A DNA stretch of 32,469 nt from a virus. Location: the IMG/VR virus record IMGVR_UViG_3300035069_000162, positions 1-32,469 of that record, one strand, 5' to 3'. This document shows positions 1-32,469 of the stretch, piece after piece (position 1 is the first letter of the stretch; every line of letters starts with the position of its first letter). The notes beneath the pieces are model-generated. The model saw only the letters and a list, made by a program, of their open reading frames with translations, made no database searches and had not been told where the DNA came from. Position numbers and translations under genes: made by a program.

Positions 1-472
1 TAAAAAGGTTAATGGAGAGTTCTCTGATGGTGTAGACCCTACCATCAAGAAGTCTGTTGATATGGCAATACCTCCCTTCCTCAATGAGAAGGCAGTTCGT
101 ATTTTCTTAGGAGAACTTCAAACAGTTCTTGATAAATACCTTGAAAGATTCCCGTACGCTTGTATGGCACCCGTTGAATTGAATGAACCATTCAATATAC
201 AATGGTATCCTGCAAATACAGGTGGTTATCACCGCCCTCATTGTGAAAGAATTGGGTCTGGTAAGACTGCATCCTATAGACATCTTGCTTGGATGACTTA
301 CTTAAATACAGTTAATGAAGGTGGTGAAACATACTGGGTACATCAAGATAAAAAAATAAAACCTGAGAAAGGTTTAACAGTGTTTTGGCCAGCAGATTGG
401 ACTCACGTTCATCACGGTCTTACATCACCCGAAGAAAAAATGATCGCTACAGGATGGATTTCCTACGCATAA
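1..472 (+). CDS. 2OG-Fe(II) oxygenase (prolyl 4-hydroxylase-like), 5' end outside the window
   Basis: The reading frame is open from base 2 with no stop, so the gene begins before the window; the ATG at 62 is probably internal. Counting from that Met, the core has the metal-binding region GGYHRPHCER (His60-x-Glu62), a central segment WMTYLNTVNEGGETYW, and the distal THVHHG (His114/His116) before a final IATGW strand. This order fits the double-stranded beta-helix of Fe(II)/2-oxoglutarate dioxygenases. The HxE in place of HxD, with GGYH just before it and THxH distally, is a variant I associate with phage and marine bacterial members. These enzymes hydroxylate protein or small-molecule substrates; the substrate here is unknown. 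The stop codon overlaps a late-promoter-like octamer for the next gene. The fold call is secure, the substrate is not. Confidence 0.8.
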   Translation, partial: KKVNGEFSDGVDPTIKKSVDMAIPPFLNEKAVRIFLGELQTVLDKYLERFPYACMAPVELNEPFNIQWYPANTGGYHRPHCERIGSGKTASYRHLAWMTYLNTVNEGGETYWVHQDKKIKPEKGLTVFWPADWTHVHHGLTSPEEKMIATGWISYA

Positions 473-475
473 ATA
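468..475 (+). promoter_or_regulatory. T4-type late promoter octamer before the gp5-like gene
   Basis: CATAAATA matches the T4 late promoter consensus TATAAATA at 7 of 8 bases and overlaps the stop codon of the upstream gene. The hub gene begins 21 nt downstream, preceded by a GGAGG at 481-485. Late promoters of this kind are read by the phage sigma factor gp55 with the clamp gp45; those genes are not in this window. Confidence 0.55.
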
Positions 476-496
476 AAAACGGAGGATAACTTAACA

Positions 497-2953
497 ATGG
501 CAGCAACTGCTTTACAAGGTAAAACTGATGTGATGGGTCGCGACGGATTCACTTGGTGGGTCGGAGAAGTCGAGGATAAAGAAGATCCACAAGAGATTGG
601 TAGAGTTCGTGTTCGTATCTTAGGATGGTACACAGGTAGTCAAGCAAAAGAAGCATACTTGACAACAGTTCCTACTAAGTCATTACCTTGGGCAACAGTT
701 CTATTGCCTACAGACCAAGCAGGTATAAAAAATACAGGAACTGCTACAGCATTGGAAGTTGGTGCACAGGTTCTAGGATTTTTCTTAGATGGAGAGGAAG
801 CACAACTACCAGTTGTTATAGGTTCTTTTAGAGGATTTAAGACGAATGAAAGTGGTCAAGACTCAGAAGTTTCTAAAACTGTAATAGCAGATGGAGAACT
901 TGCAAAAGAATTACCTGTACAAGCACAAGATTTATCAGGTCAGGAAGTAGCAGGTGGAAACCAGTTTAACAAAACAGGAGAACAACCTTCTAACTCAGAT
1001 GGTGGAGAGTCAACAGATAGAGGTTTACTTGGTATTTTAAGTAGAGGTCTTGAAGGACATTATGCTTCAAACCCTTTGGTCGTTCCAACTTCAATATTTG
1101 GTATTGCAGATGGAGCAGCAGGTCCTGCGGGATCAGGTTTTGAGACAGACTTAGAAAGGATGTTGAAAGAAGCAGGTAATCTTGCAGCAACATTAGCAGT
1201 AGATCCTCTAGGTAATTTAGTTTCTATTGTTACAGGAAAGAAAGTAGATAATAAGATATTAAGTAAAGCAATGTCAGGTATTAACTTAGCGATTGCTAAT
1301 GGTATCTCAGGCATTATGTCTTGGATGAAAGAGGTAATGGCAAAAATTATTGAGTCTGTGATAGGTAAACTAAAATCACTACTCAGTAACGTAATTCCTA
1401 CAGGTATTATTACCACTCTAATGGATGTTGCAGGTATGTTATTTAATATATTCTGTATGTTTGAAGCGTCTCATATTCTAGGTATTATTCGATCTGCATT
1501 TAGTAATACCGCTGACTTTGCTAAATCGTTGGCAAATATGGTCGTAAAGAAAGTGTTTGATGGTATTTCAACTGCTATCAGTGGTGCAGTAGGTGCCATA
1601 ATGGGAAAAATCAAAGAAGGTCTACAAAAGATAGGAAAAACTATTAATGTTATTGTTTCTGCAATCGCTACAGCAAGAGACGCTATTGGTAAGTTTAGAG
1701 CATTAGTAGGAAAGATTACCAGTATCTTCCAAATGGACTTTAGTAAGTTAAACTTCCAAAATATCGTGAAGTTGATTCTTGGTCTTATTATGTCACTTCT
1801 CAAGAAAAAGAATTGTGGCAGAAAAATACGAAAATCAAAGCAGAACTTCTGGTTGCCATTGTGGGGATCTAGTACCTGTGAGTCACCTCCAGAGTTTATG
1901 ATGCGAGAGGTTAGTATAGATGTTGTAACTGGTAAACCAAAAACACAAGGTGATATTATCACCGAAATGTATCAAAACTTAAAGTCTTATGATATGGAGA
2001 TCCAATCATTTATGAACGGATCATCTATTATCCAAGATAATAACGAAGGTAAACAAAAAACTATCGTCTCAGATACAGGTGGACAAACTAGAATATCTGA
2101 TAGTTTTGGTAATACACATTATAATATACCTGGAAATGAAACCAAAATTATTGGTGGAGATGAATGTTTAAATATCAAAGGCAACAGGTGTGTAACTATT
2201 GAAGGTGATTACACATTAAAAGTAAATGGAGATTTTAACATAGAGGTTGGTGGATCACAAAATACACACCAATCTAATGGTGTTGGTATAGAAGAAGGTA
2301 GTGGTGATGTTCTTGACGAAAATTATGACGGTGACACACCAGGTGAGAATCAAGCAAAATCTACACAAGTTATTGCTGCTGACCACGAAGTAAACTATCA
2401 AGGAAGTTGGGGACTTCAAGCAGCAAATATTACCCTAACTGCTATTGGTGATTTTGAAGTTGATGCAAACAGTATCACTAATAAAGCAACAGCAATGATG
2501 AACTCTATATCTGGTGAGATCATCAACGAGTGTGCTTGGCAGACTAATTTTGTAAACAATCAGATCTATACAATGATTGGTATGTTAAATCCAATTCCAA
2601 TCGCTATCACAGGTAGATTGACTATGATTAAAGGTCCTGATGTTGTATTACAGAGTGAAGGATTAACAGGATCATTATTACCTGCTTTCCATCTACGTGC
2701 TGTCGCAGGATTAACAAAACCTTGTGGTATTGTTGAGACTATGAAAGGTACAGTTGGTTCTGTTAAAGCAACTATTGGTATTGGTGCGGGTATTCCTTCA
2801 GTTATTACAGAAAGAATTAAAGGTATAGGTGCTATAACAAATAGTGTTGTGGGTTTAGGAACTGTAAGATATAGTGTAACAGCAGGTAAAGCATCTTTCG
2901 GATGTCGTGCAGGTCCTACAACAATTTTTGGGTTGCCAATTATGTTGAACTAA
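497..2953 (+). CDS. gp5: Baseplate central hub / spike protein, gp5-like
   Basis: This 818-residue protein resembles T4 gp5. Residues about 1-115 form an OB-fold-like N-terminus typical of gp5/VgrG (FTWWVGEVEDKEDPQEIGRV, RVRILGWYTG, LPWATVLLP, then VLGFFLDGEEAQLPVVIGSF). Residues about 551-585 hold short repeats (LNIKGNRCVTIEGDYTLKVN) like the triple-stranded beta-helix of the gp5 C-terminal needle. Between them lies a long segment (about 210-440) of hydrophobic and amphipathic helices rich in Ile, Gly, Ala and Lys. I see no lysozyme domain such as T4 gp5 has between these parts, so a peptidoglycan-cutting role is not supported. It would sit at the tail tip inside the baseplate. GGAGG lies 11 nt before the ATG, and a late promoter lies just upstream. 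Confidence 0.85.
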   Translation: MAATALQGKTDVMGRDGFTWWVGEVEDKEDPQEIGRVRVRILGWYTGSQAKEAYLTTVPTKSLPWATVLLPTDQAGIKNTGTATALEVGAQVLGFFLDGEEAQLPVVIGSFRGFKTNESGQDSEVSKTVIADGELAKELPVQAQDLSGQEVAGGNQFNKTGEQPSNSDGGESTDRGLLGILSRGLEGHYASNPLVVPTSIFGIADGAAGPAGSGFETDLERMLKEAGNLAATLAVDPLGNLVSIVTGKKVDNKILSKAMSGINLAIANGISGIMSWMKEVMAKIIESVIGKLKSLLSNVIPTGIITTLMDVAGMLFNIFCMFEASHILGIIRSAFSNTADFAKSLANMVVKKVFDGISTAISGAVGAIMGKIKEGLQKIGKTINVIVSAIATARDAIGKFRALVGKITSIFQMDFSKLNFQNIVKLILGLIMSLLKKKNCGRKIRKSKQNFWLPLWGSSTCESPPEFMMREVSIDVVTGKPKTQGDIITEMYQNLKSYDMEIQSFMNGSSIIQDNNEGKQKTIVSDTGGQTRISDSFGNTHYNIPGNETKIIGGDECLNIKGNRCVTIEGDYTLKVNGDFNIEVGGSQNTHQSNGVGIEEGSGDVLDENYDGDTPGENQAKSTQVIAADHEVNYQGSWGLQAANITLTAIGDFEVDANSITNKATAMMNSISGEIINECAWQTNFVNNQIYTMIGMLNPIPIAITGRLTMIKGPDVVLQSEGLTGSLLPAFHLRAVAGLTKPCGIVETMKGTVGSVKATIGIGAGIPSVITERIKGIGAITNSVVGLGTVRYSVTAGKASFGCRAGPTTIFGLPIMLN

Positions 2954-2959
2954 GTTAAA

Positions 2960-3178
2960 ATGTTTAGTGAAGACTACCTTATATGGTTATTAATGGAAAC
3001 TTACATTGATTATGTTTGGATAGATTTTACCAAACGTGAAGTAAAATACAAAGACAGCGATGGTCACGAAGAGACTATCACCTACAATTTTGATGAATCA
3101 GGTGGTGATCTCTTCACTCTCGCAGTTACAATGATACAAGAAGGTGTAGAACCTAACAGAAGACATTACAAATTATGA
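2960..3178 (+). CDS. Conserved-type hypothetical protein, 72 aa
   Basis: This small acidic and aromatic protein (DYVWIDFTKREVKYKDSDGH) is followed by a predicted beta pair and a short helix. It follows the hub gene by 6 nt and its stop overlaps the next ATG, so it is probably co-transcribed with gp5. I remember similar short proteins beside baseplate genes in cyanophages but cannot name a function. No clear ribosome binding site is visible; an in-frame ATG at 2993 is an alternative start. Confidence 0.7.
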   Translation: MFSEDYLIWLLMETYIDYVWIDFTKREVKYKDSDGHEETITYNFDESGGDLFTLAVTMIQEGVEPNRRHYKL

Positions 3179-3447
3179 TCAGAATTACAAAAGAAGAAGC
3201 AGTTGAGAACTTAAATTTCATTTTCAAAATTGTTGAACGAGGTGAAACAGTTCTTGTAGAAGGAGACAAAGGGAATATCCTAATGAATGGAATCCCTGAC
3301 GGACAATTACAGGTAGAAGCATTAGAGACTCCACCTATACCAATGACAGGTCCACCACCCCCTATACCTGGTGTTACCTTGCCAAGTGATGCAGAAGTCA
3401 AAAGTTACGTGACTGAAACATTAGGTGAACTCAAGGAGCAATTATAA
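3175..3447 (+). CDS. Hypothetical protein with proline-rich linker, 90 aa
   Basis: The start overlaps the previous stop (ATGA). The N-terminal 45 residues look like a small alpha/beta unit (ITKEEAVENLNFIFKIVERG), followed by a proline-rich linker at about residues 52-66 (PPIPMTGPPPPIPG) and a C-terminal helix ending in LGELKEQL. It lacks membrane segments and a signal peptide. Its position behind the baseplate hub suggests a late gene, possibly a small virion or assembly protein, but that is context only. Confidence 0.65.
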   Translation: MIRITKEEAVENLNFIFKIVERGETVLVEGDKGNILMNGIPDGQLQVEALETPPIPMTGPPPPIPGVTLPSDAEVKSYVTETLGELKEQL

Positions 3448-3462
3448 TATATAAAATATACG

Positions 3463-3936
3463 ATGGATCAACAACCTTTTCTGGATCTCTTGGTTCACCA
3501 CTGGCATAATTTAAGACAAGCACAGATGTGGCCATCGTCTTTCGCATATATCCATTACCTGTGGTACTTCAATGACGAAGGACGATTATCATCAAAACAG
3601 TGGTATGACTGGAACGGTGAAGTGTATCGTGAAAGAACACATAACGTCGTTTCTAAAAAAGATCACATACTATTAGAAACATTTAACGCTGATAAAAAAA
3701 TGCCTAGTCTAATCTTCACAGAAAGTGAAAGGGGTTGGATAGGTAAAAACGAACCTAATGCCCACAATGGCAGAGGTGTAGTTGTTTCTACAATAACTTT
3801 AACTAAAGATTCCTTTGAGTCTGACGATAAAGGGTATGATGAAGAGGGAGAGTTGCTCTGGGGTTCCAAAAAAGGTCCTTTCTTGTTCAGCAAATGTACC
3901 GCATCTATTCCGACTTCCGTTACGTCGTCAAAATAG
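3463..3936 (+). CDS. cpeT: CpeT-type phycobiliprotein lyase (phage form)
   Basis: This 157-residue protein carries CpeT family landmarks in order: W14 and N16, then QA at 19-20, FAYIHYLW at 27-34, SSKQWY at 43-48, YRERTHNV at 55-62, and a terminal WGSKKGPFLF at 133-142. The usual beta-barrel lyases of this family attach or handle phycobilin chromophores on phycoerythrin. The cyanophage versions are short like this one, and one phage CpeT has been characterised biochemically and structurally. In infection it probably alters host antenna or pigment metabolism. It is an auxiliary metabolic gene placed after baseplate genes. The last residues, after the GPF motif, overlap the next gene by 43 nt. 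There is no obvious Shine-Dalgarno sequence. Confidence 0.8.
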   Translation: MDQQPFLDLLVHHWHNLRQAQMWPSSFAYIHYLWYFNDEGRLSSKQWYDWNGEVYRERTHNVVSKKDHILLETFNADKKMPSLIFTESERGWIGKNEPNAHNGRGVVVSTITLTKDSFESDDKGYDEEGELLWGSKKGPFLFSKCTASIPTSVTSSK

Positions 3937-4154
3937 GATTGTGTAGAATTTATTATCTTAACGGTTTAGCATTCACTTTCGACGAAATACAAAATCCTGA
4001 TTCCCAAACAATAGATTTGGCAAATAAAAATTCTTGGTGTACAATGGAGGAGATTTATAGATCATCTTCTTATCTCATTCAAGAATTATGTCATCCAATT
4101 ATATTTGAGTTAGATGCACATTTGATTCAGTGTGAAGAAGAAATTCCCTATTAA
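3894..4154 (+). CDS. Hypothetical protein overlapping the end of cpeT, 86 aa
   Basis: The ATG lies inside the last 43 bases of cpeT in another frame, an unusually long overlap for this genome. The protein is mixed alpha/beta with aromatic residues (RIYYLNGLAFTFDEIQ), then a helical C-terminus rich in Cys, Leu and Glu. It has no motif I recognise. A TTG codon near 3939 could be an alternative start that removes most of the overlap. Nothing else codes in 3937-4131, which supports it being real. Confidence 0.5.
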   Translation: MYRIYSDFRYVVKIGLCRIYYLNGLAFTFDEIQNPDSQTIDLANKNSWCTMEEIYRSSSYLIQELCHPIIFELDAHLIQCEEEIPY

Positions 4155-4170
4155 CTTACAAAGAAAACAT

Positions 4171-4341
4171 ATGCAAATACAACTGTGGTATTGTAATGAA
4201 ATGCACCAGTGGAGATGGTCAATGACCGACCAACAAAATCTTGCTTACCAAGCAACAGGTCAACAACCTCATATCAGAGACGCTATGCTCGACGTAGCAA
4301 AAACTGTCGAACATACAAATTATTTAAAATTTCCAGAATAA
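4171..4341 (+). CDS. Hypothetical protein, 56 aa
   Basis: Start chosen at ATG 4171, just after the previous stop; an in-frame ATG at 4132 would add 13 basic residues and overlap the upstream gene. The product has an N-terminal strand with Trp-rich sequence (IQLWYCNEMHQWRWSM) and a C-terminal helix. It has no recognisable domain. It is the last gene before the terminator at 4343-4368, so it closes the gp5/cpeT transcription unit. Confidence 0.6.
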   Translation: MQIQLWYCNEMHQWRWSMTDQQNLAYQATGQQPHIRDAMLDVAKTVEHTNYLKFPE

Positions 4342-4342
4342 A

Positions 4343-4368
4343 AAAAGAGGTCCCTAGCGACCTCTTTT
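4343..4368. terminator. Bidirectional intrinsic terminator between convergent genes
   Basis: The arms are perfect: AAAAGAGGTC (4343-4352) pairs with GACCTCTTTT (4359-4368) across a six-base loop. The A-tract on one side and T-tract on the other let it act on both strands. It sits exactly between the last plus-strand gene (stop at 4341) and the end of the minus-strand gene at 4372. Confidence 0.88.
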
Positions 4369-4371
4369 AGT

Positions 4372-4524
4372 TTATCTTTCTAGAACGGAGCGACAATAAC
4401 GTTTACACGTTCCTTGATCATCGTTACATTCTACTAAGCAATCATAATACTCTGATATTCTGAGATCTTCAGATAAGTTATCCCAAGAATTGAGTTGATT
4501 GTATGATATTATATTATGCGACAT
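4372..4524 (-). CDS. Small twin-CX3C protein on the minus strand, 50 aa
   Basis: Read on the minus strand from ATG 4524 to TAA 4372, with GGAG (plus-strand bases 4532-4535) seven bases before the start, a good ribosome binding site. The acidic N-terminal half (NSWDNLSEDLRISEYYD) leads into two CX3C motifs: Cys29-x3-Cys33 and Cys40-x3-Cys44, six residues apart. That spacing recalls disulfide- or metal-stabilised helical hairpins. An AT-rich TATATT/TATAAA stretch upstream on the minus strand could be its -10. It is the only minus-strand gene I can support in this window, and it converges on a shared terminator. Function unknown. Confidence 0.65.
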   Translation of the reverse strand: MSHNIISYNQLNSWDNLSEDLRISEYYDCLVECNDDQGTCKRYCRSVLER

Positions 4525-4552
4525 AGTTTTGCTCCAATTCAGTTTTATATGA

Positions 4553-4558
4553 TATAAT
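4553..4558 (+). promoter_or_regulatory. Possible -10 element in the divergent region
   Basis: TATAAT lies in an AT-rich stretch (4541-4562) between the minus-strand gene and the rightward gene at 4616. The stretch offers -10-like hexamers on both strands, so it may hold back-to-back promoters. No convincing -35 is visible at standard spacing, so this is a weak call. I see nothing else in the 4525-4615 gap. Confidence 0.35.
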
Positions 4559-4615
4559 ATAGAACAAAGGTTTAAAGCATAGGTCTTTTCCTAATTCTAT
4601 TTTTATTTATTGTTT

Positions 4616-4789
4616 ATGAAACGTGACAAAGTAACAAAAGTAAGAGCACAAGTGAAGTCTAGGTGGTATTACTTATTTTGGGGTGCTGCTACATTATCTG
4701 TTTTTGCAGGTCAATTATACGTAGGAACGGGGTACCGCAGTATGTCTGGATCTATTGACACATTAATTGAACAAATATCTAACAGATAA
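4616..4789 (+). CDS. Single-helix membrane protein, 57 aa
   Basis: The basic N-terminus (MKRDKVTKVRAQVKSRW) precedes one hydrophobic helix of about 20 residues (YYLFWGAATLSVFAGQLYVG) and a short C-terminal amphipathic tail. By the positive-inside rule the N-terminus should face the cytoplasm. It is the first gene of the rightward group containing the terminal oxidase, so it may insert into host membranes. No Shine-Dalgarno sequence is visible. Function unknown. Confidence 0.65.
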   Translation: MKRDKVTKVRAQVKSRWYYLFWGAATLSVFAGQLYVGTGYRSMSGSIDTLIEQISNR

Positions 4790-4792
4790 ATA
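4785..4792 (+). promoter_or_regulatory. Late-promoter-like octamer
   Basis: GATAAATA matches 7 of 8 bases of the T4 late consensus and overlaps the stop of the membrane gene. The next ATG is 23 nt downstream, the same spacing class as the other late octamers here. Confidence 0.4.
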
Positions 4793-4815
4793 AAATTAAT
4801 ATACATTATTAATTT

Positions 4816-5115
4816 ATGTTATCAACTGCCTATCGTCTTCGGTTAGAAGGCATCTGCAAATCTATTGCAGCGAAACAAGAAGTAAGTCTAGATGATATGA
4901 TATGGGCAGAAAAATTATCAAAAAGTAATACATCAGCAAGAGGAATGTTGAGTAAAGCAAGAAGATTAGTGACAGATGACGATTCAACTTTTCTTAAGTA
5001 CTTGGATATAGGAGACTCCGATCCAAGGAAACATAGAAGGGGTTTCAGTGGGGCAGACGATATAGCAGAATGGTTTAAAAACAAAAGATCAGATGATTGG
5101 AGGCAACGTGACTGA
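4816..5115 (+). CDS. Conserved-type hypothetical protein, 99 aa
   Basis: The protein is mainly helical: an N-terminal helix (YRLRLEGICKSIA), a middle section DDMIWAEKLSKSN followed by a basic helix (LSKARRLV), and an acidic Trp-containing end (IAEWFKNKRSDDWRQRD). I recall proteins with this LRLEGIC...MIWAEKL pattern in many cyanomyoviruses, always unnamed. No enzymatic motif is evident. The end overlaps the start of the next gene by 8 nt, so the two are translated together. Confidence 0.7.
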   Translation: MLSTAYRLRLEGICKSIAAKQEVSLDDMIWAEKLSKSNTSARGMLSKARRLVTDDDSTFLKYLDIGDSDPRKHRRGFSGADDIAEWFKNKRSDDWRQRD

Positions 5116-5353
5116 ATATGAAAAACGAGCAGAAGACCCCTGTTGGCAACATAAACAAAAGTGCATCGCAATGTTCACCCTCGATTCACACAACACTTCT
5201 TACTTATATCGAAGAGAAGATGGAACATATTACTGGCAGCATTGTAGAAAAGAAGCGGAAGACGATCTCTTCGTAGATGCTGATGGTTTACAATTAGAAC
5301 TTCTAGGTGATCCTGTTTTATCTAAAGAATTTATTTTTAAGGCAATATTCTAA
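5108..5353 (+). CDS. Hypothetical protein, 81 aa (GTG start)
   Basis: I place the start at GTG 5108 because GGAGG (5099-5103) sits four bases before it; the in-frame ATG at 5093 lies upstream of this site. The product is small and soluble with Trp/Cys/His (EDPCWQHKQKC, YYWQHCRKEAEDD). One CX5C-like pair and several His residues could bind a metal, but there is no clear zinc finger. Its end abuts the oxidase ATG, suggesting coupled translation with PTOX. Confidence 0.6.
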   Translation: MTEYEKRAEDPCWQHKQKCIAMFTLDSHNTSYLYRREDGTYYWQHCRKEAEDDLFVDADGLQLELLGDPVLSKEFIFKAIF

Positions 5354-5853
5354 TGAAAAAACTAAACACATTTGTTTTAGACTTCACAATAACTATCCTT
5401 GACTATTTGTATAGGGGTAGAGATATACAAAGATTTTGGGTGTTAGAGGTTATTGCTCGTGCACCCTATTTTTCTTTTATAAGTGTTTTACACTTTAAAG
5501 AGTCATTAGGACTTAGGGGTGATGAACACATCTATCTTATGAAAGAACATTTCTGGCAATCATTAAATGAAACAGAACATCTTGAAGAGATGGAACGTAG
5601 AGGTGGAGATGAAAAATGGATTGACAGATTCTTTGCCAAACACTTAGTTCTATTTTATTATTGGACTATGGTTGCATATTATTTCATAGATCCTTTAAAT
5701 GCGTATGATATTAATATGAAAATTGAGAAGCACGCATTTGAAACTTATACAAAGTATCTAGCATATCATCCAGAAGATAAAAAGATTGCAGAGATCGCAC
5801 AAGACGAACTCAATCACGCAAAAGAACTTCAACACGCAATGTCATTAATCTAA
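5353..5853 (+). CDS. PTOX: Plastoquinol terminal oxidase (alternative oxidase family)
   Basis: This di-iron membrane-associated oxidase moves electrons from plastoquinol to oxygen. The four ligand-bearing helices are visible: Glu32 in LEVIARAPYF, Glu73 and His76 in NETEHLEEM, Glu125 in IEKHAFETY, and Glu152 and His155 in DELNHAKEL. At 166 residues it is shorter than plant enzymes but matches cyanobacterial and cyanophage forms. During infection it is thought to act as an electron safety valve that limits photodamage while carbon fixation is shut down. It overlaps the previous stop by one base, and its own stop overlaps the next start (TAATG). Confidence 0.92.
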   Translation: MKKLNTFVLDFTITILDYLYRGRDIQRFWVLEVIARAPYFSFISVLHFKESLGLRGDEHIYLMKEHFWQSLNETEHLEEMERRGGDEKWIDRFFAKHLVLFYYWTMVAYYFIDPLNAYDINMKIEKHAFETYTKYLAYHPEDKKIAEIAQDELNHAKELQHAMSLI

Positions 5854-6011
5854 TGAATCATTACACAATCGGGTATCACGATACCCAATATATTCATCAC
5901 GAAATCTGTGAATATGCAGAAGACGCATACACCGCTATTAAACAAGCGAGACAAGATTTGAAGGGGTTTGACAATCCTCACGCTGCTGAATATTGCATAC
6001 GAGAAGACTGA
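5853..6011 (+). CDS. Small hypothetical protein, 52 aa
   Basis: Start at ATG 5853 within TAATG, coupled to the oxidase stop. The sequence begins MNHYTIGYHDTQYIHHEICE and has a helical middle (AEDAYTAIKQARQDL) and a short Cys-containing end. The TIGYHDTQY opening and EDAxxAIxQAR helix recur in my memory of cyanophage small proteins, with no assigned role. It closes the oxidase gene group before the late structural block. Confidence 0.7.
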   Translation: MNHYTIGYHDTQYIHHEICEYAEDAYTAIKQARQDLKGFDNPHAAEYCIRED

Positions 6012-6022
6012 TCTAGAACTTG

Positions 6023-6030
6023 TATAAATA
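6023..6030 (+). promoter_or_regulatory. Late promoter, perfect TATAAATA
   Basis: A perfect T4 late octamer in the 48-nt gap before the structural block. Transcription would begin roughly 7 nt downstream, giving a leader of about 23 nt to the GTG at 6060, which supports that start. Confidence 0.75.
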
Positions 6031-6059
6031 AGATTGTATCAAATACCGCCTAGAGTGCT

Positions 6060-7385
6060 GTGGGAACAAAAAGAATTTCGCAATTAGAAACTCTGGCAGA
6101 CGAGGTATTGACTGGTGAAGCGATTCTACCCGTTGTTATCTCCGATCCTCTAATACCAAATAGAAAAGCAAGGATAAACCAACTTTTTAAAGGTGTAAGT
6201 GCGGGATCACAGTCTCAGCCAGGGTTATCCTTCGATTTGGATAGGGACACTGGACTATACCAGAACGCATATAACGAGATAGGACTTGCTTTCGGTACAT
6301 CATCTATGTACTACAGGAAGCAGAATAATGCTGACGGATCAGCAACTATTCGTTTGATTGCAGGTGACACAACTTCATCCAATGTTAACATTGATCTCAG
6401 ACCTCAAGGTTCTGGGAAATTTTTAGTGAATGGACCTACAGAACTTACAGACGTTAACTTTTTCTTAGCAGACGACCAAAACCCAGACAAAAGAGCAAAG
6501 TTTGAAATTTCTAATGTGTCAACAGGAGCAGGTATTCGTACCTTTGCTTTACCTAACACAGGAAGTTTTACATCTACAACTCTTATAGGTAACGATACAG
6601 CACAAACAATATCAAATAAGACTATCATCATACAGGATGGTAACTTACAGATAATTGGTTCGTCTAATGCAGGAAAAATAGCAAAGTTTGAAACTGACTC
6701 TTGGGAAGCACCAGTAGAACACATCTACAGACTACCTGACTATGGAACATCTGCATCACAGTCAACTCTGATAGATACTATTACTGAACAAGACATCAGT
6801 AACAAGAATTTGATCAACCCTTCAATATCTGATATTGCATCGGGTGATCCAAATAATCCAACACCTAAAGTTACTTTTGCATCAGGTGACGTTACTACAG
6901 ACAGAACAGTAACATTTCCTGATCAATCGTTTACAGTAGCAGGTATTGACGCAACTCAAAACTTTACGAACAAAAACTATGCAGACCCTTACTTTGTTAA
7001 TGGTGCTGATTTAACTGCTCGTATTTTCTTTGACTTAACAAATGTTTCGGGTGCTACTACTCTTAAATATGAGTTCCCTGCAACTAACCTAAATACAAAT
7101 ATACTTGCAAACAACACTCTAGTTGCTACGCAAGCATCACAGGTTTTATACAACAAATCTATTGTTGGATTAAAATTAATTGATGAAGTAGATGATCAAA
7201 GGATTATTAACCTTGATCTAAGTAACATCACAGGAACTAAAACCATTCAGTTTCCAGACGCAGATGCTACACTTCTATCAACAGCAAACGTAGGCACATT
7301 GGGTGTTTCGTTCGGTGGTCCAATTTCGGCACCTGATCTAGGTGGCAGACTTAGATTACAACAACATTTCGCAGCAGGATGGTAA
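6060..7385 (+). CDS. Virion structural protein with repeated tail-fibre motif, 441 aa
   Basis: The GTG start is chosen for its position after the late promoter. From about residue 160 the protein is built of units near 60 residues. Each has a strand ending in an FP/LP pair followed by a TLxxxTxQxxxNKxI motif: TLIGNDTAQTISNKTI (174-189), TLIDTITEQDISNKNL (236-251), AGIDATQNFTNKNY (294-307) and TLVATQASQVLYNKSI (353-368). This motif is common in phage fibre proteins. The N-terminal 50 residues (TKRISQLETLADEVLTGEA) probably attach it to its partner. It opens a run of fibre/baseplate-like genes. Exact position in the virion cannot be told. Confidence 0.72.
   Translation: MGTKRISQLETLADEVLTGEAILPVVISDPLIPNRKARINQLFKGVSAGSQSQPGLSFDLDRDTGLYQNAYNEIGLAFGTSSMYYRKQNNADGSATIRLIAGDTTSSNVNIDLRPQGSGKFLVNGPTELTDVNFFLADDQNPDKRAKFEISNVSTGAGIRTFALPNTGSFTSTTLIGNDTAQTISNKTIIIQDGNLQIIGSSNAGKIAKFETDSWEAPVEHIYRLPDYGTSASQSTLIDTITEQDISNKNLINPSISDIASGDPNNPTPKVTFASGDVTTDRTVTFPDQSFTVAGIDATQNFTNKNYADPYFVNGADLTARIFFDLTNVSGATTLKYEFPATNLNTNILANNTLVATQASQVLYNKSIVGLKLIDEVDDQRIINLDLSNITGTKTIQFPDADATLLSTANVGTLGVSFGGPISAPDLGGRLRLQQHFAAGW
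6579..7163 (+). repeat. Four-copy TLxxxTxQxxxNKxI repeat in the 441-aa structural gene
   Basis: Motif copies at residues 174-189, 236-251, 294-307 and 353-368, about 57-62 residues apart, each preceded by an FP/LP turn. The pattern is typical of phage fibre proteins and points to tandem expansion of one structural unit. Confidence 0.6.
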
Positions 7386-7392
7386 CTAAACA

Positions 7393-9300
7393 ATGACAGC
7401 AGGAAGACTAGCAGCGGTAGCACCGTCTGCAACTACAAATACAGTCTTATACAGTTCAGATATTAATGACACTACATCAGGTGTAGTTCATATATGTAAC
7501 CGTGGAGGTTCAGCAGGAACGTATAGACTGGCACATAAAGATTACACTCAAGAACTTACTCTTGATGCTAATACATACAAATTTCAAAAAGGTAATGTAG
7601 TAACAAAGTACAAGTTAGCACTAACCCCAGGATTAACTGTTGGAGACGCAACCCCAGGTTTAGAAATCTCAGGTGCTCAAAGTAATTTTACAGCAAAACT
7701 TGCTGACGTTGTAAAAACTACAACCACTACAACTTACTCAGTAAAAGTTGCAACCACAAGTAATATTGGAGTTGACTCAGCACAAAATGCGGGTACATTC
7801 CAAGGTGGTGAAACAATAACTGGTAGTGTCTCTGGACTGACTGCGACATTCAGAGGAACATCTACTACTGGTTTAAACATTGAGATGGCAAATATGGGAA
7901 CTGGTGTTACCTCAGTACCTGTTACTTCTGCCACAAACATTAATGCTAACGATTATCTATTCTTATCTGACGGAACTGCATCTGCCGAGGTAGTTACTGT
8001 CACTAACGCTGCATTTAACTCTGGAACTACAGGACCTGGAGTTTTGACAATCACACGTGGAACCTTTGGTACAACTCCTGCTGCACATACCCCAGGTCAA
8101 TACGTAACAGCATACACTCCGTCAGGAACTACCACAACTATTAACGAGGGTGGTACATTCGCGTCAGGAGACACAACTTTGACTGTAACCAATGGTGCTG
8201 CCATACTTTCTGGTTCATACATTGTCATTGGTAATGAAATTTTGCAAGCAACTAACGTTTCTGGTAATGACGTTACAGTTGTTCGTGGACAAATGGGAAC
8301 CACTGCTGCTAACCATAACGACGGTGTAACAGTAACTCCATTAACAGCAGCGGGTTCAGCAGGTTTCTATATCTTTGTTACAGGTGAGACATTAACAGGT
8401 GGTACATCAAACGCAACTACTGTTGTTCAAGATACTATTACAGTTGATAAAACATTTACAGCGGGATTTATCTGGTCAGTAACATCAGGACAAGAGGTTG
8501 TTCCTGAGACCACATTCTCACTAAACATTGATCAAACATATAGATTTGATATTTCTGACTCAACTAACACAGGTTTACCTTTCAGATTCTCTGACGTTAA
8601 TGAAGGTACAAACGCTACTCCAACCCCAGGAACTGAATTTACAACTGGTGTTACAAAGGTTGGTACAGCAGGTTCTGGTGGTACTGCATACATTGAAATT
8701 GCAATTTCTGCTACTACTCCTGATCCTATATTTTATTATGCTGAAGGACAGGCAGGATACTCTGGATCTATTGATGTAAACCCAGATCCTACTTTTTCAG
8801 AAGTATTTGTATATGATGTAGTTGGAACTCCTGTGACTGGTAATACATTTACAGTTGGTACTGCATCACAGACTGTTGGTGTTGTAACAGCAGGTGCCTT
8901 CGGATATGTAACTTCTTGGGATACAACTACAAGTAAGTTAAAAGTATTTGTTGATAATGATTCACCTGCTGCATTTGCGAGTTCTGATACATTCCCAGAT
9001 ACACCTCCTGGTCAAGGACCTACAAGAGCAGTAGCAACAGTAAGTAGTGTAACTGCTGCAACTGATGTAGAAACTGGAGATTATCTTTACTATGATACTG
9101 CTATTGGTGCTAACGCAACAGCAGAACATAAAGGTCTAATTATAGGACCTGGATCACATTTAATTGTATATGCTTCAAGTGCAGATATGAGTGCACAAGT
9201 GAATGGATTTGTTAACACAGTAAGTGATTACAGCATCGTAGATTACGTTCCTCCCGCAGGTGGAATTGGTGGTGGCGGTGGCGGTGGTGCTGCACCCTAA
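7393..9300 (+). CDS. Virion structural protein, Thr/Gly-rich beta repeats, 635 aa
   Basis: This is a long beta-rich protein with high Thr, Gly, Ala and Val. Residues about 176-242 and 259-316 look like tandem copies of one domain: NANDYLFLSDGTASAEVV then TITRGTFGTTPAAHTPG, and SGSYIVIGNEILQATNVSG then TVVRGQMGTTAANHNDG. A shorter GGETITGSVSGLTA / GETLTGGTSNATT motif occurs twice as well (near 138 and 332). The C-terminus is a short polyglycine tail ending GGGGGGGAAP. The N-terminal 90 residues (VLYSSDINDTTSGVVHICNR) recall a small sandwich domain of phage tail proteins. It is likely part of the baseplate or fibre assembly, expressed late. Confidence 0.7.
   Translation: MTAGRLAAVAPSATTNTVLYSSDINDTTSGVVHICNRGGSAGTYRLAHKDYTQELTLDANTYKFQKGNVVTKYKLALTPGLTVGDATPGLEISGAQSNFTAKLADVVKTTTTTTYSVKVATTSNIGVDSAQNAGTFQGGETITGSVSGLTATFRGTSTTGLNIEMANMGTGVTSVPVTSATNINANDYLFLSDGTASAEVVTVTNAAFNSGTTGPGVLTITRGTFGTTPAAHTPGQYVTAYTPSGTTTTINEGGTFASGDTTLTVTNGAAILSGSYIVIGNEILQATNVSGNDVTVVRGQMGTTAANHNDGVTVTPLTAAGSAGFYIFVTGETLTGGTSNATTVVQDTITVDKTFTAGFIWSVTSGQEVVPETTFSLNIDQTYRFDISDSTNTGLPFRFSDVNEGTNATPTPGTEFTTGVTKVGTAGSGGTAYIEIAISATTPDPIFYYAEGQAGYSGSIDVNPDPTFSEVFVYDVVGTPVTGNTFTVGTASQTVGVVTAGAFGYVTSWDTTTSKLKVFVDNDSPAAFASSDTFPDTPPGQGPTRAVATVSSVTAATDVETGDYLYYDTAIGANATAEHKGLIIGPGSHLIVYASSADMSAQVNGFVNTVSDYSIVDYVPPAGGIGGGGGGGAAP
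7918..8340 (+). repeat. Tandem beta-domain repeat within the 635-aa structural gene
   Basis: Two protein-level repeats (residues about 176-242 and 259-316) share the pattern 'strand - E.. V/A.V - TRG/VRG - GTTxAxHxxG'. Identity is moderate and was judged by eye. It suggests duplication of one beta domain inside the structural protein. Confidence 0.5.
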
Positions 9301-9327
9301 CTAAATATAAACAGAAGGAAATCCTAG

Positions 9328-12300
9328 ATGGCATTAACTCGTCTTAAAAATATCATCACGTCGAGGACTGGTCGTATTATATACGTCAACCCTGACGACT
9401 TCGATGCGTCGGATGCGTATGACAACCGAGGTAACTCTGCGTTACGACCTTTTAAGACGTTGCAACGTGCCTTTTTAGAAGTAGCAAGATTTTCATATAG
9501 AGTTGGTTTAAGTAATGACGAATTTGACGCATTTAGTATCTACCTATATCCCTCAGAGTATGTTATAGACAACAGACCTGGGGTTGCTACATTTGGAGAG
9601 ATCACTCCATTTGATGAAAACTCTAACTTTGACTTAACTTCCTCAAATAATATCTTATATAAATTTAACTCTGTTAACGGTGGAGTTATATGCCCAAGAG
9701 GTGTTTCTGTTGTTGGATCTGACTTAAGACGTACAAAAATTGTACCTAAGTATGTACCATATCCCACAACACAAGCATCATTAGGTATCTCCTCTGCTAA
9801 CGAACCGTCTACGTCTGCTATATTCAGACTGACTGGTGGATGTTATTTCTGGCAGATGTCATTCTTTGATGGAGATAACAACGGTGTATATTATAGACCA
9901 GAACTTACTGACACTATTGCACCTAACTTCTCACATCATAAGATAACTTGTTTTGAGTATGCAAACACTACAGACCTAGATCTTTACTACCAAAAGATTT
10001 CTAAGGCATATGCAACAATTCCTGATACTTCTGGTAACATTGCACAAGACCAGATACAGGCAAGAGTAGAAGAAAATAGAATAGTTGGACCTATCTCAGA
10101 TGAATTCAGAGTCTCACAAATTATCAGAAACGGACAAACAGCGACTGCGTTTACTGTTGACATTCAAGATAATCCTGTTAATCACGGTTTCTCTGTCGGG
10201 GTCGCGGTCAATATCTCAGGGGTCACGGGTCCTACTGAAGCAGATGCGAATTTATATAACGGATCCTTCCTTGTAACGTCAGCACAGGGCAACCAGTTTA
10301 CATATCAGATGAGTTCTGAACCAACTGGTAATGCTATTGGTTCTAACGTACTGGTTAAAGTTGAGATTGATACTGTTGACTCTGCATCACCATATGTATT
10401 CAACTGTTCACTAAGATCAGTTTGGGGAATCAACGGTATGCACGCTGATGGTTCACAGGCAACTGGTTTCAAATCTATGGTTGTTGCCCAGTTTACGGGT
10501 ATTTCACTACAAAAAGACGACCGTGCTTTTGTTAAATACAACGCTTCAACAGGTAACTATGAAGCACAAGCAGCGGGTTCAGGTGCACATATTGATGGTC
10601 TAGCAAAGTATAGAAAGGGTTGGCGACACGTTCACATTAGAGCAAGTAATGACTCATTCATACAGGTGGTTTCTGTTTTCGCTGTTGGTTTCGGTGATCA
10701 CTTCTTCTCAGATAGCGGTGGTGACTTATCAATTACTAACTCTAACAGTAACTTCGGTAACACATCTTTAAGATCAAAAGGATTTAAGTCAGCAGCGTTT
10801 ACAAAAGATAAAGCAGGACAGATAACACACGTTATACCTCCTAAAGATTTGTCTGACGTTGCAGAAGTATCAATTAACTGGGTTACATTAGATATTGCTA
10901 AGATAAAAGCAGCAGCAGACCCAACAAAATTATATTTGTATGGTTATACCAATCAAAATGCAAAACCACCCTCAAAAATACAGGGTTACACAGTAGGTGC
11001 AAGAAAAGACTCACCTACATTACCAGATAAAGTTAACGTATTGTTGATAGCAGCGGGAGCAAGTGCACCTACAACACATAGTGCAAAGATTGATCCTTCT
11101 GGACCAGAAGTTACAGGTACATCCCCAGGTGATGATGCAAACCCAATTAAATATGATACCAACCAATCTAACTGGTACATACAGGTTGACTCATCAAACA
11201 ACGACATTTATACTACACTAATTGCAAACAGTCAGTACAATAACTTAGGATTTACACCTACTACATTCATCCGAAGAGTTCCCGATGCAAGAGACTTGAA
11301 AGATAGAATCTATAGATTTAGATATGTACTAGACAAAGATGCGTTCCCAGTTCCTAGAACTCCTATTACTGGTTTTGTTATACAACCTAGATCATCTGAG
11401 ACTAACTCTCCTGCATATGATAAGACATATTATATCTTTGAAGTTGAGACATTCCAAGAGTTTGAACGTGGTGTAAATGATGGTATCTACTATCTAACAT
11501 TGCTTAATGCTAGTGTGTCACCTGCAACATCAAACTTTGATGACTTCTCATTCTCACAACAGACTGTTGATGTATATCCTACGTTTGACAGAGATAATCC
11601 ACTCGCAGACCCAGGACCTGCTATATCAGTCGCAGATAACGAGACACTAGGATTGGTGACAACAACAGATGGTGCATCACCTAATCCAAATGAGGATAAG
11701 CAACTATCAATTACAAAAGAGACTGCACAGTTCTTCTTATTAGAACAGGAAAATAACTTAGGATATAACACTACAGCAAATACACTAAACGCTATTGTCG
11801 TTACATCCCGTCTAGGAGATGAAGAAGAAAGAAAGATCGCACTGAAATTAAATGCTGATAACTCAGTCGCACCTATATTATGTGAACTTAGACGTTATTC
11901 TATTCTTAGAGCGTCAGGTCATACGTTTGAATACCTAGGTTTCGGACCTGGAAACTATTCAACAGCGTTCCCGTCAACTCAGGTAGAAGTTTTAACCCCT
12001 GCACAGGTTAGACTGTCACAGTCATTGAAAGAAGCAGCGGGTGTTGCATACTACTCTGGTGTTAACAGTGATGGTGAACTATTCGTTGGAAACCAAGTTA
12101 TCAACCCAGTTACAGGTCAGATCACGAACGAAGATATTGCACAGTTAAACGTGTTAGGTGAAGAAAACACGACCATTCAGACATTCTCTGAGGTTGTTCT
12201 GACTGATAAACTAACTGTTATTGGTGGTGCATCTAACCAGTTAGAATCTGTATTCTCAGGTCCAGTTACATTCCAAAAGAGAATTACTGCACAGGAGAAC

Positions 12301-12903
12301 ATACAAACTCTAAGACTTACATACTCAAATGATGATGGTACAGTTCTTAGACAGACATTCTTAGCAGAGGATGATGGATCAGGTCAACCAGATATTGATT
12401 CAACACTTGCGTTTAATGATGGAGATATTATATACAATATTGATTGGGTGGCAGGTGACTCATTAGGTTGGATGTATCAGTCAGGAGTTTGGTATCAGTT
12501 TGGTATGACTGACACCACGCCAATAAAAGCAAGAAGATTTAGTAACGTTACACATTATGGTATAGGTACAATGCCTGACGCATCCAATAGGATGAAGATA
12601 TTAGGTAATACATTCCTTGATGGTAACTTAGATGTTACTGGAACTTATGGTGCTGCTGACAAGTATAGACTAGCAACTGGTATTGCTAATAACAATAACG
12701 GTGTTACCTATGCGGGTAATGGATCTACAACTTCGTTTGCAATATCCCCAGGTCACACAGCATACTCTGTTCTTGTATTCTTAAATGGTGTTGCCCAAAT
12801 CCCAGGTGTAGACTACACAGTTACTGGTAATGCAGTTGACTTTAGTATCAGTACTGCACCACAGAATAATGATACTATCCAAATCAGGGAACTTGTTATC
12901 TAA
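9328..12903 (+). CDS. Large tail-fibre / baseplate-associated structural protein, 1191 aa
   Basis: The N-terminus (GRIIYVNPDDFDASDAYDNR, then RPFKTLQRAFLEVARFSY) is the usual entry of a right-handed beta-helix, as in tailspikes and pectate-lyase-like folds; residues up to about 560 continue this style (RLTGGCYFWQMSFFDGDNNG; a displaced SIQ-type turn pattern). The C-terminal 65 residues (SVLVFLNGVAQIPGVDYTV... NNDTIQIRELVI) match a small beta-sandwich repeat found in many fibre proteins. An AGAAGGA ribosome binding site lies at 9313-9319, before ATG 9328. Cyanophage relatives are annotated variably as gp10-like or tail fibre; I cannot decide between them. Confidence 0.75.
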   Translation: MALTRLKNIITSRTGRIIYVNPDDFDASDAYDNRGNSALRPFKTLQRAFLEVARFSYRVGLSNDEFDAFSIYLYPSEYVIDNRPGVATFGEITPFDENSNFDLTSSNNILYKFNSVNGGVICPRGVSVVGSDLRRTKIVPKYVPYPTTQASLGISSANEPSTSAIFRLTGGCYFWQMSFFDGDNNGVYYRPELTDTIAPNFSHHKITCFEYANTTDLDLYYQKISKAYATIPDTSGNIAQDQIQARVEENRIVGPISDEFRVSQIIRNGQTATAFTVDIQDNPVNHGFSVGVAVNISGVTGPTEADANLYNGSFLVTSAQGNQFTYQMSSEPTGNAIGSNVLVKVEIDTVDSASPYVFNCSLRSVWGINGMHADGSQATGFKSMVVAQFTGISLQKDDRAFVKYNASTGNYEAQAAGSGAHIDGLAKYRKGWRHVHIRASNDSFIQVVSVFAVGFGDHFFSDSGGDLSITNSNSNFGNTSLRSKGFKSAAFTKDKAGQITHVIPPKDLSDVAEVSINWVTLDIAKIKAAADPTKLYLYGYTNQNAKPPSKIQGYTVGARKDSPTLPDKVNVLLIAAGASAPTTHSAKIDPSGPEVTGTSPGDDANPIKYDTNQSNWYIQVDSSNNDIYTTLIANSQYNNLGFTPTTFIRRVPDARDLKDRIYRFRYVLDKDAFPVPRTPITGFVIQPRSSETNSPAYDKTYYIFEVETFQEFERGVNDGIYYLTLLNASVSPATSNFDDFSFSQQTVDVYPTFDRDNPLADPGPAISVADNETLGLVTTTDGASPNPNEDKQLSITKETAQFFLLEQENNLGYNTTANTLNAIVVTSRLGDEEERKIALKLNADNSVAPILCELRRYSILRASGHTFEYLGFGPGNYSTAFPSTQVEVLTPAQVRLSQSLKEAAGVAYYSGVNSDGELFVGNQVINPVTGQITNEDIAQLNVLGEENTTIQTFSEVVLTDKLTVIGGASNQLESVFSGPVTFQKRITAQENIQTLRLTYSNDDGTVLRQTFLAEDDGSGQPDIDSTLAFNDGDIIYNIDWVAGDSLGWMYQSGVWYQFGMTDTTPIKARRFSNVTHYGIGTMPDASNRMKILGNTFLDGNLDVTGTYGAADKYRLATGIANNNNGVTYAGNGSTTSFAISPGHTAYSVLVFLNGVAQIPGVDYTVTGNAVDFSISTAPQNNDTIQIRELVI

Positions 12904-12927
12904 ATAGTAATAGGACTGTAGAACACT

Positions 12928-13782
12928 ATGACCACAAAGATTAATGGTAATCAGATACAGGCAAGTACGAGAGGTCTTGTAACTGCTTGGTCTATATCAG
13001 AACAGTTAAATCTTCCACCGTTGAACCAATCGCAGATTAATGCACTTGGTACACCTGCTTATGGTACTTTAGTTTATAATACGACTGAAGATCAGGCACA
13101 AATTTATTTGCAAGATGCCAACGCAGGAAACCCAGGTTGGGATGATGTAGGTGGTGGTGGTCCTTCTGTTGGTGAAAACTCAATTATTAGAACCAACGGA
13201 ACAAACATAGAAGAAAATATCACTGTTGGACCTTCATTCAATGGTGGAGTAGAGTTTACTAACGGTTTTTCAGCAGGTCCGATACAGATTAATAATGGAT
13301 ATACTGTAACTATTGAGAACGGTGCAACTTGGACTATGATCGGTGACGATGATTTGTCTTTCGCACAATTCCAAGATATAGAATCTGGTCACGGTACATT
13401 CACTGGGACATTATCACACGCAGGTTTACAGGAACATATTTACTACTATCAGACATCTGGTACGGTAAACCATAACTGGAACAACAGTGGTAATATTTTT
13501 GTTAGAAAGACAGGTGGTGGAAACTACACTATCAATCTATCAAATGCACCAGTTGATAACACATTGAAAGCAACCTTAATGACAGTATATACCCGTTTTG
13601 AGGGTGGTACAGGTACACCTACTGGGTGGACTGTAAATGGTTACGGTTGTAACGTATATTATAGTAATGGTAGTGGTGCAAGTGGAACTATCCAAAGAGC
13701 AGACATTTCGATTCATAACCACGAAATCCCTGGAACTGGTAATCCTTATCTCGTACTAATACACGTACACAATTATAGTTAA
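12928..13782 (+). CDS. Probable short tail-fibre-like protein, 284 aa
   Basis: The opening TTKINGNQIQASTRGLVTAW and the segment PAYGTLVYNTTEDQAQIY are typical of fibre proteins, the latter forming the common 'yntt' beta unit. The middle contains parallel strand-like repeats (INNGYTVTIENGATWTMIGD) as in trimeric fibres. The last 60 residues include two HxH motifs (IHNHEIPG and IHVHNYS), a pattern that binds metal in some fibre tips. It follows the 1191-residue protein by 24 nt and precedes a glycine-rich adhesin, so a receptor-facing role is plausible. Confidence 0.65.
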   Translation: MTTKINGNQIQASTRGLVTAWSISEQLNLPPLNQSQINALGTPAYGTLVYNTTEDQAQIYLQDANAGNPGWDDVGGGGPSVGENSIIRTNGTNIEENITVGPSFNGGVEFTNGFSAGPIQINNGYTVTIENGATWTMIGDDDLSFAQFQDIESGHGTFTGTLSHAGLQEHIYYYQTSGTVNHNWNNSGNIFVRKTGGGNYTINLSNAPVDNTLKATLMTVYTRFEGGTGTPTGWTVNGYGCNVYYSNGSGASGTIQRADISIHNHEIPGTGNPYLVLIHVHNYS

Positions 13783-13793
13783 CCGTCTTAAGG

Positions 13794-13801
13794 TATAAAT
13801 A
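13794..13801 (+). promoter_or_regulatory. Late promoter, perfect TATAAATA
   Basis: A perfect octamer in the 43-nt gap before the glycine-rich adhesin gene (ATG 13826), at the same distance as the other late promoters. It suggests that the adhesin and the following gene have their own late transcript. Confidence 0.75.
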
Positions 13802-13825
13802 ACATTAGGAAATTAAACAGGCAAA

Positions 13826-14626
13826 ATGAGTACCCTTAAAGTTGCATCTATTAGAGACCTGTCAGGCATTGGTGGATTTACACTTGCGTCAGGTAACATC
13901 ACTGCTAACGGAAATTTGACAGTTAGCAACATCACTATTAATGGAACTATGTCTGGTTCATCCAGTCAGATCGTTCCCTCTGTTAGTGGTCAAAATGGTA
14001 AGTTTTTAACTACAAACGGTTCATCTATGAGTTGGACTGATGTTAGTTCAGAAAATATCTCATCCCTACAGGTATGGACAGGTAACGGAACTTGGAATAG
14101 ACCAAGTGGTGTTAAGTATATACATATCAGAGTTCAAGGTGGTGGCGGTGGAGCGTCAGGTCACGGAGAATCAGGAGCAGCGGGTGGATATTCAGAACGT
14201 GTGTTGAATGTAGTAAATATATCTTCAGTTGGTATCACAGTTGGTGGTGGTGGAGGAGGTACTTGGTACTTCGGACACGGTGGTGATGGTGGTTCATCAT
14301 CATTTGGACCATATCTATCAGCAGGTGGTGGACACGGTGCTAATAGAAACAACCAACACTCAGGTGGACTAGGGCGTAATGGTTCTGGTGGAGACCTCAA
14401 TGTTTGGGGTGGAGGAGGACAGTCACACCACGGTGGTGGTGGAGGAGTCGGAGGTTCTTCTCACTTTGGTGGTGCTGTATCAGGAGGTTGGCCAAACGGT
14501 GGTAACTTCTCACACAATCATCAAGATCACGCAGCGTATGGTGCAGGTGGGTCAGGTGGACACTTCCATAGTTTCCGTGGTTCAAACGGTAAGTATGGTG
14601 TTGTTACTGTTATTAACTACAAATAA
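13826..14626 (+). CDS. Glycine-rich tail-fibre adhesin, 266 aa
   Basis: Residues 1-75 form a short fibre-like lead (LASGNITANGNLTVSNITIN, then GKFLTTNGSSMSW). WTGNGTWNRPSGVKY (84-98) opens a domain widely seen at phage fibre ends. Residues 105-252 are dominated by glycine runs (VQGGGGG, VGGGGGG, WGGGG, HHGGGGGVGG) with Ser, His and aromatic spacers, and the chain ends in a beta strand (KYGVVTVINYK). The pattern recalls polyglycine-II sandwich adhesins of the gp38 type, where loops between glycine strands contact the receptor; that comparison is inference. HxH motifs (FSHNHQDH, GHFH) could bind metal. It is probably a host-range determinant. Confidence 0.72.
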   Translation: MSTLKVASIRDLSGIGGFTLASGNITANGNLTVSNITINGTMSGSSSQIVPSVSGQNGKFLTTNGSSMSWTDVSSENISSLQVWTGNGTWNRPSGVKYIHIRVQGGGGGASGHGESGAAGGYSERVLNVVNISSVGITVGGGGGGTWYFGHGGDGGSSSFGPYLSAGGGHGANRNNQHSGGLGRNGSGGDLNVWGGGGQSHHGGGGGVGGSSHFGGAVSGGWPNGGNFSHNHQDHAAYGAGGSGGHFHSFRGSNGKYGVVTVINYK

Positions 14627-14635
14627 GAGGTTACT

Positions 14636-15163
14636 ATGAAAAAAGCATTAATGGATTTTACTGGTTACGTTGCAGACATTGTAGAACCTGGGGAAGAATA
14701 TACACTATTCTTTGGTAGAGGTTGTTCACAGATGTGGGTAAACGCACCTGATAACATAACAAAAGCGTGGACACTAGAATGGAGTCCTGCTGCTGCTGAT
14801 ATGATCTGGGTGGAAAGAACAGAATCATATACAGACCCTGCTACTGCAAGGATTGTAGCGTATGGTGAAATCGGTGAGCAATTAGATATGCTCTACAAAG
14901 ACATTGCAGCGGGAAAAGATTTAGGTGCTGCTGATGCAATATGGTTTAACCATATTAAAGGAGTAAAGGCAGCGACTACTGCACCCTCAAGTGTAGCGGA
15001 ACCAATGGATCCCACTATGACTGAAGAGGAAGTAGCAGAATTTATGAGTGACGGACAAGAACCAAGTGTAAATAGACCTTGCAAATTATCATCACAGGAG
15101 CAACCTTGTTGGGAGAGATATTCTAACTGGGGTGGTGCATATGATGAACTGGGAGCAGGTTGA
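14636..15163 (+). CDS. Probable fibre accessory/chaperone-like protein, 175 aa
   Basis: Starts 9 nt after the adhesin with an AGAGGT ribosome binding site. Residues 1-90 form a small beta-rich unit (FTGYVADIVEPGEEYTLFFG). Then comes a helix AYGEIGEQLDMLYKDIAAG followed by WFNHIKGVKAA, a motif I associate with proteins encoded beside phage fibres (tail assembly or fibre chaperones). The C-terminal tail (CKLSSQEQPCWERYSNWGG) has two cysteines. The position immediately after the adhesin supports an accessory role, but it could equally be a virion protein. Confidence 0.55.
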   Translation: MKKALMDFTGYVADIVEPGEEYTLFFGRGCSQMWVNAPDNITKAWTLEWSPAAADMIWVERTESYTDPATARIVAYGEIGEQLDMLYKDIAAGKDLGAADAIWFNHIKGVKAATTAPSSVAEPMDPTMTEEEVAEFMSDGQEPSVNRPCKLSSQEQPCWERYSNWGGAYDELGAG

Positions 15164-15172
15164 CGAAAGTGT

Positions 15173-15195
15173 TATAATTAGTAGTACAAACTACT
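15173..15195 (+). promoter_or_regulatory. -10 box and leader hairpin before the halogenase genes
   Basis: TATAAT at 15173-15178 is followed by a small hairpin, AGTAG (15180-15184) / CTACT (15191-15195), immediately before ATG 15201. A TTGACG at 15160 is only 7 nt from the -10, too close for a normal sigma-70 pair, so promoter strength is uncertain. The hairpin covers the area where a ribosome binding site would lie; no Shine-Dalgarno is visible. Confidence 0.4.
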
Positions 15196-15200
15196 GACAT

Positions 15201-16685
15201 ATGAAGTTAGATAGAATCTGCATTATCGGAGGTGGTAGTGCAGGGTGGATGACAGCATCTATGTTGTCAAGACATTTTGAAGGAACTGGTATAGAAATAA
15301 CTGTTGTCGAAGCAGACATTCCAAGAATCGGAATCGGAGAAAGCACGACACAGTTTTTTAATACCTTTATACGGTATCTCGATCTCAAAGATGAAGATTG
15401 GATGCCACATTGTAATGCTACATATAAACACAGTGTCAAGTTTACTAACTTCAACCCAGACGGTTCATTTCATTATCCATTCGGTACAAGAGGCACAGAT
15501 ATACCTCTGACCGAGTATTATAATTGGAGGAGAGGAAGAAATATTGACAGTATGACCTTTTGTAGGGTATTCTCAGATGTTATAGACCCTATTGAAGTCA
15601 ACCGTCTTTATCCTCCATTTTTAGAAAGATACGTGGGTTATCACGTTGACGCACTATTATTCGGAGATTTTTTAAGAGATCATTATGCAATTCCAAAAGG
15701 TGTTAAACACATTAAAGGCACGGTCACTAACATTCAATCCTGCGTGGATGGGGTTAGCAGAGTTTACCTTGGCAGTGGGGATAGGTACGTTGATGGTGAT
15801 CTCTTCATAGATTGCACTGGATTCCGTGCATTATTGATGAATGAACTTAATGTGAAATGGGAAGATTGGAGTACACTATTAAAAAATGATTCTACTTGGG
15901 CAGTAAGAAAACCATATACAGATAAGAAAAAAGAAATACAACCATACACCGAGTGTACAGGTTTGAGTTCGGGATGGGTATGGAATGTACCTACTTGGGA
16001 TAGAATCGGAACGGGATATAATTATTGTTCACAATATATTACAGATGAAGATGCACTTGCAGAGTTTAAAGAGCATCTAGGAGTGGATATACCAGAGAAT
16101 ATGTTTAGATTACTCAAGTGGCCAACAGGGATTAGAGAGAAAGTATGGTCACATAACGTAGTGAGTATTGGTTTAAGTGCAGGTTTTATAGAACCATTAG
16201 AGTCTGGAGGACTATACTCAGTCCACGAGTTCTTATTTAAACTAATACAGGTGTTACCTAAAGCATCTAATAAATGGAACGGATTTCAACGAGAACAATT
16301 TAATCACTCAGTCAGAAAGAAATTTACATCATTCAGAGATTTTGTTGTGAAACATTATACTATGGGTTATAGAGATGATACACCGTTTTGGAAAGATTAC
16401 ACAGATATGGATGCACTAGGTGAGTTTCCAGATTTACTTACACAAGATTGGGAACAAATACAAAACATTAATTACATATCAGAAGGTGAAGCATACTTGC
16501 TAGGAGGTTATGAATATGATATAATGCCAGAACATTATGAAATGTTATCCAAAAGAAATGGATATAACATACCTGATTTTGAAGAACCGATCCTAAGAAG
16601 AACCTTTATGGATCAGACTTTGGGGAGATACCCGAACGCATATGAATACTATGAAAAGTACCTATATAATGAGCAAGGGAATTAA
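15201..16685 (+). CDS. Flavin-dependent tryptophan-halogenase-type enzyme 1
   Basis: Class-typical 494-residue enzyme. The FAD-binding start is ICIIGGGSAGWMTAS (7-20), followed by IGIGESTT (43-50). Lys76 in NATYKHSVKF aligns with the catalytic lysine that forms the haloamine-like intermediate. WVWNVP (259-264) corresponds to the WxWxIP signature, and GFIEPLES (328-335) carries the expected catalytic glutamate. With reduced flavin and halide such enzymes chlorinate or brominate an aromatic substrate; the substrate is not known here. Flavin reduction would have to come from a host or unlinked reductase. It stands directly in front of a divergent paralogue. Homologues occur in other cyanophages. 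Confidence 0.85.
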   Translation: MKLDRICIIGGGSAGWMTASMLSRHFEGTGIEITVVEADIPRIGIGESTTQFFNTFIRYLDLKDEDWMPHCNATYKHSVKFTNFNPDGSFHYPFGTRGTDIPLTEYYNWRRGRNIDSMTFCRVFSDVIDPIEVNRLYPPFLERYVGYHVDALLFGDFLRDHYAIPKGVKHIKGTVTNIQSCVDGVSRVYLGSGDRYVDGDLFIDCTGFRALLMNELNVKWEDWSTLLKNDSTWAVRKPYTDKKKEIQPYTECTGLSSGWVWNVPTWDRIGTGYNYCSQYITDEDALAEFKEHLGVDIPENMFRLLKWPTGIREKVWSHNVVSIGLSAGFIEPLESGGLYSVHEFLFKLIQVLPKASNKWNGFQREQFNHSVRKKFTSFRDFVVKHYTMGYRDDTPFWKDYTDMDALGEFPDLLTQDWEQIQNINYISEGEAYLLGGYEYDIMPEHYEMLSKRNGYNIPDFEEPILRRTFMDQTLGRYPNAYEYYEKYLYNEQGN

Positions 16686-16687
16686 TT

Positions 16688-18328
16688 ATGAAAGTTGAAA
16701 ACATTGTTATTGTGGGTGGTGGTTCATCAGGTTGGATGACTGCTGCTGCATTGTTAAAGTGCTGCCCGTGGACAAATGTAATTCTAATTGAATCAGACAA
16801 ACCTACAGTGGGTGTAGGAGAATCTACATTAGGTCATTTCAACAAGTATTTAAGAGCATTAGACTTAGAAGATAAAGACTGGATGCCTAAGTGTAATGCA
16901 ACATATAAGAATAGTATTCAGTTTACAGATTTTAGAGAGAAAGGAACAGTATTTCAATATCCATTTGGTAAATATGATTATAATGATACTGTAGAAGGTA
17001 TGAAAGATTGGTTTGATCTTGCTAGAGAAAGACCAGAAGAATATCCTCCAGAATCATTTGCAGAGTTCTTTAACAAAGAAAACTCAGCATTAGTAAAACA
17101 TAATAAACAATGGGATAATAGAGATAATAGATGGAGAAACTTTAATTGGTTAACTGACGTTGCATATCATTTAGATGCTGAAAAGTTTGCAGAGTATCTA
17201 AGGGATGATTATTGTGATAACTTTGATGATAGATTTACACATATTAGAGGTGAAGTCAGGGGATCGGTGAAAGATATAAACGCAGGTGGTTCACCCGCAG
17301 TCTCAAACAGATATATTAAACAGTTAGCAGTCAGATTAAATGAAGATAAAAGGACTGTAGGTGTTATTGGCGACTTGTTTATTGACTGTACTGGTTTTAA
17401 ATCAGTCCTATTAGAAGAGTATATGGGTACTAGGTTCATTAAATTTAATGATTTAGCAAACGATAAAGCATATTTTGCCCGCATACCATATCTCACACAA
17501 GATGAGAGAGAAAAACATATGCACAACGTGACTGACTGTCAAGCAGCGGAAAATGGTTGGTTATGGTCAATACCACTATGGAATAGGATCGGAGTTGGAT
17601 ACTGTTGGTCATCTCGATTTGCAATGGAAACAGAGACTAGACAAGAGTTTGAAACGTGGATAGAACAAAAATATGGTGTATCTCCAGAACAGTATGAGGT
17701 AGGAACTATTGATATAAAACACGGGTATCACGAAAAAGCGTGGAACTTGAATGTTGTTGCTATTGGACTGTCTTATGGATTTGTTGAACCATTAGAGTCA
17801 ACGGGACTGTTAACAACACACGAAAATATACTCAGACTGGTAGATGTATTATCAAGAAGAAGAGGATATGTAACACAAATAGAAAGAAACTGGTATAACT
17901 ACGCTGCACAGAGAGAAGTAATTGGATTTAGTAAGTTTGTTGCTATGCACTATGCTCTGTCACAAAGAACAGACAACCCTTATTGGAGGTGGTGTTCACA
18001 AAGAAACGAGTATATGACAGAGCAGTTTGATGGTTTGGTAAGAGTTAATGATAACTATGAAAGACTTGGATCATCATTAGACCTAGATCAAACTATGGAT
18101 GTGAATATGAATGGTATGAATTACATAGCAGCAGGTCAAGGAATGATGTTAGGTCGAGATTGGTATTTTGACCGTGATCCAGATGAACTTACATTTGTTG
18201 CAAACAGTCATTCAAAATACTCAAAAGAAGTCAATGACTTTGTTGAAAGTGATGACTGCCCTACACATTATGAATACTTAAGAGACTACATCTATGGAGG
18301 GGATGAATTACGTGCTGAACTTATTTAA
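16688..18328 (+). CDS. Flavin-dependent tryptophan-halogenase-type enzyme 2
   Basis: A 546-residue paralogue of the upstream enzyme with all landmarks: IVIVGGGSSGWMTAA (6-20), VGVGESTLGHF (41-51), Lys74 in NATYKNSIQF, WLWSIP (291-296) and GFVEPLESTG (364-373). It has about 50 extra residues, mostly in an insert after residue 97 (DYNDTVEGMKDWFDLARERP), likely near the substrate pocket. The gap from the first gene is 2 nt, so the two are translated together. Tandem divergent copies may act on two sites of one substrate or as a heteromer; this is inference. Confidence 0.85.
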   Translation: MKVENIVIVGGGSSGWMTAAALLKCCPWTNVILIESDKPTVGVGESTLGHFNKYLRALDLEDKDWMPKCNATYKNSIQFTDFREKGTVFQYPFGKYDYNDTVEGMKDWFDLARERPEEYPPESFAEFFNKENSALVKHNKQWDNRDNRWRNFNWLTDVAYHLDAEKFAEYLRDDYCDNFDDRFTHIRGEVRGSVKDINAGGSPAVSNRYIKQLAVRLNEDKRTVGVIGDLFIDCTGFKSVLLEEYMGTRFIKFNDLANDKAYFARIPYLTQDEREKHMHNVTDCQAAENGWLWSIPLWNRIGVGYCWSSRFAMETETRQEFETWIEQKYGVSPEQYEVGTIDIKHGYHEKAWNLNVVAIGLSYGFVEPLESTGLLTTHENILRLVDVLSRRRGYVTQIERNWYNYAAQREVIGFSKFVAMHYALSQRTDNPYWRWCSQRNEYMTEQFDGLVRVNDNYERLGSSLDLDQTMDVNMNGMNYIAAGQGMMLGRDWYFDRDPDELTFVANSHSKYSKEVNDFVESDDCPTHYEYLRDYIYGGDELRAELI

Positions 18329-19103
18329 AAAGAAAAAGAAAGAACCAAAACCTTGGGTTAGGTTTCACAGTTTGGAGCCTGGATTGGCAGAATGTTATCC
18401 AGTCAAACCAACGTCTAGTATAAAACGTGCGTGGCAAGAAAAAGAAGTAAAGGAAAAGCAATGCCCTTTTCAAGGATCACAGAATAGTTCAAACTGCCCT
18501 GGTATCAAGCAAATTGCGAGAATGGGATGGGTAGTTGTTGCACCTATGGATTTTATTATTATCACAAATGGTGACGGTGCATCTTTTACTTGGGAAACCC
18601 CTGGCAGATTCTCAAGGCACACTAATTACATTAGTAATCACGCACCAGAACAGGTTATTCCATTAATTGACAGTCCACGTGACACATTAGCACACATAAT
18701 TAAGGTGGAAACACCTTGGCGACTGACATCTAGTGATGATGTTGTTCTATTACAACAACACGTTCATTGGAATAATGAAGATCGCTTTACTGCTGTAACT
18801 GGGATCTTTGATCCTAGATATGCTATGCAAGTCAACGTGCAATTACAATGGCACGTTATGGATAGTGGCACAGATGGAACACTTGTGAAAGCAGGTACTC
18901 CATTAGCACAATATATACCTATACCACGTATTTACTTAGAGAAAGGGTGGTATGATATGACAGTCAATAATGCGACTGACAAAGATTGGGATTTAGAACA
19001 CGCTTTTAACTACTCAATCAATGCCGAGTATATGATACACGACAATGTTCAAGGTCGTATATCTAGGGCAATGAAGGCAATTAATTACCACAAAAACAAA
19101 TGA
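18303..19103 (+). CDS. Unknown beta-rich protein beside halogenases, 266 aa
   Basis: Start set at ATG 18303 because GGAGGGG lies directly upstream, inside the end of the halogenase gene; an in-frame ATG at 18294 precedes it. The protein starts with a very basic stretch (FKKKKKEPKPW), then is mainly beta with Trp/Pro motifs (MGWVVVAPMDFIIITNGDG, VETPWRLTSSDDVVL, GTPLAQYIPIPRIY). The order 'GW..P..F', 'W', late 'G.P....P.P' reminds me of the uncharacterised DUF6065 family, but I could not check this. It sits between halogenases and oxygenases and overlaps the next gene (ATGA), suggesting a shared pathway. Confidence 0.65.
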   Translation: MNYVLNLFKKKKKEPKPWVRFHSLEPGLAECYPVKPTSSIKRAWQEKEVKEKQCPFQGSQNSSNCPGIKQIARMGWVVVAPMDFIIITNGDGASFTWETPGRFSRHTNYISNHAPEQVIPLIDSPRDTLAHIIKVETPWRLTSSDDVVLLQQHVHWNNEDRFTAVTGIFDPRYAMQVNVQLQWHVMDSGTDGTLVKAGTPLAQYIPIPRIYLEKGWYDMTVNNATDKDWDLEHAFNYSINAEYMIHDNVQGRISRAMKAINYHKNK

Positions 19104-19405
19104 CTATTGACGAACTAATCCAAAATTTCTATCTACAACAGAAACAGGTAGATTTAGAAATTGAAAACTATGACAAAGAGTTTGCTGACAAAAAATTAAA
19201 CCCATACGGTGTTACAACCATTGAGTTTGAAAAACGATCTGAAGCAATTAAGAAAAGATCACAATTAGAAGGTGCTATAGATGCCCTAATGATTTGTAAA
19301 CGTGATGTTCTTGGTGATGACAGTGAAGTTTCTATTCCAAACAACCTTGAGGTTGAAGGTGGTGGAAATGAAGAAATGGAGATTATAGGTGGATCATCAT
19401 CTTGA
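19100..19405 (+). CDS. Hypothetical coiled-coil protein, 101 aa
   Basis: Residues 1-70 are a predicted helical, charged region with heptad-like spacing (FYLQQKQVDLEIENYDKEFA ... FEKRSEAIKKRSQLEGAIDA), followed by a glycine/glutamate-rich tail (EGGGNEEMEIIGGSSS). The start overlaps the previous stop and the end overlaps the GTG of the next oxygenase. It might act as a small adaptor or dimerising partner, but this rests on context only. Confidence 0.6.
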   Translation: MTIDELIQNFYLQQKQVDLEIENYDKEFADKKLNPYGVTTIEFEKRSEAIKKRSQLEGAIDALMICKRDVLGDDSEVSIPNNLEVEGGGNEEMEIIGGSSS

Positions 19406-19988
19406 ACCATTAGATGAGGTTCATTGGTTATGGAAACTCAAATACGAGTTTGCATACGAAGGAGAGTCTCTACAAGAACATATCGGTAAACTGATAGATC
19501 ATACTGTACAGAACTATGGAACTGGATCAGCATTAGAAACTGGTGCATCATTTTCTACAGTATATAATCAGGAACATTCTCCACATAATTGGGAAGTGTT
19601 AGAGGATTTGTTCGTATTTCTACAACCAAAGTTACAAGAGATATGGACACATTGGGGATATAGTAACAAAATAACAAAACCCGTTCGTTCTTGGGTAAAC
19701 GTACATAAAAAAACGGGAAAAACTATGGAACATTATCATAATCAATGCCCTATGGTTGTTAGTTGTTATTTAAAAGCACCAAAGAAAAGTGGAAACTTTG
19801 AATACCGAGATCCATTGGAATACCATAGATGGGGTAGTCCAGGGGAACCTCAAATTTCATTATGGAGAGAAGTTGAAGTAGAAACAAATGATATAATAGT
19901 ATTTCCAGGGTGGTTAAAACATAGAACACAGGTAAACCAAACTGATGAAGATAGAGTTTGTTTAACTATTAATTATGATTGCGATTAA
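19389..19988 (+). CDS. 2OG-Fe(II) oxygenase-like protein A
   Basis: The GTG start is preceded by GGAG at 19378-19381. The 199-residue product has the pattern of the 2OG-Fe(II) oxygenase family covered by TIGR02466/PF13759: SWVNVHKKTG (101-110), a metal site EHYHNQCP (His115, His117), SCYLKAPKKSGNFEYRDP, then NDIIVFPGWLKH (distal His178) and an Arg189 within EDRVCLTINY to bind 2-oxoglutarate. The usual HxD is here HxH/HxN, as often in this subgroup. It would hydroxylate an unknown substrate. It is the first of a run of seven such genes. Confidence 0.78.
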   Translation: MDHHLEPLDEVHWLWKLKYEFAYEGESLQEHIGKLIDHTVQNYGTGSALETGASFSTVYNQEHSPHNWEVLEDLFVFLQPKLQEIWTHWGYSNKITKPVRSWVNVHKKTGKTMEHYHNQCPMVVSCYLKAPKKSGNFEYRDPLEYHRWGSPGEPQISLWREVEVETNDIIVFPGWLKHRTQVNQTDEDRVCLTINYDCD

Positions 19989-20511
19989 AGATGACATAAT
20001 ACCTGAGTTATATCAGGACAGAATTTACAGTATGATGACTAACACGGTGTTTCCGTGGACATTTTTAGAAGATGTCACATACAGAGAGAATGATGTAGCA
20101 AAAAATATAAACGCAAACGCAACAGGAACTACTGGATTTGCACATTTATTTTATGATAGACAAAGTGAACACGAGTCACGTTATTGGGATTTCTTATTTC
20201 CATTGTTTCTAACTATTGTAGATAATCCAAACTTTGAATTATTAAGAGCAAAGGGTGGATTACTATTAAATACAAATACAGGTTACAATCACGCACATAT
20301 AGATGCGGAGATACCACACACAACCACATTATATTATGTGAATGATAGTGATGGTGACACCTATTTTTTTGATGGTGATGGATCGGTGATCCAAACGGTG
20401 AAACCTAAAAAAGGTAGGATCGTAACTTTTAATGGGTTAACATATCACTCATCTAGTTGCCCTAAAGAAAACTCACACAGATTAGTTTTAAATTTTAATT
20501 ATGTCATATAA
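19975..20511 (+). CDS. 2OG-Fe(II) oxygenase-like protein B
   Basis: The 178-residue enzyme keeps a complete facial triad and cosubstrate arginine: His108-x-Asp110 in NHAHIDAE, distal His158 in GLTYHSSSCP, Arg169 in HRLVLNFNY. Between them the strand TTTLYYVNDSDGDTYFFDG and KPKKGRIVTFNG match prolyl-4-hydroxylase-like dioxygenases. It overlaps oxygenase A by 14 nt and is overlapped by the next gene by 11 nt, so the genes are co-translated. Substrate unknown. Confidence 0.82.
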   Translation: MIAIKDDIIPELYQDRIYSMMTNTVFPWTFLEDVTYRENDVAKNINANATGTTGFAHLFYDRQSEHESRYWDFLFPLFLTIVDNPNFELLRAKGGLLLNTNTGYNHAHIDAEIPHTTTLYYVNDSDGDTYFFDGDGSVIQTVKPKKGRIVTFNGLTYHSSSCPKENSHRLVLNFNYVI

Positions 20512-21130
20512 TTATCCCACAGTAGTTATAGATGATTTCTTTGAGACACCCACACTCGTAAGAGAATGGGCATTGGGATTGGATTATTTACCTGCTGCGA
20601 AACATCCGTCAGGTGGTTATTGGTCAGGTGTGAGAGCAACTCCATTACTACACGAAAATGATTATCGTTTTCATCAGAAATTAGCACAAAAATTAATTCA
20701 GTATATACCACACGCAACATACTTTGAGAAATTAGATGCAACTTTTCACGTATGCACAGATGATTATGAATCGGGATGGATTCATAGGGATGATGATGAT
20801 TATGGTATTGGTGGTTTGATTTATTTAAACGAGACAAATCCACAAAATTGTGGTACAATATTATATGATGTACCCAGTAATGACGATAGCATCAATTATG
20901 AAAAAGAGTTCAAATCAAATGTAACTACAGATGATATTGAACTAAGAAAACGACTGAATAAAATGAGATTGGACTGTAATAAACATTTCACTCCCAATAC
21001 ATCAGTCGAAGCACGTTTTAATCGCTGCATCATATTTGATGGTAGAAAATACCACTCAGGCGGTGATTATTTTGGAAATGACATCACCACAGGTCGATTA
21101 ACCCTAGTATTTTTTGGTAAAGTATTATGA
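20501..21130 (+). CDS. 2OG-Fe(II) oxygenase-like protein C (DUF6445-like)
   Basis: A 209-residue protein beginning TVVIDDFFETPTLVREWALG, typical of the DUF6445-type branch of the 2OG oxygenase superfamily. Metal site His95-x-Asp97 (WIHRDDDD), GGLIYLNETNPQNCGTILYD, and distal FDGRKYHSGGDYFG (His185) followed by Arg199 in TGRLTLVFFG. The insert at about 130-165 is helical and charged. All key residues are present, so it is probably active. It overlaps both neighbours by a few bases. Confidence 0.78.
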   Translation: MSYNYPTVVIDDFFETPTLVREWALGLDYLPAAKHPSGGYWSGVRATPLLHENDYRFHQKLAQKLIQYIPHATYFEKLDATFHVCTDDYESGWIHRDDDDYGIGGLIYLNETNPQNCGTILYDVPSNDDSINYEKEFKSNVTTDDIELRKRLNKMRLDCNKHFTPNTSVEARFNRCIIFDGRKYHSGGDYFGNDITTGRLTLVFFGKVL

Positions 21131-21858
21131 GAACAATTAATCACGAAGGAGTAGCAGTTGAGGTTCTTGTAGAAGATCGTCTATTTGTTGCCCGCAGTGC
21201 AGTTCCAAAAGAGTTATGTGAACACACAGCACTCGAATATCATATGATAAAGGATGTTGTTCAATATCAATACCCAGATATGCCTATGGGCGACCCTACT
21301 ATGCCTGGGGCATTTAGTATGTACTGCCCTGTATGTTTTGAAGCATTAGGACAATACCATAAACCATTTGTTGAATCATTAATTGAAAAAGAATTATGGC
21401 AAACATTTAGTTATGGTAGGTTGTATGTAAAAAACACAGAGTGCTATCAGCATAGAGATCGTAGTTCGGGAGAATGGGTGGGAAACATTTGTGTAACAGC
21501 AGACCCACAATATAAATGGTCATTCTTTATAGATGTCAAAGGTGAGAAACACGAATTATTTTTGGAAACAGGTGATTCGGTAATTTTCAAAGGACACGAA
21601 GATTTGCATTGGCGACCAAACTACGAAGGAAACAAAGAACAAATACAATGTTTCGTTTCTTATGTTGATAAGAACGGACAATACGCTGATCGAAAATGGG
21701 ATGGCAGACCAATGCTTGCAGCACCTTGGGAAGCAGCGAGTGATTTAGTAAGAAATGAACAATCACAACAAAACCATAATCCTTATTACGGTAAATGTGA
21801 AAACAATACTGGAGAAGGTTATGACGAAGATGATGAAGCATTTGAAGAATTATTATGA
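21127..21858 (+). CDS. 2OG-Fe(II) oxygenase-like protein D
   Basis: The 243-residue protein has YQHRDRSSGEW (His109-x-Asp111), a beta region (WSFFIDVKGEKHELFLETGD), SVIFKGHEDLHWRPN (distal His161 or His157) and Arg163, consistent with a cupin-type dioxygenase. The N-terminal 90 residues contain a Pro/Met/Cys-rich insert (PDMPMGDPTMPGAFSMYCPV) and the C-terminal 35 are very acidic (GEGYDEDDEAFEELL), neither seen in the neighbours. The stop overlaps the start of psbN (ATGA). Confidence 0.72.
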   Translation: MRTINHEGVAVEVLVEDRLFVARSAVPKELCEHTALEYHMIKDVVQYQYPDMPMGDPTMPGAFSMYCPVCFEALGQYHKPFVESLIEKELWQTFSYGRLYVKNTECYQHRDRSSGEWVGNICVTADPQYKWSFFIDVKGEKHELFLETGDSVIFKGHEDLHWRPNYEGNKEQIQCFVSYVDKNGQYADRKWDGRPMLAAPWEAASDLVRNEQSQQNHNPYYGKCENNTGEGYDEDDEAFEELL

Positions 21859-21998
21859 ACCATTACAACTTTGACCCTAATATTACATTTCCAATATCAA
21901 TAGCAGTAATCACAATACTGTTAGCAGGTTATGGAATTTATAAGGGATTTTTTGCAAATCAAAATTTAACAGACCCTTGGGATGACCACGATGACTAA
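21855..21998 (+). CDS. psbN: PsbN-like photosystem II assembly peptide, 47 aa
   Basis: One membrane helix (FPISIAVITILLAGYGIYKG) is followed by a short acidic tail, LTDPWDDHDD. Cyanobacterial PsbN has the same arrangement: a helix ending in GYxIY and the tail L.DPFE(D/E)H.D. The matching GYGIY and DPWDDHDD make the call firm for so short a protein. PsbN is needed for assembly and repair of photosystem II in host membranes, so the phage copy may support PSII turnover in infection. It is placed, unusually, within an oxygenase cluster and coupled to it by ATGA. Confidence 0.82.
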   Translation: MNHYNFDPNITFPISIAVITILLAGYGIYKGFFANQNLTDPWDDHDD

Positions 21999-22074
21999 TT
22001 ACGGACTAGAAATAGTGTTTTGGGTAACACTAGGATTATTTCTCATTATTCAATGGGAGAAAGTTAAAAAATGA
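21991..22074 (+). CDS. 27-residue single-helix membrane peptide
   Basis: The ATG lies inside the end of psbN and the stop overlaps the start of the next gene (ATGA), an arrangement unlikely by chance in all three. The product (MTNYGLEIVFWVTLGLFLII, then QWEKVKK) is a short N-terminus, one helix and a basic tail. It is the size of minor photosystem or cytochrome b6f subunits, but I do not match it to PsbT, PsbM, PsaM, PetG, PetL or PetN. Function unknown. Confidence 0.5.
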   Translation: MTNYGLEIVFWVTLGLFLIIQWEKVKK

Positions 22075-22307
22075 ATGAAGTCACAGTATTTGTTTACTTG
22101 TGTTTCTTTGTTGCACTATTCGGAATGACCTTTGCATTTATGTTTAAAATGATGACAGCAACATTAAGGGAAATGGATAGATCACCTGTCAACAGTTATG
22201 GTGATGCTATGAAACCGTACAAAACCACACACCCAGAAATGGATGAGGTGAAAAACGGTGATGAGTTGTTAGTTTTTAAAATAGAAGATGAGGAGGAAGA
22301 TGATTAG
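22071..22307 (+). CDS. Small membrane protein with conserved-looking acidic tail, 78 aa
   Basis: One hydrophobic helix (VFVYLCFFVALFGMTFAFMF) is followed by a basic-Met region and a soluble tail, YKTTHPEMDEVKNGDELLVF, then an Asp/Glu-rich end. The THPEM.EVK.GEELL pattern recurs in my memory of cyanophage small membrane proteins. It is coupled to the upstream peptide by ATGA. Along with psbN it makes a three-gene membrane group in the middle of soluble oxygenases. Function unknown. Confidence 0.65.
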   Translation: MNEVTVFVYLCFFVALFGMTFAFMFKMMTATLREMDRSPVNSYGDAMKPYKTTHPEMDEVKNGDELLVFKIEDEEEDD

Positions 22308-22935
22308 TCCTGCATTTCCAAAAATTCCTGATTATATAATTGTTGATGATCTCATATCTGAAACATATCAAGAATGGTTAATCTCTTTAATTAAAGATGA
22401 GAACTTGATGTGGCACAGAAAAGACTCAGCAATTATGGATGCAAATTCGGAAGATCGCAGAAATGGGTTCTGTAATTTTCATTATATGTATGAGTGTGAT
22501 AAAGGTGGAAATGTATCTCCTTTGTGTAACGCATTTGTTCCTATGTCACTCAACATTATGGACAAAATCGGTGCATTTAATTTAATGAGAATGAGAATTA
22601 ATTGTGTACCCGCTATGTATGAAAACGTGACACAGTTACCACACATTGACTCATACGTTCCAGACAGTTGGAACGTAATATATTATATGGATGACTCAGA
22701 TGGAGACACAGTTATCTACAACGAAAGAACCCTAAATGATTATGACTATAACAAATATCTGAAAGAAGATAACTTCACAGAAAAGGTTAGAGTCACACCC
22801 AAAAAGGGTAGAGCAGTTGCCTTTAAAGGCGACCTATTCCACGCTTCTACGACCCCCAGTAAGACGTGGCGACCAGTTGTTAACATAAACATATCCCTAA
22901 ACCCTATTACACAAAATCCGTATAGTAATGCGTAA
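22300..22935 (+). CDS. 2OG-Fe(II) oxygenase-like protein E
   Basis: Start chosen at ATG 22300 because GAGGAGGA lies just upstream, within the previous gene's end; an in-frame ATG at 22288 would begin inside that site. Numbering from it, the triad is His115-x-Asp117 (LPHIDSY), distal His181 (GDLFHASTTP) and Arg191 (KTWRPVVNIN). The strands SWNVIYYMDDSDGDTVIYNE and TPKKGRAVAFKG closely parallel oxygenase B (YYVNDSDGDTYFFDG, KPKKGRIVTFNG), so B and E look like an internal duplication. Probably an active prolyl-hydroxylase-like enzyme. Confidence 0.82.
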   Translation: MISPAFPKIPDYIIVDDLISETYQEWLISLIKDENLMWHRKDSAIMDANSEDRRNGFCNFHYMYECDKGGNVSPLCNAFVPMSLNIMDKIGAFNLMRMRINCVPAMYENVTQLPHIDSYVPDSWNVIYYMDDSDGDTVIYNERTLNDYDYNKYLKEDNFTEKVRVTPKKGRAVAFKGDLFHASTTPSKTWRPVVNINISLNPITQNPYSNA

Positions 22936-23638
22936 CTACGAACCTAATTTAATTGACTCAGGAGAGGATTGGGTAGTCTGTAAATCAGAAGTTGTATCCA
23001 ATGAATCAGAGGAAATGAAAGTACAACTTGGTAGAGCATATCGTCTATTCAAGAATACTTTTACAGGGTGTGACTCGTCATTAAAAAATGATGGACTAAC
23101 ACTTGATGCACTACCAGATTTATTTTCTCAGGTAGATGCACGACAAGAAGATATGGAACAACTAAAAAATATGAAATCGGGAGACTTAAGTGGATATAGA
23201 TTTTATAATGTATTTAATTTAACTTCTCCTAGTCCTTTGTTTTATCATCTATTAAAAGAAATTAGTGTAATCGTAAGAAAACATTTAGGTAACTTTGGTG
23301 TTAATCCTGATGACCCATTGTGGATGCAATGTTGGATGAATTTTCATAAACCAGATCAAGTGTTAGATTGGCACGATCATCATTTTCCGTGGCACGGATA
23401 TATTAGTATCGACCCAAAAGACTCAATAACAAAATTCAAAGAGCATTTACCAGTAGGAACATACGAGTATAATATAATCAATAAAATTGGGAATATCTAC
23501 TTGGGGCCTGGGTTTTCGAGGATGCACAAAGTCGTAGTTAATAACGATTATGAAGGCGATAGGATTACTTTAGGGTTCGATATTATAACTCAATCAACAC
23601 TACCTGACGATCAATTCTCTCTCATTCCATTATTATGA
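22928..23638 (+). CDS. 2OG-Fe(II) oxygenase-like protein F
   Basis: The 236-residue protein has a helical N-terminal half (to about 125), then WMNFHKPDQVLDWHDHHFPW with His149 and His151, HGYISIDPKD, and the distal GFSRMHKVVVNNDYEGDRIT with His200 and Arg212. The metal site reads HxH or HDH rather than HxD, a variant seen in this superfamily, so activity is likely but not certain. It overlaps the previous gene by 8 nt and the next by 4. Confidence 0.7.
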   Translation: MRNYEPNLIDSGEDWVVCKSEVVSNESEEMKVQLGRAYRLFKNTFTGCDSSLKNDGLTLDALPDLFSQVDARQEDMEQLKNMKSGDLSGYRFYNVFNLTSPSPLFYHLLKEISVIVRKHLGNFGVNPDDPLWMQCWMNFHKPDQVLDWHDHHFPWHGYISIDPKDSITKFKEHLPVGTYEYNIINKIGNIYLGPGFSRMHKVVVNNDYEGDRITLGFDIITQSTLPDDQFSLIPLL

Positions 23639-24267
23639 ACTTATCAGACTCACTAGAAAATGTAGCAGACACAAATGTGTATGGTGTCTTTATGCAACCA
23701 GTAGGAAAGTATAAAGTAAAGAATCACGCAAAATTCAAAACTATCATTATGCAATATATTGCTGAATTAGATGGTTCTAAATTAGAAAATAAGCACCCTA
23801 CTATATCTGTTAATGTCTCACAATTAGGAGATCATCAAATCCTTGAACTACCAGAATTTAGAGAATTAAAAAACGAGATCAAGAACGCAGTTAATGAGGT
23901 AAACAAACAGGCATTTTGCTATGAACTAACTGATGGCACACACTTTGCTGACAGTTATTTGGAATTAGGACAACAGGGTGCGTTATATGCCCCACACGAA
24001 CATAGTAATTGTATCTACTCAGGAACTTATTACGTTAACTTTGATAGAGAAAGGCATACTATGATGAAATTTAGGAGAAATATAATTTCATCACATTATC
24101 CTATACTTCAAGTTGGTACAACACAAATGAACGCATTTAATCAATTAGACTGTACAGTACCGTATGATGAAGGTGATATTATAATTCACCCCCCTAACTT
24201 ACAACACGGATATGAAGGGTCAGGACACGCTAACAGAATTACATTAACTTTTAATGTTGCCCCTTGA
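23635..24267 (+). CDS. 2OG-Fe(II) oxygenase-like protein G
   Basis: A 210-residue member resembling the TIGR02466 type: LYAPHEHSNCIYSGTYYVNF gives His121-x-His123 and the following strand, and EGDIIIHPPNLQHGYEGSG plus HANRITLTFN gives distal His191 and Arg201. A hydrophobic helical N-terminal half probably forms the dimer or substrate face. It is the last clear member of the cluster; its stop overlaps the TTGACG of a promoter. Confidence 0.76.
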   Translation: MNLSDSLENVADTNVYGVFMQPVGKYKVKNHAKFKTIIMQYIAELDGSKLENKHPTISVNVSQLGDHQILELPEFRELKNEIKNAVNEVNKQAFCYELTDGTHFADSYLELGQQGALYAPHEHSNCIYSGTYYVNFDRERHTMMKFRRNIISSHYPILQVGTTQMNAFNQLDCTVPYDEGDIIIHPPNLQHGYEGSGHANRITLTFNVAP

Positions 24268-24290
24268 CGACATTAAATAGACGCTATAAT
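24264..24290 (+). promoter_or_regulatory. Sigma-70-like promoter with nearly leaderless start
   Basis: TTGACG (24264-24269) and TATAAT (24285-24290) are 15 nt apart, slightly short of the optimum. The ATG of the next gene is at 24301, only 10 nt after the -10, so the transcript would have a leader of only about 4 nt. The gap has no Shine-Dalgarno sequence. Confidence 0.6.
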
Positions 24291-24300
24291 ACATAGTATT

Positions 24301-24522
24301 ATGAACAGCGAAACTAAAATGGTGGGTAAGTCTCGCATTTTAGATGATAGACAAAAATCTATTATCAAAAAAGCAATCGCACTCTATATGGGCGACTTAT
24401 ACAGAAAAAACTCAAGGCACTCTATTGATGATGAACGATTAAAAGTCGATTTGTCAGTAGTAGATGAAATTTGTGAATTACTACATTTGAAATATGAACA
24501 GAGTTCAATTCCAGAGTGTTGA
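24301..24522 (+). CDS. Hypothetical helical protein, 73 aa
   Basis: First gene after the sigma-70-like promoter. The product is charged and helical: a basic part (GKSRILDDRQKSIIKKAIAL), then MGDLYRKNSRHSIDDE, then an acidic helix DLSVVDEICELLHLK. No membrane segment or motif is visible. It overlaps the next gene by 29 nt in a different frame. Confidence 0.6.
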   Translation: MNSETKMVGKSRILDDRQKSIIKKAIALYMGDLYRKNSRHSIDDERLKVDLSVVDEICELLHLKYEQSSIPEC

Positions 24523-25039
24523 TCTATTACCTGTATTTGGTAAACCGATCTATATTCAACATTGTGAGTCTCAACAAGGCACAAAGCAACACGCAGATGC
24601 ACTTTTAGTCAGTAGTGACACAGGTAAAAGTGTGAATAATGATGTTGCAACTAAACAAGTTGCGTGGAAAACATTAATTTATTCACAATTAGAATCTATG
24701 TCAGGTCTAATTGGATTGGAAACGGAACTTAAATTACAAGAGTCCTATGTAAATAGATTGAAACAAGGACAATCGTTGCACTTACTACCAAAAAATGATA
24801 GAATATTAACTGGAGTTTGGTTTATTGAAGAACCTAAAACACAAATGGTCTGGACAGATAATTCAGAGCAATGGTTTGCAGGTTTGGATTTAAAATTTGG
24901 TAATGAAAATCTAGTAAATTCAAATGAATTTCAATTCACACCAACTGAAGGAAACTTTTGTTTATATCCTAGTTCAATGACTCTCAGTATTGGACATACA
25001 GGAAATAACGTGAGTATTCTTGAGTTCTACCTTAAATGA
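24494..25039 (+). CDS. Possible degenerate 2OG-Fe(II) oxygenase fold protein, 181 aa
   Basis: The order of elements resembles oxygenases A and G: LLPKNDRILTGVWFIEEPKT lies where they have HxHN..xxSGxYYLKxP, and FTPTEGNFCLYPSSMTLSIG lies where they have a strand, 'FPxWLxH' and distal His. However, the metal ligands are not in place: the first His is LH with no partner two residues on, and the distal position reads SSMTLS. It may be a non-catalytic relative, or I may be over-reading the resemblance. It starts inside the upstream gene and overlaps the next by ATGA. Confidence 0.6.
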   Translation: MNRVQFQSVDLLPVFGKPIYIQHCESQQGTKQHADALLVSSDTGKSVNNDVATKQVAWKTLIYSQLESMSGLIGLETELKLQESYVNRLKQGQSLHLLPKNDRILTGVWFIEEPKTQMVWTDNSEQWFAGLDLKFGNENLVNSNEFQFTPTEGNFCLYPSSMTLSIGHTGNNVSILEFYLK

Positions 25040-25362
25040 CAACACCCTTATTCTTATCAGAATCAATCCCATTGGAACTAAGAAACATCTTAAAATCACT
25101 AGAAATCGGTATGCCGATTAAATGGAACAATGATGTTGGAACTATTAGTTTCATATCAGATCACTACATCACAATATGTGTCAGAAAAATACCTGACGAA
25201 ACATATAAAGATGGACACAGACAGGTAAATGTAGTATGCCCTCGACACGAGTGGGATAACTTAGAAATTGAAGATTCACACTTCAAAAATGTAAAGAATT
25301 ACAAGGGAAAAACCAATGACCACCCTGGAAATGAGTATTTACCACCTGTTAAAAAAAGATGA
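25036..25362 (+). CDS. Hypothetical small protein with SH3-like beta region, 108 aa
   Basis: The centre (GMPIKWNNDVGTISFISDHYITICVRKIPD) reads as a compact five-strand beta barrel like those that bind DNA or small ligands, and the tail is basic (KNYKGKTNDHPGNEYLPPVKKR). VCPRHEWDNLE adds a Cys/His pair. I recall proteins like this in cyanomyoviruses, unnamed. It is linked to both neighbours by ATGA overlaps. Confidence 0.65.
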   Translation: MTTPLFLSESIPLELRNILKSLEIGMPIKWNNDVGTISFISDHYITICVRKIPDETYKDGHRQVNVVCPRHEWDNLEIEDSHFKNVKNYKGKTNDHPGNEYLPPVKKR

Positions 25363-25514
25363 TTTTAACTAAAGACGAACTACACGCACTTGAGGATAGT
25401 TTGATGTATCTTTCAACCTATAATCAGGTTAAAATTGAAAAGGATAACTCAGTAAGTTGCAATGAGTTACACGAAAAAATCAAATTAGAGTTATTGAAAA
25501 GGCAATGGCATTGA
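25359..25514 (+). CDS. Hypothetical helical protein, 51 aa
   Basis: ATG 25359 overlaps the previous stop (ATGA). The product is two helices (LTKDELHALEDSLMYLST and NELHEKIKLELLKRQW) separated by a lysine/aspartate loop, suggestive of a short antiparallel coiled coil. No motif is recognised. Its end overlaps the next start by 10 nt. Confidence 0.6.
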   Translation: MILTKDELHALEDSLMYLSTYNQVKIEKDNSVSCNELHEKIKLELLKRQWH

Positions 25515-25735
25515 GACAAATGGCGATCGTTCAAGCAAAATCAGAACGAGCGAGAATTAACCTTGCAACATATATGGGTGGAAGCACATTCGTATATATA
25601 GAAAACAAGCGAGAAGATGGTAGGATTTTCGTATCATCAGAATATAATAGAGAGTATTGGTTTTGGATAGACCCTCCTGACGACCCGAATTGGGATTATA
25701 TGGAGGTAAAAGAGGGAGAGGTCGTTAGCGAATGA
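25505..25735 (+). CDS. Hypothetical protein, 76 aa
   Basis: N-terminal helix (LRQMAIVQAKSERARINLAT), then beta strands with aromatic residues (STFVYIENKREDGRIFVSSE, YWFWIDPPDDPNWDYMEV). No known motif. Its stop overlaps the next start (ATGA) and it is part of a five-gene unit running to 26310. Confidence 0.55.
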   Translation: MALRQMAIVQAKSERARINLATYMGGSTFVYIENKREDGRIFVSSEYNREYWFWIDPPDDPNWDYMEVKEGEVVSE

Positions 25736-25938
25736 TAGTACCCTTAGAACATTTTACAAACACATCAAATAAACCTTATGACAGGAATTGGTATAAGGTT
25801 CATTGTAAAGATAAATCGGTAAAGATTTTACATAGTTACGAAGAGGTGTTAGAATGTTGGTGGAATTTCAACCAATACATTGACAGAGTTGAGGTAATTG
25901 ATGCAAAACGAACTAAACAAAGTGGAATTGGATTCTGA
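25732..25938 (+). CDS. Hypothetical protein, 68 aa
   Basis: Compact alpha/beta sequence (PYDRNWYKVHCKDKSVKILH, then YEEVLECWWNFNQYIDRVEV). The repeated Trp/Tyr suggests a folded domain. No function recognised. It overlaps its neighbours at both ends. Confidence 0.55.
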   Translation: MIVPLEHFTNTSNKPYDRNWYKVHCKDKSVKILHSYEEVLECWWNFNQYIDRVEVIDAKRTKQSGIGF

Positions 25939-26095
25939 CCCTAACGGTGGTTTAGAAATCAAACAAAACGAAGATGGTTCATTTATGTTAGAGTGGGATA
26001 AGAATGACCCACGTTGGGCAATGCTTAATGGGTTGTCTCAAGCACAACTAGAACAGATCATCTTAAAAGGATTACAGGAGGAATTAGGTTTATGA
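25901..26095 (+). CDS. Hypothetical protein, 64 aa
   Basis: ATG 25901 is preceded by GAGGT at 25891-25895. An acidic N-terminus with a beta hairpin (GGLEIKQNEDGSFMLEWDKN) and an amphipathic C-terminal helix (SQAQLEQIILKGLQEELG). It lies 38 nt inside the end of the upstream gene in another frame. Function unknown. Confidence 0.6.
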   Translation: MQNELNKVELDSDPNGGLEIKQNEDGSFMLEWDKNDPRWAMLNGLSQAQLEQIILKGLQEELGL

Positions 26096-26310
26096 GTGGA
26101 GATTATGAGACACTAGAAACCAACCAACCAAAAATAACATACTCAGAGGAGATCAAAATTGATGGGGAGGACATACAGATAGTGATGAGACAAGTAGAGT
26201 CAATTCATTGTCAAGTAGCAGAATACCCCACGAGTGAATACTTACAGAGTAGATTAGAGTTAGTTCATTGTGAATTGAAAAGACTCAAAGAAAAATACGA
26301 GGACAATTAG
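26092..26310 (+). CDS. Hypothetical acidic protein, 72 aa
   Basis: A short strand region (ITYSEEIKIDGEDIQIVMRQ) followed by a helix with two cysteines (SIHCQ and LVHCELKRLKEKYED). The gene ends in codons for Glu-Asp-Asn and a stop; the GACAAT of that end is the first dyad arm of cassette A. It closes the 25036-26310 unit. Confidence 0.6.
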   Translation: MSGDYETLETNQPKITYSEEIKIDGEDIQIVMRQVESIHCQVAEYPTSEYLQSRLELVHCELKRLKEKYEDN

Positions 26311-26379
26311 AATACTGTCACACCCTGTCTTGTTAGGCAGGGTTTTTGCTCTTAATATGAAATCACTTATTGAACATTG
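26302..26379 (+). promoter_or_regulatory. Repeated stem-loop/promoter cassette, copy A
   Basis: First of six related cassettes. The 5' dyad is GACAAT-TAGAAT-ACTGTC (26302-26319, one mismatch), then TGTCACA (26316-26322), a terminator hairpin (26322-26343), TTGTTA (26330-26335) 17 nt before TAATAT (26353-26358), and a 21-nt gap to the helicase ATG at 26380. No Shine-Dalgarno is present. The -10 and its flank (TTAATATgAAATCA) match copies D, E and F. Confidence 0.75.
26322..26347 (+). terminator. Intrinsic terminator inside cassette A
   Basis: ACCCTG (26322-26327) pairs with CAGGGT (26338-26343), followed by a T run at 26343-26347. It ends the 25036-26310 unit. The -35-like TTGTTA of the helicase promoter lies in its loop, so termination and initiation share the same bases. 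Confidence 0.75.
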
Positions 26380-27648
26380 ATGATTACTTTACGACCACAC
26401 CAACAGCGTATTGTCGATATTATGAAGAACAACACCAAAGGTCAGGTTATTGTACCTACTGGCGGTGGTAAAACTATGTGTATGATACACGATCTCAAGA
26501 GACGTTTACAGACAACAGAAGGTGGAACTCTAAGTTGGTATCCTAAAACTTATGTTGTTGTTGCACCTCGTATCTTACTTGCAAACCAGTTATGCTCAGA
26601 GTTCTTAGAGCAAAATCTTGATGGTAATTATAATCAAGGTGTAGATGTGATGCACGTTCATAGTGGAGAAACACATTTCTACAGTACTACTAAACCAGAG
26701 AAGATCAAAACTTGGGTTAACAATAGTACTAAACATATAATTATTTTTACAACTTATCACTCTTTAAAACGTGTTGTCGAGTCTGATATTACTATTGATA
26801 CTGCTTATTTTGATGAAGCACATAACTCTGTTACGAGGTCTTTTAGTCCTCCTACTGAGTCTGTTTCTTATCATTCTAAATCCACATATTTTTTTACTGC
26901 TACTCCTCGCATTAGTTATCGCCATACTAGGGGAATGAACAACGAAAAGATATATGGAAATATTATTTGTAATATTGAAGCAAAAGAACTTGTCAACAAC
27001 GGTTCGATTATCCCTCCTACCATAGTTCCATTTCATACCAAAGAGAACAGAGATCGGAAACAGGCATTTGATCTTGATAGTCAAACTGTTACAGATATAC
27101 TTGATACTCTTGATAGTGATGACGCACATAAGGTTCTTGTTAGTGTACCGTCTAGCAGAATGTTGGGAGCAATGATGAGTCAAACTGATTTGATATATCA
27201 ACTTGAGAAACGTGGATTTGAGTTCTTGCATATCACATCTAAGTTTGGTGCATACGTCAACAGACAAAAGGTAAACAGAGAAAAGTTTTTCGATACTCTC
27301 ACTCAATACGGTAGAGACAAAGACAAGAAGTTTATCATATTCCATTACAGTATCTTGAGTGAAGGTATTAACGTGTCAGGATTGACCCATTGTATCCTCT
27401 TGAGACAGTTAGATGTAGTCTCTATGGCACAAACTATAGGTAGAGTAATTAGAATGGATACAGAGGATTCTAAGGACATTAGAGAAGGTGTAATCAAAGC
27501 GGGTGCATTAGAGTTTTACAGGAAGAAAACAGGATATGTTACTGTACCCTGTCACGCAAACTACGGTCAGCATATAATCAAGAGATTACAGGCGGTTGTA
27601 GATTCTATATTCATCAATGGACTACCTCCTGAGTCGTTAGTGGTATAA
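26380..27648 (+). CDS. SF2 DEAH-box helicase / ATPase, 422 aa
   Basis: A phage nucleic-acid helicase of superfamily 2. Walker A is VPTGGGKT (25-32), motif II DEAH (145-148), motif III FTATPR (172-177), and motif VI QTIGRVIR (351-358). An N-terminal LRPHQQRIVD (Q-motif-like) sits before Walker A, as in type III restriction Res/UvsW-like helicases. The length is short but complete for two RecA lobes. It probably remodels DNA in replication or repair. The ATG at 26380 is chosen over the adjacent in-frame TTG. It is driven by cassette A and is the only long enzyme gene of this region. Confidence 0.88.
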   Translation: MITLRPHQQRIVDIMKNNTKGQVIVPTGGGKTMCMIHDLKRRLQTTEGGTLSWYPKTYVVVAPRILLANQLCSEFLEQNLDGNYNQGVDVMHVHSGETHFYSTTKPEKIKTWVNNSTKHIIIFTTYHSLKRVVESDITIDTAYFDEAHNSVTRSFSPPTESVSYHSKSTYFFTATPRISYRHTRGMNNEKIYGNIICNIEAKELVNNGSIIPPTIVPFHTKENRDRKQAFDLDSQTVTDILDTLDSDDAHKVLVSVPSSRMLGAMMSQTDLIYQLEKRGFEFLHITSKFGAYVNRQKVNREKFFDTLTQYGRDKDKKFIIFHYSILSEGINVSGLTHCILLRQLDVVSMAQTIGRVIRMDTEDSKDIREGVIKAGALEFYRKKTGYVTVPCHANYGQHIIKRLQAVVDSIFINGLPPESLVV

Positions 27649-27651
27649 ATA
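27644..27651 (+). promoter_or_regulatory. Late promoter, perfect TATAAATA
   Basis: It overlaps the helicase stop codon and lies 28 nt before the next ATG, matching the spacing of the other late octamers. It is far from the structural block, so it marks a lone late gene among early-type cassettes. Confidence 0.7.
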
Positions 27652-27679
27652 GAAATACGAAACAAAGTAACACGTTAAA

Positions 27680-28081
27680 ATGGCAACTGCAAAAGTAAAA
27701 ACTGCAACGAATGGTATTTGTACTGAATTAGTTGCAAAAGCGAAGGCATATAGACTCGCAAATATTACTGCTAGAATGACATCAGCAGGTACTGGAAGTT
27801 TATCTGATTACAAATTAAATGCTAAAAAAGAAAAACTTGAAAGTGATGATGCGTCAGTAGTTTGGGGATTTGCTAGTAGGACAGCAGGAGACGATTTAGA
27901 GATAGTCGCTACTGCACCAACTGACAGAGGTTCTGTTGTATCAGTATGGGGATTTGTAACCAAAGACGGACTCATAGGTAAAGATGAAGCATCAGCAAGA
28001 GTCAGTACAACTGATATTACAGATAGTTCTACCCTTACCACATTCAAGGCAAATATGACGCACTTAGGGACACATTGGTAG
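27680..28081 (+). CDS. Probable late-expressed hypothetical protein, 133 aa
   Basis: Composition is Ala/Thr/Ser-rich and beta-like (ASVVWGFASRTAGDDLEIVA, RGSVVSVWGFVTKDG), unlike the acidic small proteins on either side. The paired VVWGF/VSVWGF strands suggest an internal repeat. It has its own late promoter upstream and cassette B with a terminator at its end, so it is probably a one-gene late transcript. A virion role is possible but unproven. Confidence 0.65.
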   Translation: MATAKVKTATNGICTELVAKAKAYRLANITARMTSAGTGSLSDYKLNAKKEKLESDDASVVWGFASRTAGDDLEIVATAPTDRGSVVSVWGFVTKDGLIGKDEASARVSTTDITDSSTLTTFKANMTHLGTHW

Positions 28082-28150
28082 GTGTCACATTACCCCCTTT
28101 GCAGGGGGTTTTTTTGTGTCATACTAGGTTCAGTTAACAAACACCAATTT
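28069..28150 (+). promoter_or_regulatory. Repeated stem-loop/promoter cassette, copy B
   Basis: The most diverged copy. The 5' dyad is GACAC (28069-28073) / GTGTC (28082-28086), spanning the upstream stop codon. TGTCACA is at 28083-28089; a strong hairpin follows; CATACT (28120-28125) starts exactly 30 nt after TGTCACA, as in all copies. The leader GTTAACAAACACCAA is shared with copy C. The next ATG is at 28151 and no Shine-Dalgarno is present. Confidence 0.68.
28092..28115 (+). terminator. Intrinsic terminator inside cassette B
   Basis: ACCCCC (28092-28097) pairs with GGGGGT (28104-28109) over a six-base loop, followed by seven T residues (28109-28115). It should end the late transcript of the 133-residue protein. 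Confidence 0.88.
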
Positions 28151-28627
28151 ATGTCAACTAGATCAAGAATCGGAATTGAACTCGAAGATGGTTCAATCAA
28201 ATCTGTATATCATCACTTTGATGGATACCCAGAAGGACTAGGAGTTAAATTACTTACTCACTACACTACTGAAGAATCAGTAAACAAACTTATTGACGGT
28301 GGCAATATGTCAAACTGTTGGTCTGACTCAACATTTGATGTAGAAACAGGAGAGTTCCACCCAGTTGCAGACCCAAAACCTGCATACTATGGTGGAGAAG
28401 ATGAAAAACCAATTATCAGTAAGAAAAGAAAAGATTTCTTTATGATTGATTGTTGGCAAGAGTATTCATACATATTTGTTCCAAACGGTAGAGGTCAAGG
28501 ATTCTGGGCAATGTATGAGGTCAAGCATCAATATGATGAGAACTATGACCAGATACTATCCTATGAAGCAACACCCTGCACTCGTAGAGCGTTAGATCAA
28601 ATTGAAAAAGGAGAGGTATTAGTATAA
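28151..28627 (+). CDS. Conserved phage protein of unknown function, 158 aa
   Basis: Start at ATG 28151, the first Met after the cassette; the opening MSTRSRIGIELEDGSIKSVY, then HHFDGYPEGLGVKLL, is a pattern I recognise in many phage proteins, always unnamed. The middle holds a GGNMSNCWSD and YYGGEDEKP region and the end is helical (RRALDQIEKGEVLV). The stop overlaps the next start (TAATG). First gene of the cassette B transcript. Confidence 0.72.
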   Translation: MSTRSRIGIELEDGSIKSVYHHFDGYPEGLGVKLLTHYTTEESVNKLIDGGNMSNCWSDSTFDVETGEFHPVADPKPAYYGGEDEKPIISKKRKDFFMIDCWQEYSYIFVPNGRGQGFWAMYEVKHQYDENYDQILSYEATPCTRRALDQIEKGEVLV

Positions 28628-28809
28628 TGTTAGGAGAAACTAAACCAAAGGTCGTAGATTGCTATGACCTTTTAACAGGAGAGCAACGTGAACAAATTGC
28701 TGAAATAATGATGGAAGCAATGTCATTTCACGACATATACCCAGATATATGGGAAATGAAAGTTGAAGCAATTATTGATTCGGAGACAGATCAAAATGAC
28801 ATTCAATGA
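28627..28809 (+). CDS. Hypothetical acidic protein, 60 aa
   Basis: Helical, acidic sequence (LLTGEQREQIAEIMMEAMSF, then MKVEAIIDSETDQNDIQ). Coupled to the previous gene by TAATG and overlapping the next by 14 nt. No motif; it belongs to the group of small acidic proteins in this region. Confidence 0.6.
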   Translation: MLGETKPKVVDCYDLLTGEQREQIAEIMMEAMSFHDIYPDIWEMKVEAIIDSETDQNDIQ

Positions 28810-28951
28810 AGTACAAAGAAGGTGGCAACACTTTCACGAAACAAATGAAGAAATATCATTTGATGATTTCTTATTCTTTAAGAAACTTGCCAAACAGTTT
28901 CCTTACGTCTATACTGAGTGGGGAACATTATTATCAGAGGATAACCAATGA
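28796..28951 (+). CDS. Hypothetical protein, 51 aa
   Basis: ATG 28796 is used because it gives the compact sequence MTFNEVQRRWQHFHETNEEI followed by FDDFLFFKKLAKQFPYV. A GGAG lies about 10 nt upstream, and longer starts begin inside the upstream gene without such a site. Aromatic, helical; function unknown. It overlaps the next gene by ATGA. Confidence 0.55.
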   Translation: MTFNEVQRRWQHFHETNEEISFDDFLFFKKLAKQFPYVYTEWGTLLSEDNQ

Positions 28952-29448
28952 TGCAAACACCAGAACAAAAGTATCAGCAATTATTTGAGAAAATGTATCA
29001 GTTATGTATTGAGCAAGGTTGGGGCGACCCATTCTCTTATGCTCGATCAAGAGAGATACATCTAGCAGGGGTGTTAGGTCATAAAGTCGCTGAGGATTAC
29101 TCAGGTGCTGACGCATACGACAAATATGATTTACCCATAGAATATAAGTCAACCATAGGTAAGAAGTTGACAGCGACATACAACGGTATATCAGTTCAAC
29201 CAACGTGGGAAGAACAAGTTGATTACCTAGTTGATGAGAAGATAGGAAAGTATCATCATCATTATTATGCACGATACAAAGATGGTAAAATCGTTGAAGT
29301 GTGGCGAATGACCGCAGGGCAAGTCCTTGATATTCTTTTACCAGAATTGAAAAAGAAATTCAATACTGTAAAGAATAGAAAAGACCCACGTTTAGGTCAC
29401 ACTATTAGTAATAAACTAATTGTTGAACAAGGAACTAAAATTATATGA
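28948..29448 (+). CDS. Possible PD-(D/E)XK nuclease fold protein, 166 aa
   Basis: The segment SGADAYDKYDLPIEYKSTIG resembles a restriction-endonuclease core: Asp55 (or Asp61) then Glu65-x-Lys67 with hydrophobic strands around them, preceded by a helix with Glu36 (SREIHLAGVLGHKVAEDY). The C-terminal half has an HHHYYARYKDGKIVEVWRM strand and a basic helix. Many such phage proteins are nucleases, but a decoy or DNA-binding relative is possible. Its stop precedes cassette C, whose 5' dyad begins inside it. Medium confidence only. Confidence 0.6.
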   Translation: MMQTPEQKYQQLFEKMYQLCIEQGWGDPFSYARSREIHLAGVLGHKVAEDYSGADAYDKYDLPIEYKSTIGKKLTATYNGISVQPTWEEQVDYLVDEKIGKYHHHYYARYKDGKIVEVWRMTAGQVLDILLPELKKKFNTVKNRKDPRLGHTISNKLIVEQGTKII

Positions 29449-29527
29449 CAGTTATAATACTGTCACACCTAGAATTGCATAGTACACAATGCTATGCAAT
29501 ACTAGATTATAGTTAACAAACACCAAA
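29447..29527 (+). promoter_or_regulatory. Repeated stem-loop/promoter cassette, copy C
   Basis: 5' dyad GACAGT-TATAAT-ACTGTC (29447-29464, perfect arms), TGTCACA at 29461-29467, a second perfect dyad ATTGCATAG (29474-29482) / CTATGCAAT (29492-29500), with TTGCAT (29475-29480) 17 nt before AATACT (29498-29503). The leader shares GTTAACAAACACCAA with copy B. ATG follows at 29528. Confidence 0.75.
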
Positions 29528-29713
29528 ATGATTGACACAATGTTAAATAGCGTTGATGAGACATTCGGAAACACACTTGCCGAACTCATCAAAGAGTATG
29601 TCACAGAATTAGTAGATCATCAAACTGACATCATTACAGACTCAGATTGGTTTTACGAAAAGGTAGAGAAAATGGTTGATGAAAGGGTAGCGGAGAAATT
29701 AAATGCTAACTGA
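29528..29713 (+). CDS. Hypothetical acidic helical protein, 61 aa
   Basis: Helix-rich acidic protein (LAELIKEYVTELVDHQTDII, then WFYEKVEKMVDERVAEKLNA). First gene of cassette C and the upstream partner of a paralogue-like gene. No function recognised. It overlaps the next gene by 11 nt, with GGAG (29692-29695) seven bases before that start. Confidence 0.58.
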   Translation: MIDTMLNSVDETFGNTLAELIKEYVTELVDHQTDIITDSDWFYEKVEKMVDERVAEKLNAN

Positions 29714-30005
29714 AAACTGGACAGTAGATCAAAAAAAGAAACTACTTGATGAATATGTGTTATTTCGCATAGAAGAAATGACTAGAGACGAAATGGCATC
29801 ATACGTCTATGATAGTATGAGACAAGAGATCATAGTATCAAGACCTGATCTTACACTAGACGAGACTCTTAAGCAAGAAATTGACGAGTATGATGAATAC
29901 TTGTATGAAAAACTTACTGACTATGTGTTAGACAAACCAGACTCATACTCAGCATTATGTGAGTTTTTAAGAGATCGACAGGACAACATTTATTATGACA
30001 ATTAA
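29703..30005 (+). CDS. Acidic helical protein, family shared with the 31577 gene, 100 aa
   Basis: The pattern LLDEYVLFRIEEMTRDEMAS, then YVYDSM, recurs in the protein at 31577 (LIEIFVERVVDNMNTVQLAE, then YVSADM), so the two are likely paralogues. The rest is acidic and helical (EIDEYDEYLYEKLTDYV). It ends with Tyr-Asp-Asn and a stop encoded inside the cassette D dyad. It may be a DNA- or protein-mimic, but no evidence fixes a role. Confidence 0.6.
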   Translation: MLTENWTVDQKKKLLDEYVLFRIEEMTRDEMASYVYDSMRQEIIVSRPDLTLDETLKQEIDEYDEYLYEKLTDYVLDKPDSYSALCEFLRDRQDNIYYDN

Positions 30006-30078
30006 AATATTGTCACATTAACTATTGTATTCTCTACAAAACTGTTTTAATATTAAATCATACAAACACCAACAAATT
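29997..30078 (+). promoter_or_regulatory. Repeated stem-loop/promoter cassette, copy D
   Basis: Dyad GACAAT-TAAAAT-ATTGTC (29997-30014, perfect arms), overlapping the upstream Asp-Asn-stop codons. TGTCACA at 30011-30017, TTGTAT (30025-30030) 17 nt before TAATAT (30048-30053). The second stem is weak here. A leader rich in A and C leads to ATG 30079, with no Shine-Dalgarno sequence. Confidence 0.78.
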
Positions 30079-30264
30079 ATGAAAAAAGTTTCATTTGCAT
30101 TTATTCTTGACAACTTAACTGAATTAGGTTGGGATTACACCTGCGGTAGAATGTCAAGATCAGGTATGGAAATCTATGACGGTATTATGAGACATTGCGG
30201 TGTCTTAAAAGAAACAGAGCATTGGAATGAAGATGTCTTTGCAGAGTCTAACGGAGATTGGTAA
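30079..30264 (+). CDS. Hypothetical protein, 61 aa
   Basis: The start at ATG 30079 follows cassette D. A compact sequence (KKVSFAFILDNLTELGWDYT, then CGRMSRSGMEIYDGIMRHCG) has two Cys and alternating helices. Its stop overlaps the ATG of the ArdA-like gene (TAATG), making the two co-translated. Function unknown. Confidence 0.55.
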   Translation: MKKVSFAFILDNLTELGWDYTCGRMSRSGMEIYDGIMRHCGVLKETEHWNEDVFAESNGDW

Positions 30265-30701
30265 TGGGAAAAGCAACAGGACAAATGCAAGAAGAAACAA
30301 GAGAACTTCTTGACCATTATAATAACCTATACAACTGGGATTATAATGAAATGTGTAGGTTCATTGAAAACTATGGAGAGACATATTTTTTAACCTACTA
30401 TGACATATATCATAGACTTTGTGAAGATTATGGTACAGAGTTAGTTGATCTGTTTTCAGATTACTTTGATGTGGATACAGTACCACATTTTGAGAATATG
30501 TACGAGGGTCAATTTGAAACAGCAAAAGATTTTGCAGAATACTATTGTACTGAGGTAGATGAAGCAACAAAAAATCTACCAGATTATGTGACACTTGACT
30601 ATCAAGATATATGGGATAACAAACTCTCAAAAGAATATGTTGAAATTGATTGCTCTATGGTAGATCATACCTATGGACACATATTCAAGTTGAAGTATTA
30701 A
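30264..30701 (+). CDS. ardA: ArdA-like antirestriction protein, 145 aa
   Basis: Start at ATG 30264, with GGAG seven bases upstream (30253-30256). The second half matches ArdA style: FENMYEGQFETAKDFAEYYC corresponds to the family's F..xYxGxYxSxxDFA, then LPDYVTLDYQDIWDNKL corresponds to the LP....DYxxxxxxL step, and the protein ends in GHIFK (family GHVFR). It is acidic throughout, as expected of a DNA mimic. ArdA proteins bind type I restriction enzymes in place of DNA. The length is a little below the usual 165. It sits in the early-type region where protection against restriction would be needed. Confidence 0.6.
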   Translation: MGKATGQMQEETRELLDHYNNLYNWDYNEMCRFIENYGETYFLTYYDIYHRLCEDYGTELVDLFSDYFDVDTVPHFENMYEGQFETAKDFAEYYCTEVDEATKNLPDYVTLDYQDIWDNKLSKEYVEIDCSMVDHTYGHIFKLKY

Positions 30702-30704
30702 AAA

Positions 30705-30782
30705 GACAGTTTAAATACTGTCACACAGACTATTGTATTCTATACACAATAGATTTAATATTAGATCAGTTACAACAACACT
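30705..30782 (+). promoter_or_regulatory. Repeated stem-loop/promoter cassette, copy E
   Basis: Dyad GACAGT-TTAAAT-ACTGTC (30705-30722), perfect arms with a changed base pair compared with D and F. TGTCACA at 30719-30725, TTGTAT (30733-30738) 17 nt before TAATAT (30756-30761), with arms CTATTGT/ACAATAG forming the second stem. The leader CAGTTACAACAACACT matches copy F exactly. ATG at 30783. Confidence 0.78.
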
Positions 30783-30926
30783 ATGACTCTTAAACAACTT
30801 ATTCGAGAGTATGTCAATGACCACTTCGATCACTTTGGATTCTATCCTTATGAAGTTGAAGTAGATGGACAAGTTTACTCATACGGTGGATACTGGCAAA
30901 TTTTAGAAGATACGAGGTTCGACTAA
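30783..30926 (+). CDS. Hypothetical protein, 47 aa
   Basis: ATG 30783 directly follows cassette E. A helix (LKQLIREYVNDHFDHF) leads into a beta hairpin (YEVEVDGQVYSYGGYWQI). Stop and next ATG overlap (TAATG). Function unknown. Confidence 0.58.
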   Translation: MTLKQLIREYVNDHFDHFGFYPYEVEVDGQVYSYGGYWQILEDTRFD

Positions 30927-31189
30927 TGGTTCAACAACAGTACGTTATGCAGTTCACAACAAGAACTGACTACTATCAAAACTTTGAAATATCATTTGAT
31001 GAGTTTTGGGAAGATTATTGTAAGGAAATGGATTTTGATGAAGAGGAGTCCGATCTTAACGATTGGGATAATGAGGACTTGATGCAAGTAGCGTGGGAGT
31101 ACATTCTTAAAGACCCTGAGAAGTATAGATCAGGTAATTCTGACTATGATAACGAGGAAATTATGAACTACACATTACACAGGATTTAA
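30926..31189 (+). CDS. Hypothetical acidic protein, 87 aa
   Basis: Strongly acidic (FEISFDEFWEDYCKEMDFDE, then EESDLNDWDNEDLMQVAWEY). Aspartate and glutamate far exceed basic residues, in the style of a nucleic-acid mimic, though no family is recognised. Second gene of the cassette E transcript. Confidence 0.58.
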   Translation: MVQQQYVMQFTTRTDYYQNFEISFDEFWEDYCKEMDFDEEESDLNDWDNEDLMQVAWEYILKDPEKYRSGNSDYDNEEIMNYTLHRI

Positions 31190-31191
31190 TT

Positions 31192-31431
31192 ATGAAACAA
31201 GATTTTAACAGAGATTATCAACCAGAGGGAGTGAAGTACCATTTCCCTGATGATGACCCATATCAAGAGAGTAACGAAATTTACTACAATATGGTAGATT
31301 TTCTAGATGACTCAGAGGTACATCAAATATGGGAGATTGTGGGTAAGGCAATGGACAGAAATAATATTGTCACAACAGACAACGAAAGTTTATCTGTTAG
31401 GGTGTATGATGAAATCAGTTACGAGGATTAA
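31192..31431 (+). CDS. Hypothetical acidic protein, 79 aa
   Basis: Acidic sequence with a Pro/Tyr-rich start (YQPEGVKYHFPDDDPYQESN) and a helix (EIYYNMVDFLDDSEVHQIWE). No membrane segment. It is two bases after the previous gene and lies in a run of small genes. Function unknown. Confidence 0.55.
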   Translation: MKQDFNRDYQPEGVKYHFPDDDPYQESNEIYYNMVDFLDDSEVHQIWEIVGKAMDRNNIVTTDNESLSVRVYDEISYED

Positions 31432-31436
31432 CACTT

Positions 31437-31577
31437 ATGCCAACAGTACCAACCTATGATTTCCCCCAAAGTCCGATCCTAATAATAGGATTCTTTGGGA
31501 TCTTAGTTGCACTAGCAGTATTGTTTGTTGCAAACAAATCATATTTTTCAAGTCCATTCAATGAGGATAACAAGTAA
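31437..31577 (+). CDS. Single-helix membrane peptide, 46 aa
   Basis: The N-terminal PTVPTYDFPQ is followed by one long hydrophobic helix (ILIIGFFGILVALAVLFVAN) and a short polar tail ending FNEDNK. The stop overlaps the next ATG (TAATG). It resembles small host photosystem or cytochrome subunits in size only; I do not match it to any. It is the only membrane peptide in this acidic region. Confidence 0.55.
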   Translation: MPTVPTYDFPQSPILIIGFFGILVALAVLFVANKSYFSSPFNEDNK

Positions 31578-31795
31578 TGGAACTCACTAAAAAACAACAC
31601 GACAATCTCATAGAAATATTTGTTGAGAGGGTAGTTGACAATATGAATACTGTTCAACTTGCCGAGTATGTATCAGCAGATATGATCGAATGTTTTGGTA
31701 GTATGCCACAACAAGAGTGTATAGAGAATATGTACTCATATTATGATGAGGAATTTGTTGAAGAACTAATAGAGGAGGTTAAGGAAATTGACTAA
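31577..31795 (+). CDS. Acidic helical protein, paralogue-like to the 29703 gene, 72 aa
   Basis: The FVERVVDNMNTVQLAEYVSA, then DM segment matches the helix of the 100-residue protein at 29703 (position-for-position spacing of M, A, YV and M). The end is acidic and helical (EEFVEELIEEVKEID). A GAGGAGG near its end could serve the next gene. Function unknown. Confidence 0.58.
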   Translation: MELTKKQHDNLIEIFVERVVDNMNTVQLAEYVSADMIECFGSMPQQECIENMYSYYDEEFVEELIEEVKEID

Positions 31796-31970
31796 GTACA
31801 GAGATCAAAAAGCAACTATTTTTTCAGAGATTGCATCAATCCTCGAAGATGGGGATAATGGTACACCTTATGATTTAATAGATTTTATGATCGAATTGAT
31901 GACTAAAGATCAACTTAATCAAGTTGAGGATTTAATCACTAATCAGTATCAACAGTATCACGAGGACTAA
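31788..31970 (+). CDS. Hypothetical protein, 60 aa (probable TTG start)
   Basis: The frame opens at TTG 31788, with GGAGG (31774-31778) and AAGGA close upstream, both plausible ribosome sites. The product is helical and acidic (IFSEIASILEDGDNGTPYDL, then FMIELMTKDQLNQVEDLI), with an MTKDQL resembling the MTRDEM of the 29703 protein. Start uncertain; function unknown. Confidence 0.5.
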   Translation: MTKYRDQKATIFSEIASILEDGDNGTPYDLIDFMIELMTKDQLNQVEDLITNQYQQYHED

Positions 31971-31973
31971 TCA

Positions 31974-32135
31974 ATGTATTATGAAGAGGGATTATGGGAA
32001 TATGCCACAGATAAGGCATACGAAATGATGAAACACAGGAAACAATTTCTTGATGATGATACATTTAATTATCAAATAGAATACTGGACTAAAAAAGTAT
32101 ATCAAGAAAATTCACACTTAAGAGGTATTGATTAA
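31974..32135 (+). CDS. Hypothetical protein, 53 aa
   Basis: ATG 31974 begins three bases after the previous stop. Aromatic and helical (YYEEGLWEYATDKAYEMMKH, then NYQIEYWTKKVYQENSHL). Its stop overlaps the next start (TAATG). No motif recognised. Confidence 0.55.
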   Translation: MYYEEGLWEYATDKAYEMMKHRKQFLDDDTFNYQIEYWTKKVYQENSHLRGID

Positions 32136-32326
32136 TGTTAATGTGCAAACCAGTAAATACTTTCAAAACTGAAATATGTGTTGATTGTGGTAATCTATGT
32201 TCACTTGGAACAGGTAGATATGTCAATCGTTATGCAGTATATAACGAGGAAGTCGAGGGTTGGAGGTGTGGATTTTGTGCTGAAGAACTAGACGCACTTA
32301 TGGAAGATTTGATAGAGGACAATTAA
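32135..32326 (+). CDS. Small zinc-ribbon-like protein, 63 aa
   Basis: Two CxxC pairs, Cys15-x2-Cys18 (plus Cys22) and Cys45-x2-Cys48, are 26 residues apart with beta-type sequence between (GRYVNRYAVYNEEVEGW), the arrangement of a zinc ribbon. The C-terminal helix is acidic (LDALMEDLIEDN). It may bind nucleic acid or protein. It ends Glu-Asp-Asn-stop, with the final codons in the cassette F dyad. Confidence 0.62.
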   Translation: MLMCKPVNTFKTEICVDCGNLCSLGTGRYVNRYAVYNEEVEGWRCGFCAEELDALMEDLIEDN

Positions 32327-32395
32327 AATATTGTCACACTAACTATTGCATTATATACAAAATAGTTTTAATATTAAATCAGTTACAACAACACT
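32318..32395 (+). promoter_or_regulatory. Repeated stem-loop/promoter cassette, copy F
   Basis: Dyad GACAAT-TAAAAT-ATTGTC (32318-32335), TGTCACA at 32332-32338, TTGCAT (32346-32351) 17 nt before TAATAT (32369-32374), with AACTATT/AATAGTT forming the second stem. The leader CAGTTACAACAACACT is identical to copy E. ATG at 32396. Confidence 0.8.
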
Positions 32396-32469
32396 ATGAC
32401 CAACTATGAAGCATTATTAACTCTCATAGGAGACATCAACAACGCTTTTTGTCACTTAGAAGATGAGGA
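32396..32469 (+). CDS. Hypothetical protein, 3' end outside the window
   Basis: An open frame from the ATG after cassette F to the window edge (TNYEALLTLIGDINNAFCHL and an acidic continuation). Only 24 codons are visible; helical. It is the first gene of the cassette F transcript by analogy with the other copies. Confidence 0.5.
   Translation, partial: MTNYEALLTLIGDINNAFCHLEDE

Follow-up and report, generated by a model that had tools for sequence, protein, structure and literature searches.

ArdA of Tn916 (ORF18, PDB 2w82) consists of three domains, of which the first comprises residues 1-61 and the third forms the dimer interface, and from their mutants, Roberts et al. assigned antirestriction to domains 1 and 2 and antimodification to domain 3 (PMC3906837). 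A short form was described in 2025. This protein, sArdC, is a C-terminal-only ArdA of 114 aa that blocks EcoR124II and EcoKI in Escherichia coli, and it was proposed to occupy the DNA-binding cleft of the specificity/methyltransferase core of type I enzymes (PMC12548430). In 2026, sArdC and ArdA R64 were reported to relieve the repression of a promoter by AllR in E. coli, a pull-down being included for ArdA R64 (PMC13300388). Among phage-encoded proteins, Ocr of phage T7 is a DNA mimic acting against type I enzymes and therefore a candidate for a protein that works alike (PMC2806950), while the secondary structures of Ocr and ArdA are very different (PMC3906837).

The DNA analysed here (the window) is a virus record of 32,469 bases, whose nearest named DNA relatives are the cyanomyoviruses P-RSM6, P-TIM40 and S-SZBM1. 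All 184 phage records with near DNA matches to its first 25 kb were named Synechococcus, Prochlorococcus or Cyanophage, and the window contains an alternative-oxidase gene; the cyanophage origin assumed in the original prediction was thus supported. This alternative-oxidase family gene is located at 5353-5853 (Pfam E 5.7e-12) and probably encodes a plastoquinol terminal oxidase. The features considered below are as follows.

29997-30079, + strand: 83-nt repeat, copy 1, with stem-loop, TGTCACA and AT-rich box; candidate promoter of the gene pair 30079-30701
30079-30264, + strand: 61-aa ORF, PHROG 17030, function unknown (PHROG profile match)
30264-30701, + strand: ArdA-like ORF, 145 aa, member of PHROG 36653 ("anti-restriction protein") (ORF call and profile match)
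30264-30500, + strand: predicted all-helical N-terminal part, residues 1-79, in place of ArdA domain 1 (model and hhalign)
30501-30698, + strand: ArdA domain-3-like part, residues 80-145 (model, hhalign and structure match)
30705-30787, + strand: 83-nt repeat, copy 2, directly past the ArdA-like stop; candidate terminator and promoter of the next gene
32318-32400: 83-nt repeat, third copy

The ArdA-like ORF starts with ATG at 30264 and its stop codon ends at 30701; with a TTG at 30258 as the start, the protein would be two residues longer. Because its ATG shares one base with the 61-aa ORF (the last base of that ORF's stop codon), the two genes probably form one transcription unit.

The original prediction had recognized ArdA by the order of several motifs, and the stretches on which it relied (FENMYEGQFETAKDFAEYYC, LPDYVTLDYQD and GHIFK) were all found in this ORF in that order. 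The correspondence to ArdA held for the C-terminal part but failed for domain 1, which was undetectable. The Pfam ArdA profile (PF07275) matched residues 18-129 with 17.2 bits (E 0.0083), below its curated gathering score of 27 bits; the NCBIfam and PADLOC profiles did not match the ORF, and nothing credible was found when the PDB was searched by sequence. Considering this weak Pfam score and the many acidic neighbours, the likeness to ArdA could be ascribed to chance or to an acidic composition. Considering the relatives as well, 11 of the 17 members of phage set A1 matched Pfam ArdA at E <= 1 (best 0.00042), and the phage relative L065 cleared the cut-off (27.7 against 27 bits) and matched the full-length ArdA of a Pseudomonas phage at 2e-8. 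To keep clear of the annotation of the cyanophage family, a canonical-ArdA HMM was built from nine full-length proteins, eight ArdAs encoded on cyanobacterial and proteobacterial plasmids and one from a Pseudomonas phage. Among window ORFs of at least 40 aa, the ArdA-like ORF ranked first with this profile (E 8.4e-6), while the second ORF reached only 0.33 and no acidic neighbour did better; its score was 21.8 bits, and the maximum in 2,000 composition-matched shuffles was 8.3 bits. The shuffles, the bridge that L065 provides to Pfam ArdA and the structural match to 2w82 described below all argue against a chance likeness, which was refuted at the level tested and which we regard as extremely improbable.

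The relationship was not evenly distributed along the protein. An HMM of domains 2 and 3 of the canonical ArdAs gave 23.9 bits on the ORF, which was again first among the window ORFs. In contrast, the HMM of domain 1, whose canonical signature is Y.A.L..YNN..L.G.W and EE.A.H, did not match the ORF, and in the phage family of 48 members it produced just four matches (E 3.4 to 8.9). That the protein is a complete ArdA whose domain 1 is concealed was therefore rejected at the sequence level. When 17 phage proteins were aligned to the nine canonical ArdAs by hhalign, the match (E 6.7e-11, probability 97) covered residues 50-145, and the alignment to ArdA domain 2 started at about residue 50. The residues conserved in the family within the domain-3-like part are Y80, G82, F90, P106, W117 and F141. 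Based on the canonical HMM, the shuffles, hhalign and the L065 bridge, the family is very probably homologous to ArdA, and by sequence comparison this homology comprises domain 3 and part of domain 2.

A template-free model, computed from 48 phage sequences, was consistent with this division (pLDDT 91.1, pTM 0.81). In the model, the N-terminal part consists of predicted helices at 10-23, 27-37, 39-56, 58-68 and 70-75, and no strand precedes residue 80; the C-terminal part contains strand 80-84, helices 87-98 and 113-119, and strands 125-132 and 135-142. The VIA comparison, with 293 chains aligned, placed 2w82 first with Z 7.8 (in the range that VIA calls middling), rmsd 3.6 and 112 aligned residues, and the second chain had Z 3.6; the alignment to 2w82 spans model residues 2-142, given as end points. 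Plain Foldseek against the PDB found no match at E <= 0.001, its top matches being unrelated. In a viral structure library, the P-TIM68 member of the family was first (E 5.2e-10), and phages BRock and 4HA13 followed with antirestriction proteins at probabilities of 1.00 and 0.99 and weak E-values. Together with the HMM and hhalign, the structural match upholds the designation ArdA-like for domain 3 and part of domain 2, but not for domain 1 and not by the Pfam cut-off. Folded alone, residues 1-79 were again predicted to be all-helical (pLDDT 88.9), and their top PDB match was the SOUBA domain of UBAP1 (Z 4.5), 2w82 being absent from the listed matches; we read the SOUBA likeness as a common, generic helical arrangement. 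Ocr did not appear among the Pfam, PHROG or structure matches listed for the protein.

The original prediction had also pointed to strong acidity. The protein is indeed acidic (net charge -22, pI 4.2), but its neighbours are equally so: in charge density it ranked 7th among the 15 genes that lie from 28 kb onward and 7th among all 46 of the window. As an argument for DNA mimicry, acidity was therefore rejected as non-specific; it is consistent with such a function without arguing for it. Small acidic proteins are in fact the rule in this cluster, which, like the missed Pfam cut-off, would suit a protein that inherited the ArdA fold and changed its function, for example to a structural or assembly role without DNA mimicry. 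Such a change appears improbable to us, given that the core of domain 3 is conserved over 48 diverse sequences and that the allele exchanged at this locus (see below) is under purifying selection (dN/dS 0.16).

Among the described systems, the window protein corresponds to Tn916 ArdA in domain 3 and in a portion of domain 2 (profile residues 50-145, Z 7.8) and differs from it by the cyanophage-specific helical N-terminus that replaces domain 1; moreover, the ARD segment of ArdA is replaced in the cyanophage family by a segment with an invariant Trp. It resembles sArdC (ArdA_1576 of Lactococcus cremoris), which is likewise short and contains only the C-terminal dimerisation-interface part (PMC12548430), and the ArdA homology of the window protein is similarly limited to its C-terminal part. 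Compared by description only, sArdC differs in that it is encoded on a bacterial chromosome and is shorter, and no helical N-terminus of the cyanophage type is reported for it (PMC12548430). We favour, at a probability of about 0.6, a short sArdC-like DNA mimic that would block type I restriction of the host. This homologue lacking domain 1 would be made early after infection from a host-type promoter, along with the 61-aa gene upstream, and its acidic surface would, by analogy with the published sArdC, occupy the DNA-binding cleft of the type I specificity/methyltransferase core, so that the phage genome would be spared from cutting. The absence of domain 1, to which antirestriction was assigned together with domain 2, counts against this reading. 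If the reading is correct, the family would be a natural experiment on how small a portion of ArdA suffices to block a type I enzyme, since mutagenesis placed antirestriction in domains 1 and 2 (PMC3906837) and both sArdC and the cyanophage family do without domain 1.

Genomes of the host group contain type I machinery. HSDR_N, a domain that may also occur outside type I enzymes, was over its cut-off in 92 of 300 genomes sampled from the family to which one Prochlorococcus genome belongs; the remaining 208 had no HSDR_N above that cut-off. Among the six picocyanobacterial genomes examined first, one (Prochlorococcus sp. AG-436-C13) contained HSDR_N beside Methylase_S, the former in a frame of 1,040 aa and the latter as domains in an adjoining frame of 446 aa. 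Based on the 92 genomes, a type I target in the host is possible, although not universal. Type I enzymes are probably the main target; the main rival is that the DNA mimic acts chiefly on another DNA-binding protein of the host, for instance one that regulates transcription, serves as an accessory factor of RNA polymerase, belongs to the nucleoid or forms part of another defence system, and so aids host take-over. This would agree with the 208 genomes without HSDR_N, with the relief of the AllR-repressed promoter by sArdC and ArdA R64 (PMC13300388) and with the N-terminus, whose variation among cyanophage lineages would fit other targets. However, the ArdA-type proteins of the cited papers were first known as type I inhibitors, and we consider such a different main target rather unlikely. 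Should the favoured type I inhibition be true, it would mean that phages infecting the small cyanobacteria of the ocean are under real pressure from restriction; many of these hosts (208 of the 300 family genomes) are without HSDR_N.

The gene itself is not new, because its family is already annotated as anti-restriction protein. The PHROG 36653 profile matched it with E 1.3e-27 (residues 3-126 to profile positions 13-137 of 152), and by tblastn P-TIM68 showed 39% identity with 95% covered (E 9e-22). Other tblastn matches, many of them annotated anti-restriction, were found in S-PM2, S-SZBM1 and S-TIM5/54/66 and in the T7-like cyanophages S-B28, WH11-B and 7B11-B; the homologues bearing this label include those of P-TIM68, S-PM2, S-SZBM1, S-TIM5 and S-TIM54, and it looks as if the label had been given by similarity. 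The PHROG 36653 proteins (P-TIM68 gp061, S-PM2 p068, S-SZBM1 and S-TIM5) belong to the same family with the same predicted fold, and the window protein differs from them by the MGKxTGQMQE-type start and the longer TYGHIF loop, both of its own subgroup. A first scan of viral contigs revealed 11 relatives. The ORF was matched at E <= 1e-3 in 91 of 93 non-redundant phage loci, which were preselected in that they had been fetched for matching the ORF or a relative. In a genome scan for cellular relatives, sensitive to close relatives only, none of the 26 pattern matches encoded one.

In T7-like cyanophages and relatives, a different N-terminus precedes the same ArdA C-terminal module. Three loci (L019, 2324-2884; L065, 2671-3306; L068, 458-922) carry the module fused to a CGY...FTDFY..LLEA-like N-terminus that has no Pfam match of its own and presumably resembles the start of cyanobacterial AbrB-like proteins. 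The architecture without domain 1, the different N-terminus and the allele exchange described below seem to be the part that is undescribed; in the literature covered, mostly from outside subscription journals, we found no description of an ArdA architecture lacking domain 1 in cyanophages.

The locus is bordered by repeated elements. The palindrome GACANTTNNAATANTGTCACA occurs in the window in five exact copies and one with two mismatches (0.02 expected), and three of the copies belong to the 83-nt repeat (29997, 30705 and 32318). All five exact copies start where a gene ends and can fold into a stem-loop. Besides the three 83-nt repeats, repeated elements of this kind, with a stem-loop and promoter-like sequence, lie at the gene ends at 26302 and 29447. 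In comparable places, many related loci contain TGTCACA or TGGCACA followed by a spacer, frequently with a hairpin, and then TATAAT. Over 81 loci, this promoter-like motif was found 289 times on the gene strand and 36 times on the other, compared with 4-8 in shuffles, and in 29 of 68 loci it ended at most 200 nt upstream of the ArdA-like start. By the same regular expression, no TATAAT-type promoter was detected in the window from 24 kb on, where the copies have variant boxes. In the T7-like cyanophages, the ArdA-like gene sits ahead of the RNA polymerase gene. From this position and from the host-type promoter-like elements of the relatives we infer that the gene may be expressed early, as the original prediction had supposed. 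The stem-loop repeats are also similar to the cassettes of T4-like phages known as "promoter early stem loop", which are said to mediate gene shuffling (PMC4503421).

A comparison with the syntenic 90.6-kb contig L001 provided a case of exchange. While 13 neighbouring gene pairs had dS values of 0.03-0.40, the ArdA-like pair had a dS of 0.958, with 77% amino-acid identity and a dN/dS of 0.16. Identity between the two fell soon after the ArdA-like start codon and recovered inside the 83-nt element past the stop. Since dS was raised even more than dN, fast evolution of the protein was rejected, and the most likely reading of the difference from L001 is that a diverged allele, itself under purifying selection, has replaced the gene. 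Among the locus pairs, which are not independent and from which near-identical pairs were dropped, the gene was less identical than both flanks in 9 of 13 pairs with both flanks at 93% or more, and less identical than the mean flank in 106 of 173; this is a tendency only and does not support a general rule that the gene is always swapped. If the favoured reading is true, it would point to a slot for allele swapping through which counter-defence genes are traded among cyanophages. A broader proposal, tentative and on present evidence doubtful, is that the minimal DNA mimics of marine cyanophages form a large family of modular build, which kept the ArdA C-terminal module, lost domain 1, acquired lineage-specific N-termini and exchanges its alleles through promoter/stem-loop cassettes. 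The N-termini would then tune each allele to its own targets in picocyanobacteria, among them regulators of the host or defences that are not type I enzymes.

Several neighbouring genes were also recorded. Besides the ArdA-like gene, ORF 31192-31431 also lacks conservation with L001 (a partial match at 40% identity), most neighbours being at about 90% or more. Two DUF7326 proteins (29703-30005, E 4.2e-6; 31577-31795, E 1.2e-13) are encoded in the same cluster as the ArdA-like gene, and several related loci likewise have a DUF7326 protein near it. In P-TIM68 (L013; L118, 46248-48278), a putative methylase and a DNA methyltransferase are found about 4-6 kb before its ArdA-like gene, possibly forming a counter-restriction cluster. 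Elsewhere in the window, adjacent genes of the tryptophan-halogenase family (15201-16685 and 16688-18328; Pfam E 1.6e-100 and 2.5e-83) follow the tail-fibre region, and 2OG-Fe(II) oxygenase domains occur at 19389-19988 and 23635-24267, in a series of genes that look alike, extending from 19 to 25 kb.
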